From Thermococcus guaymasensis DSM 11113 (GTDB taxonomy: Archaea; Methanobacteriota_B; Thermococci; Thermococcales; Thermococcaceae): 64,000 bases of DNA. The position numbers and the translations under genes are program-made. The notes below the pieces were generated by a model. The model did not search any database. It had not been told where the DNA came from and saw only the letters and a program-made list of their open reading frames with translations. Every line of letters begins with the position of its first letter. The stretch's first letter is position 1. Shown here piece after piece: positions 1 to 64,000 of the stretch. The DNA is taken from assembly GCF_000816105.1 (NCBI RefSeq), contig NZ_CP007140.1, forward strand, positions 1,266,388 through 1,330,387. The letters run 5' to 3'.

Positions 1-731
1 CAACGATACTCAGCGAGAAGGCGAAAGAGCTTAGCAACACCCTCTTTGAGGGGCTGATTGAGCGCTATCCTCAGAAGAGCGAGATGCTTACCGTCCAGTA
101 CAGGATGAACGAGTGCCTGATGGAGTTCCCGAGCAGGGAGTTCTACGGCGGTAAGATACAGGCAGACGAAAGCGTCCGGAACATAACTCTGGCCGACCTG
201 GGAATTCGGACCCCCGAAGAGGACAATGCATGGGCTGAAGTCCTCAGGCCTGAGAACGTGCTCGTCTTTATGGATACGGCAGGGAGGGAAGACCGCTTCG
301 AGAGGCAGAGGTACGGCAGTGAGAGCCGTGAAAACCCGCTTGAGGCCAGGCTGGTGAAAAAGACCGTTGAGAGGCTCCTGGGGCTTGGAGTCAAGCCCGA
401 ATGGATAGGCGTCATAACGCCGTACGACGACCAGAGAGACCTTATAAGCTCGCTCCTGCCGGAGGGGATAGAGGTCAAGACCGTTGACGGCTACCAGGGA
501 AGGGAGAAAGAAGTAATAGTCCTCTCGTTCGTCCGCTCCAACAAGAAAGGTGAGATTGGCTTCTTGAAAGACCTGAGGAGGTTAAACGTCTCGCTGACGA
601 GGGCGAAGAGGAAGCTGGTTTTGATAGGTGACTCCTCAACGCTGAGCGTTCACCCGACTTACAAACGGCTGGTGGACTTTGTGAGGGAGAGGGAAATTCA
701 TATCTATGTGGGTTCTCATCTTGGGGTCTAA
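1..731 (+). CDS. SF1 DNA/RNA helicase, C-terminal part (5' truncated)
   Basis: The reading frame is open from base 3, so the gene begins outside the window; about 243 C-terminal residues are visible. They match the second RecA domain of the Upf1/IGHMBP2/Dna2-like superfamily 1B helicases: a QYRMNE segment (motif IV region), a TVDGYQGREKEVI stretch (motif V, near base 483) and a LNVSLTRAKRKL stretch (motif VI, with its arginine finger). These motifs couple ATP hydrolysis to movement on nucleic acid. The N-terminal domain with Walker A and B is missing here, so polarity and substrate cannot be judged. The family is clear; the exact ortholog is not. Confidence 0.9.
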   Translation, partial: TILSEKAKELSNTLFEGLIERYPQKSEMLTVQYRMNECLMEFPSREFYGGKIQADESVRNITLADLGIRTPEEDNAWAEVLRPENVLVFMDTAGREDRFERQRYGSESRENPLEARLVKKTVERLLGLGVKPEWIGVITPYDDQRDLISSLLPEGIEVKTVDGYQGREKEVIVLSFVRSNKKGEIGFLKDLRRLNVSLTRAKRKLVLIGDSSTLSVHPTYKRLVDFVREREIHIYVGSHLGV

Positions 732-1084
732 AGTGGATCTTCAGGAAAAGTTTTTGCTTTTTTTGCTTTGGCTGTTTTTCAAGGTCTTCCCTTTGTTGTG
801 GGATAATATCCTATCGGGAAGGTGGCTGAGAACTGTGCTCATAGGGAGGCTTTTTGGAATCATAGTTTCAGGGGAACTCATTCTCGTGAAGTGGGAGGAG
901 CTCACCCTTAAAGAGGGCTTCAACCGCATGTGGATACCCGAAATTTGGACATTTTTTGTTAAACTCTCGAAAGCTTTTTATAATATCTTGCCTCAAACTC
1001 AAAACAAGTAGTATTGCAAGTGGGATAAGTTTAAGAGCTTTACAAGAATGACGGTTATTGGTTATAGAATTGAGGGTGGTCGGT
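732..1084. promoter_or_regulatory. AT-rich intergenic region with two TATA-like boxes
   Basis: This 350-base gap has low GC compared with its neighbours. CTTTTTATAATA at 974-985 and AAGTTTAAGAG near 1027-1037 look like archaeal TATA boxes for the rightward KaiC-like gene; the second is about 50 bases before its ATG. A 101-codon open frame covers 706-1011 but has no convincing ribosome site, overlaps the helicase end and resembles no family known to me. I see no RNA gene here. Confidence 0.4.
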
Positions 1085-1831
1085 ATGAGCAGGCATACAG
1101 TGGAAAGGGTGAAGACCGGAATCCCCGGTCTCGATGATCTAATTGAAGGAGGCTTCCCAAGGGGAACGACTGTTCTTGTCACTGGTCCCACCGGATCCGG
1201 AAAGACTACTTTTGTAGCTCAATTCGTGTATAAGGGAGCAGAACTCTACGACGAGCCAGGAGTCATAGTGACGTTGGAAGAGAGGGCCCAAGATTTGAGA
1301 AGAGAAATGATGAATTTTGGATGGGACGTTAAAAAGTACGAAGAGGAAGGCAAAATAGCAATAATCGATGGAGTTAGTTCCGCCGTGGGACTGCCTTCTG
1401 AGGAGCGCTTTGCCCTTGAAGAGGGCCTCAACATAGAGGGCTTCCTCAGGTATGTTTATAGGGTCGTTAAGACCATAAACGCAAGGCGCCTTGTTGTGGA
1501 CTCAATACCTTCAATTGCCATTAGGTTGAGGGAAGAACATAACATCCGTGAGGTTTTGCTTAAACTAAATACGATTCTCCTCGAAATGGGCGTGACGACG
1601 ATTCTAACCACTGAGGCCGAGGATCCAAAGAGGGGCAAACTCAGCAGGTATGGCGTTGAGGAGTACGTGGCCAGGGGTGTGATCCTTCTCGACTTCATAG
1701 AAAAGGACGTGGAGCTTAAGAGGTACCTTCTGATTAGGAAGATGCGGGAGACAAGGCATTCTATGAAGAAGTACCCCTTCGAGATAACAGAGGATGGCGT
1801 CGTGGTATACCCAAGCGGAGAAATATACTGA
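1085..1831 (+). CDS. KaiC/RAD55-like RecA-superfamily ATPase
   Basis: Single-domain KaiC-type ATPase of 248 residues. The N-terminus VKTGIPGLDDLIEGG is the family opening; the Walker A loop GPTGSGKTT lies at about residues 34-42; a TLEERAQDLRREM segment carries the paired glutamates used as catalytic bases in KaiC; the Walker B aspartate is in LVVDSIPS. I chose ATG 1085 rather than the upstream TTG 1058 because GAGGGTGG lies just before it and family members start this way. Such single-domain proteins are abundant in Thermococcales and are thought to act in signalling or motility-related regulation; the actual role is unknown. The next gene begins 5 bases after the stop, so the two are probably cotranscribed. 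Confidence 0.85.
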   Translation: MSRHTVERVKTGIPGLDDLIEGGFPRGTTVLVTGPTGSGKTTFVAQFVYKGAELYDEPGVIVTLEERAQDLRREMMNFGWDVKKYEEEGKIAIIDGVSSAVGLPSEERFALEEGLNIEGFLRYVYRVVKTINARRLVVDSIPSIAIRLREEHNIREVLLKLNTILLEMGVTTILTTEAEDPKRGKLSRYGVEEYVARGVILLDFIEKDVELKRYLLIRKMRETRHSMKKYPFEITEDGVVVYPSGEIY

Positions 1832-1836
1832 ACACG

Positions 1837-2574
1837 GTGGTTGAGGTGGACATTGAACGTATCGAGACAGGGGTTATTGATAGTCTTATTCAGGGAGGCA
1901 TTCCCGCAGGTAGTGTTGTACTGGTCATGGGGGATCCCAAGGCGGGTAAGACAACTTTCCAGACCCAGTTTCTTTACACTCAAACCGTCCTCAAAGGCAC
2001 TCCAGGGCTTGCAATCCTTGTAGATATGCCCAAGAAAGAGTTCCTTGAAAATGCGAAGCTTTTTGGGTGGGACTTTAGCCCGATCCTCGATGAATACCTC
2101 TATCTTATTGACGCGTACTCCCACAGAATAAAAAGTGCCCCAAAGTTCTCGTTCACGGAGGACGTCATCATAGACCCCTCAAACCCCCTCCAGATTTCAA
2201 GGTTTGTAAAGGAGACCACGACTGGTCTCATTTCCAGCGGTTATACTGGGCAGTTAGTTGGCATCATAACCTCACTGACCCCACTCTTCTTTGAGAGCGA
2301 GCTCATCAACATATACAAGTTCCTTGAGGAGCTGAAGGACATTGCCCACAGACACAGGCAGGTCTGGATGATCGAGGTGAACATTGGCATCGAGAGGCCC
2401 CAGGTCGAGGCTATGATCAAGGCCATTGTGGACGGTGTCATTGAGATGAGGATGTTTGAAGAGGGCAGGACTCTGCGGAGGTACATCCGGGTGTACGGTA
2501 TGAGGAGAACTCCCCACTCGCTCTCCTGGTTCCCCTACGAAATAACTCCTACAGGGCTCATCTTGAGGGGGTAG
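1837..2574 (+). CDS. KaiC-like ATPase homolog with degenerate active site
   Basis: 245 residues, clearly a KaiC-domain relative of the gene before it (ETGVIDSLIQGG opening; Walker A GDPKAGKTT; shared C-terminal RYIRVYGMRRTPHS and PYEIT segments). The catalytic glutamate pair is replaced by DMPKKEF, and the Walker B strand reads VGIITSLTPL with no aspartate, so it may bind nucleotide but is unlikely to hydrolyse it well. It could be a regulatory partner of the upstream ATPase; that is inference. GTG 1837 is the longest start; GTG 1846 is an attractive alternative because GGTGGT sits at the right distance before it. Confidence 0.8.
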   Translation: MVEVDIERIETGVIDSLIQGGIPAGSVVLVMGDPKAGKTTFQTQFLYTQTVLKGTPGLAILVDMPKKEFLENAKLFGWDFSPILDEYLYLIDAYSHRIKSAPKFSFTEDVIIDPSNPLQISRFVKETTTGLISSGYTGQLVGIITSLTPLFFESELINIYKFLEELKDIAHRHRQVWMIEVNIGIERPQVEAMIKAIVDGVIEMRMFEEGRTLRRYIRVYGMRRTPHSLSWFPYEITPTGLILRG

Positions 2575-2630
2575 TCACTCTACTGTCATAAAGAGTAAAG
2601 CTTTTAAACTTTGATATTGTCTTTTTCTTG

Positions 2631-3821
2631 ATGGTGGGAGATAGAAAACTTTATGTGGCACTCGCACTGGTAGCCTTGCTATCAACTGCCGGCCTGATGA
2701 TCAGTGGAGGCTCTGAAAACCCCTCCAAAAGCTTTATCGGGGTCTGTGTACGGGCCGAGAAAAGCTACTCAATACTTTTCAACTCGACCCACACGCTCCT
2801 CGTCCCGAAACCACTTGAGGTCGGTGTGGTGTATACCGTCGTGGGTTCGATAAAGAGGACAGAAAACAGCCTGAGAATCAGCGGTAGGTACTCCGTTAGT
2901 CCCTCCCCTCTGCGCCCAGCCTGGCTTGAAGAGCTGGACGGAGCTTACTGGTCTGTAGAGGGGAGGCATTACCTCCTAACGCCCGAGTGGGTGGAACTCG
3001 GGAAACCGCTTGGGGTTCAAAAAGGAAGTTTTGTGGAGGTTTTTGGTGTTAAATACGGCTCAAAGTTCTATCCCGTAGATGTACTGCGGGCAGAAAGCCC
3101 CTCTCGAACGTTAAGAAACGGGATGCCCGCTTTAATAGCAGGGACAGTCCTCGGGACGTTTGGGGCTAACAATAGGGTTGTACTGTGGAACGGGAGCGAG
3201 AAACTGTACGTGTACCTCCCTCACGGCCATTACTTAAAGCGCGGCCTCAGAGTGGAGATCCTTGGCAGGGTAAGGGTAACGTCAAGGGTAAATGTTTACG
3301 TGGACGACATAAATGACGTAAGAAAGCTCGGCTATCCAATAGCGGTTCCGATAAACCGGACGTCAATCGGAACAATAGGAGAAGGACGGTGCCTCGTTCT
3401 GAGGGTGATGAGGAGCGGCCTCGTGGTGAACTGCACAAATCTTAAGCTCAAGGGAGTTTGGGCCAGGGCAGGAGACGTTCTAGATGTTAGGGCCCTCAAC
3501 ACAGGCTCAAGCCTCGTCTGTCTGGAGTGCAGTGTGGCCTTACCGCGAGAAGCACTTCCAAACGGAATATGCAGTTTCCATGAAGGGGATTTTTCGAAGG
3601 TAAGCGGGCGGGTTGAGTGGGTTAAGAGGTACAGCAATGGCTTTGGTCTGGCCAACGTCACGAGTGGAAACTGCTGGGTTCTCCTGAAGCTTCCCAAGTC
3701 CCTCGGGGTTGAAGTGGAAGAAGGGACAGTGGTGACTGCATACGGAGTCTTCACAACTTACAGGGACAAACCCGCCTTTCAGGTGAACTCGGGGGATGAC
3801 GTTTGCTCTGGGAACTGCTGA
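2631..3821 (+). CDS. exported or membrane-anchored protein of unknown function
   Basis: 396 residues with one N-terminal hydrophobic segment (about residues 6-24), which can be a signal peptide or anchor; the rest is hydrophilic, beta-rich and placed outside the cell by this topology. Repeated stretches of the kind GTVLGTFGANNRVVLW or VEILGRVRV suggest several small OB-like beta barrels, an inference from strand pattern only. Cysteines in the C-terminal half (LVCLECS, CSFHEG, CSGNC) could form disulfides. A TATA box CTTTTAAAC at 2600-2608 lies about 25 bases before the ATG, so the message is probably leaderless. The next gene starts within its last 19 bases, implying translational coupling. 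Confidence 0.7.
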   Translation: MVGDRKLYVALALVALLSTAGLMISGGSENPSKSFIGVCVRAEKSYSILFNSTHTLLVPKPLEVGVVYTVVGSIKRTENSLRISGRYSVSPSPLRPAWLEELDGAYWSVEGRHYLLTPEWVELGKPLGVQKGSFVEVFGVKYGSKFYPVDVLRAESPSRTLRNGMPALIAGTVLGTFGANNRVVLWNGSEKLYVYLPHGHYLKRGLRVEILGRVRVTSRVNVYVDDINDVRKLGYPIAVPINRTSIGTIGEGRCLVLRVMRSGLVVNCTNLKLKGVWARAGDVLDVRALNTGSSLVCLECSVALPREALPNGICSFHEGDFSKVSGRVEWVKRYSNGFGLANVTSGNCWVLLKLPKSLGVEVEEGTVVTAYGVFTTYRDKPAFQVNSGDDVCSGNC

Positions 3822-4918
3822 TCGGGATCCTCCTCGGCACCTTTACGGGGCTTACCCCCGGCATACACGTGAACACCTTGGCTGAGATGGGTGGTTCCTT
3901 TGCCCTGCTCTTCGCAATGGGCTTAACTCACACTTTCCTAGACGTTTTCCCTTCAACTTTTCTCGGTGTTCCCGATGAGGGAACCGCACTGTCTATCCTG
4001 CCCGCTCACCGCCTCGTGCTCGCCGGAAAAGGCCTTGAGGTCATAAGGATAGCACTAATTTCGAGCTTTCTTTCAGTTGTTTTTGTGATTCCTCTTCTCC
4101 CGTTCTATTACCTTTTGGCCCCTATGTATTCTCCCACTCTGGGAAAGATCGGAGTTGCGTTCCTTCTTTTCTTTCTCATTTTGACAGAGAGAGGCAGCAG
4201 ATTAAGGGCAGTCTTGGTGATCCTCCTTTCAGGAGCGCTCGGATGGGTTGTTCTTTTCCATACTGCTTTGAAAGAGCCTTTCTACCACGTTTTTACGGGT
4301 CTCTTTGGCATTCCTGTTGTCCTTGCGTCGCTTGGGAGTAGTCCAACGCTACCTAAGCAAGAGACAGACTTGAGAGTTGACTGGAGCCTTTTGGTGCCAT
4401 TCTCAATGCTGGGAACGGCTCTTGGCATGGTATCGTCTCTTCTTCCTGCGTTCACAGCTTCAATGGGGGCCACGATCGCTACACTTTTTTCTCGGGATGA
4501 GAGAGGCTTCCTGGCCGCAGTTTATTCAATAAACACCTCCAACTTCCTCTTTGGAATCTTTAACTTCTGCCTGACCGGAAGGACGAGAAACGGCATCGCG
4601 GTTGCGTTAAATAATAGTGGGGTGGCAATTCCTTCCCGGGGAGTTGTTATACTCTCTGCATTATTGGTTGCTTCATTGGCGGTCTTTGAAGGGGAGGCAA
4701 TAACAAAGCCCTATTTGAAAATTTTAACTACACTAAACTACCGTGCTATGAACTTGGCAGTGATTGTCTTCCTCTTTGCCCTTTCGCTGTACTTTGATGG
4801 GTTCTACGGTCTCTGGGTTCTGCTTACGGCGTCGATCATAGGATATCTGGCTCAGGAGTGGAGGGTACGGAGAACGAACTGCATGGGAGTGCTGATGCTA
4901 CCTCTGCTCATAATGTGA
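3803..4918 (+). CDS. TctA/DUF112-like polytopic membrane protein
   Basis: 371 residues, almost entirely hydrophobic, with about ten predicted membrane spans. The N-terminal segment GTFTGLTPGIHVN resembles the conserved Gly/Pro signature of the TctA family, the large subunit of tripartite tricarboxylate transporters; archaeal members often occur alone without TctB or TctC, and their substrate is unknown. The start is TTG 3803: GGGGGATGAC precedes it, and no in-frame ATG or GTG fits. It overlaps the exported protein gene by 19 bases, so the two are likely translated together and may form a membrane/extracellular pair. Transport function is inferred from the family. Confidence 0.75.
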   Translation: MLWELLIGILLGTFTGLTPGIHVNTLAEMGGSFALLFAMGLTHTFLDVFPSTFLGVPDEGTALSILPAHRLVLAGKGLEVIRIALISSFLSVVFVIPLLPFYYLLAPMYSPTLGKIGVAFLLFFLILTERGSRLRAVLVILLSGALGWVVLFHTALKEPFYHVFTGLFGIPVVLASLGSSPTLPKQETDLRVDWSLLVPFSMLGTALGMVSSLLPAFTASMGATIATLFSRDERGFLAAVYSINTSNFLFGIFNFCLTGRTRNGIAVALNNSGVAIPSRGVVILSALLVASLAVFEGEAITKPYLKILTTLNYRAMNLAVIVFLFALSLYFDGFYGLWVLLTASIIGYLAQEWRVRRTNCMGVLMLPLLIM

Positions 4919-4928
4919 GAAAAGAAGA

Positions 4929-5237
4929 TCAAGAACCTTTTTCCTGGGCTATCTTCTGGAACTCGGCGTAATCGGTAACTATCTTCTTTCCGTCGAGAGT
5001 CTCAAAGTACACCTTCTTCTTTTTTATCTTCTTGACGTCGGTGTACTTCATCTCGGGGGGGTCGTAGGAGCCCGGCTCAACGACCTCATCCTCCACAACG
5101 TAGGTTTTTAGCTCGGGCTGGCCGACATACTTCCAAACCTCATAGAAGACCTCTGGATCGAGGTGTATTTCTCCCTCGATCTCTATCCAGTCTGCCCCGG
5201 TGTCTTCAAGAAACTCTTTGACGACCTCAAAGTGCAT
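4929..5237 (-). CDS. conserved small Thermococcales protein, unknown function
   Basis: 102 residues, acidic at the N-terminus and lysine-rich near residues 65-75 (DVKKIKKKKV). No signal peptide or membrane span. The ribosome site GGGGTGGTT sits just before the ATG, and a TATA-like GGTATTTAACC (minus strand, near 5271-5281) gives it its own promoter, divergent from the methyltransferase gene. I recognise the overall look of a conserved hypothetical protein found throughout Thermococcales but cannot give a function. Confidence 0.7.
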   Translation of the reverse strand: MHFEVVKEFLEDTGADWIEIEGEIHLDPEVFYEVWKYVGQPELKTYVVEDEVVEPGSYDPPEMKYTDVKKIKKKKVYFETLDGKKIVTDYAEFQKIAQEKGS

Positions 5238-5387
5238 AGAACCACCCCTTGAATATATACGCTGCTCATGGTTAAATACCTATCGCTAGGCGAGTGTGAA
5301 GAAGTTGGACCCGGGTTTTTATCTTGGGCTGGCACCAACTCGGGCAACCTTTTAAAGATGGCCGCGTACTGGCCTCGGTGGTGAGAG
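5238..5387. promoter_or_regulatory. divergent promoter region
   Basis: A TATA box CTTTTAAA (plus strand, about 5349-5356) serves the methyltransferase gene at 5388, which also has the ribosome site GGTGGTGAGAG. On the minus strand GGTATTTAACC (about 5271-5281) serves the small gene ending at 4929. Confidence 0.6.
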
Positions 5388-6578
5388 ATGGCGAAGGTTA
5401 TAGTTGATGCCCAGGCGGCGAGGGCAATTGGCAAGGGTGCGATGATAGTCTTCAAGAAGGGAGTGGTGAGGACAGAGGGCGACTTCGAGCCGGGGGATAT
5501 TGTTGAAGTCTACACGCGCGGTGGCAAGTTCCTTGGTAGGGGATTTGTAAACCCAAATTCGAACATAATGGTCCGCCTGCTCATCAAGGACAAGGAGACC
5601 CCAATAACGAAGGAGCTCTTCAGGGAGAGGATTAAAAAGGCCAACGAGTACAGGAAGAAGGTTCTCGGCTACGACAAGGCATACAGGATGGTCTACGGCG
5701 AGGCGGACTACCTGCCGGGCCTCATCGTTGACCGCTTCAACGAGATTGCATCCATACAGATTTCAAGCGTCGGTATGGAGCGCTTCAAACTTGATTTGGC
5801 TGAGGCAATAATGGAGGCCGAGCCGGAGATTGAGACGGTCTTCGAGAAGAACACCGGGCGCTCGAGGAGAAGGGAGGGACTGCCCGAGATAGAGCGCGTT
5901 CTCCTCGGCAAGGAGAAATACCGAACGGTAATCGAGGAAGGTAAGGCCAAGTTCATCGTTGACATGCGCGGTCAGAAGACGGGCTTCTTCCTCGACCAGA
6001 GGGAGAACCGCATTGCACTGGAGAAGTACGTCAAACCTGGTATGAGGGTTCTCGATGTCTTCACTTACACCGGTGGCTTCGCGATACACGCGGCGGTGGC
6101 TGGGGCCGAGGAGGTAGTTGCCGTTGACAAGTCCCCCTGGGCAATCAACATGGTCAAGGAGAACGCCAAGCTCAACGGCGTTGAGGACAGGATGAAATAC
6201 ATAACGGGTTCGGCCTTTCCGGTGATGGAGGAGATGATAAAGAAGGGTGAGAAGTTCGACATCGTGATCCTCGACCCACCTGCCTTCGTCCAGCACGAGA
6301 AGGACCTCCAGCGCGGGCTCAGGGCTTACTTCAACGTTAACTACGCCGGATTGAAGCTCGTAAAAGAGGGTGGAATCCTCGTCACCTGCTCCTGCTCCCA
6401 GCATGTCGATATGCAGGCCTTCAAGGACATGGTAATCGCCGCCGGGGCCAAGGCCGGCAAGTTCCTCAAGATGCTTGAGCCCTACAGGACTCAGGCTCCG
6501 GACCACCCGATACTCATGGCCTCGAAGGACACCGAATACCTTAAGTGCCTGTTCCTCTATGTTGAGGATATGCACTGA
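5388..6578 (+). CDS. PUA-domain class I rRNA methyltransferase (RlmI/PH1915-like)
   Basis: 396 residues in the RlmI-like architecture: an N-terminal PUA domain (about residues 1-70), a central EEHEAD-type domain and a C-terminal Rossmann methyltransferase. SAM motif I reads LDVFTYTGGFAIHA, followed by an acidic strand end AVDKSPWA; motif IV is ILDPPAFVQ and motif VI is TCSCSQHV, whose cysteines are typical of 5-methylcytosine RNA methyltransferases. Bacterial RlmI makes m5C in 23S rRNA, and the structure of the Pyrococcus homolog PH1915 is known; the archaeal target site is not established here. The gene has its own TATA box and a strong ribosome site, and converges on the next methyltransferase gene. 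Confidence 0.88.
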   Translation: MAKVIVDAQAARAIGKGAMIVFKKGVVRTEGDFEPGDIVEVYTRGGKFLGRGFVNPNSNIMVRLLIKDKETPITKELFRERIKKANEYRKKVLGYDKAYRMVYGEADYLPGLIVDRFNEIASIQISSVGMERFKLDLAEAIMEAEPEIETVFEKNTGRSRRREGLPEIERVLLGKEKYRTVIEEGKAKFIVDMRGQKTGFFLDQRENRIALEKYVKPGMRVLDVFTYTGGFAIHAAVAGAEEVVAVDKSPWAINMVKENAKLNGVEDRMKYITGSAFPVMEEMIKKGEKFDIVILDPPAFVQHEKDLQRGLRAYFNVNYAGLKLVKEGGILVTCSCSQHVDMQAFKDMVIAAGAKAGKFLKMLEPYRTQAPDHPILMASKDTEYLKCLFLYVEDMH

Positions 6579-6646
6579 AACTCGGGACGATGACGAGAAA
6601 GCACCTCCACTGAGAGCCAATGCTGAGACGCCCACGGTCGGAGTCC

Positions 6647-7390
6647 CTAAAGCGTTAAAATCAGGCTGTGTCTCCACCGGGTTCCCGCCTTAAAGCGAAC
6701 GTCCTTCACCGAGTAGCCAAGCTCCTTTCCTTTTTCTGATATCGCATCTATCAAGGGCTCTTTATCGGGCAGGAAGAGGGCTACCCTTCCACAGGGTTTT
6801 AAATAGTCTCTCGCCTCTTCGAGGAGCTTCGCCGAGAACGCCTCGCCGTATTTGCCTCCTCCAACACCTTCCCGCTCCGTCAAAACGCCCCTCGTCGGTT
6901 TCTCGTAGTAGGGTGGGGCTGAGAAAATTACATCAAAACGTTCCCCCTCTGGGATGACCCCTCTGATTATTCCACCGTCGCTCTTGATTAGCCTGACCTT
7001 GGCGAGGTTTCGCTCGATGTTCTTCCTCGCGTACTCAAAGAACTCCTCATCGAGCTCCGTCGCCGTAACGTCGCACTTGAAGAGCCTCTCCGCCATGAGG
7101 GCCATCATTGCGGTGTGCCCTGTGCCGATTTCCAGAACCTTCTCTCTCCCGCGCAGGAACGTCTTTAGGAAGAGGTAGCGCGAGACCGGCGTCGTTACAA
7201 GTCCTCGTGGGTGGTACTCAATCTCAAGCCTGAAGAGGGCCTTCGCTATGGCCCTGTTGTAGAGTATCCTCGCCTCCCTGTTTGAGAGGTCTAGCCTTCC
7301 GCGTTCGTCGAGGTATTTTTCAAGCTCCGGGAAGAGCTTTACCGCCTCTTTGACCGGCAGTCCGAGCTTTCCGTCCTTCCAGAGGGGCAT
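6647..7390 (-). CDS. RlmF/METTL16-like N6-adenine RNA methyltransferase
   Basis: 247 residues with a Rossmann methyltransferase core. Motif I EIGTGHT is at residues 87-93, the acidic loop TELDEEFFEYA follows, and the catalytic motif reads SAPPYYEK around residues 157-164. The domain resembles RlmF (m6A in 23S rRNA) and the catalytic part of METTL16. The first position of the usual (D/N/S)PP(Y/F) motif is alanine here, with serine just before it, so catalysis or register may differ. The start is ATG 7390; its family-like opening is MPLWKDGKLGLP. RNA adenine methylation is inferred from the family; the substrate is unknown. Confidence 0.75.
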   Translation of the reverse strand: MPLWKDGKLGLPVKEAVKLFPELEKYLDERGRLDLSNREARILYNRAIAKALFRLEIEYHPRGLVTTPVSRYLFLKTFLRGREKVLEIGTGHTAMMALMAERLFKCDVTATELDEEFFEYARKNIERNLAKVRLIKSDGGIIRGVIPEGERFDVIFSAPPYYEKPTRGVLTEREGVGGGKYGEAFSAKLLEEARDYLKPCGRVALFLPDKEPLIDAISEKGKELGYSVKDVRFKAGTRWRHSLILTL

Positions 7391-7426
7391 AACCCAAGGT
7401 GGAAAAGAGGGAGAAAAAGTTTTTGT

Positions 7427-8695
7427 TCAGAGAAGCGCCAGCGCTGCCATGACCTTCGCGTCCTCGACCATGTTGTCTATCTTCGCGTACTCGTTGGGCT
7501 GGTGGGCCATCTCGTCGAGCGTAGCCCAGACCACCGCTGGAATTCCGAGCTTCCTGAAGTAGGCCGCGAAGGTTCCGCCGCCTATTCCGCCGACCTTGGC
7601 CTCCTTTCCGCGGAGCTTCCTGAGGGCCTCCTGGAGGAGCTTCACTATCTCGCTGTTCGGGTCCGTCGGCTCCGGGGCATCAACGCGCTGGAGCACTTCG
7701 AACTCTATCTCCGGCAGGACTTCTCCGTCAACTTCCTTCCTGTGCCTCTCCTTGACCTCTTCGGCCAGCTTCTCGGCGTCGGCGAGGATGTCATCGAGGC
7801 TGTACCTCGGCAGAACCCTGCAGTCGAAGACAATCTCGTGTTCGCCTGGAGCTATGTTCGGGCTGTCCGCAGGGTTTTTAACCATCGTGGGCTCGAAGGT
7901 GCTCTCAGGCGGGTCGAAGAGCTCGTCCCTCTCGCCGTACTTCTCGTGGAGGAGTTTGTCGAGGTGGTAGGCGAAGTCGAGGGCAACGCGGTGTGCGTTC
8001 AGCCCCTTGTCGGGCATGCTCGCGTGAACCTGCTTGCCCTTAACTTTAATCTTGAGCCAGAGGATGCTCTTCTCGGCGACCTCTATGAAGGTTCCGTCCT
8101 CGTTTCCGCCGTCCGGGACGAGGACGAGGTCGTCCTTCCTGAAGAGCTCCGGGTGGTTCTTCATGAGCCACTCGACGCCGTACTTGCTTCCAGTTTCTTC
8201 GTCGCTGACGAAGGCCAAAATGACTGTCCTCTTGGGCCTTATTCCAAGGTTCATCATGGCCCTTACCGCGTAGAGGCTCGCCACCAGGCTCTGTCCGTTG
8301 TCCTCGCTTCCCCTGCCGTATATCTTTCCGTCCTTGACGATCGGCTTGAAGGGTTCGGTAACCGTCCACTTGCTCAAGTCCCCAGGCGGGACGACGTCGA
8401 GGTGCGTTAGAATCCATATCCTCGGGCTCTCCTCGCCCTTTTCGCCGTAATAGTAGGCCAAGATGCTTGGCCTGACGCCGTTCTTGGCCCTCTCATCCGG
8501 CGCGTTGTAAACTTCAACCTTATCGAATGGCCAGTCCTTGATTATCTCAAGCAGCTTCTGGGCCTTGTCGTACTCGCCCTCGTAGCCATAGTCGGGGCTT
8601 ATGGCAGGTATTTTAATTAGCTCGACGAGGGTCTGAACCATCTCGTCGCGGAGCTTTCCAATCTCCTGCGAGACCTTTTCAAGAACTTCGCTCAC
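7427..8695 (-). CDS. M20 family metallopeptidase
   Basis: About 422 residues, a zinc aminoacylase/carboxypeptidase of family M20. The metal-binding landmarks are in order: THLDVVPPGD (first His/Asp), YGRGSEDNGQS (bridging Asp), SDEETGSKYG (catalytic Glu and metal Glu), PDGGNED, and the late GGGTFAAYFRKLG with MAHQPNEYA near the end (last metal His). A central insertion (KVKGKQVHASMPDKG) is the dimerisation lid domain. I chose GTG 8695 over the upstream ATG 8710 because the bases GGTGGTGAT, which the longer form would translate, are the ribosome site. It follows the PqqD-like gene closely, and both follow an OPT transporter, suggesting hydrolysis of imported peptides. Its substrate class (dipeptides or modified peptides) cannot be read from sequence. 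Confidence 0.88.
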   Translation of the reverse strand: MSEVLEKVSQEIGKLRDEMVQTLVELIKIPAISPDYGYEGEYDKAQKLLEIIKDWPFDKVEVYNAPDERAKNGVRPSILAYYYGEKGEESPRIWILTHLDVVPPGDLSKWTVTEPFKPIVKDGKIYGRGSEDNGQSLVASLYAVRAMMNLGIRPKRTVILAFVSDEETGSKYGVEWLMKNHPELFRKDDLVLVPDGGNEDGTFIEVAEKSILWLKIKVKGKQVHASMPDKGLNAHRVALDFAYHLDKLLHEKYGERDELFDPPESTFEPTMVKNPADSPNIAPGEHEIVFDCRVLPRYSLDDILADAEKLAEEVKERHRKEVDGEVLPEIEFEVLQRVDAPEPTDPNSEIVKLLQEALRKLRGKEAKVGGIGGGTFAAYFRKLGIPAVVWATLDEMAHQPNEYAKIDNMVEDAKVMAALALL

Positions 8696-8711
8696 GGGTA
8701 TCACCACCATA

Positions 8712-9044
8712 CTATAGCTCGCTTACCCTTTTAAACTCAACCAGATATCTCTTGGCCAGCTCAAAAAGAAAAGTCACCAGGCGCTCGTAGAGGGGTTCTA
8801 CTTCTTCTCCAAAGCGGGCCCTGAGTGCCTTCCCTATCTCCCTTACGGTTCTCCTGCCGTCGCAGAGCTCCCAGGTGTATGCCCCTATCTCGTCGAGCTC
8901 TATCCTTCTGTAGTCCCCGTGGAGCCTCCGGGCCAGAAAGTCCAGCTTTGAGTCCATCGGGATTAGGAGGTAGTACTTGTCGTCAATCTTCTTCAGCCGG
9001 ACTTTGGGGTTGGGCACTGGGACAAGCTCGAGGTACTCTTCCAT
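8712..9044 (-). CDS. PqqD-like (RRE fold) protein
   Basis: 110 residues. The central part, DEIGAYTWELCDGRRTVREI (about residues 51-70), is the hallmark of PqqD-family proteins, small winged-helix-like RiPP recognition elements that bind a peptide substrate and hand it to a modifying enzyme. The rest (EVEPLYERLVTFLFELAKRY) completes the helical half. A GGAGGG ribosome site precedes the ATG. No radical SAM maturase lies beside it; its neighbours are an oligopeptide transporter and an M20 peptidase, so it may bind imported peptides or help assemble the transporter. That is inference from context. Confidence 0.75.
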   Translation of the reverse strand: MEEYLELVPVPNPKVRLKKIDDKYYLLIPMDSKLDFLARRLHGDYRRIELDEIGAYTWELCDGRRTVREIGKALRARFGEEVEPLYERLVTFLFELAKRYLVEFKRVSEL

Positions 9045-9083
9045 GAAGTTCCCTCCAAAAGGGAAAATAAAAGAGTTGGGCCA

Positions 9084-10970
9084 TCACTGACCCTCTTTTC
9101 CTATCTTGTAGAGCCATCCGAGCAGTCCAAGGAGAATGAGGGCCCCAAGGACGTTGCCGGCGGTCGTGGTGGATACTGAGGGTGCCACATCGCCTATGAT
9201 GAGCGCGGCGAACACTATTCCCATGAGGGCCTCTCCGGTTATCAGACCTGCCGCTCCGAGGACTCCTGGGTCGGTGAGGCCCTCGCCCTTGGCGCCCTTG
9301 GCCTTGTCAACGAAGTACCTAACGATACCTCCGAGGAATATCGGGACGCCAAGTGAAAGCGGCAGGTATATACCGACTGCGACGGGCATGACCGGGGTCC
9401 TAAACTTGGAACCCTTCATGGCTAGTATCTCGTCGAGGATTATGAGGGCTATAGCGATTCCTGCACCAATGAAGACCATGTTCCACGGCAGGTTGCCCTC
9501 AAAGACACCCTGGGTGACCTTCGCCATTAGGAAGGCCTGGGGAGCAGCGAGAGCTCCTTCCTTGGCAGTGGCTGTTCCTGCTATTCCGTACGCCTCTATT
9601 AGGAGGTTGAGGACTGGAGCCATAACGAGAGCCGCCGCAAACACGCCGATGATTTCAAAGACCTGCTGCCTCTTAGGTGTTGCACCGACGAGGTAACCGG
9701 TGGCGAGGTCCTGCATGGTGTCTCCGGCTATTGCCGCTGCGGTACACACGACTGCCGCGACGAGTATGGTGGCGACGGCGCCTTCAGTGCCGGTGAGGCC
9801 AAGGGCCTTGAGGATGAGGGCCGTGAAGAGGAGGCTCATAATGGTTATTCCCGAGACCGGGTTGTTTGATGAACCGACGATACCCGCGAGGTAACCTGCT
9901 ATCGCGCTTCCGAAGAAGCCCAGTATGAGCATGAGCACTGCCATCACTGCAGCGTGGAGGACGCTGTCGAGCACGTGCATGTACAGGAGGAAGAGCGGGA
10001 CAACGAAGGCGACTATGAGGACTATCACGTAGTTAAGCGGCATGTCTTCCTCTGTCCTCAGGACGGTGCCTCCGGCCTGCCTGTGCTTGGCGGCTTCGAG
10101 ACCTGCCTTGATACCTCTGCTTATCGGCCCCCTGAGCTTGATAAGGCTCCAGAGGCCACCAACGACCATCGCACCTACTCCCATGTATCTGATTTGGGAG
10201 CTCCAGATAGTTCCTGCTAGCTCAACGGCACTGAGGCCCTCGGGATTACCGTGAGAGGCGGCATAGATGGGAATAGCTATGAACCATGCTATCGCACCAC
10301 CAAGAAAGACGAGGAAGGCTATGTTGAGCCCAACGATGTAACCGACGCTTATCAGAGCGGCGGAGAGGTCGCTTCCAAGGTAGAAGACCCTCTTGCCGAT
10401 GAACTTCGCGCCTTCAAGGGTTCCCTTCCACACGCCGATGCTTCCAAGGAGCTTGTAAAACGCGCCAAGTATTCCGCCTATGAATATCGGCTTTGCGTGG
10501 CTTCCACCTTTGTCACCAGCTATGAGGACTTCCGCACAGGCCGTTCCCTCTGGATAGGGGAGCCTTTCCTCAACGATGAAGGCCCTCCTGAGGACGATTG
10601 TGAAGAGCGCACCGAGGGAACCGCCAAGGGCCGCTATCACTGTGACCAGGTAGTACGGGAAGGTCGTGTAGTACTCGAGAACGACCAGCGCCGGGAACGT
10701 GAAGATGACTCCCGCGGCAAGGGATTCACCCGCTGAAGCCGCTGTCTGCACCATGTTGTTTTCGAGGATGTTCTTGTCCTTGAACGCAAGAAGTATTGCC
10801 ATCGATATAACTGCCGCTGGAATGCTGGCGCTCACGGTCATACCGGCGTACATACCGAGGTAGGCGTTTGCCGCGCCCATTATTATCGAAAGAACAACAC
10901 CCAAAACAAAAGCCTTGACGGTGTATTCTGGGAGCGATTTCTCGGGTGGTATGTAGGGTTTGAACTCCAT
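9084..10970 (-). CDS. OPT family oligopeptide transporter
   Basis: 628 residues, about 14-16 membrane spans. The N-terminal KAFVLGVVLSIIMGAANAYL and the LGMYAGMTVSASIPAAVIS segment are typical of the OPT superfamily of proton-coupled peptide or metal-chelate carriers; a later SSNNPVSGITI stretch is another family signature. ATG 10970 is preferred to GTG 10979 because the sequence GGGGGTGAC just upstream is the ribosome site. Downstream come the PqqD-like and M20 genes on the same strand with short gaps (39 bases and about 16 bases), so these look like one peptide-uptake operon. Substrate may be short peptides; siderophore-type OPT carriers are an alternative. Confidence 0.88.
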   Translation of the reverse strand: MEFKPYIPPEKSLPEYTVKAFVLGVVLSIIMGAANAYLGMYAGMTVSASIPAAVISMAILLAFKDKNILENNMVQTAASAGESLAAGVIFTFPALVVLEYYTTFPYYLVTVIAALGGSLGALFTIVLRRAFIVEERLPYPEGTACAEVLIAGDKGGSHAKPIFIGGILGAFYKLLGSIGVWKGTLEGAKFIGKRVFYLGSDLSAALISVGYIVGLNIAFLVFLGGAIAWFIAIPIYAASHGNPEGLSAVELAGTIWSSQIRYMGVGAMVVGGLWSLIKLRGPISRGIKAGLEAAKHRQAGGTVLRTEEDMPLNYVIVLIVAFVVPLFLLYMHVLDSVLHAAVMAVLMLILGFFGSAIAGYLAGIVGSSNNPVSGITIMSLLFTALILKALGLTGTEGAVATILVAAVVCTAAAIAGDTMQDLATGYLVGATPKRQQVFEIIGVFAAALVMAPVLNLLIEAYGIAGTATAKEGALAAPQAFLMAKVTQGVFEGNLPWNMVFIGAGIAIALIILDEILAMKGSKFRTPVMPVAVGIYLPLSLGVPIFLGGIVRYFVDKAKGAKGEGLTDPGVLGAAGLITGEALMGIVFAALIIGDVAPSVSTTTAGNVLGALILLGLLGWLYKIGKEGQ

Positions 10971-11130
10971 TGTTGTCACCCCCTGAATTGGGCATAGTAA
11001 CTAGGTGCCCGCGTCATAAAAATGTTTTGTTGTGTTCGTTTGTTTGTCTATGTACTTGGGGGTATCTGCCTCGAAAATTCTCCCTGCTATGATGCTTCCT
11101 GCTCTTTTTGCTTCGCCGGTGCGGGGCAAT

Positions 11131-11139
11131 GCCTTATAT
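11131..11139 (+). promoter_or_regulatory. TATA box of the MBL-fold hydrolase gene
   Basis: CCTTATATA lies about 50 bases before the GTG start at 11189. The ribosome site GGAGGTGGGG (11177-11186) follows. The 218-base gap 10971-11188 also has to hold the leftward promoter of the OPT gene, whose TATA box I could not place with confidence. Confidence 0.55.
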
Positions 11140-11188
11140 ACTCCCGGTTGTATATTCCACCGTCCGCAAAGGATACGGAGGTGGGGAA

Positions 11189-12004
11189 GTGATAGAGATA
11201 ACGTTCCTCGGGAGCGGTGGGGGTCGGTTCATCACCATAACCCAGTTCCGCTCCACGGGGGGATTTCACATAAAGGCCAGCAGGAACATCTACGTTGATC
11301 CTGGGCCAGGGGCACTCGTAAGGAGCTGGCGCTACAAACTTGACCCGCGAAGGCTCGATGCGATCTTCGTCTCCCATCGGCACGTGGATCACTGCAACGA
11401 CCTTGAGGTCATGGTTGAAGCAATGACCGGTGGAGCACTGAAGAAAAGAGGCATCCTAATAGCTTCCAAGAGTGTCGTCTACGGTGACGAGGACCACACT
11501 CCCGCGATAAGCAGGTACCACATAGACGTCCTTGAAAGTGTCCACACTCCAGAACCAGGCAACAAGATAACTATAGGCGAAGAGGAGTTCTTGATAACCC
11601 CTGCTCAACACTCCGACCCAACCACTATCGGCTTTCGAATGAGGACCGCTTGCGGGGACGTATCATATATCCCGGACACAGCTTACTTCGATGGCTTGGT
11701 GAAGTGGCACGACGGGGCGAGGGTTCTCATAGCGGCAATAACTCGACCGAGGGACATGGGTATCCCATACCACCTCAGCACTGACGACGCGGTCGAGATG
11801 CTGAAGAACATGGAGAAGAAACCTGAAGTACTGGTAATGAGCCACATCGGCATGAAGATGCACTTTGCAAACCCGTACAAGGAGGCAAAGTACATAGAGA
11901 CCGTGACGGGCGTCAAGACCTACGTCGCCAAGGAGGGCTTCAGAGTAATGGTGGACAAAAAGGAAATAGCAGTCAGGACCCTCAGGCCTGCGCGCTTTGT
12001 TTGA
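11189..12004 (+). CDS. MBL-fold metal-dependent hydrolase
   Basis: 271 residues of the metallo-beta-lactamase fold. The zinc motif HRHVDH is at residues 63-68, further ligands are in AQHSDPTT, the aspartate in YIPDTAYFD, and the late SHIGMK. The family includes phosphodiesterases, tRNase Z-like and lactonase enzymes; the fold does not settle the substrate. I start at GTG 11189 (MIEITFLGSGGG), which gives a perfect ribosome site (GGAGGTGGGG); the longer frame from 11108 would translate the promoter. Its last 23 bases overlap the end of the converging mutase gene. Confidence 0.85.
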   Translation: MIEITFLGSGGGRFITITQFRSTGGFHIKASRNIYVDPGPGALVRSWRYKLDPRRLDAIFVSHRHVDHCNDLEVMVEAMTGGALKKRGILIASKSVVYGDEDHTPAISRYHIDVLESVHTPEPGNKITIGEEEFLITPAQHSDPTTIGFRMRTACGDVSYIPDTAYFDGLVKWHDGARVLIAAITRPRDMGIPYHLSTDDAVEMLKNMEKKPEVLVMSHIGMKMHFANPYKEAKYIETVTGVKTYVAKEGFRVMVDKKEIAVRTLRPARFV

Positions 12005-13352
12005 GTTTTTCCACTTCTTTTGCGACGACGCTGTAGGCTAGCTCGAAGAGCTCGTCGCGCCTCTTCTCGCTCGGTGCCTCGACGACGACCCTGATTTTTG
12101 GCTCGGTTCCGCTCGGCCTGACCAGAACCCACGATCCGTCCTTCAACTGGAAGCGGTAGCCCGAAATCGTGAGGACTTCCTTGATCTCGTCCCCGAGCCT
12201 CTCTTCAAGAATACGGTGTACCCTCTCAAGGATGGCCTTCTTGAGCTCGTCCGGGCACTTCACGTTCTTCTTGGTGAGGTAGTAGGTCGGTATCTCCTCC
12301 CGGATTATCTGGGAGAGCGGTTTTCCGCGCTCGTCTATGAGCTTTATGAGGAGCCCCATTGTCACGAAGCTGTCTATCCACGGCCCAAACTTCGGATGGA
12401 CGAGCTTCCAGGGCTCGGCGGCGAAAATGGCACCGTACTTCTTTATTCCGTCGTGGGGCTGGCCGAGGGGAATCCTCACGACCTTTCCGCCTGCTTCCTC
12501 AACGACGTGGTCTATCCTTGAGCCGGTGTCTATCGAGACGACGACCGTCCCTCCGCCGTTCTCCTCCACGTAGAGCTTGGCGAAGAGGGCTATCAGTGCG
12601 TCCTCGTTCACGTACTGACCCTTCTCGTCGAAAACGGCTATCCTGTCGGCGTCGCCGTCCTGAGCGATGACCAGGTCAACTCCGAGCGTCCTCGCGAGCT
12701 CGCCGAGGTAGGCGATGTTCTCGTACCTCGGCTCCGGCTTCCTTCCGGGAAAGTGCCCGTCAATGTGGGCGTTCACGCTTATCACTTTGGCGCCCATCTC
12801 CCTGAGGAGGTACGGCGCCACAACGCTTCCAGCACCGTTGGCGCCGTCGTAGAGAACCGTTAGGTTTGTTTCGTGGTTCACGAAGTCGAGGACGGTTCCG
12901 ATGTACTCATCTCTAATGTCGAGGCTTTTGAGGCCCTTTATTTCGTCCCACTCGGCCTTTCTGAAGTTCCTGGAGAAAACGAGCCCCTCAAGCTCCCCCT
13001 CCTGCTCGACGTAGAACTCAGTTCCGTCACCGTTGAAGACCTTTATGCCGTTGTCCGTCGGGGGGTTGTGGCTCGCGGTTATCATAACCCCTCCGTCGGC
13101 GTATTTCCTCGTTCCCCACGCCAGGGCTGGCGTCGGAATCAGGCCAAAGTCAAGGACTTCCTTCCCGGTCGAGAGGAGCCCAGAGATGAGCGCGCTCTGG
13201 AGCATCACGCTTGACGTCCTGCCGTCCCTGGCAACGGCAACAGTGTCTCCGTCAATGTACGTCCCCATTGCCCTGCCGATGTTCATCGCGAGTTCCGGTG
13301 TGACCTTCTCCCACAGCGTCCCGCGGATTCCAGCCGTGCCGAAGAGCTTCAT
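11982..13352 (-). CDS. phosphosugar mutase, probably phosphopentomutase
   Basis: 456 residues of the alpha-D-phosphohexomutase family. The phosphoserine loop TASHNPP has its serine at residue 94, the Mg2+ loop DGDADR spans 232-237, and the phosphate-binding RPSGTEPKIRV is near the C-terminus. The sugar-specificity loop reads AAEPWKLVHP, unlike the GGEQSGH of GlmM or GEMSGH of PMM/PGM. As I recall, Thermococcus kodakarensis has a phosphopentomutase (TK1777) close to its amylopullulanase and malK genes; the same neighbourhood here favours ribose-1-phosphate/ribose-5-phosphate conversion. That is inference from synteny. GGTGGTGTT is the ribosome site; a TATA-like ATATTTAAG just upstream suggests a private promoter. 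Confidence 0.85.
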   Translation of the reverse strand: MKLFGTAGIRGTLWEKVTPELAMNIGRAMGTYIDGDTVAVARDGRTSSVMLQSALISGLLSTGKEVLDFGLIPTPALAWGTRKYADGGVMITASHNPPTDNGIKVFNGDGTEFYVEQEGELEGLVFSRNFRKAEWDEIKGLKSLDIRDEYIGTVLDFVNHETNLTVLYDGANGAGSVVAPYLLREMGAKVISVNAHIDGHFPGRKPEPRYENIAYLGELARTLGVDLVIAQDGDADRIAVFDEKGQYVNEDALIALFAKLYVEENGGGTVVVSIDTGSRIDHVVEEAGGKVVRIPLGQPHDGIKKYGAIFAAEPWKLVHPKFGPWIDSFVTMGLLIKLIDERGKPLSQIIREEIPTYYLTKKNVKCPDELKKAILERVHRILEERLGDEIKEVLTISGYRFQLKDGSWVLVRPSGTEPKIRVVVEAPSEKRRDELFELAYSVVAKEVEKLKQSAQA

Positions 13353-13381
13353 AACACCACCGTGTTTAGTTGGGCGGCCCC

Positions 13382-13786
13382 TTAAATATCTTTGGTGGTG
13401 TAGATTGATAATCCCCTATAATTCACCAGCCGCAGTCCCCTCGGGAGGGAGTCTCCGCTCAGCGGCAGGATTACCAGAGGGACTCCGACCTTCCTGCTCA
13501 GCTCGATTATGGGCCCCATGATCTCTGGTGTCGGCCTCACCGAGTACAGGGCGACCGCGTCGCTGTATAGCTCCAGCTTCGGCCTGAACAGGTCGTCCCG
13601 GACGGCCCTAATCCCCGCCTTCCTCGCGTTTTCCACGGCTTTCTTGTTCCAGTCCACTGCCAGAACGTCGTATCCGAGCTCCTTCAGCCTGAACGCTACC
13701 TTTGTCTGGAAGCCTATGCCGAGCTCGACTAGTTTCCCCCTTGGAAAACTCTCCGCCAGAAAATCCGCGAGGTCTTCAATTGGCAT
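13382..13786 (-). CDS. UPF0146 family protein
   Basis: 134 residues. The sequence LVELGIGFQTKVAFRLKELG followed by VLAVDWNKKAV is a small Rossmann fold like the first half of a SAM methyltransferase, as in the UPF0146 family of archaea. No catalytic motif IV is visible, and the function is unknown. A TATA-like GCTTTTTAAACC in the 32-base gap after malK lies about 25 bases before the ATG, so it may have a leaderless transcript of its own as well as readthrough from malK. Confidence 0.8.
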   Translation of the reverse strand: MPIEDLADFLAESFPRGKLVELGIGFQTKVAFRLKELGYDVLAVDWNKKAVENARKAGIRAVRDDLFRPKLELYSDAVALYSVRPTPEIMGPIIELSRKVGVPLVILPLSGDSLPRGLRLVNYRGLSIYTTKDI

Positions 13787-13818
13787 GGGGGAAAATAGAA
13801 ACGGGGGTTTAAAAAGCT

Positions 13819-14937
13819 TCAGAACACGGCCTTTCCGCTTCCCTTCTCGAAGACGTGGGCCTTGCGCATGTCGAAGACTACGTCAATCTCCTGGCCCTCC
13901 ACGACCTTGGACTCGGCACGGAAGGAGCCAAGGAAAGTCACGTTGCCCACGCGGAGGTGGACTATCTTCTCGCTTCCGAGGTTCTCGATGATGTCCACCA
14001 TTGCCCTGATCATGTTCTCCCCTGGAATCTTCACCTGAGCGAACATGGCATCGTAGAGGTCCTCCGGTCTGATGCCGAAAATAACCTCCTTTCCGACCAG
14101 GTTCTTTTCTTCCAGCACCTCAAACTGGTCTGGCAGGAGTTTGAGCCTGAACTCGCCGAAGTCCACGAAGCCGTCCTCCGTAACGGTAGCGTCAATGAAA
14201 TTCATCGGGGGCGAACCAATGAAACCGGCAACGAAGGTATTTGCTGGCTTGTCGTAGACTTCCTCCGGAGTCCCGACCTGCTGGAGGGCGCCCTGGTTGA
14301 TTACGGCAATCCTGTCGCCCATTGTCATGGCCTCAACCTGGTCGTGGGTAACGTAAATCGTTGTGACTCCGAGCTGTCTCTGGAGTTTTTTGAGTTCGGC
14401 GCGCATTTTGACACGGAGTTTCGCGTCCAGGTTGCTGAGCGGCTCGTCCATGAGGAAGACCCGTGGCTTTCTCACGATTGCCCTGCCTAGGGCGACACGC
14501 TGCCTCTGTCCACCGCTGAGTTCCCTTGGCTTCCTGTGCAGGAACTCCGTGAGGCCGAGCATCTCCGCGACTTCTCTGACGCGCTTGTCTATTTCCTGCT
14601 TTGGAACTTTCCTCAGCTTGAGGGGGAAGGCTATGTTGTCGTAGACCGTCATGTGCGGGTAGAGTGCATAGCTCTGGAAGACCATTGCGATGTCCCTGTC
14701 CTTTGGCGGGACGAAGACTCCCTTCTCCGGGTCCGCTACCAGTTTATCGTCGATGTAAATCTGGCCCTTTGTGGGCTCCTCCAGGCCGGCTATCATTCTG
14801 AGGGTTGTCGTTTTTCCACAGCCGGACGGCCCGAGGAGAATCATGAATTCCCCGTCCTTAACCTCAAGATTCATGTCCTTGACCGCGGTAAAGTCACCAA
14901 ACTGCTTCCACACATTGATGAGCCTTACTTCCGCCAT
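13819..14937 (-). CDS. malK: MalK, ATPase of the sugar ABC transporters
   Basis: 372 residues, the same length as the structurally known Thermococcus litoralis MalK. Walker A GPSGCGKTT is at 36-44, the ABC signature LSGGQ at 140-144, Walker B FLMDEP at 161-166, and the switch histidine in YVTHDQ follows; residues from about 240 form the OB/TOBE regulatory domain. It energises uptake of maltodextrins through MalF/MalG on the cytoplasmic face. A GGGGGTGGT ribosome site precedes ATG; the gap to the amylopullulanase gene is 31 bases, so it belongs to that operon. It is the only malK in the window although two malEFG sets are present, so it may also serve the trehalose/maltose permease. Confidence 0.95.
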   Translation of the reverse strand: MAEVRLINVWKQFGDFTAVKDMNLEVKDGEFMILLGPSGCGKTTTLRMIAGLEEPTKGQIYIDDKLVADPEKGVFVPPKDRDIAMVFQSYALYPHMTVYDNIAFPLKLRKVPKQEIDKRVREVAEMLGLTEFLHRKPRELSGGQRQRVALGRAIVRKPRVFLMDEPLSNLDAKLRVKMRAELKKLQRQLGVTTIYVTHDQVEAMTMGDRIAVINQGALQQVGTPEEVYDKPANTFVAGFIGSPPMNFIDATVTEDGFVDFGEFRLKLLPDQFEVLEEKNLVGKEVIFGIRPEDLYDAMFAQVKIPGENMIRAMVDIIENLGSEKIVHLRVGNVTFLGSFRAESKVVEGQEIDVVFDMRKAHVFEKGSGKAVF

Positions 14938-14968
14938 CTTACCACCCCCTAAAAGTTAAAGGGAAAGG

Positions 14969-17900
14969 TCAGCACCTCCTCCTGAGGAGGAGTGGGACTA
15001 TTGCAAGGCCTATCAGGGCCGCTGGGCCGCAGATTCCACCTCCGCTTTTAGAGGTAGTCGTAGTTGTGGTCGTGGTAGTTGTTGAGCTGGTTGTGGTGGT
15101 TGTAGTCGTCGTAGTGGGAGTAGTGGTAGTTGTAGTGGTTGTCGTTGTAGTTGTTGGAACGGTTGTTGTCGTTGTGGTGGTAGTTGTTGTGGTTGTGCTT
15201 GGGGGCGTTGTGGTGGTTGTGGTCGTGGTTGTGGTGGTAGTTGTGGTTTCTCCACCCGTTGAGGTGCCCTCAATGAGGGTTATCATCCGTACCGTAGCTC
15301 TTTTTCCGTTTTCTGGGTCGTAGGAGCTGAGCTGTTCTTCCTGGGTTGGTTTGAAGCCTTCGGGTACGAGTTCATCCATAACCCTCGGCTCGACTCCGGC
15401 TATTATAGCGTCTGGGTCTCCTCCACCAACTATCCACTGTTCTGCGGTTACTCCAACTGGTCTCCACTTGTCAGGCCCATAACCGTCCTGTGAACCCGTT
15501 AGGACAGCTGTGTAGAGTCCGTACTCCTGATCAATTGTGAGGTATCTCTTTGGAACCTTGACTATTATCGCGTTCTTGGTTGGGTCCGCCGAGATCTTCA
15601 TTTCACCCTGGTAAACTGTTCCGTTAGGCAGGACGATGAGGTTACCGTAGTCCCAGCCAGCTATTCTAAGGGCGAGATCCCATGGATGGTTTGGATCGAG
15701 ATCAACGTTGGCTCCCGGACCGTCGGGGAACATTTTGATTGCCGAAGTGTTGCCTCCGTCCTTGAAGTCGAAGTATGCCTCGATTATCTGGAGGCTGAAG
15801 CCGTTTGGCCCGTTCCAGGGGTTGTCGCCGAGATCCTTGAAGTAGAACTCCAGCGTCCAGTCATCGTTGCCCTCGATCATCTTGAACTTCAAGAGGTCGA
15901 AGACACCTGGCTTGAAGACCGCGTCAGTTGGGTAGGTGTAGGTTCCCGGCCCGTGGTCATCGCCTTCTGGATCCTTAACGACTATGCCGGTCTTGATAAT
16001 GGGTATCGCCTTTACAGTTGCCCTCTTTCCGTTTTCTGGGTCATAGGAGCTGAGCTGTTCCTCCTGGGTTGGTTCAAATCCTGGAGGAGCGAGGAGGTCT
16101 ATGACTCTTGGTTCAACTCCAGCGATTATCGCGTCTGGGTCTCCTCCGCCGAGTTTCCACTGCTCGGCTTCAACAGCCGCATCCCTCCACTTGTCCGGGC
16201 CATAGCCGTCCTGAGAGCCACTGAGGACAGCTCCCCAGAGTCCGTAGTCTTCGTTGATCGTTATGTACTTCTTTGGAACCTTAACTATTATTGCGTTCTT
16301 GGTTGGGTCTGCTGAGATCTGCATCTCCCCCTGATAGACGGTTCCATTTGGCAGGACGATGAGGTTTCCATAGTCCCAGCCAGCTATTCTAAGGGCGAGG
16401 TCCCATGGGTGGTCTGGATCAAGGTCTACGTTCGCACCCGGTCCATCGGGGAACATTTTGATTGCTGAGCTGTTTCCGCCTTCCTTGAAATCGAGGTAAA
16501 CCTCTATTATCTGCAGGCTGAAGCCGTTTGGCCCGTTCCACGGGTTGTCGCCGAGGTTCTTGAAGTAGAACTCCATCACGTAGGCGTCGGTCTGCTCCAG
16601 CATCCTGAAGCGTAGGAGGTCGAAGACGCCTGGCTTGAAGACCGCGTCAGTTGGGTAGGTGTAGGTTCCCGGCCCGTGGTCATCGCCCTCTGGGTCAGTA
16701 ATGTCTGCGAGGACTACCCCGGTAACCTGAGTCGGGAGCTTAAGCTCGACGGGGGTGCTGATTATTTCGAGGTTACCGTCCTTTACAGTTGAAACCGCGA
16801 AGTAGAAGTCGCTGGGGCTTTCGAGGTACTCGAATGGAACGACTATCTCTATTGAGCCTCCTTCCGTTTTAGCGGTGAGGTTGGCGAGGAGCTCGCCCTT
16901 TTCGTAGTCGGTTGCGTTGTAGATCTCAGCCGTTCCGTTCATGTAGAGGATGTGCTTCGTTATCATCAGGCCAACACTGTCCCTTGAGAACGGCCATGTT
17001 GAGTACCTCAGTTCCTCTGGTCTCTCCTGGAGCAGGGTAAAGGTGTTTCCGATGTGCCTATTCACTTCGTACAGGCTTATCTCAAACTCGCTCAGGTTGC
17101 CGTTGAGGACGAAATGAAGCCCCTTGCCGTCGAAGTAAACGCTGACATTCCTGGCAAGTGGGGAAAGACTTGAGTAGGTCTTTACCTTGCCCTCTGTGAG
17201 GCCGTCGAGAGCGCGCTTCGTGTAGGGCTCGCCGTCCGGGAAGTAGTTTCCGAAGAGGTAGCTCGGCGGCTCGGCTCCAGCCAGCCTGTAAATCTCGTAG
17301 AGGTAGGTCTTCATGTAGCGGTCAAAGGAGTAGTCCTGCCCGCTGTCCTGGTCATTTCCGTACCACCAGAACCAGTCGCTCGCCTCTGCCCTGAGGAGGT
17401 ACTCGTTGGCGTTCTGCCATCTGGCCAGATCCATTGACTCCTTCTCCTCCATAAGGGTCTTTCTCGCCAGGTAGAGCCAGTACCAGCCGTAGTTCTCCTG
17501 CGGCTCGCCTATCCAGGTTGAGAGGGTTCCGTCAATCCAGCTGCTCTCGGGCCACTGCATCTCCTCGCTGACCCCGGCCATATCGTAGAGCTCGTTGAGG
17601 CTCTCGGCCTTGAGGAGTGCATTAACGTGCTCTTCGGTAGTGAGGTCAAGGCGCTTCATCATCTTGGGGGTCAGGGGCTTTGCCTTGTCCCCGTAGAGCT
17701 GGATGTACTCGCTCGGTGTGAGTGTCCTTATAAGGCCTTGCTCCTGGAGCTCGGTGAGCCTCTCGTAGAGCGTCTCAAGGAAGAGCTGCCCGTCGTAGGG
17801 GTAGTGCTCCCACGGGTTCTCACCGTCGAGGGTGACGACATAAACCAGTGAGCCGTCGTAGTTCTGCTTCTGAATCTTGAGAAGCTCGTTTACAAAGTCC

Positions 17901-19102
17901 TCAACGGCCTCGTACTGGTTCATTCCGCTGTAGGTAAACCCGACCTTGTCGCTGAGCACGTGGTCGCGCGGGAAGAGGTAGATCTTCTTGTCGCCAAACT
18001 GGGCGACCCACGGGTGGTAGTAGTTGTCACTTGTCTTCTCAATGCCCATTCTCTCAAGCACCATCTGATCTGTCATTACCCACTCCCAGCCGTTCTCGGC
18101 AAGGATCTCAAGCGTCTTGTCGTTGAGGGCGCTTTCAGCAGCCCATCCGCCCCTCGGAACGGCGGTTCCGTTTCCAAGGTACTGCCTGTAAAGTTCGTGG
18201 GACTTCTTGACGTGGGCATCAAAGTCGCTCTCCCAGCCGAAGTCGTTGAGTATCGGGCCTATCGGGTGGGCGTAAGGCACGACGGTGACTTCAACGTTGC
18301 CGTTGCCGAGGAGGAGGTTTATCTTCTCGTGCTCCTCGAAGGTGTGGTTGAGTAGCCACATCTGGGCGTCGAGGACAGTCTTGACGTCTTCTCTGGTGTA
18401 TCCGCCCTCGTCAACTTTGTCGTAGAGGGCCTTGAGCTCGGGGTGGCTCGTTATGTAGCCGTAGTCTATCCAGGCGAGGTTGAAGAGTACGGCGAGATCT
18501 ATGTAGTCCTGTTCGGTGAACTCGTTCGTCACGGCAACCTTCTGTTCTTCGAGCGGCAGGTTGGCGTACTTGGCCTTTGCAGACTGCATCTTGTCCTTCA
18601 GCTCGGTGTAGCGGTCCCAGGGGTCCCGTATCGGGTTGCCGTTTTCATCAGTTACCGGTTCACCGCTCCAGGGGATGGTGTGGTCGAAGAACCCTCCGGG
18701 CGCCTGAAGCATGAACCACTTCTCATCGACGGTGAGGGGCGCTCCATTGGCGAGCTTGTAGCTGATTATCTGGTACGTGTCCTTCTTCCCGTTCATGTAG
18801 TCGGCCAGCTGGGCTATTAGGGAGCCAGAGAGGTCTATAGTAACGTGAACGTCCGGATACTGGCTTAGATAGTGGGCCATCTTCCAGTAATTGTTGGCCG
18901 CGTGGAGCCTGACCCAGGGCCTCGTGTAGACGTCCTGGATTGGGTCGTAGTAGTAGGGCTGGTGCTGGTGCCAGACGATGATGACGTTCAGGGGCTTTGG
19001 CTGACTCTCGTTAGCACCAATAAAGTTCACTCCAAAGAGACTCACTACCATAACTCCAATCAGGAGCAGGGAGAGTCCAGTTTTCCTATTCCACCATCTC
19101 AT
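14969..19102 (-). CDS. apu: secreted GH57 amylopullulanase (type II pullulanase)
   Basis: 1377 residues. An N-terminal signal peptide (about 1-30) leads into a GH57 catalytic domain: HQHQP (45-49), GGWAAESALND with the likely nucleophile Glu323, and TLDGENPWEHY with the likely acid/base Asp426. Their spacing of 103 residues equals that of E291 and D394 reported for the T. hydrothermalis enzyme. Two near-identical modules of about 241 residues follow, each opening DPEGDDHGPGTYTYPTDAV, perhaps carbohydrate-binding or surface modules. A threonine-rich linker of roughly 80 residues and a CGPAALIGLAIVPLLLRRR tail (CGP-CTERM type) suggest surface anchoring. The enzyme cuts alpha-1,4 and alpha-1,6 bonds of starch outside the cell, feeding the MalEFGK importer encoded around it. 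Confidence 0.93.
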   Translation of the reverse strand: MRWWNRKTGLSLLLIGVMVVSLFGVNFIGANESQPKPLNVIIVWHQHQPYYYDPIQDVYTRPWVRLHAANNYWKMAHYLSQYPDVHVTIDLSGSLIAQLADYMNGKKDTYQIISYKLANGAPLTVDEKWFMLQAPGGFFDHTIPWSGEPVTDENGNPIRDPWDRYTELKDKMQSAKAKYANLPLEEQKVAVTNEFTEQDYIDLAVLFNLAWIDYGYITSHPELKALYDKVDEGGYTREDVKTVLDAQMWLLNHTFEEHEKINLLLGNGNVEVTVVPYAHPIGPILNDFGWESDFDAHVKKSHELYRQYLGNGTAVPRGGWAAESALNDKTLEILAENGWEWVMTDQMVLERMGIEKTSDNYYHPWVAQFGDKKIYLFPRDHVLSDKVGFTYSGMNQYEAVEDFVNELLKIQKQNYDGSLVYVVTLDGENPWEHYPYDGQLFLETLYERLTELQEQGLIRTLTPSEYIQLYGDKAKPLTPKMMKRLDLTTEEHVNALLKAESLNELYDMAGVSEEMQWPESSWIDGTLSTWIGEPQENYGWYWLYLARKTLMEEKESMDLARWQNANEYLLRAEASDWFWWYGNDQDSGQDYSFDRYMKTYLYEIYRLAGAEPPSYLFGNYFPDGEPYTKRALDGLTEGKVKTYSSLSPLARNVSVYFDGKGLHFVLNGNLSEFEISLYEVNRHIGNTFTLLQERPEELRYSTWPFSRDSVGLMITKHILYMNGTAEIYNATDYEKGELLANLTAKTEGGSIEIVVPFEYLESPSDFYFAVSTVKDGNLEIISTPVELKLPTQVTGVVLADITDPEGDDHGPGTYTYPTDAVFKPGVFDLLRFRMLEQTDAYVMEFYFKNLGDNPWNGPNGFSLQIIEVYLDFKEGGNSSAIKMFPDGPGANVDLDPDHPWDLALRIAGWDYGNLIVLPNGTVYQGEMQISADPTKNAIIVKVPKKYITINEDYGLWGAVLSGSQDGYGPDKWRDAAVEAEQWKLGGGDPDAIIAGVEPRVIDLLAPPGFEPTQEEQLSSYDPENGKRATVKAIPIIKTGIVVKDPEGDDHGPGTYTYPTDAVFKPGVFDLLKFKMIEGNDDWTLEFYFKDLGDNPWNGPNGFSLQIIEAYFDFKDGGNTSAIKMFPDGPGANVDLDPNHPWDLALRIAGWDYGNLIVLPNGTVYQGEMKISADPTKNAIIVKVPKRYLTIDQEYGLYTAVLTGSQDGYGPDKWRPVGVTAEQWIVGGGDPDAIIAGVEPRVMDELVPEGFKPTQEEQLSSYDPENGKRATVRMITLIEGTSTGGETTTTTTTTTTTTTTPPSTTTTTTTTTTTTVPTTTTTTTTTTTTPTTTTTTTTTSSTTTTTTTTTTSKSGGGICGPAALIGLAIVPLLLRRRC
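15053..15250. repeat. low-complexity threonine-codon tract
   Basis: A run of GTN-rich sequence on the plus strand (ACN on the coding strand) encodes the Thr/Pro/Ser linker of the amylopullulanase. Similar tracts encode linkers of the maltodextrin-binding protein (about 22560-22780) and of the membrane-bound winged-helix protein (about 59640-59790). Such linkers are commonly O-glycosylated in Thermococcales. Confidence 0.8.
15285..16720 (-). repeat. tandem duplication inside the amylopullulanase gene
   Basis: Two copies of about 723 bases (241 codons) stand head to tail. The offset is visible from the block that begins GGCTTGAAGACCGCGTCAG at 15909 and again at 16632 and stays nearly identical for over 50 bases. 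The encoded modules share long identical stretches such as FPDGPGANVDLDP and ISADPTKNAIIVKVP, so the duplication is recent or kept alike by gene conversion. Confidence 0.85.
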
Positions 19103-19142
19103 ATCACGGCACCTCCAAATGCAAAGTTAAAAAACAATGAAA

Positions 19143-20474
19143 TCATTCCTTGAGACCTCCAACTGTCAGGCCGCTCTTGATGTAGTTCTGGGCGAGGAGG
19201 AACATTATGAACACCGGAAGCGCGAAGAGTAGCGCCGCAGCGGAGAACTGGTTCCATGAGACGTTCCTCAGGTCGTTGAGCATGCTGTAGAGCCAAACGG
19301 TCAGCGGGTAGTTTTCCTGGTTGAGGAGCAGGTTTGCTATGATCAGCTCTGTCCAGCCGTTTATGAACGCAAAGATTGCAACGGTTGCTATTCCCGGCAG
19401 TGCCATCGGAAGGAGAACGTATCTGATTATCTGGAGGTAGTTGGCGCCGTCAACGAGGGCCGCTTCGTCAAAGTCTGGACTTATTGAGTCAAGGTAGCTC
19501 TTGAGGAGCCACGTATTGAAGGGAACCCCACCGGCGGCGTAGATGAAGGGCAGGACGTAGATGTTGTTCGTGAGGTTTAGCTTGACGAGCATTCCGTAGA
19601 GGGCAATCAGACCCGCTATTCCAAGGCCTCCTGACACCTGAGTGAACATCAGATAGAAGTACAGGATGTGCTCCCTGCCGAAGAACTTGAGCCTTGAGAA
19701 CGCATATGCCGCCGGGATGGTGAATAAGAGCGTCAGCACTACCGTTAGGGTTGCTATGATCAGGCTTCTCTTGAGGTAGCCAAAGAAGCCACCCCCAATC
19801 TTGTTGATGAAGACGTAGTAGAAGTCCTCGGCCTCAAAGTGTCCCTTTTCTGAGTCGATCCTTGCTCTGCTTGGGAGCTTGAGAATAACGTTCTGACCAA
19901 CGTAAGTGTTGTTGCCCACCTTTGTGAGGCCCTCCAACTTGAGAGAGGGATTTCCTGTTACTGTAATTCTCACTTCCTTTGCCTTGAGGTAGACATCCCC
20001 AAGGATTCCCTGGCTGGCGGCTATCTTCTCGGCATCTATCGAAACGAACTTACCTTTAATGTATTTCTCTTGGTTCTGCTCGACGGTTTTGTTAGCCCCT
20101 TCGACCTTAACATGTGAGACGTACTTGAGGTTAAAGAGTGTGTTTATGCGTGCTTTACCGTATATTACGCCGTCTGTATACTCAATTGTGTAACCTGTTC
20201 CGATAACTTTGCCTTTCGATGACGTTATGTTAAACGTCTTGGTTTTTATTGTGGCGTCTTTATGGCCGAAAAGTACCTCCTTGTAGTTTTGGAGTGTTGT
20301 GTGGTCGGGGATAATATCGAGAGACGTTGAGGCGAGCGTTCCTTGGGGCTTAAGTGAAACTGTGAACATATAGTAAACGGGGAAGAGGATTACCCCCATG
20401 ACAAGTATGGCGAGGGCCGTCGCTAAGACTGCCTTTATTATTTCCCTCCGGTTTCTAAAGTGAAAATCGAACAT
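19143..20474 (-). CDS. malG: MalG, maltodextrin ABC transporter permease with large insertion
   Basis: 443 residues. The C-terminal half has the normal permease spans and the EAA loop (EAALVDGANYLQIIRYVLLPM) that docks on MalK. After the first span (about residues 12-40) an extra beta-rich extracellular domain of about 160 residues (roughly 65-225) precedes the second span; the paralog at 28521 is only 278 residues and lacks it. The insertion may contact the binding protein or substrate. Its ATG overlaps the malF stop by one base, so the two are translationally coupled. As I recall, Pyrococcus maltodextrin MalG proteins have a similar extension. Confidence 0.92.
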   Translation of the reverse strand: MFDFHFRNRREIIKAVLATALAILVMGVILFPVYYMFTVSLKPQGTLASTSLDIIPDHTTLQNYKEVLFGHKDATIKTKTFNITSSKGKVIGTGYTIEYTDGVIYGKARINTLFNLKYVSHVKVEGANKTVEQNQEKYIKGKFVSIDAEKIAASQGILGDVYLKAKEVRITVTGNPSLKLEGLTKVGNNTYVGQNVILKLPSRARIDSEKGHFEAEDFYYVFINKIGGGFFGYLKRSLIIATLTVVLTLLFTIPAAYAFSRLKFFGREHILYFYLMFTQVSGGLGIAGLIALYGMLVKLNLTNNIYVLPFIYAAGGVPFNTWLLKSYLDSISPDFDEAALVDGANYLQIIRYVLLPMALPGIATVAIFAFINGWTELIIANLLLNQENYPLTVWLYSMLNDLRNVSWNQFSAAALLFALPVFIMFLLAQNYIKSGLTVGGLKE

Positions 20475-21373
20475 CAGCTTGCTCCCTCCTGCAGTTTGGT
20501 TATTCTCATGCTTATGTACATGTAGATGGCGAGGACTATCGTGGCTATGAACATGACGGCCGCTGCTCTTCCGTAGTGGGGAAGTGATGAGCCAAAGGCC
20601 CTCTGATATCCGTAGAGGAGCAGGAATCTGTCTTCAAAGAGCGCGCCGTTGTAGAGGAACGGAACCATGAAGTACTGGAAGCTGGCGGCGCTCGTGAGTA
20701 TTGTTGAAAAGGCTATAGGCTTGCTGACTATTGGTATCACAACCTTTGTGAGCCTCTGCCAGTAGTTGGCCCCGTCTATTATTGCCGCTTCAACGAGTAT
20801 GTCTGGGACTGACTGGAGTGCTGATGTAATTACCGTCATCATGAACGGATACGCCAGCCATACCTCGATGATGTTAAGGGCTATGAAACCGTAAGTCGCG
20901 TTGTTTATCCAGTCCGGAGGATTTGAAACCCCCAAATCGCGGAGGATTATATTGACGGGTCCAAATATCGGGTCAAACATGAAACGCCAAACGGTGATTG
21001 AGAACAGCAGGGGGAGGGCCCAGGGGATTATAAGAAGGGCGCGATAGAGGGACTTTCCGATGACGTACTTGCTGTTGTAGAGTACTGAGAGGAATATACC
21101 TGCCAGGACTTTGAGGGTAACGCTCGTGGCCACAAAGACCCAGGTCCACAGGAAGGCCGACCTGAAGCCCGAGTCGTTGATTGCCCACCGGAAGTTATCA
21201 AGCCCCACAAACTTAAGTGGAGGAGCATTTGGGGTCTGGATCGGAAAGTTTCCGAGCTGGGCGTTCGTGAAGGCGATGTAGATTGAATACACTATTGGAT
21301 AGATATTGAAGAAGAGGAAAGCAACTAGGCCCGGGAGGATCAGCGCTAGTGCCGCAACTGTGCTCTTCCTCAT
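20474..21373 (-). CDS. malF: MalF, maltodextrin ABC transporter permease
   Basis: 299 residues, six membrane spans, with the EAA loop EAAIIDGANYWQRLTKVVIP near residue 190. It forms the membrane channel with MalG for maltodextrin entry. ATG 21373 is preferred to GTG 21382 because GAGGTGG lies directly upstream and would be translated otherwise. It sits 37 bases after malE in the same operon. Confidence 0.92.
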   Translation of the reverse strand: MRKSTVAALALILPGLVAFLFFNIYPIVYSIYIAFTNAQLGNFPIQTPNAPPLKFVGLDNFRWAINDSGFRSAFLWTWVFVATSVTLKVLAGIFLSVLYNSKYVIGKSLYRALLIIPWALPLLFSITVWRFMFDPIFGPVNIILRDLGVSNPPDWINNATYGFIALNIIEVWLAYPFMMTVITSALQSVPDILVEAAIIDGANYWQRLTKVVIPIVSKPIAFSTILTSAASFQYFMVPFLYNGALFEDRFLLLYGYQRAFGSSLPHYGRAAAVMFIATIVLAIYMYISMRITKLQEGAS

Positions 21374-21410
21374 TCCTTCCACCTCTCAAGAATGTTAAAA
21401 AAGGAAGAGG

Positions 21411-22868
<1,458 letters not shown>

Positions 22869-22897
22869 TCATCACCTACCGTCTTTTGGCAATATGG

Positions 22898-22914
22898 TAT
22901 CATCGTCGGTGATA
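22898..22914 (-). promoter_or_regulatory. Thermococcales glycolytic motif (Tgr/TrmBL1 operator) at malE
   Basis: TATCAT-CGTCG-GTGATA matches the published TATCAC-N5-GTGATA motif at 11 of 12 fixed positions. It lies just downstream of, and partly overlaps, the TATATATA box (about 22911-22920) of the leftward malE gene. In the known system a motif in this position means Tgr represses until maltotriose or a related sugar releases it. Confidence 0.85.
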
Positions 22915-22984
22915 TATATACCTTGCGCTTCTTTGATCAGGGTTGTGGGTGTGTACATGTCAGTCCCTCCTGAAAATTCGAGAG

Positions 22985-24880
22985 CTATAACACCCTCACT
23001 TGGAAGGTGCAGTCCTTTGGTTTTTTTGAGTACTTGATTTCCACCCTTACTCTTTCGTTCCCGAAGACCCTTTCGTACACCATCGTGCGCCCCTTGAACT
23101 TCACTGGGACAAACTCGCCGAGCTGGAGGGCCTTACTCCTTCTCCTGAGTTCTATAAGCCTTTTCGTCGTTTCAAGGATCTCAGTGTCCCACTCCTCAGG
23201 GTTCCAGACCATTGGAGTTCTACCTGCGCTCAGGCTGCCGTCCAGCTGGCCCCTAAGGCCAATTTCGTCACCGTAGAATATCGAGGGAATCCCCTTGTAT
23301 GTCATTAGGAACGCGAGGGCGCAGAGGTACTTCCTCTTATCCCCCACGAGGTCGAGGAAGCGTTCAGTGTCGTGGTTGTCTAAGAAGTTGTACATCGCAT
23401 ATTCAGCCGGGCCTAAGTAAGCGCTGAGAAGTTCAAGGCCGTTTAGAAACTCCTCCGCTGTGATCTCGTTTCTTACAAAGAACCGGAGGATGAGGTCGTA
23501 AAGCGGGTAGTTCATAGTTCCGTGGAAGGCATCAAAAAGCCACAGCCGGGCGTCATCCATGACTTCGCCCACCAGGTATGCGTCCTTTGGCAGGGCCTTT
23601 CTCACTTTCCTCCATAATCCCGGCGGCACCCCGTGTGCTACGTCCAGCCGCCAACCGTCCGCCCCTCTCTCAAGCCAGTATCTCATTACTTCCCTTACGA
23701 AGTCCACTACCTCCGGGTTTTCGTGGTTGAGCCTTGACATCGCCCACACGGAGAAGAAAGACTCGTAGTTCCATTTGTATTCCCTGAGTTTTCTGTATTT
23801 CTCCGTCCAGGGAAGGTCTGAGTTTAGGACATCCAGGAATTCTTTCGGAACTACTGGAAAGCCAGTTACTCGATAAAAATCCCGATAACGGCTATTTTCT
23901 CCGTTTTGGACAACATCCTGAAAGTATGGGTGGAAAAAGCTCGTGTGGTGGAAAACTCCGTCAATGATAAGCCTGATGTCCCGCTTTTTGAGCTCCTGAA
24001 CCAGCTTGGAAAACACCTCATCTCCTCCGAGCTTTCTGTCCACGTGGAAGTAGTCAGTAATGTCATAGCGGTGGTACGTCATGGACTCGAATATCGGGGT
24101 GAGATAGAGCGCGTTCACGCCGATCTCTTTGAGGTGCCTCAGCCTTTTTATTATTCCCACCAGATCACCGCCGTGAAACTGCTCTCCGCGGAACGCTTCT
24201 CCCTTTGGCTCTTCTGGGAAGCCCTTCTCGAACCTATCGGGCATTATCTGGTAGAACACCCTGCTGAAAACCCACTCCGGGGCTTCCAGCTCGTAGGGCT
24301 TAGCGTTGAATGGCCCGAGTATCTCGACTCCCCCGTCTTTTCTCCGGATTTCGAAGTGATACTCAATCTCACTTTTTTCGGGTAGGACTGCCTCAAAATA
24401 CTCAAAAAGTTCATCGATGGCTTTTCGCCTCATGGCGAGGCTCTCGTTCCCGAGAACAACCGTTGCTTTTTCTACAAGGCCATGATCTGCCCTCAGAAGG
24501 ATGTGTGTTCTTCCCGCGAATGAGTACAGATAGGTTGCACTGGGCCTGTGGAAGAGTTTTCCGGGCCCTTTGATGACGGCAACGTTTGTTTCCCTCTCGA
24601 ACTTGTAGGAGGGCCTTCTGTACGTTTCGTGGTGTGGGTTCTCGGGGTCTAAGGCGAACTTGCCTTCAAGGGAGAACGCGTAGTGCCAGACTCCCTCGGG
24701 GAGCTCAACCTTGATACACCACTGTCCGTCTCTCTTTTTCATCCTGAAAGAGCCCTCGTTGAAGGCGTTGAAGCTTCCGAGGAGGTAAGCGTACTTCTCC
24801 CCTCTATACGGGATTGAAAATTCGACCTTCGCGACCCTTCCGAAGAGTGCGTCCTCGGTGAATCCGAAAGTTTTATACAC
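22985..24880 (-). CDS. GH13 cyclomaltodextrinase/neopullulanase-type hydrolase
   Basis: 631 residues. An N-terminal beta domain (about 1-120, with KVEFSIPYRGEKYAYLLGSF) precedes the (beta/alpha)8 barrel: region I DGVFHH, region II DGWRLD with nucleophile Asp413, region III GEVMDD with acid/base Glu439, region IV NFLDNHD with Asp504. No signal peptide, so it acts in the cytoplasm on imported malto-oligosaccharides or cyclodextrins. GTG 24880 (MYKTFGF) is preferred to GTG 24889, as GGTGGTTGAT is the ribosome site and related Pyrococcus proteins begin MYKIFGF as I recall. It stands divergent to tgr, with a motif-like palindrome between. Confidence 0.9.
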   Translation of the reverse strand: MYKTFGFTEDALFGRVAKVEFSIPYRGEKYAYLLGSFNAFNEGSFRMKKRDGQWCIKVELPEGVWHYAFSLEGKFALDPENPHHETYRRPSYKFERETNVAVIKGPGKLFHRPSATYLYSFAGRTHILLRADHGLVEKATVVLGNESLAMRRKAIDELFEYFEAVLPEKSEIEYHFEIRRKDGGVEILGPFNAKPYELEAPEWVFSRVFYQIMPDRFEKGFPEEPKGEAFRGEQFHGGDLVGIIKRLRHLKEIGVNALYLTPIFESMTYHRYDITDYFHVDRKLGGDEVFSKLVQELKKRDIRLIIDGVFHHTSFFHPYFQDVVQNGENSRYRDFYRVTGFPVVPKEFLDVLNSDLPWTEKYRKLREYKWNYESFFSVWAMSRLNHENPEVVDFVREVMRYWLERGADGWRLDVAHGVPPGLWRKVRKALPKDAYLVGEVMDDARLWLFDAFHGTMNYPLYDLILRFFVRNEITAEEFLNGLELLSAYLGPAEYAMYNFLDNHDTERFLDLVGDKRKYLCALAFLMTYKGIPSIFYGDEIGLRGQLDGSLSAGRTPMVWNPEEWDTEILETTKRLIELRRRSKALQLGEFVPVKFKGRTMVYERVFGNERVRVEIKYSKKPKDCTFQVRVL

Positions 24881-24894
24881 ATCAACCACCTCTG

Positions 24895-24908
24895 TATCAC
24901 CGGTGATG
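24895..24908. promoter_or_regulatory. palindrome resembling the glycolytic motif, short spacer
   Basis: TATCAC-CG-GTGATG holds both half-sites of the Tgr operator, but with a 2-base instead of 5-base spacer. It lies between the putative TATA (TTTATTC, minus strand, about 24909-24916) and the start of the GH13 gene, where a repressor would sit, and upstream of the tgr promoter. Whether Tgr binds it is uncertain. Confidence 0.45.
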
Positions 24909-24952
24909 AATAAACTGACGCCAGTGAACTTAAGTCTGTTGGGGGTTAAACT

Positions 24953-25975
24953 ATGAGGGAAGAGGAGATAATTGAAAAGCTTCAGAGGCTCGGCCTCACT
25001 AAGTACGAAAGCATAGCCTATATTACACTCCTAAAGCTTGGCCCGAGCAAGGCTACCGATATAACAAAGGAAAGCGGGATTCCGCACACGAGGGTCTATG
25101 ATGTGCTCAGCTCCCTCCACAGGAAGGGTTTCGTGGACGTTATGCAGGGCACGCCGAGGCTCTATAAACCAGTGAATCCAGAGGTCGTCTTGGAGAGGAT
25201 AAAGGAGGACATAGTTCAGGACATAGAGGCTCTTAAGAAGGCCTTTCTTGAGCTCTACCGCGAGGTTCATGGTGAGGAACTTCCTGAGATCTGGACTATC
25301 CAGGGTTTTGACAACACGGTAGAGCGGGCCGAATACGTGATCCGGAGCGCGAAGCATGAAGTCCTTATTAACACCCCCATTGAGTTTCTTGAACTGCTCA
25401 AGAACGAAATAAAGGGCAGGAAGGACGTTGTGTTCGTGATAATTAGCAATTTCGATGATATACCAAGCTGGCTCCGGGCTGACAACATACTCCTCGCGAG
25501 GAGTGGAGGGGCGCCCTGGCTCATGGCCAGCTGGATAATCGGCGACATTGACTACGCTCTGTTCTTCGGCGCCCTCCCGAAGGACAAGCGCCGTGAGAAG
25601 TTCTATTCCTTCTGGGCCAAGAGCCCCAAGATAATCCAGAACTACATGCACTGGTTCTACACGATTTACTTTGACAACAGTGAAGTCATCAAGCCGATAA
25701 ACTACGAGAACCTTTCCAAGCCGCTCTCTCTCGTCAACATCAGAACGCTCATTACGGTTCTCCGCTTTGCAGGGCTGCCTCGGAAGGCCGAGATAGTTGG
25801 AAGGCTCGTTGACACCAAGGAGCTCATTGAGATAGACGGGGAGATAGTGGATTATGAGTACACCCCGCTAACGGCGAACGTTACCTTCAGGTACAATGGA
25901 AAGGAGCTCAAGGTAGGGGGCATAGGTAGCTACTTCGAAGACGTCGAGGGTGAGAAGTTTATACTCCTTGACTGA
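24953..25975 (+). CDS. tgr: TrmB-family regulator Tgr/TrmBL1
   Basis: 340 residues. The N-terminal winged helix (about 8-85; RLGLTKYESIAYITLLKLG, ITKESGIPHTRVYDVL, LHRKGFVDVM) binds DNA; the C-terminal half is the sugar-binding TrmB domain. Known Tgr represses glycolytic and maltodextrin genes and activates gluconeogenic genes at the TATCAC-N5-GTGATA motif, which occurs here at the malE promoter. The position next to the GH13 and malE genes matches TK1769 of T. kodakarensis. A TATA-like AACTTAAG (about 24928-24935) lies close to the ATG. The paralog at 30643 is probably TrmB proper. Confidence 0.9.
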   Translation: MREEEIIEKLQRLGLTKYESIAYITLLKLGPSKATDITKESGIPHTRVYDVLSSLHRKGFVDVMQGTPRLYKPVNPEVVLERIKEDIVQDIEALKKAFLELYREVHGEELPEIWTIQGFDNTVERAEYVIRSAKHEVLINTPIEFLELLKNEIKGRKDVVFVIISNFDDIPSWLRADNILLARSGGAPWLMASWIIGDIDYALFFGALPKDKRREKFYSFWAKSPKIIQNYMHWFYTIYFDNSEVIKPINYENLSKPLSLVNIRTLITVLRFAGLPRKAEIVGRLVDTKELIEIDGEIVDYEYTPLTANVTFRYNGKELKVGGIGSYFEDVEGEKFILLD

Positions 25976-27590
<1,615 letters not shown>

Positions 27591-27645
27591 AGTTCCTGTT
27601 CTTTCTTTTTTCAGTGGGTCTGCGACGTCCAATGAGGTGGTGCCG

Positions 27646-28524
27646 ATGGGTGGTGCAAGGTACCCCGAAGAAAAGCTCGCCTATGGAATGCTGTCCCCCA
27701 TGCTGGCGTTCGTGTTGCTCTTCATCATAATACCCGTTCTTGGAACCTTCTGGATAAGCCTGCACAGGGACGTGACCTTTATCCCGGGTTTTAAGTTTGT
27801 GGGGCTTGATAACTATATTAACGTGCTCAGCAAGAGAGAGTTCTGGTACTCCCTCTTCGTTACCGTGTCGTTCTCTCTCGTGAGCGTCGGTCTTGAGACG
27901 GTACTTGGCTTGGCCTTTGCGCTCATACTGAACGAGCGTATGAAAGGACGGGGAATTTTGAGGGCTATAGTCCTTATCCCTTGGGCGGTTCCCACCATAA
28001 TTTCTGCCAGAACCTGGGAGCTTATGTATAACTACAGCTACGGCCTCTTTAACTGGATTCTGAACTCAATTGGGCTCGGCAATGTTAACTGGCTTGGAAG
28101 CCCCCTGAGCGCGTTCTTTGCGGTGGTTTTTGCTGACGTGTGGAAGACGACGCCCTTCATGACGCTCCTCCTCCTAGCGGGGCTTCAGGCCATACCAGGG
28201 GACACGTACGAGGCCGCCATCATAGACGGGGCAAACATGTTCCAGAGGTTCAGGCACGTAACCCTGCCCCTCCTCAGGCCGGTCCTGATAGTTGCGGTGA
28301 CGCTGAGGACGATAGACGCCCTGAGGGTGTTCGACGTCATCTACGTCCTCACAGGCGGGGGGCCGGGTGGAGCCACGATGTCCCTCTCCATGCTGGCGTT
28401 CAATTACTACAACCTCGGTGACTACGGCGTCGGCTCTGCAATCTCGATAATCACCTTCCTGACTGTCCTGAGCTTTACGGTGGTGTACCTCAAGGTAGGA
28501 CGGTTCCAGGAGGGATTGAAATGA
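27646..28524 (+). CDS. malF: MalF, trehalose/maltose ABC permease
   Basis: 292 residues, six spans, EAA loop EAAIIDGANMFQRFRHVTLP. Partner of the MalG encoded directly downstream. ATG 27646 is favoured over GTG 27637 because GAGGTGG (27634-27640) is the ribosome site. Its coding end overlaps malG by four bases (ATGA), which couples translation. Confidence 0.92.
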   Translation: MGGARYPEEKLAYGMLSPMLAFVLLFIIIPVLGTFWISLHRDVTFIPGFKFVGLDNYINVLSKREFWYSLFVTVSFSLVSVGLETVLGLAFALILNERMKGRGILRAIVLIPWAVPTIISARTWELMYNYSYGLFNWILNSIGLGNVNWLGSPLSAFFAVVFADVWKTTPFMTLLLLAGLQAIPGDTYEAAIIDGANMFQRFRHVTLPLLRPVLIVAVTLRTIDALRVFDVIYVLTGGGPGGATMSLSMLAFNYYNLGDYGVGSAISIITFLTVLSFTVVYLKVGRFQEGLK

Positions 28525-29357
28525 ACGAGAAGTCCCTCAAAAAGGCCCTGCTAATCATCGGGGCGGCCCTGATGGTGCTGGTGTGCCTCTTTCCATTCGT
28601 CTGGATGGTAATAATCTCGTTCACAAAAGACGCGACCTTCCTGGGGTCCCCCTACGTCCGCTTCGAGTTCACGCTGGATAACTACAGGACAGTCCTCAGC
28701 GACCCGACGCTCCACTTCCTGGACTACTTCAAGAACAGCATCGTCATAGCCACGATTGTGACAATCACGACTGTCATGACCTCCGCCTTAGGAGCGTACG
28801 CGGTCTCAAGGATAAACTTCAGGGGCAGGCTCGTGGTGCCCATCTTTGTCCTTGGAGTCTCGATGTTCCCGCAGATAAGCCTGGTGGGTTACCTGTTCAA
28901 GTTCATTGAAAAGCTTGGGTGGATAAACACCTACAAGGCCCTGTTTTTCCCCTACGTGGCGTGGACACTGCCCCTGGCCCTCTGGATGCTCCTCAGTTAC
29001 TTCTCCCAGCTCCCCAAGGACCTCGATGAGGCCGCCATGATAGACGGCGCATCGAGAATTCAGACGCTTTACAAGGTCATACTGCCGCTGTCTGCACCGG
29101 CCCTGTTTTCAACGGCCCTCCTGGTCTTCATAGCGGCCTTCAACGAGTTCATGTTTGCCCTTCTCTTCACGACGGACTACCGGGCCAGGACGGTGCCCGT
29201 GGGCATAGCCCTGTTCCAGGGAGTTCACGGAGAGGTACCCTGGGGCAACATAATGGCCGCCTCTGCAATCTCGACAATCCCGCTGGTCATACTGGCGCTC
29301 ATCTTCCAGAGGTATATCGTCAGCGGGCTTACCGCTGGTGCCATAAAGGGAGAGTGA
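28521..29357 (+). CDS. malG: MalG, trehalose/maltose ABC permease
   Basis: 278 residues with six spans and the EAA loop EAAMIDGASRIQTLYKVILP. Normal length for MalG-type permeases, unlike the 443-residue maltodextrin paralog at 19143. The ATPase partner is not encoded in this operon: in T. litoralis and P. furiosus a malK follows trmB, but here glgA does. The single malK at 13819 is the likely partner. Confidence 0.92.
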   Translation: MNEKSLKKALLIIGAALMVLVCLFPFVWMVIISFTKDATFLGSPYVRFEFTLDNYRTVLSDPTLHFLDYFKNSIVIATIVTITTVMTSALGAYAVSRINFRGRLVVPIFVLGVSMFPQISLVGYLFKFIEKLGWINTYKALFFPYVAWTLPLALWMLLSYFSQLPKDLDEAAMIDGASRIQTLYKVILPLSAPALFSTALLVFIAAFNEFMFALLFTTDYRARTVPVGIALFQGVHGEVPWGNIMAASAISTIPLVILALIFQRYIVSGLTAGAIKGE

Positions 29358-29366
29358 GGTGGTTGC

Positions 29367-30608
29367 ATGTTTGAGGTAACTGAGTTTGGAGGAAAGGGAA
29401 AGAGGCTCCAGGACTACAAGGGAATAATCGGTGAGGAAGCCCTGAACAGGATACTTGAAAAGGCTGAGCGCGTAAAAGGCGCGACCTTTGCCAACGTGAA
29501 CTCGACGTCCTTTGGAGGGGGCGTCGCCGAAATCCTTCACAACCTCATTCCCCTGATGAGGGACGTTGGGCTGGATGCCAGGTGGTTCGTCATCGAGGGC
29601 ACCGATGAGTTCTTCAACGTCACGAAGAGCTTCCACAACGCCCTCCAGGGGAACAAGGAGCTCCGCTTAACCGAAGATATGAAGCACCTCTACATTGAGA
29701 CCAACAGGAAGAACGCCGCGGACGTTGACTTGGGCTCCTTTGACTACGTGCTCATCCACGACCCGCAGCCGGCACCGCTCATCGAGTTCTATGAGAAGAA
29801 GCGGCCGTGGATATGGAGGTGCCACATCGACCTGAGCGACCCCAACACGGAGTTCTGGAAGTTCCTGAGGCGGTTCGTGGAAAAATACGACGCGTACATA
29901 TTTCACATGGAGGAGTACGTGCAGAGCGACCTTGAGGGGGACAAAGTCGTCATAATGCCGCCCTCAATTGATCCCCTCAGCGAGAAGAACATGGAGCTGA
30001 GCGAGACTGAGATACTCAGGACGCTTGAGAGGTTCGATGTTGACCCGGACAGGCCAATCCTAACCCAGGTCGCCCGCTTTGACCCGTGGAAGGGTGTCTT
30101 CGACGTCATCGACGTTTACAGGAAGGTCAAGGAGAAAATCCCCGACGTCCAGCTCCTCCTGGTCGGTGTAATGGCCCACGACGACCCGGAGGGATGGGTG
30201 TACTTCGAGAAGACCCTGAGGAAAATCGGTGAGGACTACGACGTCAAGGTGCTCACGAACCTCAACGGAGTCCACGCGAGGGAGGTAAACGCCTTCCAGA
30301 GGGCAAGCGACGTAGTCCTTCAGATGTCCATCAGGGAAGGCTTCGGCCTGACAGTTACCGAGGCAATGTGGAAGGAGAAGCCGGTAATCGGAAGGGCTGT
30401 TGGGGGGATAAAGCTCCAGATCGTCGACGGGGAGACGGGGTTCCTCATTAGGGACGTCAACGAGGCCGCGGAGAAAGCCATATACCTCATCAAGCACCCC
30501 GAGGTCATAAGGGAGATGGGCAGGAAGGCCAAAGAGAGGGTCAGAGGGAACTTCATCATCACCAAGCACCTTGAAAGGTACCTTGACCTTCTGGCCAAAC
30601 TTTCTTAA
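29367..30608 (+). CDS. treT: TreT, trehalose glycosyltransferring synthase
   Basis: 413 residues, GT4 family with two Rossmann domains; length matches T. litoralis TreT. Visible landmarks are SFGGGVAEILHNLIP at the N-terminal domain and the nucleotide-sugar site SIREGFGLTVTEAMWK in the C-terminal domain, with QVARFDPWKG in between. The known enzyme reversibly forms trehalose from NDP-glucose and glucose; in this operon it is thought to break imported trehalose into glucose and NDP-glucose. GAGGTGGT precedes ATG, only 9 bases after malG. Confidence 0.92.
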   Translation: MFEVTEFGGKGKRLQDYKGIIGEEALNRILEKAERVKGATFANVNSTSFGGGVAEILHNLIPLMRDVGLDARWFVIEGTDEFFNVTKSFHNALQGNKELRLTEDMKHLYIETNRKNAADVDLGSFDYVLIHDPQPAPLIEFYEKKRPWIWRCHIDLSDPNTEFWKFLRRFVEKYDAYIFHMEEYVQSDLEGDKVVIMPPSIDPLSEKNMELSETEILRTLERFDVDPDRPILTQVARFDPWKGVFDVIDVYRKVKEKIPDVQLLLVGVMAHDDPEGWVYFEKTLRKIGEDYDVKVLTNLNGVHAREVNAFQRASDVVLQMSIREGFGLTVTEAMWKEKPVIGRAVGGIKLQIVDGETGFLIRDVNEAAEKAIYLIKHPEVIREMGRKAKERVRGNFIITKHLERYLDLLAKLS

Positions 30609-30642
30609 CACCTTTATTTTTTATTCATGTGGGTGGTGACGA

Positions 30643-31668
30643 ATGGAAATCCCCTCAAACCTCATGCAGGCGCTGAGCGAGATTGGCTTCACAAAGTATG
30701 AAATCCTGACATACTGGACGCTCCTCGTCTATGGCCCCAGCACTGCAAAGGAGATATCAACAAAAAGCGGGGTGCCCTATAACAGGGTCTACGACACGGT
30801 TTCGTCCCTGAAGGCGAGGGGGTTTGTCACCGAGATAGAGGGCAGCCCCAAAGTCTATGCTGCCTACTCGCCGAGGATAGCGTTCCTCAGGTTTAAGAAG
30901 GAGCTTGAGACGATAGTTGAGCAGCTGGAAAAAGCTCTGCGCGATGTAAAGCGGGACGACCACCGGCCGGCAATCTGGAGGAGCAGAAGCCTTGATGAGG
31001 CCCTTGAAATGTTCAGGGAGGCGATAGATTCCGCCGAGAACGAGGTAATCGTTGTTGTCCCCAGCGAGTTCTGGGGGCAGCTGGAGGAAGACCTGCTCCG
31101 GACGTTCGAGCGGGGCGTGACGCTGTCCGTGTACACCGACAAGGCTCCGGACCCCTCCAAGTTCAGGGGCAGGGGCAACCTGTTTGTGAGGGAGTTTCAA
31201 AGGCTCAACCACATTATAGGGATGGCTGACGGCAAGGAGGTTGTTGCCGTCCAGAACGCTGCATTCAAATCAAAGAACCTTCCCGCCTTCAGGTCAACCT
31301 ACCCCGAGATAATATTTTCCCACTACAGCCTCATAATAGAAATCTTTAAGGAGTCGGCGCTGAAGCTGGAAGTTATTAACAACCCCGACGACCTCAGGTT
31401 TTTTGCCATGTTCCACGCGGTTGATTTTGCCTTCAGACACCTCAAAGACAGGCGCATCATGGCCACAATCAGGGCCAGGCACGTTGAGACCGGGGAGGAG
31501 GAGACTATAAGCGGGCTCGTGGTGGGGTACACCTTCTCGCTCAGGGAGGCAATTAACAACCTTCACGTAGAGACTGAGGGGGGAATTGTGAAAGTTGGGG
31601 GCATGTTTGCTGTCCTGGAGGACTACGAGAGCACGGATATCAGGCTTACGGTAAGTGAGCCGTTGTGA
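30643..31668 (+). CDS. trmB: TrmB, transcriptional regulator of the trehalose/maltose operon
   Basis: 341 residues. Winged-helix domain at about 1-80 ([39 protein letters not shown]), then a sugar-binding domain. The known TrmB represses malE of its operon and is released by maltose or trehalose; its palindrome lies at 26201. GGGTGGTGACGA precedes ATG. The paralog Tgr at 24953 shares architecture and is 340 residues; the two flank the same promoter region, so cross-talk is possible. Confidence 0.92.
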
Positions 31669-31708
31669 TTGCGTTCACCCTTTGATTAACGTCTGGAGGT
31701 GTATCCGA

Positions 31709-33061
31709 ATGAAAGTCTTAACGTTGGGTTTCGAGTACCTTCCGGTCAAGGTTGGAGGCCTTGCGGAGGCGATAACGAGCATAGCCCAAGGGCTCGCGGA
31801 GCTCGGGAACGAGGTGGTTGTCTTCACGCCAGACCACGGGCGGAACCTCGGGGAAGTAATCGGCTCCATCAAGGTCTCCGCTTTCGGGGAAGAAGTCGAG
31901 GTGACCGTCAGGAGGAGGGAGCAGAACGGCGTTGTCGTTTACTCCCTCGGCGGCGGGCTTTTGAGCGAGCAGGACGTCTACGGACCGAGTTGGGAAGACA
32001 TGCTCAAAAAAACTGTTCTCTTCGGAAAAGCGGCCGTCGGGCTGATGAACGACCTCATTGAAACGTTCAAGCCGGACGTAGTCCACGCCCACGACTGGCA
32101 CACCGTCTTTGCCCTTGGCCTCCTGAAGAAGTACTTTGGCATAAGGAGCGTATTCACAGTCCACAGGCTCAACAAGGCCAAGGTTCCGGCCTGGCTCTTC
32201 CACGAGGCGAACCTGAGCGAGCTCGCCCCCTACCCAGACCTTGACCCCGAGCACACGGCCGGCTACATCGCAGACATGGTCACCACCGTGAGCAGGAGCT
32301 ACCTGTGGGAGGAGTGGGACTTCTTCAGGAACTTTGACGGCAAGGTTACGCACGTCTTCAACGGCATAGACTGCTCCTTCTGGAACGAGGAGCTCCTTGA
32401 GAACGCGGATAAGCCGAGAGAAGAGCGGAGGAAGATAATCCTGGAGCGCTTCGGCCTGAGCGACGGAAAGGCCTTCATGTTCATAGGGCGCTTTGACAAG
32501 GCTCAGAAAGGAGTTGACACGCTCCTCAGGGCTATAGAGATACTCTCTTCAGACCCTGCCTTCAAGGAAATGAGGTTCACCATAATCGGCAAGGGCGACC
32601 CCGGCCTAGAGGCATGGGCTAGGGCCGTGCAGAACCGCTTCCCGGAGAACGTTAGAGTTGTCACCGAGCTCCTCAGCAGGGAAACCGTTCGCGAGCTCTA
32701 CGGCTCGGTGGACTTCGTGGTAATCCCCTCCTACTTCGAGCCCTTTGGCTTAGTCCAGCTAGAAGCTATGTGCCTCGGCGCAGTGCCGATAGGCAGTGCC
32801 GTCGGCGGAATAAAGGACACCATAATAGACCTCAACTCCGACCCGGAGAACGCCACCGGACTGCTCGTCCCGCCGAGGGACGCCTTTGCCCTTGCCAGGG
32901 CAATGGTGTTTGCGAAGGAGCTGGACGAAGAGACTCTGAGAAGGCTCCGCGAGAACGGACGGAAGAGGGCAACGAAAGACTTCACGTGGGAGAACGCCTG
33001 CAGGAGGTACATGAGGGTCTACGAGGGGGCCGTTGACAGGGCCGTCCCGTTCCTCCGCTAA
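31709..33061 (+). CDS. glgA: GlgA, GT5 glycogen synthase
   Basis: 450 residues, GT5 family. The N-terminal [20 protein letters not shown] contains the K-x-G-G-L donor-binding motif; the C-terminal domain has [20 protein letters not shown], the conserved E-x7-E-type region. It extends alpha-1,4-glucan using ADP- or UDP-glucose; the latter could come from TreT. ATG 31709 is chosen, since GGAGGTG lies 8 bases upstream; the frame back to 31655 overlaps trmB and looks spurious. Only 40 bases separate it from trmB, so it is probably in the same transcript. Its end overlaps the converging RNase P gene by 4 bases. Confidence 0.92.
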
Positions 33062-33420
33062 CGCCAGCCGAACTCGGCCAAAAATTTCTTTTTCAGCCTT
33101 TTTATTGTTCCAGAAACGCCGAGGGTTCTGAAGATGGCCTTTGAGCCGTTTATCTCGGTCACGAGGGTCAGGGCAAAGCGGAGCTCTTCAACATGCTTCC
33201 TGTCCACCCTGACTATCCCGGTCTGGCTCTTCTCGTCGAACTTGATGAACCAGGGTTTGGCTTTGGCTGAGCCGAGGGTTCCCAGCGTTAAGAGGCTCGC
33301 GTCCCATATGGCCCTTTTTATCTCGTCCTTCTTAAACGGCCTCTCCCCGATGACCTGAAAGGCTATGTAGCGGTGCTTGTCGCGGAGAGTCGGCGGCAGG
33401 TACTTCGGCTTCTCCCTCAT
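33058..33420 (-). CDS. rnp2: RNase P protein component 2 (Pop5/Rpp14)
   Basis: 120 residues. The opening [21 protein letters not shown] and the closing [14 protein letters not shown] are characteristic of archaeal Pop5, which with Rpp30 supports catalysis by the RNase P RNA in tRNA 5' processing. ATG 33420 is chosen because known Pop5 proteins begin here and GTGGGGATG is an upstream ribosome site; starts at 33426 and 33447 are also in frame. Converges on glgA with a 4-base overlap. Confidence 0.92.
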
Positions 33421-33492
33421 AGGCATCCCCACAACTTTGCCCGCCAACCTTTTTAAGCTCTCCCCCGCGTTCAGGGTTAGCGAGGTGTGAGT

Positions 33493-34575
33493 ATGGTTTG
33501 GGAAACGTCTTACTTTTCATACGCTGTGAGAGAGCTCCCCAAAGGCTGCCAGCTCTGCGTTAAGGGAGAGAAGCTCGTCCTCTTCACGACCGGGGTTTGC
33601 CCGAGGAACTGCTTTTACTGTCCGCTGAGCCCCTGGAGGCGTGGTGATGTCGTATACGCCAACGAGAGGCCAGTTAAAAGGATTGATGACGTCATCGAGG
33701 AGGCCATGATTCAAGAAGCTAAGGGAGCGGGCGTTACTGGCGGAGACCCGCTGGCGAGGCTCGACAGGACGGTTGAGTATATTCGGGCCCTCAAGGAGAA
33801 CTTCGGCGAGGACTTTCACATCCACCTCTACACCACCGGCGCCCTCGCCACGAAGAAGAACCTTGAGAAGCTCTACGATGCCGGCCTCGACGAGATACGC
33901 TTTCACCCCGACCTCTTTAACCCAAACTCCAAGCTCTTCAAGGTCGAGATTGAGAACATAAAGAACGCCTTCGACTTCGACTGGGACATCGGCGGCGAGA
34001 TTCCCTCGATTCCGGGGCAGTTCGAGAAGATGAAGTGGTACGCGGAGTTCCTTGACGGTCTCGGCGCGAAGTTCCTCAACGTGAACGAGCTTGAGTTCAG
34101 CGAGGTTACCCTCAAGACGATGCTCGACATGGGCTACCAGCCGGTAAGCGACGAGAGTTCCGCCATAAAGGGCTCCCTTGAGCTCGGCCTTAAGCTCCTC
34201 GAATGGGGCGAGGAGAACACCTCGCTGAGCTACCATCTCTGCACTGCCAAGCTCAAGGACGCCGTCCAGCTCAGGAACAGGCTCAGGAAGATGGCGAAGA
34301 ACGTGGCCAAACCCTACATGGAGGTAACGGAGGACGGGACGCTCCGCTTTGGCATCGCTGAATACGACGACCTCAACGAGCTGTACGAGTTCCTTGTAGA
34401 GGAGGCGGAGGTTCCGGAGGAGTGGCTCTACATAAACAGGGAGAAGAGCAGGATTGAGATGCCCGAAGAGGTTGCTGTCGAGCTGGCTGAGGCGATAGAG
34501 GGCGATGTGAGGTTCTTCATCGTCGAGGAGTACCCTACCTGGGACAGGCTTGAGGTCGAGAGAACCCCGCTGTAG
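33493..34575 (+). CDS. radical SAM protein of unknown substrate
   Basis: 360 residues. The iron-sulfur signature CPRNCFYC places Cys36, Cys40 and Cys43 (CxxxCxxC) in the canonical loop; a further CQLC pair at 19-22 could help bind metal. GVTGGDPL is the usual GGE/GGD strand, and [22 protein letters not shown] continue the barrel. It resembles the archaeal proteins related to pyruvate formate-lyase activating enzyme (COG2108-like), whose substrate is unknown. ATG 33493 is used, since GAGGTG sits just before it; GTG 33487 is also in frame. A TATA-like CCTTTTTAAGC lies at about 33448-33458. Confidence 0.85.
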
Positions 34576-35343
34576 TTATTCAGCCTTCTTTTTAATGCTC
34601 TTTACATCAAGCTCCTTGAACTCCCTCTTCAGAAGGGAAAGCTGATTGCTCTCCAGGGTATTGGGGTTTATAAGAATTACCAACGTCGCGCCCTTCAGGA
34701 GGAGGTGATCCTTCAGGGCGGTCAGAAACTTAAGAACGCTGTTAAATCCATTTTCTAGTATTAGATATTCAAGCCCATCAATGACCACAACGGTGTTCTC
34801 ATCCGCTTTGGAGACCAGATTATGAAGTATAGCCGGAAGACGAAGTGGATCTATGGAGTTCTCACCCTTAACCTTGCTGAGCCACAGGTAGGGGATGCCG
34901 TTCTCTTTGAATATTCCCGGGTTTCTCGTCAGGGCTATTACCTTTTTGCCAGAGGATAGCTTGAGGATGACGTTTATGTCAGAACTGTTGACTAGATAAG
35001 CACCTTTTTCGAGGTGAGATTTTCCATTGAGAATCTTAGACGGCTCTATGGGGACCTTAATCTTTCTCATATAATCTACCAGGTAATAGGCACCCAATAA
35101 GAGAGCGAAGGATAGTATAATATCATCCAGAACCTTGGTGAATTCTGTGGGGTACACATCGTTTATGACATCTGCCAAGAAGCCCGCCCAGAACAGTGCC
35201 ATCACGTAGGCGCTCTTCTTAATCAGGCTTCTGGGAAGGGATAGCTCAAAGAGGGTCCTGTAACGATAGAGGATGATCAGAGCCAGGGTTACTATCGCGA
35301 GCTTCACTATTTCGAGGCCCAATTTGAACGTTAACTCCACCAT
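34576..35343 (-). CDS. DUF835 domain membrane protein
   Basis: 255 residues. Two to three membrane spans lie in the first 95 residues (VKLAIVTLALIILY, SAYVMALFWAGFLADV, ILSFALLLGAYYLVDYM). The cytosolic C-terminal half has the DUF835 pattern: GAYLVNSSDIN, IALTRNPGIFKENG, VVVIDGLEYLILENGF, LVILINPNTLES. DUF835 is a RecA-like degenerate domain common in Thermococcales and other Euryarchaeota; function unknown, perhaps signalling. It ends directly beside the radical SAM gene stop, convergently. Confidence 0.78.
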   Translation of the reverse strand: MVELTFKLGLEIVKLAIVTLALIILYRYRTLFELSLPRSLIKKSAYVMALFWAGFLADVINDVYPTEFTKVLDDIILSFALLLGAYYLVDYMRKIKVPIEPSKILNGKSHLEKGAYLVNSSDINVILKLSSGKKVIALTRNPGIFKENGIPYLWLSKVKGENSIDPLRLPAILHNLVSKADENTVVVIDGLEYLILENGFNSVLKFLTALKDHLLLKGATLVILINPNTLESNQLSLLKREFKELDVKSIKKKAE

Positions 35344-35694
35344 GCTCCCACAGGGTACTATAAGAGATACATCTAAAAAGCTTTTCGAGACCTCTCAGTG
35401 AATCCATTGCTACAAACTAATGTAATTAATTCAGCAAAATTCACCGTAGTATTAGATATTCAAGTCACGAGGGTTTTGTTTATAAATCTAAAAAGTCATT
35501 CGCTATCTGTAAAAAGCACATAGCAGGGGAGGTCTCCAGAAAGAGACATCCACAGAAGGTCACTGGATCTCAGATCAAAAAGCTTCCCCTTCGGTTTGAG
35601 GTCGAAGGGCACTTACGCCGCCGTAAGTAACTTATGGGGGCATAAGTTGTAAGGGTTTCGAAAAGGTTATTTACCCCCGGGAATATTAACCGCC
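35344..35694. other. 350-base intergenic region rich in inverted repeats
   Basis: No convincing ORF. A strong TATA box TTTATAAATC at about 35479-35488 would start rightward transcription near 35508. Downstream are short inverted repeats: GCTAT...ATAGC (35502-35524), GTCTC...GAGAC (35532-35547), GATCTCAGATC (about 35566-35576) and CCCTTCG...CGAAGGG (35587-35609). Then comes the double palindrome at 35611-35648 and a TATA-like GGTTATTTACC (about 35665-35675) just before the next ATG. It may be a structured leader or small RNA plus an operator. Confidence 0.5.
35611..35648 (+). promoter_or_regulatory. two adjacent palindromes, putative double operator
   Basis: ACTTACG-N4-CGTAAGT (35611-35628) is followed at once by AACTTATG-N4-CATAAGTT (35629-35648). 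The four half-sites share the core ACTTAYG, and the palindrome centres are about 19 bases apart, near two helical turns. The pair lies 15-50 bases upstream of the probable TATA box of the membrane protein gene at 35695. This is the layout expected of a cooperative dimeric regulator, though hairpins in RNA would look the same. Confidence 0.55.
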
Positions 35695-36480
35695 ATGCGA
35701 ATCTTTGTTAAGGACTACCTCCTTCCGTGGTTGCTGGCGGTGGGGTTTTGGCTCGCCCTCTGGATTTTCGTCCGTCAAATAAGGGAAAATCTCAACGCCG
35801 TGAACGTTTTCGTTGCCTTCCTCCTCCTAGTGCCTTTCCTCATCGCGGCCCTTCACTTTGCCGGAAAGGCTCTGGAAAGGTACGGCTACTCACGGGAGGA
35901 CATCAGAAGACTGCCCGAGATAATCGAGAAAACCCACGGGAGGCTCTACCTTCCGAAAGAGGTCTTTGACACTGTGACCAGAGCGTTGATATTCTGGGGA
36001 CTCATTGCCACGGTCGTTATTATGGCAGAAAATCCATTAAAGGGGCTTCTCAACGGGGTCGCTATATTTGCCAGAATATTGGCACTTTTCGTTATCCTCG
36101 TTTCCATGGTTACCTGGGTTATGGTCTTTCCGTCTGCTCTCTATAAGCTCCTTACCGGAAGGGAACCCAATAGGGAGTTTCTGATTGAGCTAACGATAAG
36201 GCAGAACCTCTTTTACACGGCAATCCTTATCGCGGTCAGGCTCATAGCGCTCCATTCAAACTACCCGGCGGGTGATGACCCCATCGGGGAGCTCATGGCC
36301 CTCGGCAGAAAAACCGGTCTGGTGAAATCGCTCCTTGAACTCTCTGGGTTAAACTTTCTCTTTGGTCTTGTGGGCCTCTACGGGCCGAGGAAGAGCAGAA
36401 AGCTGACGGCGCTGGTGCTGATGGTCATCGTGGTTCTTCAGCTGTGGGCCGCATGGAGTATGTTTGCGAGCAAACTTTAA
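35695..36480 (+). CDS. polytopic membrane protein, unknown function
   Basis: 261 residues, five to six membrane spans (WLLAVGFWLALWIFV, VFVAFLLLVPFLIAAL, ALIFWGLIATVVIM and others) with one soluble loop, ALERYGYSREDIRRLPEII. I do not recognise the family. A TATA-like box about 25 bases upstream and no ribosome site suggest a leaderless message. A decayed paralog lies at 38636-39399: the loop is conserved there as ILEKHGYRREDIKRLSEIL, as is the C-terminal span. Confidence 0.75.
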   Translation: MRIFVKDYLLPWLLAVGFWLALWIFVRQIRENLNAVNVFVAFLLLVPFLIAALHFAGKALERYGYSREDIRRLPEIIEKTHGRLYLPKEVFDTVTRALIFWGLIATVVIMAENPLKGLLNGVAIFARILALFVILVSMVTWVMVFPSALYKLLTGREPNREFLIELTIRQNLFYTAILIAVRLIALHSNYPAGDDPIGELMALGRKTGLVKSLLELSGLNFLFGLVGLYGPRKSRKLTALVLMVIVVLQLWAAWSMFASKL

Positions 36481-36487
36481 ATATTTC

Positions 36488-36501
36488 GTGCATGCATGCA
36501 C
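36488..36501 (+). promoter_or_regulatory. palindromic operator of the vapBC pair
   Basis: GTGCATGCATGCAC is a perfect 14-base palindrome lying between the TATA box (CTTTAAATA, about 36474-36482) and the TTG start at 36518. VapBC complexes usually repress their own promoter by binding such sites. Confidence 0.6.
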
Positions 36502-36517
36502 TTATGGGTGAGGGTAT

Positions 36518-36748
36518 TTGGGAAAGACGATAACCATAGCCGATGATGTTTATTATGAGCTCGTGAAGATGAAAGGGGACAAGAGCTTCTCGGAACTGCT
36601 GAGGGAGCTCATAGGGAAGAAAAAGAAGGGCAACCTCAACGTGCTCATGATAGCTTTTGGGACGATGTCTGAGGAAGAAGCTAAGGAGTTTGAGAAACGG
36701 GTCAGGGAGGTAGAAGAATGGTTAAACTCCTGGACACCAACGTCATGA
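36518..36748 (+). CDS. vapB: VapB-type antitoxin (DUF217-like)
   Basis: 76 residues. The N-terminus [19 protein letters not shown] with [12 protein letters not shown] is the ribbon-helix-helix-like DNA-binding start of the archaeal VapB/DUF217 antitoxins; the acidic C-terminus wraps the toxin. The start is TTG 36518 after GGGTGAGGG. Its end overlaps vapC by 31 bases. Confidence 0.88.
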
Positions 36749-37089
36749 TCGAGATCTTCAAGGGAAACAGGAAAATCATCGACCAACTGCCACCAGATGA
36801 GGAGTATGCCTTACCCTCGATCGTCCTTTTTGAACTCCTCGCAGGAAATCCCAAGCCCCACCAGAGGCTTGCCCTTGAGAAAATGCCTGTTTACAACTTT
36901 GACAGAACCAGCGCAGAGATTGCAGGGGAAATATTCTGGGATTTGGTCTCTAAAGGTAAGAGACCACCAACCAAAGACCTTCTGATAGCTTCTACGGCCA
37001 TAGCCTATGATGTAGAACTTTTCACCTGTGACAAGGACTTTGAGCGCTTCAAGGAATACGGGCTGAAAGTAAAAATCCTTGAAAAATGA
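36718..37089 (+). CDS. vapC: VapC PIN-domain ribonuclease toxin
   Basis: 123 residues, a complete PIN domain with the acidic residues Asp6 (LLDTN), Glu39 (LFELLAG), Asp87 (KDLLIA) and Asp105/107 (CDKDFE) that hold Mg2+. VapC toxins cleave tRNA or rRNA when free of VapB. The 31-base overlap with vapB makes cotranslation likely. All catalytic residues are present, so it should be active. Confidence 0.92.
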
Positions 37090-37139
37090 GTCTCTATGTT
37101 GTTTGTTCTCCCTGCCGTCTGGTTTGATGAGGGGGGAGA

Positions 37140-37298
37140 ATGTCCGGTCGGACGTCCGACAAAAGGTTCGGGGCGGGAATGCTTCTGATTGGCGTTAGCG
37201 GAGCTCTGTGGAATGTTTATAACGAGCGGATAGTGGGTGTTGTGCTCTTCATGCTGATAGGGGTTATTGGGTTGCTGTCGCTCTTGGGGAAGGTTTAG
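37140..37298 (+). CDS. small membrane protein (52 residues)
   Basis: ATG 37140 is preceded by GATGAGGGGGGAGA, a good ribosome site. The protein starts MSGRTSDKRFGAG and has two hydrophobic segments (MLLIGVSGALWNVY and IVGVVLFMLIGVIGLLSLL) around a short charged turn, so it is a two-span membrane peptide. Function unknown; it could be a small partner of the neighbouring polytopic proteins. A degenerate similar stretch (FGLMLVGLFIDGDILLDYIF) occurs at about 38470-38567. Confidence 0.65.
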   Translation: MSGRTSDKRFGAGMLLIGVSGALWNVYNERIVGVVLFMLIGVIGLLSLLGKV

Positions 37299-37352
37299 GC
37301 CCGGATATTGAGAAATTCTCAGGAGATGCCGCGCCTTTGAGGTGGCGGGCTG

Positions 37353-38348
37353 ATGGGCAGGCGTTTCCTCCTAAACTTCCTCATCTCGGTGGTTTTTCTG
37401 ACTGCTTTATTCCACTACGGCCTTTCGCTTTCCCTGTGGCGAAGCCTCCTATTTGCGGGCGTCCTGTCGCTTCTCTATACTCTGGCCCATGTTCTTCGGA
37501 AGGAACCGGATAAATGGAGAAAGTCTGGGCTCTTAAAATCCAAGGGCTTAAGGTATCTCATCTTTTTCCTGGGCTCGTTTGGGTTCAGTGTGCTCTTATT
37601 CGGGCTTATGTATCTGGTCTTTGCAAAACCGGGAACTTCGTTCGTTTCCCTCGTCAAGGTGCTCGGCGCTCTCTTTGCAATAGGCTCCTCCCTGATGTTC
37701 CTCGCCTCGGTGTTTTATAGCAAGAATAAGACGCCTGAGAAAATCACTTACTCCTGGCAGAACTTTCTGAGGGAGCTTTCGGCGTCAATTCTCCTATTCA
37801 TGATTTCATACTTCTCCGGTGTTAGCTTGGAAAAGAGTGTTTCAATGGCTCTTTATGTTTTTGTTGCGGCCGGCTGGTACTACTCCATGATGGCGCATAG
37901 GTATATTATACCTGGGCGGATACTTAAAATCCGGGCAATTATCAATTTCGTGGCGGTCGCCTCTGGTTTGCACCTCTTCGTAATCAACAACACACTCATA
38001 AGTGGGTTAATGGGAGCACTATTTGCATTTGCCTTGGAGAAAGACTACAAGATAACGAGGAAGCTTATAGAGGAGGGGATACTGGAGCGGAAATACGCCG
38101 AAAGCGGGGCCGGTGGTCTGTTTTATGCCCTCTTCTATGGGCTTGGAGTGATAGTGGCCTTAATGGTTGTCACAGGGGAGTTTAGCGCCTCGCTTATCAG
38201 AGAATCTCTGCTGACAATGTTTAGACTCCTGTACATATTTACGACGATGTTTCTGCCCTTTGGGACGCTTGGCGGGTGGGTGAGGCTGAAGCTTCATGGT
38301 GAAAAAATGAAGGCTGGACAGATGGCTGGTGGGGGTGAAATTAAGTAA
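37353..38348 (+). CDS. polytopic membrane protein, unknown function
   Basis: 331 residues with eight or more membrane spans (LLNFLISVVFLTALFHYG, LLFAGVLSLLYTLAHVL, LIFFLGSFGFSVLLFGLMYLVF, and others). One charged cytosolic loop, EKDYKITRKLIEEGILERKYAE, lies near residue 240. No family recognised. GAGGTGG precedes ATG. It stands in a row of membrane genes (35695, 37140) that looks like an accessory locus; GC content is lower than in the sugar region. Confidence 0.75.
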   Translation: MGRRFLLNFLISVVFLTALFHYGLSLSLWRSLLFAGVLSLLYTLAHVLRKEPDKWRKSGLLKSKGLRYLIFFLGSFGFSVLLFGLMYLVFAKPGTSFVSLVKVLGALFAIGSSLMFLASVFYSKNKTPEKITYSWQNFLRELSASILLFMISYFSGVSLEKSVSMALYVFVAAGWYYSMMAHRYIIPGRILKIRAIINFVAVASGLHLFVINNTLISGLMGALFAFALEKDYKITRKLIEEGILERKYAESGAGGLFYALFYGLGVIVALMVVTGEFSASLIRESLLTMFRLLYIFTTMFLPFGTLGGWVRLKLHGEKMKAGQMAGGGEIK

Positions 38349-38370
38349 CATCTGGTGAAGGTGATGCGCC

Positions 38371-38567
38371 GTGAAGACCCCTATTATCGAGATATGGAGA
38401 TTTAAAAGCAGGAAGGAGGCGGGGGATTCCTGGAGGAATCCACCAGAAAGAACCCTCCATTCGGCCTGATGCTGGTGGGACTGTTCATCGATGGAGACAT
38501 ACTGCTCGACTACATCTTTCCAAGAAAAGAGGAATTTCTAACGAGGAACTTGCTGTTCATAGCATAG
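38371..38567 (+). pseudogene. frameshifted small membrane protein remnant
   Basis: A GTG start at 38371 with upstream GGTGATG opens a frame MKTPIIEIWRFKSRKEAG that stops after 32 codons. An overlapping frame from about 38420 reads KNPPFGLMLVGLFIDGDILL and ends at 38567. The second half resembles the 52-residue protein at 37140 in its hydrophobic pattern. One frameshift near 38425-38450 would join the halves. Alternatively these are two chance frames. Confidence 0.45.
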
Positions 38568-38635
38568 GGGGCTGGTGGTCTTTCTTTGGATTCCGTGGTT
38601 GAGGCGAAGTGGGTGAAAAGCAGAGGGTAAAGCCC

Positions 38636-39399
38636 ATGAAGGGAAAGAAGGGCCTTTTTATGCTTGTTGGGCATGTTTGCAGCGAACTTTGCGCTGTGGG
38701 GATTTGTCTGGCTAAACCGGGGAGGCATAACCTTTGAGTGGGTTCTCACAATGGCAGTTCTCCTGGTTTTGCCAGTTTTTCAACCCTGTTCTTTACTGCA
38801 AGAATCCTTGAAAAACACGGTTACAGGAGAGAAGACATCAAAAGGCTCTCCGAGATTCTCGAGGAACACTGGTGAGAGCCTTGGGACTCGGGGTATTTGG
38901 TGCATGACGTGCAGGAGTGTATTATTTATCACCTCGTGCTCTGGGGCTCTTTGGCACAGCCCTCTTGGAGTTCAAAAGCCTTTATCTAGCCCTTTTATCG
39001 TTTGTGGCCCTGGTATTTATTTTGGTGGCCGTTTACCCAGTTTTCGCAACAATGGTAGCGTGGATTTTGGGTTTGCCCCTCTACATGCTCGAGAGTGAAA
39101 AGTCGGGTGATGTGTTTGATTTTGTGGCAAAATCATCTCTCGCCTCTACCTTTGGAATTTTGGTGGTCCAGAGCGCCTCAAAATGCCTTATGATGGGGAA
39201 CTATCCTGAAAAGCTTTCCAGCACCTTCAGTACCGTGGTCTTTACCGCGGACAAACTGCTGATGCTCTCGGCATTGAATATGTTCTTCGGAGTATTGGGC
39301 CTGTCTCTCCCCCGGAGGATGGGGAGAAAGTTAACGGGGATTTTCCTGTTCCTGATTGCGCTCCTTATGCCAGTTGTCGTGTGGCATGTCTTTCAATAA
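38636..39399 (+). pseudogene. decayed paralog of the membrane protein at 35695
   Basis: Pieces in three frames align in order with the intact gene at 35695: MKGKKGLFMLVG and then GMFAANFALWGFVWLN in another frame; ARILEKHGYRREDIKRLSEILE (third frame, near 38800-38870), matching ALERYGYSREDIRRLPEIIE; and from about 38935 the long frame ending NMFFGVLGLSLPRRMGRKLTG, matching NFLFGLVGLYGPRKSRKLTA. At least three frameshifts (near 38665, 38780 and 38880-38935) break the gene. The last piece (from 38917) remains a 160-codon ORF and could still be expressed. Confidence 0.7.
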
Positions 39400-39593
39400 A
39401 GGCCTCGAGAAGGTGTTTTCATGGCTCTGGGAGGTGTTCCCTGAAGGTTATGAGTAAGGTTGGTCATGCATTGTGTTCATTGTTCACTCTTTTACTCTCG
39501 CTTCTTTCGTCTGATTCTAGTCGTTTTGTAATCGTTGGAAATTGAAGACCCTACGAAAAAAGCGTTATTAAATACAACTCGTAAAGAGAAAGA

Positions 39594-39600
39594 TTTATAA
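39594..39600 (+). promoter_or_regulatory. TATA box of the C39-like protease gene
   Basis: TTTATAA about 45 bases before ATG 39644, followed by the ribosome site GAGGGGGT. The 244 bases from 39400 to 39643 are otherwise AT-rich with no gene that I can see. Confidence 0.55.
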
Positions 39601-39643
39601 GTAACAATCGCCTATTTGTTGTGACTATTTAGAGGGGGTAGCC

Positions 39644-40661
39644 ATGAAGTGGAAAAACAGGGGTCTCGGGGTATTGCTGGTGTTCTTGGTTTTAGGGCCT
39701 TTCCTTCTTACCACGGGATTTTCTGTTTTAGGAGAGCCTATCCTTGAAGTGACTAAAAGCCCTACCAGAACTCTTCCAGTAGTCTCTAAAAGCATAGCAC
39801 TGTATCTTGCAAAAAACGAGCTTAAAAGCGTTCCACTCATGGATTTCAAAGGAGCAGAAGTCGGAGATGGGCTGGTGTTGTTCTACTTCCCGGATGGGAG
39901 GCCGGGCTACTACGAGGTACCCATTCTCAAAGGTGGAGAAGTTACTGGTGTCATGTTTGTACCGGCGTCAAAAACAATGCCTCCGAAATGGATGGAGGTG
40001 TTTGAGGGTAAGGAGCTCGTCAGTCAGTCATTAGATAAAATTGCTGAAAGAAAGGGAATTAAACACTATCGCTACGTCGCTCTCGGGGGAGCAATGTTTG
40101 GAATTCAGACTGAAGACGGCACCATTGTCGATTTGGCCGGCAGGGAGTACAAAGTTGACCTAAAGGTGCCATTTAAGCTATCAATAGAATCTGAGAAAAA
40201 CACAGTGCTCTGGACCCAATTAGAAAGGGATGTCTTTGGCAGTTCATCCAGAAAGATTATTGCTGGAGTGCCGACCTGGACATCCACTGACCCCGGAAAC
40301 GCCAGTACCAAATACCCCAATAATGTAGGTTCTGTTGCAGACCCGTGGGATTATTGGGATGGTTGTTCCCCAATAGCGGCATCAATGGTAGTTGCATATT
40401 ATGATTCTCAATTTAGAACCTCTTACCTGAGGGAGTCAATAATTGACATTCTCCATTTCACGATGGGTACAAATAATGAGACTTAGCAATGACAAAATTA
40501 TTGGGCACTCAATGACCTTTGTTGGATATTATGATGCAAGCATCCCAGCAATATACGTCCACACAACTTGGGAAAATCCCTCGGAAGGGTGGGGTAAAGG
40601 TTGGCAACTGGGTAGATGCAATGATAACAACTGTGAAGCCTATAAAAATGTGCTGGGGTGA
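39644..40661 (+). pseudogene. secreted C39-like cysteine peptidase, broken by frameshift and probable deletion
   Basis: The first frame (39644-40486) has a signal peptide (about 1-30), a propeptide-like domain (residues 40-190) and the start of a papain-like C39 domain, WDYWDGCSPIAASMVVAYYD, with the catalytic cysteine. It ends soon after GTNNE. The catalytic histidine segment GHSMTFVGYYDASI is in the next frame (40443-40661). C39-like domains usually have some 80-100 residues between Cys and His; here there are about 50, so a deletion plus frameshift near 40480 is likely. A sequencing error alone would not restore the spacing. Confidence 0.65.
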
Positions 40662-40703
40662 GGTATGCCCCTATGTGATCATAACCTCTAAAGGGTGATT
40701 TGA

Positions 40704-41522
40704 TTGAGGATGAGATTCGTCTTTGGTGCGATGGTTTTTCTTTTCATTTTGCTCCTTCTTGTGCATATTGTTCCGCGTGGGGATTCTGATTGTGAGCTCT
40801 CGATGACTAACTTCTCTACGGATTGCCTTCCTTCCGTTCCGTACTCCCCTTCTTGGCCCACGACGGCAGTGAGAATTTTGGGGGATAAGTTCATTTTCTT
40901 CTCCGAAGAGTATGTGTGGGAAGGTAGGGATAGTGAATTCCTTCCCATATTTCTCAACGGTGAGGAAAGCAACTGGACTAAAGAGGTTGGCATCTCACCC
41001 CAATGTGCGATATGGGGAGAGGAATGGGAGACAACCCTTCCGAGAGACACAGGCCGTTTGGTGCATTACGTTCAGTATGGGGCTGGAAAATGCTCTGGTG
41101 GGAGGTTCGAACCTGATAGAATAGAGCTCGGTAGTACCGAGGTCTCGGGCGGAGCTTTAGAAATCGCCTACTACTTTCTCCCACTCGATAGAGGACGCTG
41201 GGTCTTTTGGCCGGAACCCATTTTTGGAGGGGAGATTGAGCCCCATCTCATTGAGGCTGGCTGTTCATGTTCTCTGGACGATATCCTTGAAAGAATAGAT
41301 GAAAACATTAGAGGTCTTAGCTTCACTCCCATTAAAGACTCCGGAGAATGTCAGAACGGTCCCGTAAAGGTGGTGTTTTCTAGGCTTTATACAAGGAACG
41401 ACTGGGAGTACCTGTATGTTGAATGCGGGAAAATAAAAGATTTGGGACTTGCTCGGATATTGATGGTTAGGGGCTCAAAAAATGCCGTTGTGCAGTATTC
41501 CACCTGCTCTATGAAAATGTGA
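40704..41522 (+). CDS. exported protein of unknown function
   Basis: 272 residues. One N-terminal hydrophobic segment (VFGAMVFLFILLLLVHIV) anchors or exports it; the rest is extracellular with several cysteines (CELS, DCLP, CAIWG, CSGG, CSCS, CGKIK, CSMKM) that may form disulfides. No family recognised. GGGTGAT lies before TTG 40704; ATG 40710 is an alternative start. It follows the broken protease gene on the same strand and may have been its operon partner. Confidence 0.65.
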   Translation: MRMRFVFGAMVFLFILLLLVHIVPRGDSDCELSMTNFSTDCLPSVPYSPSWPTTAVRILGDKFIFFSEEYVWEGRDSEFLPIFLNGEESNWTKEVGISPQCAIWGEEWETTLPRDTGRLVHYVQYGAGKCSGGRFEPDRIELGSTEVSGGALEIAYYFLPLDRGRWVFWPEPIFGGEIEPHLIEAGCSCSLDDILERIDENIRGLSFTPIKDSGECQNGPVKVVFSRLYTRNDWEYLYVECGKIKDLGLARILMVRGSKNAVVQYSTCSMKM

Positions 41523-41540
41523 GAAATGTATGAGAAGGAG

Positions 41541-44500
41541 TTAGACCTTCTCAATCCCTATCTTCGCCTGAACCTCGGGCCATTCAACGACGTAGCCCCT
41601 GGCCCCGCCGAAGATGACCTCGGTTGCCCTCGTCTCCCTCATTATGTAGTCGAGGTTCTCGCTGAGCAGTTCGCGGTTCTCGTCGGTGGTCTCTATGGTG
41701 ACGACTATCCTGTCGTTGACGTCGAGGTCGAGCCTCTTCCTCATCTCTTGGATTCTCCTGACGAACTCCCTGGCGAGTCCCTCGGCGAGGAGCTCCCTCG
41801 TGAGGGTCTTGTCCACGAAGACCCTTCCGCCCTCGAAGTCTTCGCTGACAAAGAAGTCCGGCAGCTTCTCCTCTATGCTCAGGTGCTCCCTCGTGAGGTG
41901 GAAGGTCTTGCCCTCGATTTCCACGTCCATCTCGCCGGCCTCGTAGAGTTCCCTGCCGTGCTCGGCTATCCACTGGGACACGAGCCTGGCGTCGCCCTTG
42001 AACTCTGGGCCAACTTTCGCGAAGTTGGGCTTGATGAGGAGCTCGCGCTCGACTTTGCCGACGATTACTTCCTTGGCGTTGAGCTGGTCGCGCAGGATTC
42101 TGTTGAGCCTCTCGATGGCCTTCTTTACCGTCTCGTCCTCGGTCTCGACGATTATCCTCCTGACGGGGTAGCGGAGCTTTATCCTGGCCCTCTGTCTGGC
42201 GCTTGACCCTGCCTCAACTATCCTCCTGACGTACTCCATCTCCCTCTCAAGCTCCTCGTCCCTTGCCTCTTCCTCGACCTCCGGCCAGTCGAGCATGTGG
42301 ACGCTCTCCACACCGACGAACGGCCTGAGCATGTTCTGGTATATTTCCTCGGTAATGTACGGCGTGAACGGTGCCATGAGCCTCAGCAGGACGTCGAAGA
42401 CCTTCCAGACGGTGTAGTAGGCGGCCAGCTTGTCCGGGTCGTCGCCCTCGACCCACATGCGCTTCCTGATGAGCCTCACGTACCACCTGCTTAGATCCTC
42501 AACGACGAAGTGGTATATCGCTCTCGTCGCCTTTGTGAGCCTGAAGGTCTCTATGCCCTCGGTGACGTCGCCTATCAGTCCGTTGACCCTGCTGAGTATC
42601 CACTTATCTTCTTCGCGGAACGGCAGTTCCTCGGGCTTGAGCTTCGTCGGGTCGAAGTTATCGAGGCTCATGTAGGTAGCCGACAGCACGTACACGTTCC
42701 AGAGTATGTTGAGCATTCTCTTGACCTGCTCAAGGCCCTTCCAGCTGAAGCGTAGGTTCTCCCAGGGGTTGGTGGCCCAGAGCATGTAGAACCTGAAGGG
42801 ATCCCTGCCCTCCTTCTGGACGACCTCTTCCGGCCTTATGATGTTGCCGAGGCTCTTGCTCATCTTGTCACCCTTTTCGTCGAGGACGTAGCCGTGCATC
42901 GCCACGTGCCTGTATGGGACCGTGTCGAAGGCTATAACGCTGGCAGCCTGCTGGGAATAGAACCACTTGGTAACCTGGTCCTCACCTTCAACGATGAAAT
43001 CAGCGGGCCAGAGCTTCTCGAAGAGCTCCTTGTTGCGCGGGTAGTCGAGCGAAGCCCAGCTCGCTATTCCGCTGTCGAACCACACATCAACGACGTCCTT
43101 GACGCGGCGCATTTCTTTGCCGTTCACCTTTATGATGAATGCATCGACGTAGGGCCTGTGCAGGTCCTCCGGGCCGAGCTTCTCCTCTATGACCCTGAGC
43201 TTCTCCTCGTAGTCCTCGGGGAGTTCAATGCGCTCGCCGTTCACTTCTATCGCAACGCTGAGCTCCACCAGCTCCTTGAAGGAGCCAACGACGTATATCT
43301 CGCCGTCCTCGCTCTGCCATATCGGGAGCGGTATTCCCCAGTACCTCTGCCTGCTTATGACCCAGTCGCCCGAGTTCATGACGCCGTTGTCGTAGCGCAC
43401 CTTGACCCACTCGGGATACCACGTAACCTTCTCGTCGTTCTCCTTGATTATCTTGTCCTTGACCTTGCTGACCTTGAGGAACCACTGGTCGGTGGCGCGG
43501 AATATGAGCGGGGTCTTACAGCGCCAGCAGTGTGGGTACTTGTGCTCTATCTCGCCTGCCTTCACGAGGTAACCCTTCTCGCGGAGGTGTTCGATTATCT
43601 CTTTATCGGCGTCCTTCACGTAGATGCCCTTCCACTTGCCCTCAGTGTAGCGTCCCTCGTCGTCAACCGGGCTGTATACTGGCAACCCATAGCGCTGCCC
43701 GACCTCGAAGTCCTCCTCACCGTGGCCCGGCGCGGTGTGGACTAATCCTGTACCGTCCTCAAGCGTCACGTGCTCGCCGAGGATAACCCTGTGCGCCCAC
43801 TCGTACTTCTCGCGGAATTCTTTCTGGGCTGGATACTCATCCATGAGGACGTGGACGTAGCGGAGTCCCTCAAGCTCTTCGCCCTTGAATTCCTTGACTA
43901 CCTCGCCCTTGAGGCCGACCTCGGAGAGAACTTTCTCGACGAGGGCCCTGGCTATTATCCAGTACTCCTCTCCGTTCTCAGTCTCAACCTTTACTTTGGC
44001 GTAGTCGTATTCGGGGTGAACCGTGACTGCGAGGTTGGCCGGGAGCGTCCAAGGCGTCGTCGTCCAGATGAGGAGGTACTCGTTCTCCTTGCCCTCGACC
44101 GGGAACTTGACGTAGATGCTCGGGTCCTTCCTGAGCTTGTACTCACCGCGAACCTCGTGTTCAGCTAAGGCAGTCTCACAGCGCGGGCACCAGTGGAGGA
44201 CGCGCTTGTCCTTCTCCAAAAGCCCCTTCTCCCAGGCCTTTTTGAGCGTGAACCAGCCCGATTCGATGTACTCGTTCTTTATGGTCATGTAGGGGTTGTC
44301 CCAGTCCATCCAGATTCCGAGCATCTTGAACTGCTCGGTCATGACCTTGAGGTTGTTGAGCGCGAACTCCTTACACTTGCGGATGAAGTTGTCGACGCCT
44401 ATCTCGGTCTCTATGTCCTTCTTGGTCTTAAGGCCAAGGGCCTGCTCGACCTTGACCTCTATCGGCAGGCCGTGCATGTCAAAGCCCGGCTGCCTTCTAA

Positions 44501-44738
44501 CGTTGTAGCCCTGCATCGTCCTGAAGCGGATTATCATGTCCTTGATTATCTTGTTCCAGGCCGTTCCGAGGTGTATTGCACCGCTAACGTACGGGGGCCC
44601 GTCGAGGAAGTAGTACTTCGGGCCGTTCGCCCTGCTGGCCTTGACCTTCTCGTAGATGTCGTTCTCTTTCCAGAACGCCTCTATCTTTTCCTCAAGCTTG
44701 CCTGGGTCGTATTCTCTAAACTCTGGCTCCTTAATCAT
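41541..44738 (-). CDS. ileS: isoleucyl-tRNA synthetase
   Basis: 1065 residues. The class I signature appears as PPYVSGAIHLGTA (HIGH region) near residue 50 and KMSKSLGN near residue 600; between them lies the CP1 editing domain (WTTTPWTLPANLA, GTGLVHTAPGHGEEDF). The C-terminal domain binds the anticodon of tRNA-Ile. It charges tRNA-Ile with isoleucine in the cytoplasm. GGAGGGTT precedes ATG. Full length for archaeal/eukaryotic-type IleRS. Confidence 0.97.
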   Translation of the reverse strand: MIKEPEFREYDPGKLEEKIEAFWKENDIYEKVKASRANGPKYYFLDGPPYVSGAIHLGTAWNKIIKDMIIRFRTMQGYNVRRQPGFDMHGLPIEVKVEQALGLKTKKDIETEIGVDNFIRKCKEFALNNLKVMTEQFKMLGIWMDWDNPYMTIKNEYIESGWFTLKKAWEKGLLEKDKRVLHWCPRCETALAEHEVRGEYKLRKDPSIYVKFPVEGKENEYLLIWTTTPWTLPANLAVTVHPEYDYAKVKVETENGEEYWIIARALVEKVLSEVGLKGEVVKEFKGEELEGLRYVHVLMDEYPAQKEFREKYEWAHRVILGEHVTLEDGTGLVHTAPGHGEEDFEVGQRYGLPVYSPVDDEGRYTEGKWKGIYVKDADKEIIEHLREKGYLVKAGEIEHKYPHCWRCKTPLIFRATDQWFLKVSKVKDKIIKENDEKVTWYPEWVKVRYDNGVMNSGDWVISRQRYWGIPLPIWQSEDGEIYVVGSFKELVELSVAIEVNGERIELPEDYEEKLRVIEEKLGPEDLHRPYVDAFIIKVNGKEMRRVKDVVDVWFDSGIASWASLDYPRNKELFEKLWPADFIVEGEDQVTKWFYSQQAASVIAFDTVPYRHVAMHGYVLDEKGDKMSKSLGNIIRPEEVVQKEGRDPFRFYMLWATNPWENLRFSWKGLEQVKRMLNILWNVYVLSATYMSLDNFDPTKLKPEELPFREEDKWILSRVNGLIGDVTEGIETFRLTKATRAIYHFVVEDLSRWYVRLIRKRMWVEGDDPDKLAAYYTVWKVFDVLLRLMAPFTPYITEEIYQNMLRPFVGVESVHMLDWPEVEEEARDEELEREMEYVRRIVEAGSSARQRARIKLRYPVRRIIVETEDETVKKAIERLNRILRDQLNAKEVIVGKVERELLIKPNFAKVGPEFKGDARLVSQWIAEHGRELYEAGEMDVEIEGKTFHLTREHLSIEEKLPDFFVSEDFEGGRVFVDKTLTRELLAEGLAREFVRRIQEMRKRLDLDVNDRIVVTIETTDENRELLSENLDYIMRETRATEVIFGGARGYVVEWPEVQAKIGIEKV

Positions 44739-44898
44739 TCCAGAACCCTCCAGAAGTGATAGTTACGGCTAACCCAGAAGAGGGCTTAAGCCTCGAAACG
44801 GGCGGAGCGAAGGATAAAACACTCCCCCCTCATGGGTATCGGGCCAGAATTGGGAAGTTAGCTTATAAGGTTTTCTGCCAACTGGCTCCGGTGGTGGT

Positions 44899-45441
44899 AT
44901 GAAAATCGCGGTGGGCTCAACCAACCCAACGAAGGTTAAGGCCGTTGAGAATGTGATGAGGCGGATTTACGGTGACGTTGAGGTCTTTGGCGTTGAGGTG
45001 GACAGCGGCGTTTCAGACCAGCCGATAGGTCTGGAGGAGACAACGCGGGGAGCAATTAACAGGGCAAAGCTTGCCCTGGAGAAGACCGGTGCCCACCTCG
45101 GCGTTGGGATTGAGGCTGGAATCTACCCGTTCCCAAGAACGCTGACGGGCTACCTTGATATCCAGGTCTGCGCGGTGGCGAGCCCTGACGGAGTGATAAC
45201 CATCGGCCACGGCCCCGGCTTCGAGTATCCACCTGCAGTTATCGAGAAAATTCTCAATGAGGGCGTTGAAGTGGGAATCGCTATGGGCGAACTCGTCAAT
45301 GATCTCGAACTTAAGAAAAAGATTGGCGCAATAGGAGTTCTTAGCAAAGGCCTGCTGACGAGAACGGAACTCAACGAAATAGCCATTCTGATGGCTATGA
45401 TACCGAGACTTAACCCGAAGCTCTTCTTTGGGAAGAGATAA
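44899..45441 (+). CDS. inosine/xanthosine triphosphatase (YjjX/UPF0244 family)
   Basis: 180 residues. [20 protein letters not shown] and [17 protein letters not shown] are hallmarks of the YjjX (PRRC1-like) non-canonical purine NTP phosphatases, which remove ITP and XTP from the nucleotide pool. GIEAGIYPF and AMGELVND are further family segments. GGTGGT precedes ATG; the TATA box GCTTATAAGG is at about 44861-44870. Confidence 0.9.
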
Positions 45442-45445
45442 AACG

Positions 45446-45508
45446 AAATGTGCCCTCCCCGACCGTCCCCCGCTCACCTTTCACGGGGGTGTGAGAGGGG
45501 AGGGCGGT
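45446..45508 (-). ncRNA. H/ACA box guide RNA
   Basis: Read on the minus strand: a 9-bp lower stem GCCCTCCCC (45505-45497) / GGGGAGGGC (45460-45452) is followed directly by ACA (45451-45449) and three more bases. Inside, an internal loop with strands TCTCACA and ACGGTC flanks an upper stem CCCCC/GGGGG capped by GTGAAAGGTGAGC, which fits the K-loop pattern GUGA-N4-UGAGC of Pyrococcus H/ACA RNAs. The pocket lies 14-15 bases from ACA, the family rule. A TATA box TTTAAAAT (about 45534-45527) puts the transcription start at the base of the stem. The guide strands complement GACCG-UC-GUGAGA, a conserved large-subunit rRNA segment as I recall, so it probably directs a pseudouridine there. Confidence 0.85.
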
Positions 45509-45529
45509 AATGGTTAGGGCTCTTCAATT

Positions 45530-46174
45530 TTAAACCCTTCTCCCGTCAAGCATCGTGATTAAGAGCTTCCTGAGGGGTTTGTTGTCCAGCTCTTGGAGGG
45601 CCTCTTCGATGTCTTCCTCATTTACCGCTTCCTTGGAGACGTAGAGGTAGAGCGCGTAGGCGCAGAGCTTTGGATTCCCCTCGTGGAGGACGTCCATTGC
45701 CTTGGCTAAGAGCGGATCCTCAAGGAGTTTGTCCGCTATTGCTCGGAGGGAATCCCTATCGTTGCTTTTTAGGGCTTCTCGTAGGGGAAAGTAAAACTCC
45801 TTGAGAAGGCGCTTCGCGGATCTGGCCATCTCATCAATGTCAAGGACATCCTCTGGCTTCTTTCTCTGAGAAAAGTAGTACGCCAGGAGAAGCGCGGTCA
45901 CACCAAGGGCGAGAACGAGGTAGACTGCCATCGAGACCCCAGTTGGGGCACTGCTGAGCGTTTCTCCGTACCGGGAGCGGAGAAAGAGGAGTATGAGCAG
46001 GCCGCCGATAACCCAGGCGGCGCCCGTCCAGAGATAAACAGGGAAAGAAGATGGGGGCTTTGGAACCGGACGCTGCTGAGATGCAGGGAGTTTTCTCTCC
46101 GCTATCTCTATGATGGCCTGAAGCCTGTTTATTCTTTTTTCCAGCTCGTCAAGAACCTCTTTTGGAACGTCCAT
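45530..46174 (-). CDS. conserved membrane protein, unknown function
   Basis: 214 residues: an N-terminal helix that may form a short coiled coil (VLDELEKRINRLQAIIEIAERKL), a proline-rich spacer, two membrane spans (VYLWTGAAWVIGGLLILLFL; MAVYLVLALGVTALLLAYYF) and a helical cytosolic C-terminal domain (about residues 110-214). I do not recognise a function; it looks like a conserved Thermococcales protein. The stop codon lies inside the TATA box of the H/ACA RNA gene. Confidence 0.7.
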   Translation of the reverse strand: MDVPKEVLDELEKRINRLQAIIEIAERKLPASQQRPVPKPPSSFPVYLWTGAAWVIGGLLILLFLRSRYGETLSSAPTGVSMAVYLVLALGVTALLLAYYFSQRKKPEDVLDIDEMARSAKRLLKEFYFPLREALKSNDRDSLRAIADKLLEDPLLAKAMDVLHEGNPKLCAYALYLYVSKEAVNEEDIEEALQELDNKPLRKLLITMLDGRRV

Positions 46175-46276
46175 CTCTCCTCACCAGGAATCATCTTGAT
46201 TCTATCGAGCTTGAATTGTGCTGGTTCTTGGCTGTTATCACCCTAATGGAATTTGAACAAAGAGCCTATAAGGGTT

Positions 46277-47140
46277 TCAGTCTTCTCTGAGGGTCTTGTA
46301 GAAAGGAACTGCTCCCGCGATGGCAAATATGTACTGGGTAAAGAATTTGTAAACAAATGCCACGGTGGCGGCGGTAGAAACGTCCCCTATGGCGAGCATG
46401 ACTCCAAGTTCGTTTCCACCAACCCCTCCGGGGGTTCCTATAATCCCTCCCATCACTGTTGAGTAAGCCACGGCAATCAGACATTTCTCTAAGGAGATGC
46501 TGACTCCGAAGGCGTATCCTGTGGCAACGAGGGCAAGTGCCAGAAAAATTGACTGAAGAAATGCCGCAGCGGCGGCTCTGGCAAAGGCTCCCTTGTTTGC
46601 TTTGGCGGTCTTCCAGCCAATATAAAAGTCTCTTATCCACTCATCTTTCCCTATTAGCTTGAAGGGGAACGCCACTAATGGATAGAGAGAGTCTTCGTGA
46701 ACGAGGGCCCACAGCACCAAGAGGAGGAACGGAAGAACGGGGAGATCACCGGAGATTACAGCCACTATGCCCCCAGGAAGTATCTCCAGAGCGGTGACTA
46801 GGGCAATAACCCCTATGGACTGCCACCAGTTTGGAAGGGCGTACTTGGCCTTTACGACTCCTCCTAAGACGGAATTGAGGGTTATTGAGAGATAGCCCGC
46901 GAGCAGGTTCAGCTCTGCAAGCTTCCTGAAGGGGATCCTTCTCAAGGGAGATACGAGGAAATACCATATCGCCGTGTATGAAAAGAATGCTAGAACACCC
47001 AGAGAGAGAATTACGGGGAAATACTCTGGTCTAACTCTGGACCAGTCCATCAGGGCGGTTTCCTTTTTTATTCGGTACACGAGGAAGGATCCGAGAAGAA
47101 TCGTGAGAAAAATAGAAAGGTGCTTCCTTTCTGGCTTCAC
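46277..47140 (-). CDS. flippase-like membrane protein (UPF0104/LPG synthase TM family)
   Basis: 287 residues, seven to eight spans. The segment [19 protein letters not shown] near residue 235 is the conserved loop of the lysylphosphatidylglycerol-synthase transmembrane/UPF0104 family, which includes archaeal glycan-related flippase-like proteins. It probably moves or recognises a lipid-linked substrate. Its ATG overlaps the aminopropyltransferase stop by four bases, so the two are cotranslated, though no functional link is known to me. Confidence 0.82.
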
Positions 47141-48006
47141 TTCTGCTCCTCCAACAGTTTTCTGACATAGCGGGGCATCTGAAAGAGTGTTTCATGCCTT
47201 TCTGGGTCGTAGTAGTAGAGATCGAGTTTCTTGGACCTCTCAAGGTCAACCTTAGTGAAGTCTATGTCGCCTTTAACTCCCACGAGGAAGCTCCAAGGGG
47301 AGGCATATCCTATGACCGGGAAGCTGAAGTAGTAAACTTTGTCGAAGACCTTTTTCATGGCCCTGTGTGCGTCAAGGAGTTCATTGGTGAAGAGGTAAAC
47401 GCTGCCGGCCTGGGTGATGTAGATGCCCCTCTCATTGAGCTTTTCGTACGCCGAGCGGTAGAACTCCTCCGAAAAGAGAAGCTTGGCCGGCCCCACGGGG
47501 TCTGTTGAATCAACGATGATAACGTCGAAGTGCTCTTCCGTGTTTTTCAGGTACTCGACTCCGTCCCCGATTATCAGCTTCGCCCTCTCTTCTTCTCCCT
47601 TTATGAGCCGTTCGAGGAGGTCTTTCGCAACGTCGAGGTATAAATACGATGCCTCAACGACTCCCTCATCTATTTCGACCGTTATGGCCTTTTCAACGGT
47701 CTCGTGCTTCAGGACTTCCCTCAGCGTTCCTCCATCGCCGCCCCCGATGACGAGAACCTTCTTTGGGTTGGGATGGGCCAGCATAACTGGGTGAACCAGG
47801 ACTTCGTGGTAGCTCTCCTCTCCCACCTCGACGAGCTGGACTGTGTCATCGAGAACGAGAAGTTTTCCAAACCCTTCAGTCTCATAGATCTCAAGCCTCT
47901 GATACTTGGTCTGAGTTTCAAAGAGCCGCCTTTTGACCTTAAAGGCTACCCCATAGCCCCTTGGATACCATTCGATGAAAGCTCCCTCTTTTTCGTCGAA
48001 TCCCAT
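47137..48006 (-). CDS. speE: polyamine aminopropyltransferase (spermidine synthase-like)
   Basis: 289 residues. [18 protein letters not shown] starts the N-terminal beta domain; the SAM-like fold has [16 protein letters not shown], the acidic [10 protein letters not shown], and [14 protein letters not shown], which contains the catalytic aspartates. It transfers the aminopropyl group of decarboxylated SAM to agmatine or diamines, part of the long-chain polyamine pathway of thermophiles. ATG 48006 is preferred to GTG 48018 since GGTGGTGGAT is its ribosome site. Arginine decarboxylase, the step before, lies 600 bases away. Confidence 0.92.
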
Positions 48007-48112
48007 ATCCACCACCACGCTTAGCTTGATATTGAGGTTTTAAAACTATTTTTAAAGCTATCCGACAGCTGGCTGGAACAAAGTTTATAAAAACACCGCT
48101 CCTCACTTCCCA

Positions 48113-48613
48113 ATGATGAATGAAGTCAAGATCAAAAAAGAGATCTTCCAGCGAGTCAAATCCCTTAGAGAGGAGGTAGAAGAGGGGTTAAAGTATGGGA
48201 TACCCCATTTGGTAGGGGAACTTGTCCCAGATAGTGAGAAGGGCCCAAGGCTCGACCTCGTGGTAACGGTCTTTTCGGACTCGTCCAATCAGATTCTCTT
48301 GAGGGACGGAAACTCTATCCTTTTTATGATGCCTGTTGATGACTCCAACCCGAGGAAAATTTTTCTTGAGCTCTGGGCGTTCCTCAGTGGTAGGACTGAA
48401 AGCAAAAAGCTGGAGCCGGGAACAGTTGTAAGGGGGATCCTCAAGAGCGTCCTGCAGAGAAGTGGTTACAATGTCATTTGGATGAACGTAATTGGTGGGG
48501 AGAACAGTGGCTACGTTGAGGTTCTCGTCTCAAAAGGAGAAGCGAGGTACAGAATGACTTTTGAAAAAAGAAAGGCAGACGAGTTCGTCCTCGTGGACAT
48601 GGAAAGGCTTTAG
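48113..48613 (+). CDS. conserved protein, unknown function
   Basis: 166 residues, soluble, no known motif. A TATA box TTTATAAAA at about 48082-48090 lies some 25 bases before ATG 48113, so the transcript is probably leaderless (ATG 48116 possible). The sequence alternates strands and helices (LDLVVTVFSDSSNQILL, FLELWAFLSGRTE). It ends within 4 bases of the converging arginine decarboxylase gene. Function cannot be assigned. Confidence 0.65.
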   Translation: MMNEVKIKKEIFQRVKSLREEVEEGLKYGIPHLVGELVPDSEKGPRLDLVVTVFSDSSNQILLRDGNSILFMMPVDDSNPRKIFLELWAFLSGRTESKKLEPGTVVRGILKSVLQRSGYNVIWMNVIGGENSGYVEVLVSKGEARYRMTFEKRKADEFVLVDMERL

Positions 48614-49083
48614 TAGGGGAACATAACGACTGCAGCAACGACGGCTGCCGGCTTATCCTTGACGGTTATCTCTGCCGACACTGCCCTGAACTCTTTGAGC
48701 TTCCAGCCGCGAACGGCAAAGCCTTCCTCGACCATTTTCCTGACCATTTCTTCGGCCTCTTTCTTTGTGCAGTAGCCGGAATACTCGTAGATCAGACCGC
48801 CCTCGTTGCCCTCGCTTATGCCGACACCGAGGGCCGCGCTTATCGTCATTCCCGGCTCGTCGCTCTCGATGTGGGCATAGACCGTTGGAAGGAGCATTCC
48901 TATGGGAACGTCGTGGACTTTCTCGATCCACTCAATGTGGGCTGGGATAACACTGCTAAGCTTAACTAGGTTAACGTTCCCTATGCCCAGCTTTAGGAGA
49001 GCGTTATCGAACGCGTTGAGCTTCGTTCCTCCTTCTGCAGCAGCTGCACCCATGAAAGCCCTCTTGGGCGTCATCCAGCTCAT
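48610..49083 (-). CDS. pdaD: pyruvoyl-dependent arginine decarboxylase
   Basis: 157 residues. The proenzyme cleaves itself between the two serines of KLSSVIPA (residues 43/44) to form the pyruvoyl group; GTKLNAFDNALLKLGIGN and YAHIESDEPG are family segments. It makes agmatine from arginine, first step of polyamine synthesis in Thermococcales. I chose ATG 49083, preceded by GGTGGTGAAG; the frame runs open to 49371 but that part overlaps the promoter (TATA TTTATAAG near 49131-49139) and an IS end. A TnpB element sits just upstream. Confidence 0.93.
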   Translation of the reverse strand: MSWMTPKRAFMGAAAAEGGTKLNAFDNALLKLGIGNVNLVKLSSVIPAHIEWIEKVHDVPIGMLLPTVYAHIESDEPGMTISAALGVGISEGNEGGLIYEYSGYCTKKEAEEMVRKMVEEGFAVRGWKLKEFRAVSAEITVKDKPAAVVAAVVMFPY

Positions 49084-49263
49084 CTTCACCACCCATCTCA
49101 CTTTATAGCTACCCGTTCCCTCATCGAGGGGCTTATAAACCTTTCCCATGCGAGCGGTGAGGTAAGAAAAGCCGCCCCCTTGATCTTCCACGGCAAGATG
49201 AAGCCCCTTTAAGACCCAAGAGGATGGCAATAGCCAATGAAGACTGACCTCCTCCCCAGCTAG

Positions 49264-50645
49264 GGCGAGGGTTCGGCTTAACCCCTCGCCAACGGCAGGG
49301 AGGTTTGAGGGGTTCCATTCAAACCCACCAAAAAGCGGGTCTTCAACCCCTCTGGCCGGGCCTTCGACCAATTACCCCTCCCTTGGGCAAACAAACCGCC
49401 CAAGTTCGGGGTTATGGTTTTGACAACCTTCCTCAAAATATTAAACGCTCCGACTAAGTCAGCGTTAAAAACAAGCCCCGTTGCGGGACACGAATAAAGA
49501 CCACGAACGAAGCGAGCCCCCTCATGAGGCTTCCCGCAAACAGGGCAAGTCTGAGAAGTAAAAGCCTCATTGACAACAAAAACCTCAATACCACACTCTT
49601 CCGCAATCTCGGTGAAGCGTTTAATGACAGTATTGAACCGCCAAACGTGGGAGAGAATAAAATTATGCTTTTTACCCTTGTCAGAGTTTCTGGCGATGCC
49701 TTTTGGATAACCCACTACAATCCTTGAAACGCCAAGCTCGTAAAGCCTTCTAACAGTTTGCCTTACCGCCGTGTTAATGTAGTGTCTCGCCTGAAGTTTA
49801 GCCCTCTCATACATTCTTTTGAGCTTTCTACTCGCTTTAGCTCCTGACTTGTTAAGTTTTGACTGGTAGTCAGCAATCTTTTTCCTCCAGTAGAAATCAA
49901 TGCTTTTAAGCGGTCTTCCATTGACCAGAAAGCTTTCTCCATTCTCAACGTAGATTGCCATCAAGTTGTTCACTCCTAAGTCAATTCCTGCAGAGAGGTT
50001 CCCTTTTGGTGTCCTTGGGAGTTTAACCCACTCACCACCCTCAAGCTTTTCTTTAACCATGAGGCTGATGTGAGCGTACCATTTCCGTCTAACGGGGTCA
50101 TAAGTGATTTCTAACCGCCCCTGCTTACCCTTTAAGTGAATTCTTCCCTTGAATTGAATTTCAAGGCGTCTGAACTTTCCAAGGCCTTTTAGAATCAGCT
50201 TGTTCCCTTTAATCTTGTATTGGTCGTTTCTGAGAACGATTAAGGGTTTTCTCTGCCAGCCTTCTTTGAGATAGTTTGGCGGTTTTGGTTTGAGCCAGTT
50301 GGGGAGTTCTCCGTTCCTCTTCTTCCTCAGGAGTGAGAAAAAGCTTCTCCAAGCTTCAGCGTTTTTACGAGAAATTTGTTGGACGGTTGCTGAACCGATT
50401 TCCCGCTTAAACCCTTCATAAACGGTTTTTTCTGTGCTGTTGAAGTCCACGATTTTGCCTTGGAAGAATTGTTGCCTTCTCAAGTAGTTTACTCTGTTCC
50501 AGACTTTAGCTCCAGTGTCGGCTAACCCAAAGAGTGCTTTCTCTTGTTCTTTAGAGGGCTGGAGTTTTAGGGTTACTGAGCGCTTCATTTCAAAGTATGG
50601 TATGAATTTTAGGTCTTAAAAGAGTGTCGCTTTCCTATTTAAAGG
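49264..50645 (-). mobile_element. solo TnpB element (IS200/IS605 type), no TnpA
   Basis: The element holds only tnpB; no TnpA transposase lies next to it. On its 3' side a strong hairpin GGCGAGGG...CCCTCGCC (49264-49290) overlaps the tnpB stop codon, as the right-end hairpin/omega-RNA scaffold of these elements usually does. Exact ends cannot be set; further inverted repeats continue to about 49170, so the right end may extend to there. It was placed between pdaD and the gene ending at 50720. Confidence 0.65.
49278..50588 (-). CDS. tnpB: TnpB, RNA-guided nuclease of an IS605-type element
   Basis: 436 residues. RuvC residues are intact: Asp203 in SAGIDLGVNN, Glu341 in VVNEAFTSQ and Asp377 in LVFNADLVGA. 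The zinc ribbon shows Cys348 and Cys351 (TCPVCGKPH) and Cys367 (YSCPATG), but the fourth cysteine is absent, a variant I have the impression occurs in archaeal TnpBs. The N-terminal part (MKRSVTLKLQPSKEQ) is the wedge/REC start. TnpB cleaves DNA guided by an RNA transcribed from the element's right end. Promoter CCTTTAAATAG (about 50645-50635) fits a start near 50615. Confidence 0.92.
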   Translation of the reverse strand: MKRSVTLKLQPSKEQEKALFGLADTGAKVWNRVNYLRRQQFFQGKIVDFNSTEKTVYEGFKREIGSATVQQISRKNAEAWRSFFSLLRKKRNGELPNWLKPKPPNYLKEGWQRKPLIVLRNDQYKIKGNKLILKGLGKFRRLEIQFKGRIHLKGKQGRLEITYDPVRRKWYAHISLMVKEKLEGGEWVKLPRTPKGNLSAGIDLGVNNLMAIYVENGESFLVNGRPLKSIDFYWRKKIADYQSKLNKSGAKASRKLKRMYERAKLQARHYINTAVRQTVRRLYELGVSRIVVGYPKGIARNSDKGKKHNFILSHVWRFNTVIKRFTEIAEECGIEVFVVNEAFTSQTCPVCGKPHEGARFVRGLYSCPATGLVFNADLVGAFNILRKVVKTITPNLGGLFAQGRGNWSKARPEGLKTRFLVGLNGTPQTSLPLARG

Positions 50646-50719
50646 CCGGTTGGGGGGTAAACCTGTGTGAGTTACATACAAAAACTTGGGAAATTGGAAA
50701 TTAAGACCTGGATTTTGGG

Positions 50720-52411
50720 TTACCTGATGATGACATTGAACTTAGTGAGGCTGAGCTTGATGCCGTAGTCCTTCTGTATGCCTTGGATCACGCGGAGTAT
50801 AGTTTCCCTGACGTTTTGCTTTATTTTGTTTTCATCGACACTGGAGAATGACCCAAAGAGACCTCCTATCTCCTCCTTCATAAATGAAGCCTCGATGTCG
50901 AGGTAAACCGTGGTATCTTTTATGTCCCAGTTTAGTTTGAGCCACTTGAAGGTGACCCTTGGTATAAGCTTGAGCTCAGCATGAAGCCTGTTTTTGAGCT
51001 CTTCCATTGCAGGTTCTACTCTGCTCTTCAGGAGGGTCTTCTCGCTCTCGCGCTTCTTTTCTTCTGTCAGGAAGGCGAGCTCTTCGACACCGGCCTGCTG
51101 GAGGAGCTTTTCGACTTCTCTCTCAAGATCTGCCTTTTTCTGCAGTATCTCAGCCGCTTTACTGGTTATTGGGATTTTAGCGGCCGATTTATTGGGGGTA
51201 ACACTCTCTAGGAACTCTACATCTATGGTATGGACTGTTATGTACTTCTTCAGAGCCCTTCCCAGTTCCTTTGCGTGCCTTGTGATGGTATCTCTGATTG
51301 TCTTAGTCGCCTGCTCTTGTGGAAGGGATGTTTCAACAACGAGCTTTGCGTTTATTTCGAATTCTCTCCTGCCCGGGACATCGAAGATAGCCGATTTGAC
51401 GCTAATTCCCTGGCTGTTGAGCTCCCCAACAACAGTCCTGGCCATGGCGCTGAAATAGGGCCACACGTCCTCAAGAACTGCGAGGGTTATTCTGCCCTCC
51501 TTGTCGACCTTGCCGACCTTTTTCTTGTCCTTCTCGACGATCTCCTGAGGGGCAACCTCTTTACCATCGAGGATGACCTTTATCTCCTTGAGGATCGGTT
51601 TTATATCTGCTATCCTGAGAATAATGGGTGCATGTTTACTTATAGCATGGAGCATCCTCTTCTCGGCGACTTCCCTCATCTGTCCCTCACTGTGCCCGTA
51701 CATATGCACGTTCAGGTAAACAACTCCCTCGCTGAGTTCCCCGGAATAAACGATTTTGTTTATCTGGAGGGTCCTGATTCTCTTGGCCTCTGAGATTAGG
51801 TGCTTGGTGTATTCTTTTAGGGCGTCTTTGAGTACTTCTCCTCCAGGAATCTCTATCACTACTTCAGTTTCACCAGGTTGGGTAATTGTTTTTTCGGCCT
51901 TCTGGGGCTTTTCGACCGAAGGCTTTGGCTTCTCTTCTGGGGCTGGCTTTTTGGCGGTAGACTTTTCAGGGGGTTCAGATTTTGGTTTCTCTGGAGCTTT
52001 TTTGGGCTTCTCGGCTTTAGACGATTGGGTTTCGCCAAACAATTTTTCTATTGGGATTTTGGGGGTTTTGGAGTAGATCTCAAGGTTTTCTGCTATTGAC
52101 AGCTTAATGCCCACTTCGTCCAGCGAGTAAACGTCGATAATTATGGGGCCCCCCATTAGTTCTTTAAGGAGGTGTATGACATCTTCCCCGCATATTTGTG
52201 CCCCCGATTCAAGCTCCTGCCCCTCCGCGGCAAGGACTTTGCTTCTGTCAAAAAGCACTGTGAGGTAGTACTTTGAGTTACCCTTTTTGCCGAAGACCTT
52301 AAGAAAAGCTCCTGCAGACTGGGAAATTGCATTTTTGATTTCTTGAGCTAAATCCTGAGGGGATACAACAACAGCGTTTTCTTTAATGGGTTGTGTATCC
52401 GGCAGCTTCAT
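50720..52411 (-). CDS. conserved archaeal protein, unknown function (possibly DUF2226)
   Basis: 563 residues. An N-terminal domain (about 1-125; LFDRSKVLAAEGQE, IIIDVYSLDEVGIKLS) resembles DUF2226 or Roadblock-like folds, a weak impression. A Lys/Pro/Glu-rich linker follows (about 130-180), then a large alpha/beta region with repeated modules of similar look (NKIVYSGELSEGVVYLNV; KSAIFDVPGRREFEINA; VTFKWLKLNWDIKDTTVYLDI), perhaps three copies of an asp23-like fold. A helical coiled-coil segment (about 425-470) precedes the last module. No enzyme motif seen. GGTGAGATC precedes ATG. The TnpB element lies just downstream. Confidence 0.65.
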   Translation of the reverse strand: MKLPDTQPIKENAVVVSPQDLAQEIKNAISQSAGAFLKVFGKKGNSKYYLTVLFDRSKVLAAEGQELESGAQICGEDVIHLLKELMGGPIIIDVYSLDEVGIKLSIAENLEIYSKTPKIPIEKLFGETQSSKAEKPKKAPEKPKSEPPEKSTAKKPAPEEKPKPSVEKPQKAEKTITQPGETEVVIEIPGGEVLKDALKEYTKHLISEAKRIRTLQINKIVYSGELSEGVVYLNVHMYGHSEGQMREVAEKRMLHAISKHAPIILRIADIKPILKEIKVILDGKEVAPQEIVEKDKKKVGKVDKEGRITLAVLEDVWPYFSAMARTVVGELNSQGISVKSAIFDVPGRREFEINAKLVVETSLPQEQATKTIRDTITRHAKELGRALKKYITVHTIDVEFLESVTPNKSAAKIPITSKAAEILQKKADLEREVEKLLQQAGVEELAFLTEEKKRESEKTLLKSRVEPAMEELKNRLHAELKLIPRVTFKWLKLNWDIKDTTVYLDIEASFMKEEIGGLFGSFSSVDENKIKQNVRETILRVIQGIQKDYGIKLSLTKFNVIIR

Positions 52412-52556
52412 GATCTCACCACATCTGATTGTTTATGGGCGACAGCTATATATACACCAAACTTTTATATCTCGACCAAGATACCACTGGCGGCGCATCC
52501 TTTGTCAATTTATATGAACGTACCTATTTAAACGTTGTTGCTCATAGGTGGTGATC

Positions 52557-54023
52557 ATGCGCATCCTGATCCTTGGAGGGGGGAGCATAGGGAGACAGAT
52601 TGCAGAAGCCCTCAAGGGAGAGTTTGAAATCACAATAGTGGAGAAGGACGAGCTCCGTGCGAAATCTCTTGAAGAAAGCGGTTTCAACGTGGTTCAGGGT
52701 GATTTTTCATACACCGCGATCCTGTTGAAGGCCAACATCGACAAAGCCAACGTTGTAGTGATAACCACCAGAAACCTTGAAACCGTGAAAAAGACCGTTT
52801 ACGTTATCAGAACCAACAACAAGGACGTCCCAATAGTGGCCCTACTCCCGGATGACATGCCCAAGGAGACCCTTGAGGATATAATACTCGAAGAATTTGA
52901 AAAGGAGGCCAGAATAGACTATGGCATCTATCCCCAGAAGGCCATAACCGATGCGTTCCTAAAGACGCTCTTTCAGCTCGGCGAAAAGAAGAACGCCTTC
53001 ATGCTCATGAAGAAGCTCAACGAGATAAAGGGGGAGTCCGACTCCCTGCTGATACTCACCCACAACAACCCCGATCCAGACGCGATATCTTCTGCGGTCG
53101 CACTCTCAGTTATAGCCCAGAGCGTCGGTCTTAAGACAACCATAGCCTATGGGGGGGAGATAACCCATCACGAGAACCAGGCTTTTGTAAATCTGCTCGG
53201 TATACATCTCAGACGTGTTTCCACTGGCTCTTATGAGATAAAGAAACACAGTGCAATAGCCATAGTGGATACCCAGCCGAACGGGAACCTGACTGTCCTT
53301 GAGCCGGAAGACCTTGCGAGAGTACAGATCATTATTGACCACCATCAAGTCTTCCGGCATCTCCGTGAACTCCTGCCTGAAAATGCTTTTGTGGACATAA
53401 GGGAGGATGTAAAGGCTTCCGCTTCGATATTGACGGAATACATAAAGGCTTTGAACGTTCCCATTTCGGAGACCCTTGCAACTGCCCTCTTCTACGGCAT
53501 CTACACCGACACGAAAAAGTTCTCCCAGCTCAGTCAGGTGGATCTAAGGGCCATTGAGTTCCTGGCCGGAAAAGTGAACCATGAGCTCCTTGACAGGATC
53601 GAGCACCCAGACATATCCACTGAGACGGCCGAGATACTTGCAAGGGCGATACTCAACAGGAAGGTGTATAAGAACGTAATTGTTTCAAACGTCGGGTTCA
53701 TAAGGAACAGAGACGCGCTGGCAGAGTCTGCAGACTTCCTTTTAAGGCTTGAGGGCATAAGCACGGTTCTCGTCTTTGGGATAGTCGATGACTACATAGA
53801 GATGTCGGCAAGAACGAGGGACGTCCGTGTGAATATAGGAGCAGTCATGAAGGAGGCCTTTGGAGAAATTGGGAGCGGCGGCGGCCACGCGACAATGGGT
53901 GGGGCAAGAATTTCACTTGGCCTTTTCAAGCTCGCCAAGGACAAAAATTCCCTTCTAAGGCTTGCCGAGGAAGCGATAACCGAGAAGTTCCTTGAGGCCC
54001 TTAAAATAAAGGAGCAGAGTTAG
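52557..54023 (+). CDS. TrkA-N (RCK) / DHH phosphoesterase fusion protein
   Basis: 488 residues. The first 125 residues are a Rossmann NAD-binding TrkA-N/RCK domain (LILGGGSIGRQIAEAL, IVEKDE). From about 160 a DHH phosphoesterase follows: THNNPDPDAIS (169-178), VDTQP (237-241), DHH (261-263), then a DHHA1 domain with GSGGGHATMGGA. DHH-DHHA1 proteins cleave nanoRNA, pAp or cyclic dinucleotides; an RCK domain senses NAD(H), nucleotides or c-di-AMP in K+ transport. The fusion occurs in other archaea as far as I recall; its substrate is unknown. ATG 52557 follows GGTGGTGATC. Confidence 0.88.
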   Translation: MRILILGGGSIGRQIAEALKGEFEITIVEKDELRAKSLEESGFNVVQGDFSYTAILLKANIDKANVVVITTRNLETVKKTVYVIRTNNKDVPIVALLPDDMPKETLEDIILEEFEKEARIDYGIYPQKAITDAFLKTLFQLGEKKNAFMLMKKLNEIKGESDSLLILTHNNPDPDAISSAVALSVIAQSVGLKTTIAYGGEITHHENQAFVNLLGIHLRRVSTGSYEIKKHSAIAIVDTQPNGNLTVLEPEDLARVQIIIDHHQVFRHLRELLPENAFVDIREDVKASASILTEYIKALNVPISETLATALFYGIYTDTKKFSQLSQVDLRAIEFLAGKVNHELLDRIEHPDISTETAEILARAILNRKVYKNVIVSNVGFIRNRDALAESADFLLRLEGISTVLVFGIVDDYIEMSARTRDVRVNIGAVMKEAFGEIGSGGGHATMGGARISLGLFKLAKDKNSLLRLAEEAITEKFLEALKIKEQS

Positions 54024-54178
54024 TGTGGGCCCGGCCCATCCCCCATCTTCACGGCCGGCTGAAAGCCCGCTCCGACGGTCCGGAGGAGGCGGGCCCTGTC
54101 CGCCCGGCATCGTCCACGGGACATCATCGAAGGCCCAGCCCACTCCGTCCGGCGGGCCAACCGGGCGGGACCGTCATA
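54021..54178 (-). ncRNA. GC-rich structured RNA gene, probably H/ACA type
   Basis: About 155 bases at very high GC in an otherwise ordinary gap. Minus strand: TATA CCTTTAAAATTTC (about 54208-54196), start near 54176. Domain 1: lower stem CCGCCCGG/CCGGGCGG (54168-54161 with 54107-54100) followed directly by ACA (54099-54097); inside, pocket strands TTGGC and ACGATG flank an upper stem CCGCCGGAC/GTCCCGTGG (one mismatch), and the pocket is 14 bases from ACA. Domain 2: stem GGGCCCG/CGGGCCC (54096-54090 with 54033-54027), then ACACTA; its inner fold does not fit the rule. GACGGTCC (54175-54168) can also pair with GGACCGTC (54081-54074). Plus-strand transcription is not excluded (TATA near 54002, T5 at 54184). 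Confidence 0.65.
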
Positions 54179-54254
54179 GGAAATTTTTCGGCTGAAATTT
54201 TAAAGGTTTTCCGGATATAACTGGAGGGAATGTTCTTTTGAACTCTTCATGCCG

Positions 54255-54268
54255 AAAATTATATAAAA
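54255..54268 (+). promoter_or_regulatory. TATA box of the SAM synthetase gene
   Basis: AAATTATATAAAAG about 50 bases before ATG 54314; the ribosome site GGTGGTGACG (54301-54310) follows. It shows that the RNA gene upstream is a separate unit rather than a leader of this message. Confidence 0.65.
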
Positions 54269-54313
54269 GCTTCCTCAGATCGGGTTCTGCTCAAAGAAAA
54301 GGTGGTGACGCTC

Positions 54314-55531
54314 ATGGTGGAAAAGGTCAGGAACATCGTCGTTGAGGAGCTCGTAAGGACGCCCGTGGAGATGCAGCAGGTCGAGCTCGTCGAGAGAAAG
54401 GGAATTGGGCACCCCGACAGCATAGCTGATGGTATTGCCGAGGCCGTCAGCAGGGCCCTTAGCAGGGAGTACATCAAGAGGTACGGCATCATCCTCCACC
54501 ACAACACCGACCAGGTCGAGGTCGTTGGCGGTAGGGCCTACCCGCAGTTTGGCGGCGGTGAAGTCATTAAGCCGATATACATCCTCCTCTCGGGCAGGGC
54601 CGTTGAGATGGTTGACAGGGAGTTCTTCCCCGTTCATGAGATAGCGATAAAGGCCGCCAGGGAGTACTTGAAGAAGGCCGTCAGGCACCTCGACATCGAG
54701 AACCACGTGGTGATCGATTCCCGCATCGGACAGGGAAGCGTTGATCTGGTCGGAGTCTTCAACAAGGCCAAGCAGAACCCGATTCCGCTTGCGAACGATA
54801 CTTCCTTCGGTGTTGGCTACGCTCCCCTCAGCGAGACCGAGAGGATAGTCCTTGAAACGGAGAAGCTCCTCAACAGTGATGAGTTCAAGAAGAAGTGCCC
54901 GGCCGTGGGTGAGGACATCAAGGTCATGGGCCTCAGAAAGGGGGATGAGATCGACCTGACCATTGCCGCGGCAATCGTTGACAGCGAGGTCTCGAACCCG
55001 GATGACTACATGGCCGTGAAGGAGGAGATCTACGAGGCGGCCAAAGGTATAGTTGAGGAGCACACCCAGAGGCCGACCAAGATATACGTCAACACCGCCG
55101 ACGACCCGAAGAACGGCATCTACTACATCACAGTCACCGGAACGAGCGCGGAAGCTGGGGACGACGGTAGCGTTGGCAGAGGAAACCGCGTCAACGGCCT
55201 CATCACTCCAAACAGGCACATGAGTATGGAGGCTGCCGCCGGTAAGAACCCGGTCAGCCACGTTGGAAAGATTTACAACCTCCTCTCGATGCTCATCGCC
55301 AACGACATCGCCGAGCAGGTCGAGGGCGTCGAGGAGGTCTACGTCAGGATACTCAGCCAGATAGGCAAGCCCATCGACGAGCCGCTCGTCGCGAGCGTCC
55401 AGATAATCCCGAAGGAGGGCTACTCCATCGACGTCCTCCAGAAGCCGGCCTACGAAATAGCAGATGCATGGCTCTCCGATATAACGAAGATACAGAAGAT
55501 GATCCTAGAGGACAAGCTCAACGTCTTCTGA
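54314..55531 (+). CDS. mat: archaeal S-adenosylmethionine synthetase
   Basis: 405 residues of the archaeal MAT family. [22 protein letters not shown] near the N-terminus, [13 protein letters not shown], and [16 protein letters not shown] with [16 protein letters not shown] are family signatures for ATP and methionine binding. It makes SAM, the substrate of the methyltransferases and, after decarboxylation, of the aminopropyltransferase in this window. ATG 54314 is preferred to GTG 54302 because the latter lies in the ribosome site. Overlaps the converging helicase gene by 27 bases. Confidence 0.95.
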
Positions 55532-58129
55532 TGGCGTTTCCTTTATCATCGCCATTATTTTTCTGTGCAGGGCCTTAATCAGCTCCCTCCTGTCCTCCAT
55601 CAGAACCACGTCGCTCGAGCCTATAGCTTCCAGGTTGAATGCAAAGGGACTCGGAACGGCGTTCCTCCGGAAGACCACCCTTATCTTCCCCTCGCGAACC
55701 CAGCTCAGAAACAGCTCCGCGTTTTCCACGTCCATCTTGTCCTCCATAATCTCGCGGTAGACCTCCTTCAGGAGCGGGAAGTCCGGGTAGTCTTCCTTGA
55801 GCACCTTGAGGAGCGATACCGCCATCACCTGCTGCCTTCCAAGGCGCTTGCTCCTCCCGATGTAACGCCTCAGGATTAGAAGCCCTCTGTTTGCCACGTG
55901 CCTGAAGCGCCTTTTGAGGAGCTCAGTGTTGTCTAATGCCTTCTTCAGGGTCTCCCTCAAGTCCTCGACCTCAAAAAGCTCCTTGACTTCCTTCTCGCTC
56001 AGCTCAACTTCTGGCGGAAGGAGAAGGGCGAAGCCGTTGTCGTTTATCGCCACTCCAACGTTGCAGTTCTTTCTCTTGCTCACGAGGTAGGCGAAGGCCC
56101 TGCTTAGGGCGTCGTTCGCGCGCCTCCCTATGAGCGTGTGGAAGAAGTAGCGGTTCCTCTTCTCCCCCGGTACGAACTCAACAAGAACCGTCTTCTCATC
56201 GGGAATAACTGAATACCTCCCCTGCTCGCGGAAGTAAGTTATTATCGCACGCGAGGCTTTTTCATCTATCCCGTACTTCCTCATTAGCTTTTTAACTGCG
56301 TCCTTCCTCTTAAGAAGGTCCTTAACTTCCCTCCTAAAGCGCTGGACGTCGAGTGCCAAATCGAAGCTGAGGGGGAGCATTTCCGAGAACCAGGCTGGAA
56401 TGGTTGGCTTTGCCCCCTCGCGCGGGATGACATAGAGCTTGTTTCCCCTGCTCTTGACGAACTCGTACGTCCTTCCCGCTAAAACGAAGATATCACCCGG
56501 CATCAAGCGCTCTGCGAACTCCTCCTCAACCGTCCCGATTAGCTTTTTGTCCATCGTGTAAACGCGGATTTTCGCCTCGTCCGGAATAGTGCCGACGTTC
56601 ATGTAGTAAATCGCCCGCGTCATCTTTCCGCGCCTGCCGAACTTTCCGTCCTCCAGCCATATCTTGGCGTAGACCTTCCTCTCCTCTAAGCCAGTGTACT
56701 CCCCAGCCAAGTACTTCAAAACGCTCATGAAGTCCTCAAAGGGCAAATCTCTGAATGGATACGCTCTTCTGACGACGCGGTAGGCCTCTCCGACCTCCCA
56801 AACTTTGTTGAGGGCCATTCCGAGGAGGTGCTGGACGAGGACGTCGAGCGGGTTCTTTGGGATTCTGACGCGGTCCAAACGCCTGTTCCTCGCGTTGTGC
56901 GCCAGAACCGTAACCTCGACCAAGTCATCGCGGTCTAAAGCCAGAATAACCCCCTTGCTGACCTCGTGGAGCCTGTGGCCAGCTCTTCCAATCCTCTGCA
57001 GGGCACGGTTCACGCTCTTCGGCGAGCCTATTAGAACCACCAAATCAATCGTTCCAATGTCAATCCCGAGCTCAAGGCTTGTTGAGCTGATTACCGCCCG
57101 GAGCTCGCCCCTCTTCAGTTTCTCCTCAACGTCTAACCTAACCTCGCGCGATAAGCTTGAGTGGTGCGCCTCTATGAGGCCCTCGAACTCGGAGTAGCGC
57201 TTCTTGAGGTTGAAAGCGACCCTCTCGGCACCGCTCCTCGTGTTGGTGAAAATTAGGGTCGTCCTGTGCTCCCTGATCAGCTCTGCCAGTCTTTTATAGA
57301 GGGCCTCGCTCAGCGCTCCAGCTGGAGTGTAAATTAAGTCCTCAACGACGCTCTCGACCCTTATCTCGGTCTGCTTGGCGAAGCTGACATCAACTATAAG
57401 GCCCGGCCTTGGTTTTCCGTCATCATCGAAGCCGAAGACGAACTTGGCAACCTCTTCAAGAGGGTGTATCGTCGCGCTCAGGCCGATTCTTACGAACTTG
57501 TTCTCGGCCATCTCCTGGAGTCTCTCAACGCTCAGGGCCAAGTGAGAACCGCGCTTGTTCTCAGCCAAAGCGTGAACCTCGTCTATGATGAGATACTTGA
57601 CAGTTTTCAGCCTCTCGCGGAACTTCGGAGCGTTTAATGCTATCGCGAGGCTCTCAGGAGTGGTTATGAGAATGTGGGGCGGCTTCCTTATCATCTTGCT
57701 CTTCTCGTAGCTGGAGGTGTCGCTCGTCCTTATGCCGACGCGGATTTCTGGCAGTTCGTAGCCGAGCTCCTTCGCGACCTCTTTGATTTCAGCCAAAGGC
57801 CCCTCAAGGTTCCGCTTTATGTCGTTGTTGAGCGCTCGCAACGGGGAGACGTAGAGGACGTAAATCTTATCCTCAAGTTTGCCCTCCTTTCCGAGAAGGA
57901 TTAACTCGTTTATGGCCGAGAGGAAAGCGGAAAGCGTTTTTCCAGAGCCTGTCGGCGAAGATATTAGCACGTTCTCGCCCTTGTGAATCTCCATGACCGC
58001 GTAGCGCTGTGGGGGCGTGAAGCTTCCAAACTTCCGCTTAAACCACTCCCTAACCGGCTCGCTTAGGATTGAGAATATTTCCTCGTCCGAATATTCTCTC
58101 CTCGCCCGTCTTATCCTCACCCTCGCCAT
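55505..58129 (-). CDS. lhr: Lhr-type superfamily 2 helicase
   Basis: 874 residues. Walker [10 protein letters not shown] is at about 58-66, the DEVH box in [24 protein letters not shown] as motif III, and [12 protein letters not shown] and QRIGRAGHR as motifs IV and VI. After the two RecA domains come a winged helix and the Lhr core domain ([29 protein letters not shown]). Lhr proteins unwind DNA or RNA/DNA hybrids and are linked to DNA repair. ATG 58129 is chosen: a TATA box GGTTTAAAAACC lies about 25 bases upstream and there is no ribosome site, so it is probably leaderless. A longer frame starts at 58180. Confidence 0.93.
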
Positions 58130-58217
58130 TGGAGGTCGTTCTATTCTTCCGGTTTTTAAACCATTCGGTTGGTTAAGCAAACTTTTTAAGTGAGCTTAGC
58201 GAACTAAATCCGGTGAG

Positions 58218-58520
58218 ATGATGGAAGATGAGGAGAAGCTCAAAAGAATCCTTGAGGAGTTCAACCGCCTTCATGGTAGCGAGGCCCGCGCGAGGATTCT
58301 AAAGCTCGAGGGAGATGAGGTTATCATAGAGTTCGAGGGCTCTTTCTGCGCAACCTGCGGCCTCTACGACTACTTTGACGACATCAGGTGGGAGGCTATT
58401 GACTTGGGCCTTGAGCTTGAGCCGGTTGAGGTTCTTGAAGCTGAAGAGGACGATTTTGAGCACGGGAGGTATGTTGTGCGGTACAGGATTGGCAAATCAA
58501 AGCCTGTTGTTTCCTTCTGA
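58218..58520 (+). CDS. small acidic protein with a CxxC motif, unknown function
   Basis: 100 residues, strongly acidic, containing FCATCGLYDYFDDI near residue 43, a CxxC that could bind metal or iron-sulfur, somewhat like the C-terminal NifU motif but in a different setting. GGTGAG precedes ATG. Divergent from the Lhr gene, with TATA ACTTTTTAAG near 58180-58190. A conserved Thermococcales protein by appearance; function unknown. Confidence 0.65.
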   Translation: MMEDEEKLKRILEEFNRLHGSEARARILKLEGDEVIIEFEGSFCATCGLYDYFDDIRWEAIDLGLELEPVEVLEAEEDDFEHGRYVVRYRIGKSKPVVSF

Positions 58521-58555
58521 ATCTTGAATAGACATCTCCCTGTTTTATCCTAGCT

Positions 58556-59245
58556 TTAAACGCTTCCCAACTTTCTTAGAGTCTCCTTTAGCTTCCCGAG
58601 TTCCCCGAAGTCGAGGAGCTCGTCTTCAACAGGGACAATAACCCTCATGGAGTCTGTCTCAAACGCTCTCAGGAACGGTGAGACGATCTCCCTAGTCACG
58701 TCGTTGCCGTAGGCCCAGGGACTGAACGCTGGTAGAATGATGAGCCTTTCACCCCGAAGAAAAACAGGAACCTTAACGCTCGCTCCAACCTCGTCTCTCA
58801 GCCTTATTGCAGGATGCTCGTGGCCGATTATAAAACGTTCCCCCTCCTCCAGCTTGTGGCCGTGGACAAGCGTCCATCCCCCGATTTTGAGAGAATCAAC
58901 GATCTCAACGCCCAGCTCCCTGAGCCAGATCACGCCAACATCGTGGTTGCCCCGAACGAGAATTATCTCGTCAACCAGCCCCTCTATCCCCTCAAAAAAC
59001 ACCCTGAGTTCGCTCTTCTCCCTTCTCACGGGAATGAAGGAGTGCTTTAGGTCGCCGTTTATCACGAGTCTCTCAAATTTTCCCGAGAGCAGTACGGACT
59101 TTAAATCCTCTACCATCTTCCCGAGAAGGCTGGGGACGTAGTTTCCTTCCTCGGCCATGGCAACTTCAAAACCTATGTGGAGATCCGCCACTACAAGGGT
59201 TCTACCGATGCTGAGAGCCTTTTTGGGGAGGAACTTGAGGCGCAT
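58556..59245 (-). CDS. calcineurin-like metallophosphoesterase (ICC/PdeM-like)
   Basis: 229 residues. Metal motifs in order: VVADLHIGFE, VINGDLKHSF, LVRGNHDVG, TLVHGHKL and IGHEHPAI. This is the ICC/PdeM-type phosphoesterase; bacterial PdeM genes lie beside an Lhr helicase, an exonuclease and a ligase in a DNA repair cluster. Here the Lhr gene is one gene away on the same strand. The substrate of the archaeal form is unknown. Confidence 0.85.
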   Translation of the reverse strand: MRLKFLPKKALSIGRTLVVADLHIGFEVAMAEEGNYVPSLLGKMVEDLKSVLLSGKFERLVINGDLKHSFIPVRREKSELRVFFEGIEGLVDEIILVRGNHDVGVIWLRELGVEIVDSLKIGGWTLVHGHKLEEGERFIIGHEHPAIRLRDEVGASVKVPVFLRGERLIILPAFSPWAYGNDVTREIVSPFLRAFETDSMRVIVPVEDELLDFGELGKLKETLRKLGSV

Positions 59246-59276
59246 GAAAAAAGTAGGAAGGAAGTTTAAAAATCAT

Positions 59277-60269
59277 TCACTCCAGGACGAGCTCGACCCA
59301 GTTCTCCCTTCCAAGCTTGTATATCCTTACAAGTCCTCTCTCTTCGAGCCTCTTGAACATCCTCCATGCTGTGGTCTTGGGCAGGCCCAGAGCCTTTCTG
59401 ACCCTGGACTGGGGGGCCTTTCCGCCGTTCTCGATGAGGAAGATGAGTGCACCTTTCTCGTCGTCGTTTAGATCTTCCATGCTCTCTATTTTCTCCCGAA
59501 ATCTTTCAAGGGCCTCAGGGTTTGAGGTGTCCCGACTTCGAGTGCGCTCTCCCCTCCTGAAGTAGGCATATCCCATGCCAGCACCGACGAGTATAATAAC
59601 TAGTATCACCCACCATGCTCCTCCCCCGCTGGATCCCTCAGAGGGTCCCCCGGTTGGCTGTGATGAAGTAGTTGTAGTCGAGCTCGTGGGACTAGGTGTA
59701 GTTGTTGTGACCGTGGTTGACTGCCCCCCTCCGGTTCCTCCGCTACTGGTGGTCGTCGTTGTTGTGGTCTGGGTTGTTTGTATCGGAATAACATATGAGA
59801 CGCTGATATTGCCTGCGGGCATCACCACAACGTTGTCTCTGATCTGGAGTGGGATATCACTTAGATCAACAATAATTGAGTTCTCAGGGAGTGCTATCTC
59901 GACGGGAACTGGGCTCTCAAGGGACACCGTCCATACTGGGCCATCCTTGGAGGTTAAGTCAGGAGTATAATAGGAAATTGTTATGAGGCTCGCGTTTTCG
60001 AAGTAGACCGTTACATTACCTCCATTTATCTCTACTGGAAGAACGTTTCCGTTCTCATCAACTGCAATGAGGCCCTCCACATATTCCCCGAGCAGAGGGA
60101 TTTCAAGCGCGACTGTATAATTCGCTGTCGAGATGGTCTCATTCACGAGGACATAGCCGTCCTCATAAACCCTCAAGGAGAGTGATACCACTGATTGGGC
60201 CCCTGCCGGGACAACCAATGACAATGTCAGGATGAACATAAGGACTAAAGATACCATCCTCCCTTTCAT
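59277..60269 (-). CDS. membrane-anchored winged-helix regulator with extracellular domain
   Basis: 330 residues in clear modules: signal peptide (1-24), a beta-rich extracellular domain (25-163; VYEDGYVLVNETIS), a Thr/Ser/Gly linker (164-217), one membrane span (219-237), a charged stretch and a cytosolic winged helix (268-330; GALIFLIENGGKAPQSRVRKAL, TTAWRMFKRLEERGLV). This is a one-component transmembrane regulator: an external signal could change DNA binding directly. Neighbour 60363 encodes a secreted coiled-coil protein that might be its signal or target. Such proteins are frequent in Thermococcales, few with known ligand. Confidence 0.8.
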   Translation of the reverse strand: MKGRMVSLVLMFILTLSLVVPAGAQSVVSLSLRVYEDGYVLVNETISTANYTVALEIPLLGEYVEGLIAVDENGNVLPVEINGGNVTVYFENASLITISYYTPDLTSKDGPVWTVSLESPVPVEIALPENSIIVDLSDIPLQIRDNVVVMPAGNISVSYVIPIQTTQTTTTTTTSSGGTGGGQSTTVTTTTPSPTSSTTTTSSQPTGGPSEGSSGGGAWWVILVIILVGAGMGYAYFRRGERTRSRDTSNPEALERFREKIESMEDLNDDEKGALIFLIENGGKAPQSRVRKALGLPKTTAWRMFKRLEERGLVRIYKLGRENWVELVLE

Positions 60270-60362
60270 CTAGCATCCCCAAGAAATTTATCTCGGGGGC
60301 CCTAAAAAGATATCGAATGAAACGACTAATAGAGAGGAGTAAATAGGGGAAAACAGAAAACA

Positions 60363-61376
60363 TCAAGGTCTGTGGCCCCAGTGACCCATCCCCCTACCGG
60401 GATGACAGTGTGGTCGCCCTAGAGGCCAGTATATCATTTTGTCCTTCTGAATCCACCTGAGGTGGATTGCGCCTATCATGAGCTTTGGAGTGGCCTCCTT
60501 TATGAGGTGAAGTGCCTCAAGGTACTTGCCCTCGCTGATGAGCTGGTTAACTTTCGCCCTCAGCTGGTTGAGCTCCTGAGTGACGGTTTCTATGGCCGTC
60601 TCGTTCACTCCGGGAACCCTCTTCATTCTCTCTAGGGCCTTTGTCATGATTTCGAGCCTGATATTGAAGACCTTTGCGATCTTGTCTGCTTTTCTGATCG
60701 CGAACTGCATCTGGAGGTTTCTGAGCTCCATATCCAGCTTCATCCTGAGCTCTCTGGCCTTTTCAAGGTCAACGCTTAGGGCAGTGGTGTTGTTGATTCT
60801 TATGTCCTGGAGGACCTTTATGTACGCCAGGCGGGTCTGGTTGATGAGCTCTGTTACATTGGAGACGTCCACTCCTCTCCTCTCCGCAGCCCTCACGAAA
60901 GCTTCGACCTGCTGGAGATACTGGAGGGCTCTCCTTGCCTCAACCATAACCCTCACCATCTTCATTTCGCGCTCTGGTTCGGTGCCTAGCCTTATGTTCC
61001 TGATCACGTCCTTGTATGTCTTCATGGCCAGTATGGAGGTGTGGAGCGACTCTTTGTATTCTCCTTCATTGTAAAGGGCCTTAGCTTTCTCCGTGAGGTT
61101 CAGGGCCTTTTCGTACAGCCCCAGGATCTCTGCGCTCACGTTCTCCGTTTCGTTAAGCAGAGCGGTGGTGTAGTTCTGGAGCCTCTCAAGGTTCCTGAGC
61201 AGGACTTCTGCCGCCACCTTGGTCGCGTTCGTACTCCTGTTTGTCTGGTTTGCGGCCGCGTAGCCTGTACTGTCGCTACCGTTCCCCGAACTCCCTGCGG
61301 TCACTGCATAGGCTGGAACGAGCGAAAGTACCATCAGGAGGACAACGAATCCAACCTTCAACTTCTTTCCCATCAT
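60363..61376 (-). CDS. secreted helical protein with His-rich tail
   Basis: 337 residues: a signal peptide (1-27), a Ser/Asn-rich spacer with N-glycosylation-type sequons (NQTN, NRST, NATK), then about 250 residues of amphipathic helices (ALNLTEKAKALYNEGEYKES is TPR-like; ELRNLQMQFAIRKADKIAKV), and a C-terminal tail PHCHPGRGMGHWGHRP with Cys and four His that could bind metal. GGTGATGGGGT precedes ATG; TATA CTCTTATAC near 61411-61419. Function unknown; a metal-sensing or cell-surface role is inferred from the tail. Confidence 0.7.
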   Translation of the reverse strand: MMGKKLKVGFVVLLMVLSLVPAYAVTAGSSGNGSDSTGYAAANQTNRSTNATKVAAEVLLRNLERLQNYTTALLNETENVSAEILGLYEKALNLTEKAKALYNEGEYKESLHTSILAMKTYKDVIRNIRLGTEPEREMKMVRVMVEARRALQYLQQVEAFVRAAERRGVDVSNVTELINQTRLAYIKVLQDIRINNTTALSVDLEKARELRMKLDMELRNLQMQFAIRKADKIAKVFNIRLEIMTKALERMKRVPGVNETAIETVTQELNQLRAKVNQLISEGKYLEALHLIKEATPKLMIGAIHLRWIQKDKMIYWPLGRPHCHPGRGMGHWGHRP

Positions 61377-61627
61377 ACCCCATCACCTGTTTGTAGTTTG
61401 GAGGGAAGTTGTATAAGAGGGATGTGGTGAAAACGATAGGGATAAAACGTTTCAGATCGTTCCATTTAGTGGGATAGCTTAAGATGTTGTTTCAATAGCG
61501 CTACTCAGGCAGTAAAATCTCTATAACACTCAATACGGGTGTTTAACTCTTTTTGGAGATCAATCCTGAGAAAGACAAAGTTCATAAAGATATGCTGGGA
61601 GAGATTCTAAGATAGTGGTGAGAAAAA

Positions 61628-61975
61628 ATGCCTAGGGGAATGGGATGGGGTAGGGGCAGAGGAAGACGGCGAAAGATGAGGATGATCGGCTTCATTCCCC
61701 AGGTCAAACACTTCTATCCCGCTCTCCCCCCGATGGCTCCTCCTAAACCTCCAATATTCATGAGCTATGAGGAATTCGAAGCGCTGAGGCTTGTGGACTA
61801 CGAAGGGCTAACCCAGGAGGAAGCCGGAAAACGGATGGGGGTCTCAAGGGGGACCGTCTGGAGGGCCCTGAGCTCTGCCCGGAAAAAGGTTGCCCAGATG
61901 CTCGTGGAAGGACGGGAGCTTATAATACTCCCACAGGGAAACGAGGCCCCAAAGATGGAAATTGAAGAAGACTGA
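61628..61975 (+). CDS. UPF0251 (DUF134) DNA-binding protein
   Basis: 115 residues. A basic N-terminus (MGWGRGRGRRRKMR) precedes the DUF134 core: MSYEEFEALRLVDYEGLTQEEAGKRMGVSRGTVWRAL, a sigma-70-like helix-turn-helix at about 45-85. Members are commonly found beside MinD/ferredoxin ATPases and NifB/NifX-like genes and are thought to regulate them. Here the two ATPase genes converge on it, with one base between stops. GTGGTGAG precedes ATG; TATA-like TTCATAAAG near 61582-61590. Confidence 0.88.
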   Translation: MPRGMGWGRGRGRRRKMRMIGFIPQVKHFYPALPPMAPPKPPIFMSYEEFEALRLVDYEGLTQEEAGKRMGVSRGTVWRALSSARKKVAQMLVEGRELIILPQGNEAPKMEIEED

Positions 61976-61976
61976 T

Positions 61977-62867
61977 TTAGCCTATGATCTCAGCGACCCT
62001 CTCCGCTATCTCTTTCAGGGCCCTGCTCGCCGGACTGTCTGGAAACGCCTCAACAACGGGCTTGAGCATGGCCATGCTCTTTGGGATCGCCCTGTCGTAG
62101 GGGACTTCTCCGAGGATTGGTATCCCTTCCTCCTCGGCCCATTCTCTGAGCGCTCTAAAGCCGGGGTTGATGTCAGCTTTGTTTATTATCAGGTATGCCG
62201 GCTCCCTGAAATGCTGGACGACCTTGTAGGCGCGCTGAACGTCGCTCAGCGATGCCGGTGTTGGCTCTGCAATGAGTATGGCCGCGTCGGCCCCTCCAAG
62301 GCTCGCTATGACCTGGCATCCAATTCCGGCGGCAGAATCCACGATCATGTGCTCCAGGTTAAGCTCTTCCATGAGTTTTTTGGCCCACTCCTTCTCCTCC
62401 GTCACGAGCTTTCCGCTCTCCGGTCTGCCGACGTCGAGCTGTGCGGAGATTATCGGAAAGCCGTACTTTGTGGTGGCCCTTCTGATGACACCCGAGCGGG
62501 CCGGTTCAAGGGTTATCGTCCCCTTGACTGGACAGACGAGGCCGCAAACATTGCAGCCTTCACAGGTAAGCTCGTTGACGAAGTAGTTGCCGTCTTCATC
62601 GATGTGAATGCTATCGTAGGGGCACCTCTCATAGCAGATCCCACAGCGGATGCAGCTTTCGGGGTTTATCTTTGCCACTTTCGCGCCTACGTGTTCCCTT
62701 ACCTCCTCCCACTCTTCAACCCCGAGGAGCAGGCCGAGGTTCGGCGCTTCCGCGTCGGCGTCCACGGCTATGAGCTTATACCGATCCTTCAGAAGATAGA
62801 GGAGAGATGCGGTGATCGTGCTCTTTCCAACTCCTCCCTTGCCACTCGCTATTGCCATCTGCATCAT
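61977..62867 (-). CDS. MinD/ParA-type ATPase with inserted ferredoxin domain (COG1149)
   Basis: 296 residues. A deviant Walker A GKGGVGKST (about 9-17), then DADAEAPN, then two 4Fe-4S motifs in an insertion (CIRCGICYERCP and CEGCNVCGLVCP), and a Walker B-like VDSAAGIGC. The family (COG1149) resembles Mrp/NBP35 cluster carriers and is thought to serve iron-sulfur or metallocofactor assembly. It overlaps the preceding paralog by four bases (ATGA); GGGGGTGGTGA lies before the ATG. Confidence 0.9.
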   Translation of the reverse strand: MMQMAIASGKGGVGKSTITASLLYLLKDRYKLIAVDADAEAPNLGLLLGVEEWEEVREHVGAKVAKINPESCIRCGICYERCPYDSIHIDEDGNYFVNELTCEGCNVCGLVCPVKGTITLEPARSGVIRRATTKYGFPIISAQLDVGRPESGKLVTEEKEWAKKLMEELNLEHMIVDSAAGIGCQVIASLGGADAAILIAEPTPASLSDVQRAYKVVQHFREPAYLIINKADINPGFRALREWAEEEGIPILGEVPYDRAIPKSMAMLKPVVEAFPDSPASRALKEIAERVAEIIG

Positions 62868-63745
62868 TCACCACCCCCGAGAAATGCGGTGACTCTCTCG
62901 GCCAGATCCCGGAAGATTTTCGCTTCAGGAACGTTCTCCAGCACTATCGGCTTTCCTGAGACGTAGCTTTTGACGATGTTCTCGCTGTATGGGATCTCGG
63001 CCACTATCTCCGCGCCGTACTTCTCGGCTATCTCTGCGACCTTTCCAACGTCGCCGAGGTCGGACCGGTTTACCACTACCCACGTCTCGAGTTTCATCAG
63101 CTTTCCAAGCTTTAAAATAAGCTCTGTATCGTGGATCCCCAGGGGCGTTGGCTCTGTGACCGCGATGAGGAGTCTTGACCCCTCTATGGCCTTTGAGACG
63201 GTGTTGCCCGTTCCCGCGGCTGTATCGACGAGGAGCATGCCACCTTCTTTTTTCTGTATTTCCAGTGCCTTCTTCTTTGCGACAACGACTAGGGGCATCG
63301 AGCGCTCTTCACCTTCCCGGAGTTTGCCGGTGACCAGGGTAAAGCCGTAGGGGGTCTGGGTGACATAGGTGTGGCCGATCGTCCTGAACCCCTCAAGTAT
63401 CGCGCCGGGAACTGGGCAGACTATTTCGCAGGCCCTGCATCCGGAGCACAGCACCGGCATCAGGAAAGGTGTTCCATCCTTTAGAGTCACTATCGCATGC
63501 TCCTCGCAGACCTCTGCACATTTTCGGCACTTTGTACACTTGGAGTAGTCAAAGCGCGGCATGAACTGGTTTACTGGCTCTTCGTTGGCCAGCTCAGCCC
63601 CCAACAAAAGGTGGTCGTTCGGCGCTTCGACGTCAAGATCCGCCATTACAATGTCTGTTCCGAGGGAGTGGAGCGCGACGGCAAGGTTTGTTGCGACAGT
63701 TGATTTTCCCGTACCTCCTTTACCCCCACTGACTGCTACCTGCAA
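62864..63745 (-). CDS. MinD/ParA-type ATPase with inserted ferredoxin domain (COG1149), first copy
   Basis: 293 residues, paralog of the next gene. Walker A GKGGTGKST, ADLDVEAPN, ferredoxin motifs CTKCRKCAEVCE and CSGCRACEIVCP, and VDTAAGTGN. The two are probably a heterodimer pair, as their genes overlap and they share architecture. TTG 63745 is the start: GGAGGTGAGATC precedes it directly and no better codon is near. A TATA-like CCTTAAAAATAA (about 63787-63776) drives the operon. Confidence 0.88.
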   Translation of the reverse strand: MQVAVSGGKGGTGKSTVATNLAVALHSLGTDIVMADLDVEAPNDHLLLGAELANEEPVNQFMPRFDYSKCTKCRKCAEVCEEHAIVTLKDGTPFLMPVLCSGCRACEIVCPVPGAILEGFRTIGHTYVTQTPYGFTLVTGKLREGEERSMPLVVVAKKKALEIQKKEGGMLLVDTAAGTGNTVSKAIEGSRLLIAVTEPTPLGIHDTELILKLGKLMKLETWVVVNRSDLGDVGKVAEIAEKYGAEIVAEIPYSENIVKSYVSGKPIVLENVPEAKIFRDLAERVTAFLGGGE

Positions 63746-63789
63746 GATCTCACCTCCAGAATTAGGGAAGCCGAATTATTTTTAAGGTT

Positions 63790-63803
63790 TGTGCATAAGC
63801 ACA
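63790..63803 (-). promoter_or_regulatory. palindrome at the COG1149 operon promoter
   Basis: TGTGC-ATAA-GCACA is a perfect 14-base inverted repeat immediately upstream of the TATA-like box (about 63776-63787) of the ATPase operon. This is the place for an activator or for a repressor covering the BRE. The UPF0251 protein encoded next door is a candidate binder. Confidence 0.5.
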
Positions 63804-63807
63804 TACT

Positions 63808-64000
63808 TCAGCGGGGTTCTCTACTCCTAAGCCTTCTCATGTAGAACTTTTGACCGTTGTATTCGAGCTCTATGAGCTTTCCTTCCATGATGAGTCTATC
63901 AACAAGGCTCCAATCTGCGTTGCCTTTTCTCAGGAGTTCCCTCAGTGCGTCCTCCCTCAGGGGGTGAACCGAGGTTATGCTCAGTATATCGTCCTCAACG
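63808..64000 (-). CDS. C-terminal end of an unidentified protein (truncated by window)
   Basis: The frame is open from the right edge and ends at TGA 63810-63808, giving the last 63 or so residues (SITSVHPLREDALRELLRKG ... LVDRLIMEGKLIELEYNG ... KFYMRRLRSREP). The fold looks like a winged helix: helix, turn, helix, then a beta hairpin. Such domains end several archaeal radical SAM proteins and regulators. The main domain is outside the window. Confidence 0.7.
   Translation of the reverse strand, partial: VEDDILSITSVHPLREDALRELLRKGNADWSLVDRLIMEGKLIELEYNGQKFYMRRLRSREPR

What the first reader, a model, noticed from the sequence alone, without database searches (positions are those of the whole stretch)
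54021..54208. Very GC-rich structured RNA gene between the DHH fusion and SAM synthetase genes
About 155 bases with much higher GC than neighbours, two closing helices (8 and 7 bp), each followed directly by ACA on the minus strand, and a further 8-bp pairing (GACGGTCC with GGACCGTC) linking the 5' end to the second domain. One domain meets H/ACA geometry; the other does not, so the RNA may be a hybrid or a class not yet described. High GC in hyperthermophile intergenic DNA is a known sign of noncoding RNA.
Basis: partly seen in the sequence, partly recalled or inferred. Interest (0 to 1): 0.75.

Follow-up and report, generated by a model that had tools for sequence, protein, structure and literature searches.

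The report
HgcE (Pab105) pseudouridylation guide RNA
This GC-rich stretch is the Thermococcus copy of an already described guide RNA (HgcE/Pab105) that directs chemical editing of ribosomal RNA; what seems new is that its extreme 5' end is complementary to the ribosome's catalytic centre, beside the site its second half is predicted to edit.

Summary
It is HgcE/Pab105 (Rfam RF00060, 60.5 bits, minus strand), over cut-off in 72 of 94 genomes of the family. It holds two H/ACA motifs, published as Pab105.1 and Pab105.2 (PMC4652768). Covariation supports the helices (18 of 28 pairs change on both sides; score 0.322 against 0.140 shuffled, 0/500). Motif 1 ranks 23S U2558 first, the published Pab105.1 target L2554; motif 2 ranks U2713 first.

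New here, and not found in the literature I could read: the 5' leader, placed by the TATA box at the transcript start, is complementary to helix 93 of the peptidyl-transferase centre, 4-29 nt before U2713. 39 of 58 leaders have at least 9 consecutive Watson-Crick pairs there; none of 45,646 flanking 13-mers do. Two different leader types pair with opposite strands of the same helix. HgcF has a similar 13-nt leader. I infer an accessory rRNA anchor or chaperone. Transcription, binding and function are untested.

The parts
54024..54176 (-). HgcE/Pab105 RNA, leader to second ACA (true ends not mapped)
   Evidence: Rfam RF00060 60.5 bits; 58 homologues parsed; coordinates checked
54197..54204 (-). 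TATA-like element TTTAAAAT of the putative HgcE promoter, about 24 nt upstream of the leader
   Evidence: Conserved at near-constant distance in all homologues; coordinates
54169..54177 (-). 5' leader (AU)GACGGUC, complementary to 23S 2684-2692 (helix 93), 7 Watson-Crick pairs plus wobbles in this genome
   Evidence: rRNA pairing in the cell inferred
54161..54168 (-). Motif 1 lower stem, 5' strand CCGCCCGG
   Evidence: Covariation
54154..54160 (-). Motif 1 5' guide strand UUGGCCC (GCCC pairs with GGGC after U2558)
54146..54153 (-). Motif 1 upper (GA) stem, 5' strand GCCGGACG
   Evidence: Covariation
54116..54123 (-). Motif 1 upper (GA) stem, 3' strand UGUCCCGU, preceded by the K-turn UGA at 54124-54126
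   Evidence: Covariation; UGA invariant
54108..54114 (-). Motif 1 3' guide strand GACGAUG (GACGA pairs with UCGUC before U2558)
54097..54107 (-). Motif 1 lower stem 3' strand CCGGGCGG plus box ACA
54090..54096 (-). Motif 2 lower stem, 5' strand GGGCCCG
   Evidence: Compensatory C-G to U-A at two pairs in 15-19 sequences
54080..54086 (-). Motif 2 5' guide strand CCUCCGG (pairs with CCGGGGG after U2713 A2714)
54074..54078 (-). Motif 2 upper stem, 5' strand CCGUC
54043..54051 (-). Motif 2 K-turn UGA and upper stem 3' strand GAUGG
54036..54040 (-). Motif 2 3' guide strand GAUGG (pairs with CUAUC before U2713)
54024..54033 (-). Motif 2 lower stem 3' strand CGGGCCC plus box ACA, next to the stop codon of the convergent DHH gene (54021-54023)

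Best explanation
The feature is the minus-strand gene of HgcE/Pab105, a two-motif archaeal H/ACA guide sRNA with its own TATA promoter, divergent from the SAM synthetase gene and convergent with the DHH-family gene. By established knowledge of the family, each motif forms an RNP with L7Ae, Cbf5, Nop10 and Gar1 that converts one uridine of 23S rRNA to pseudouridine. Motif 1 guides U2558 (P. abyssi L2554; activity published there). Motif 2 is predicted to guide U2713 (E. coli 2617). Inferred only: the 5' leader anneals to 23S helix 93 just before U2713 and anchors the RNP or holds that strand open, making up for a weak 3-5 bp pocket duplex. My sub-confidences: identity 0.97, motif 1 target 0.85, motif 2 target 0.65, leader pairs with rRNA in the cell 0.5.
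For: Rfam hit and 72 of 94 family genomes over cut-off; covariation in both lower and both upper stems; free-register target ranking, U2558 and U2713 each first; published two motifs and Pab105.1-L2554 (PMC4652768); conserved TATA spacing; leader complementarity 39/58 with at least 9 pairs against 0/45,646 flanking 13-mers, two leader types on opposite strands of helix 93, and a 13-nt leader of the same kind on HgcF.
Against: No transcript data for this strain. U2713 is not confirmed: its 5' pocket duplex is -3 to -4 kcal/mol in most species, weaker than the -6.0 cut-off published for productive pairs with another program, and several genomes lack a detectable HgcE yet keep the U. Helix 93 is invariant, so leader-rRNA covariation cannot be tested. 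In this genome only 7 leader pairs are Watson-Crick, and the predicted fold pairs part of the leader internally.
Confidence: 0.88

Rival explanations
1. The leader complementarity to 23S rRNA is accidental or reflects another constraint on these bases, such as the transcription start region; HgcE works only through its two pockets.
For: Leader lies at the predicted start site; no rRNA variation to test pairing; a few leaders (L023, L028, L061) keep little Watson-Crick complementarity, though L028 and L061 changes are wobble-compatible.
Against: 39 of 58 leaders reach at least 9 pairs in a 37-nt stretch; shuffled leaders do so in about 0.09% and flanking 13-mers in 0 of 45,646. Two different leader sequences both hit helix 93, and HgcF shows the same design.
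Confidence: 0.4
2. Motif 2 modifies another uridine (for instance LSU 1696, LSU 1385 or SSU 974) rather than U2713.
For: These rank next (22.7, 21.8 and 21.0 against 27.0). The U2713 pocket has a weak 5' duplex. The tested but false target S995 of Pab105.2 (PMC4652768) may be the SSU 973-974 site.
Against: U2713 leads clearly. The 5' guide CCUCCGG is a perfect complement of CCGGAGG in many Thermococcus rRNAs. The leader site adjoins it. In the one genus-g2 genome with a readable 23S, the U is replaced by C and no HgcE is detected.
Confidence: 0.3
3. A structured RNA of a class not yet described, held together by the 8-bp GACGGTCC/GGACCGTC link.
For: The letters are complementary in the window.
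Against: Rfam and literature identify the RNA as HgcE/Pab105 (PMC4652768); the link is complete only in the window and its A-U pair occurs in 1 of 39 sequences.
Confidence: 0.02

Closest known systems
HgcE RNA / Pab105 (Rfam RF00060; motifs Pab105.1 and Pab105.2)
   Same: Orthologue: Rfam score over cut-off, two H/ACA motifs, same motif 1 target (23S L2554 of P. abyssi = U2558 here).
   Different: Only clade-level differences in stems and loops. The Rfam model starts inside motif 1, so the leader and the 5' half of motif 1 are outside it; the leader here is GACGGUC instead of UCCGAC.
HgcF RNA / Pab35 (Rfam RF00058)
   Same: Multi-motif H/ACA sRNA of the same genomes with a TATA-spaced 5' leader complementary to the peptidyl-transferase centre (13 nt, 23S 2594-2606).
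   Different: Different family, targets and leader; its leader also forms a 5' hairpin with downstream bases.
Eukaryotic box C/D snoRNAs with accessory rRNA pairing (from memory and from titles; PMC5389607 not read)
   Same: Works-like comparison: extra guide RNA-rRNA pairing near the modified site.
   Different: Those guide 2'-O-methylation; here it is a 5' leader on an archaeal H/ACA RNA and has no functional test.

Membership tests
HgcE/Pab105 (RF00060) | Covariance model score over the curated cut-off | tested here: met
   60.5 bits against 50
HgcE/Pab105 (RF00060) | Orthologous guide sequences to P. abyssi Pab105, with motif 1 aimed at L2554 | tested here: met
   P. abyssi copy L047 aligned; U2558 ranked first; L2554 from PMC4652768
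Archaeal box H/ACA sRNA | Stem-pocket-stem hairpin with ANA box directly 3' of the lower stem | tested here: met
   Two motifs, ACA at 54099-54097 and 54026-54024; stems covary
Archaeal box H/ACA sRNA | K-turn or K-loop for L7Ae above the pocket | tested here: met
   UGA and GA elements conserved in both motifs; L7Ae binding not tested
Archaeal box H/ACA sRNA | About 14-16 nt between the pocket-closing pair and ANA | tested here: met
   15-16 nt in motif 1 and 14-16 in motif 2, depending on which pair is taken as closing (counted coordinates; rule from PMC4652768)
Archaeal box H/ACA sRNA | Pocket complementary to rRNA around a uridine | tested here: met
   U2558 and U2713; motif 2 5' duplex weak
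Archaeal box H/ACA sRNA | Forms RNP with Cbf5, Nop10, Gar1, L7Ae and pseudouridylates its target | not testable with these tools
   In vitro activity of Pab105.1 on L2554 published for P. abyssi (PMC4652768)
New RNA class (reader) | Conserved 8-bp link between 5' end and domain 2 | tested here: not met

The most novel reading that the evidence does not exclude
Thermococcales multi-motif H/ACA sRNAs (HgcE and HgcF) begin with 5'-terminal antisense leaders that anneal to strands of the peptidyl-transferase centre (E. coli 2498-2510 for HgcF; 2588-2596, 2601-2609 or 2603-2613 for HgcE, by lineage). Besides modifying uridines, these RNPs would anchor on and hold open the catalytic core during ribosome assembly. 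In one clade HgcE has swapped its leader to the opposite strand of helix 93.
Probability: 0.5. Interest if true: 0.68.

Novelty: new member of a known kind. Interest (0 to 1): 0.4.

Why it matters
The RNA itself is known, so the headline observation is ordinary. The leader matters because it is sequence evidence, spread over several genera, for accessory rRNA pairing by archaeal H/ACA RNAs. [quoted passage not shown] kodakarensis, where cbf5, nop10 and gar1 deletion strains exist (PMC6138745). It also shows that the Rfam HgcE model is truncated at its 5' end.

Tried and rejected
Folding energy as evidence: z-score -0.65, uninformative. Co-loss of HgcE and U2713 as a general rule: seen in the g2 genome G002, but G015, G034, G069 and G078 lack a detectable HgcE and keep the U. 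Leader-rRNA covariation: not testable, the helix 93 stretch is invariant. Overlapping 62-65-aa ORFs as the cause of conservation: not tested separately, but substitutions follow base pairing. The second own-genome HgcE hit (28.6 bits) is HgcF, and so are the weak R1 model hits in G002 and G034. The exact-motif scan of named genomes gave Thermococcus MAGs plus three non-archaeal records, taken as chance. Leaders of this kind were looked for and not seen on Pab91 and HgcG of this genome. Muller 2008, Klein 2002 and the P. abyssi transcriptome paper are not held, so an earlier mention of the leader cannot be excluded.

Full report
WHAT IS THERE. The minus strand of 54024-54176 encodes a 153-nt, 74% GC RNA. 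An Rfam scan of the window gives HgcE (RF00060, Pab105) at 54135-54007, 60.5 bits against a cut-off of 50. The family is over cut-off in 72 of 94 genomes of this archaeal family. One of these genomes has a 1,765,118-bp chromosome and gives HgcF at exactly the published P. abyssi Pab35 coordinates, 318231-318398 (PMC4652768), so the P. abyssi RNA is in the comparison. PMC4652768 splits Pab105 into motifs Pab105.1 and Pab105.2 and states that Thermococcus H/ACA genes are orthologues of the Pyrococcus ones.

ANATOMY AND COVARIATION. I aligned 39 non-redundant homologues from leader to second ACA. With lower stems of 8 and 7 bp and upper stems of 8 and 5 bp, 90.3% of cells pair (slid controls 32-50%). 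18 of 28 pairs change on both sides, and the covariation score is 0.322 against 0.140 in shuffles (0/500). UGA and GA elements of both K-turns and the GAU of the motif 2 guide are conserved. Both motifs are H/ACA. The Rfam model begins inside motif 1 and treats that half as unpaired (alignment), so the family as stored lacks the leader and the 5' half of motif 1.

THE LINKING HELIX. GACGGTCC/GGACCGTC forms all 8 pairs only in the window. Relatives with the same leader type keep 5-7; the rest have a different leader while the domain 2 half persists. That half belongs to the 5' guide and upper stem of motif 2, which explains its conservation. I reject the helix.

TARGETS. I scored both guide strands of 28 homologues against every uridine of this genome's 23S and 16S rRNA, leaving the register free. 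Motif 1 ranks U2558 first (25.1; next 23.8, a narrow lead) and motif 2 ranks U2713 first (27.0; next 22.7). U2558 corresponds to P. abyssi L2554, the published Pab105.1 target, by the +4 offset seen between T. kodakarensis and P. abyssi at 2589(2585), 2592(2588) and 2607(2603) (PMC6138745; letters checked). U2713 aligns with E. coli U2617. It is a prediction: the table of verified targets is not in the text I could read. For it: many Thermococcus rRNAs read CCGGAGG, a perfect complement of the CCUCCGG guide, and in genus g2 the one genome with a readable 23S lacks a detectable HgcE and has C at this position. Against it: the 5' pocket duplex is weak (-3 to -4 kcal/mol in most species; the published cut-off is -6.0 with another program), and several other genomes lack a detectable HgcE yet keep the U.

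THE LEADER. Homologues carry a TATA element at a near-constant distance that puts the transcript start just upstream of the motif 1 stem. The short leader there falls into two main types. Most genera have (G)CAUCCGAC, a 9-10 nt Watson-Crick complement of 23S 2699-2709. The clade of this window has (AC)GACGGUC, complementary to 2684-2692; the window's own copy, AUGACGGUC, has 7 Watson-Crick pairs plus wobbles. The P. abyssi and P. horikoshii leaders (UCCGACCUG) match 2697-2705, and other Pyrococcus have the shorter UCCGACC. All these sites lie in or next to helix 93, around A2698 (E. coli A2602) and 4-29 nt before U2713. Of 58 leaders, 39 have at least 9 consecutive Watson-Crick pairs in the 37 nt preceding U2713; 0 of 45,646 flanking 13-mers and about 0.09% of shuffled leaders do. 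The 58 are related, so they count as roughly two or three independent cases, not 58. For the main leader types this window gives the best duplex in all 4.5 kb of rRNA; it ranks second for the UGUCCGACC and UCCGGC variants. The rRNA stretch is invariant across the family apart from the g2 change near U2713, so covariation between the two molecules cannot be tested; the support is positional and from lineage replacement. In the (G)CAUCCGAC species the leader site abuts the pocket duplex, so leader, 3' guide and 5' guide together cover about 20 nt of 23S. Inference: the leader anchors the RNP or keeps the strand open, making up for the weak pocket duplex.

SAME DESIGN IN HgcF. In this genome the 5' end of HgcF, GCCGACAGCGAGG, is a 13-nt perfect complement of 23S 2594-2606 (E. 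coli 2498-2510). 22 of the 27 HgcF loci read with a complete 5' end share it exactly, and the other five differ by one change that leaves a G.U pair. In one genome (G045) the HgcF-like locus lacks it. Pab91 and HgcG here show no such leader. The HgcF site begins 5 nt 3' of U2589, an orphan pseudouridine for which T. kodakarensis total RNA supplies an unknown component. None of the P. abyssi guides tested in vitro worked there, so I only note the proximity.

SHOWN AND INFERRED. Shown by sequence: identity, two motifs, covariation, guide complementarity, leader complementarity. From literature: Pab105.1-L2554 activity in P. abyssi. Inferred: start site, U2713, leader annealing and its role.

VERDICT. 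A known guide RNA, correctly spotted, wrongly thought to be a new class. The leader is the part worth following up; I found no mention of it in the papers I could read, but the primary 2008 and 2002 papers were not available.

Noticed in passing
L002:1507-1677 minus (genome G000:C1:1640359-1640529), outside the window: HgcF (Pab35) starts with GCCGACAGCGAGG, a 13-nt perfect complement of 23S 2594-2606 (E. coli 2498-2510, peptidyl-transferase centre), conserved across the family and 5 nt from the orphan pseudouridine U2589.
   Followed up: partly
window 45449-45505 minus: Pab91 H/ACA sRNA (RF02795, 83.4 bits). Its published target L2685 is U2689 here, which lies inside the site complementary to this clade's HgcE leader, so the two RNAs may compete or act in turn.
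   Followed up: partly
window 6585-6644 plus: Box C/D sRNA sR43/sR42 (RF01128, 71.7 bits).
   Followed up: no
L134/L135 (genome G002, genus g2) 23S rRNA: U2713 and the next base are changed (UA to CU) in both 23S copies, and no HgcE is detectable in this genome.
   Followed up: partly
L171 (genome G059): Divergent HgcE whose motif 2 has lost the CUCCGG guide; looks like a decaying copy.
   Followed up: no
L055 (genome G012, 1,716,818 bp): HgcE motif 1 has different guide strands (GCCCC / GGACAC) and so perhaps another target, while motif 2 and the leader are kept.
   Followed up: no
L021 and L020 (genomes G029, G041), motif 1: L021 has motif 1 shortened to a K-loop (GGGAGCAAUGAACGGG); L020 has a deletion that removes the motif 1 5' guide.
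   Followed up: no
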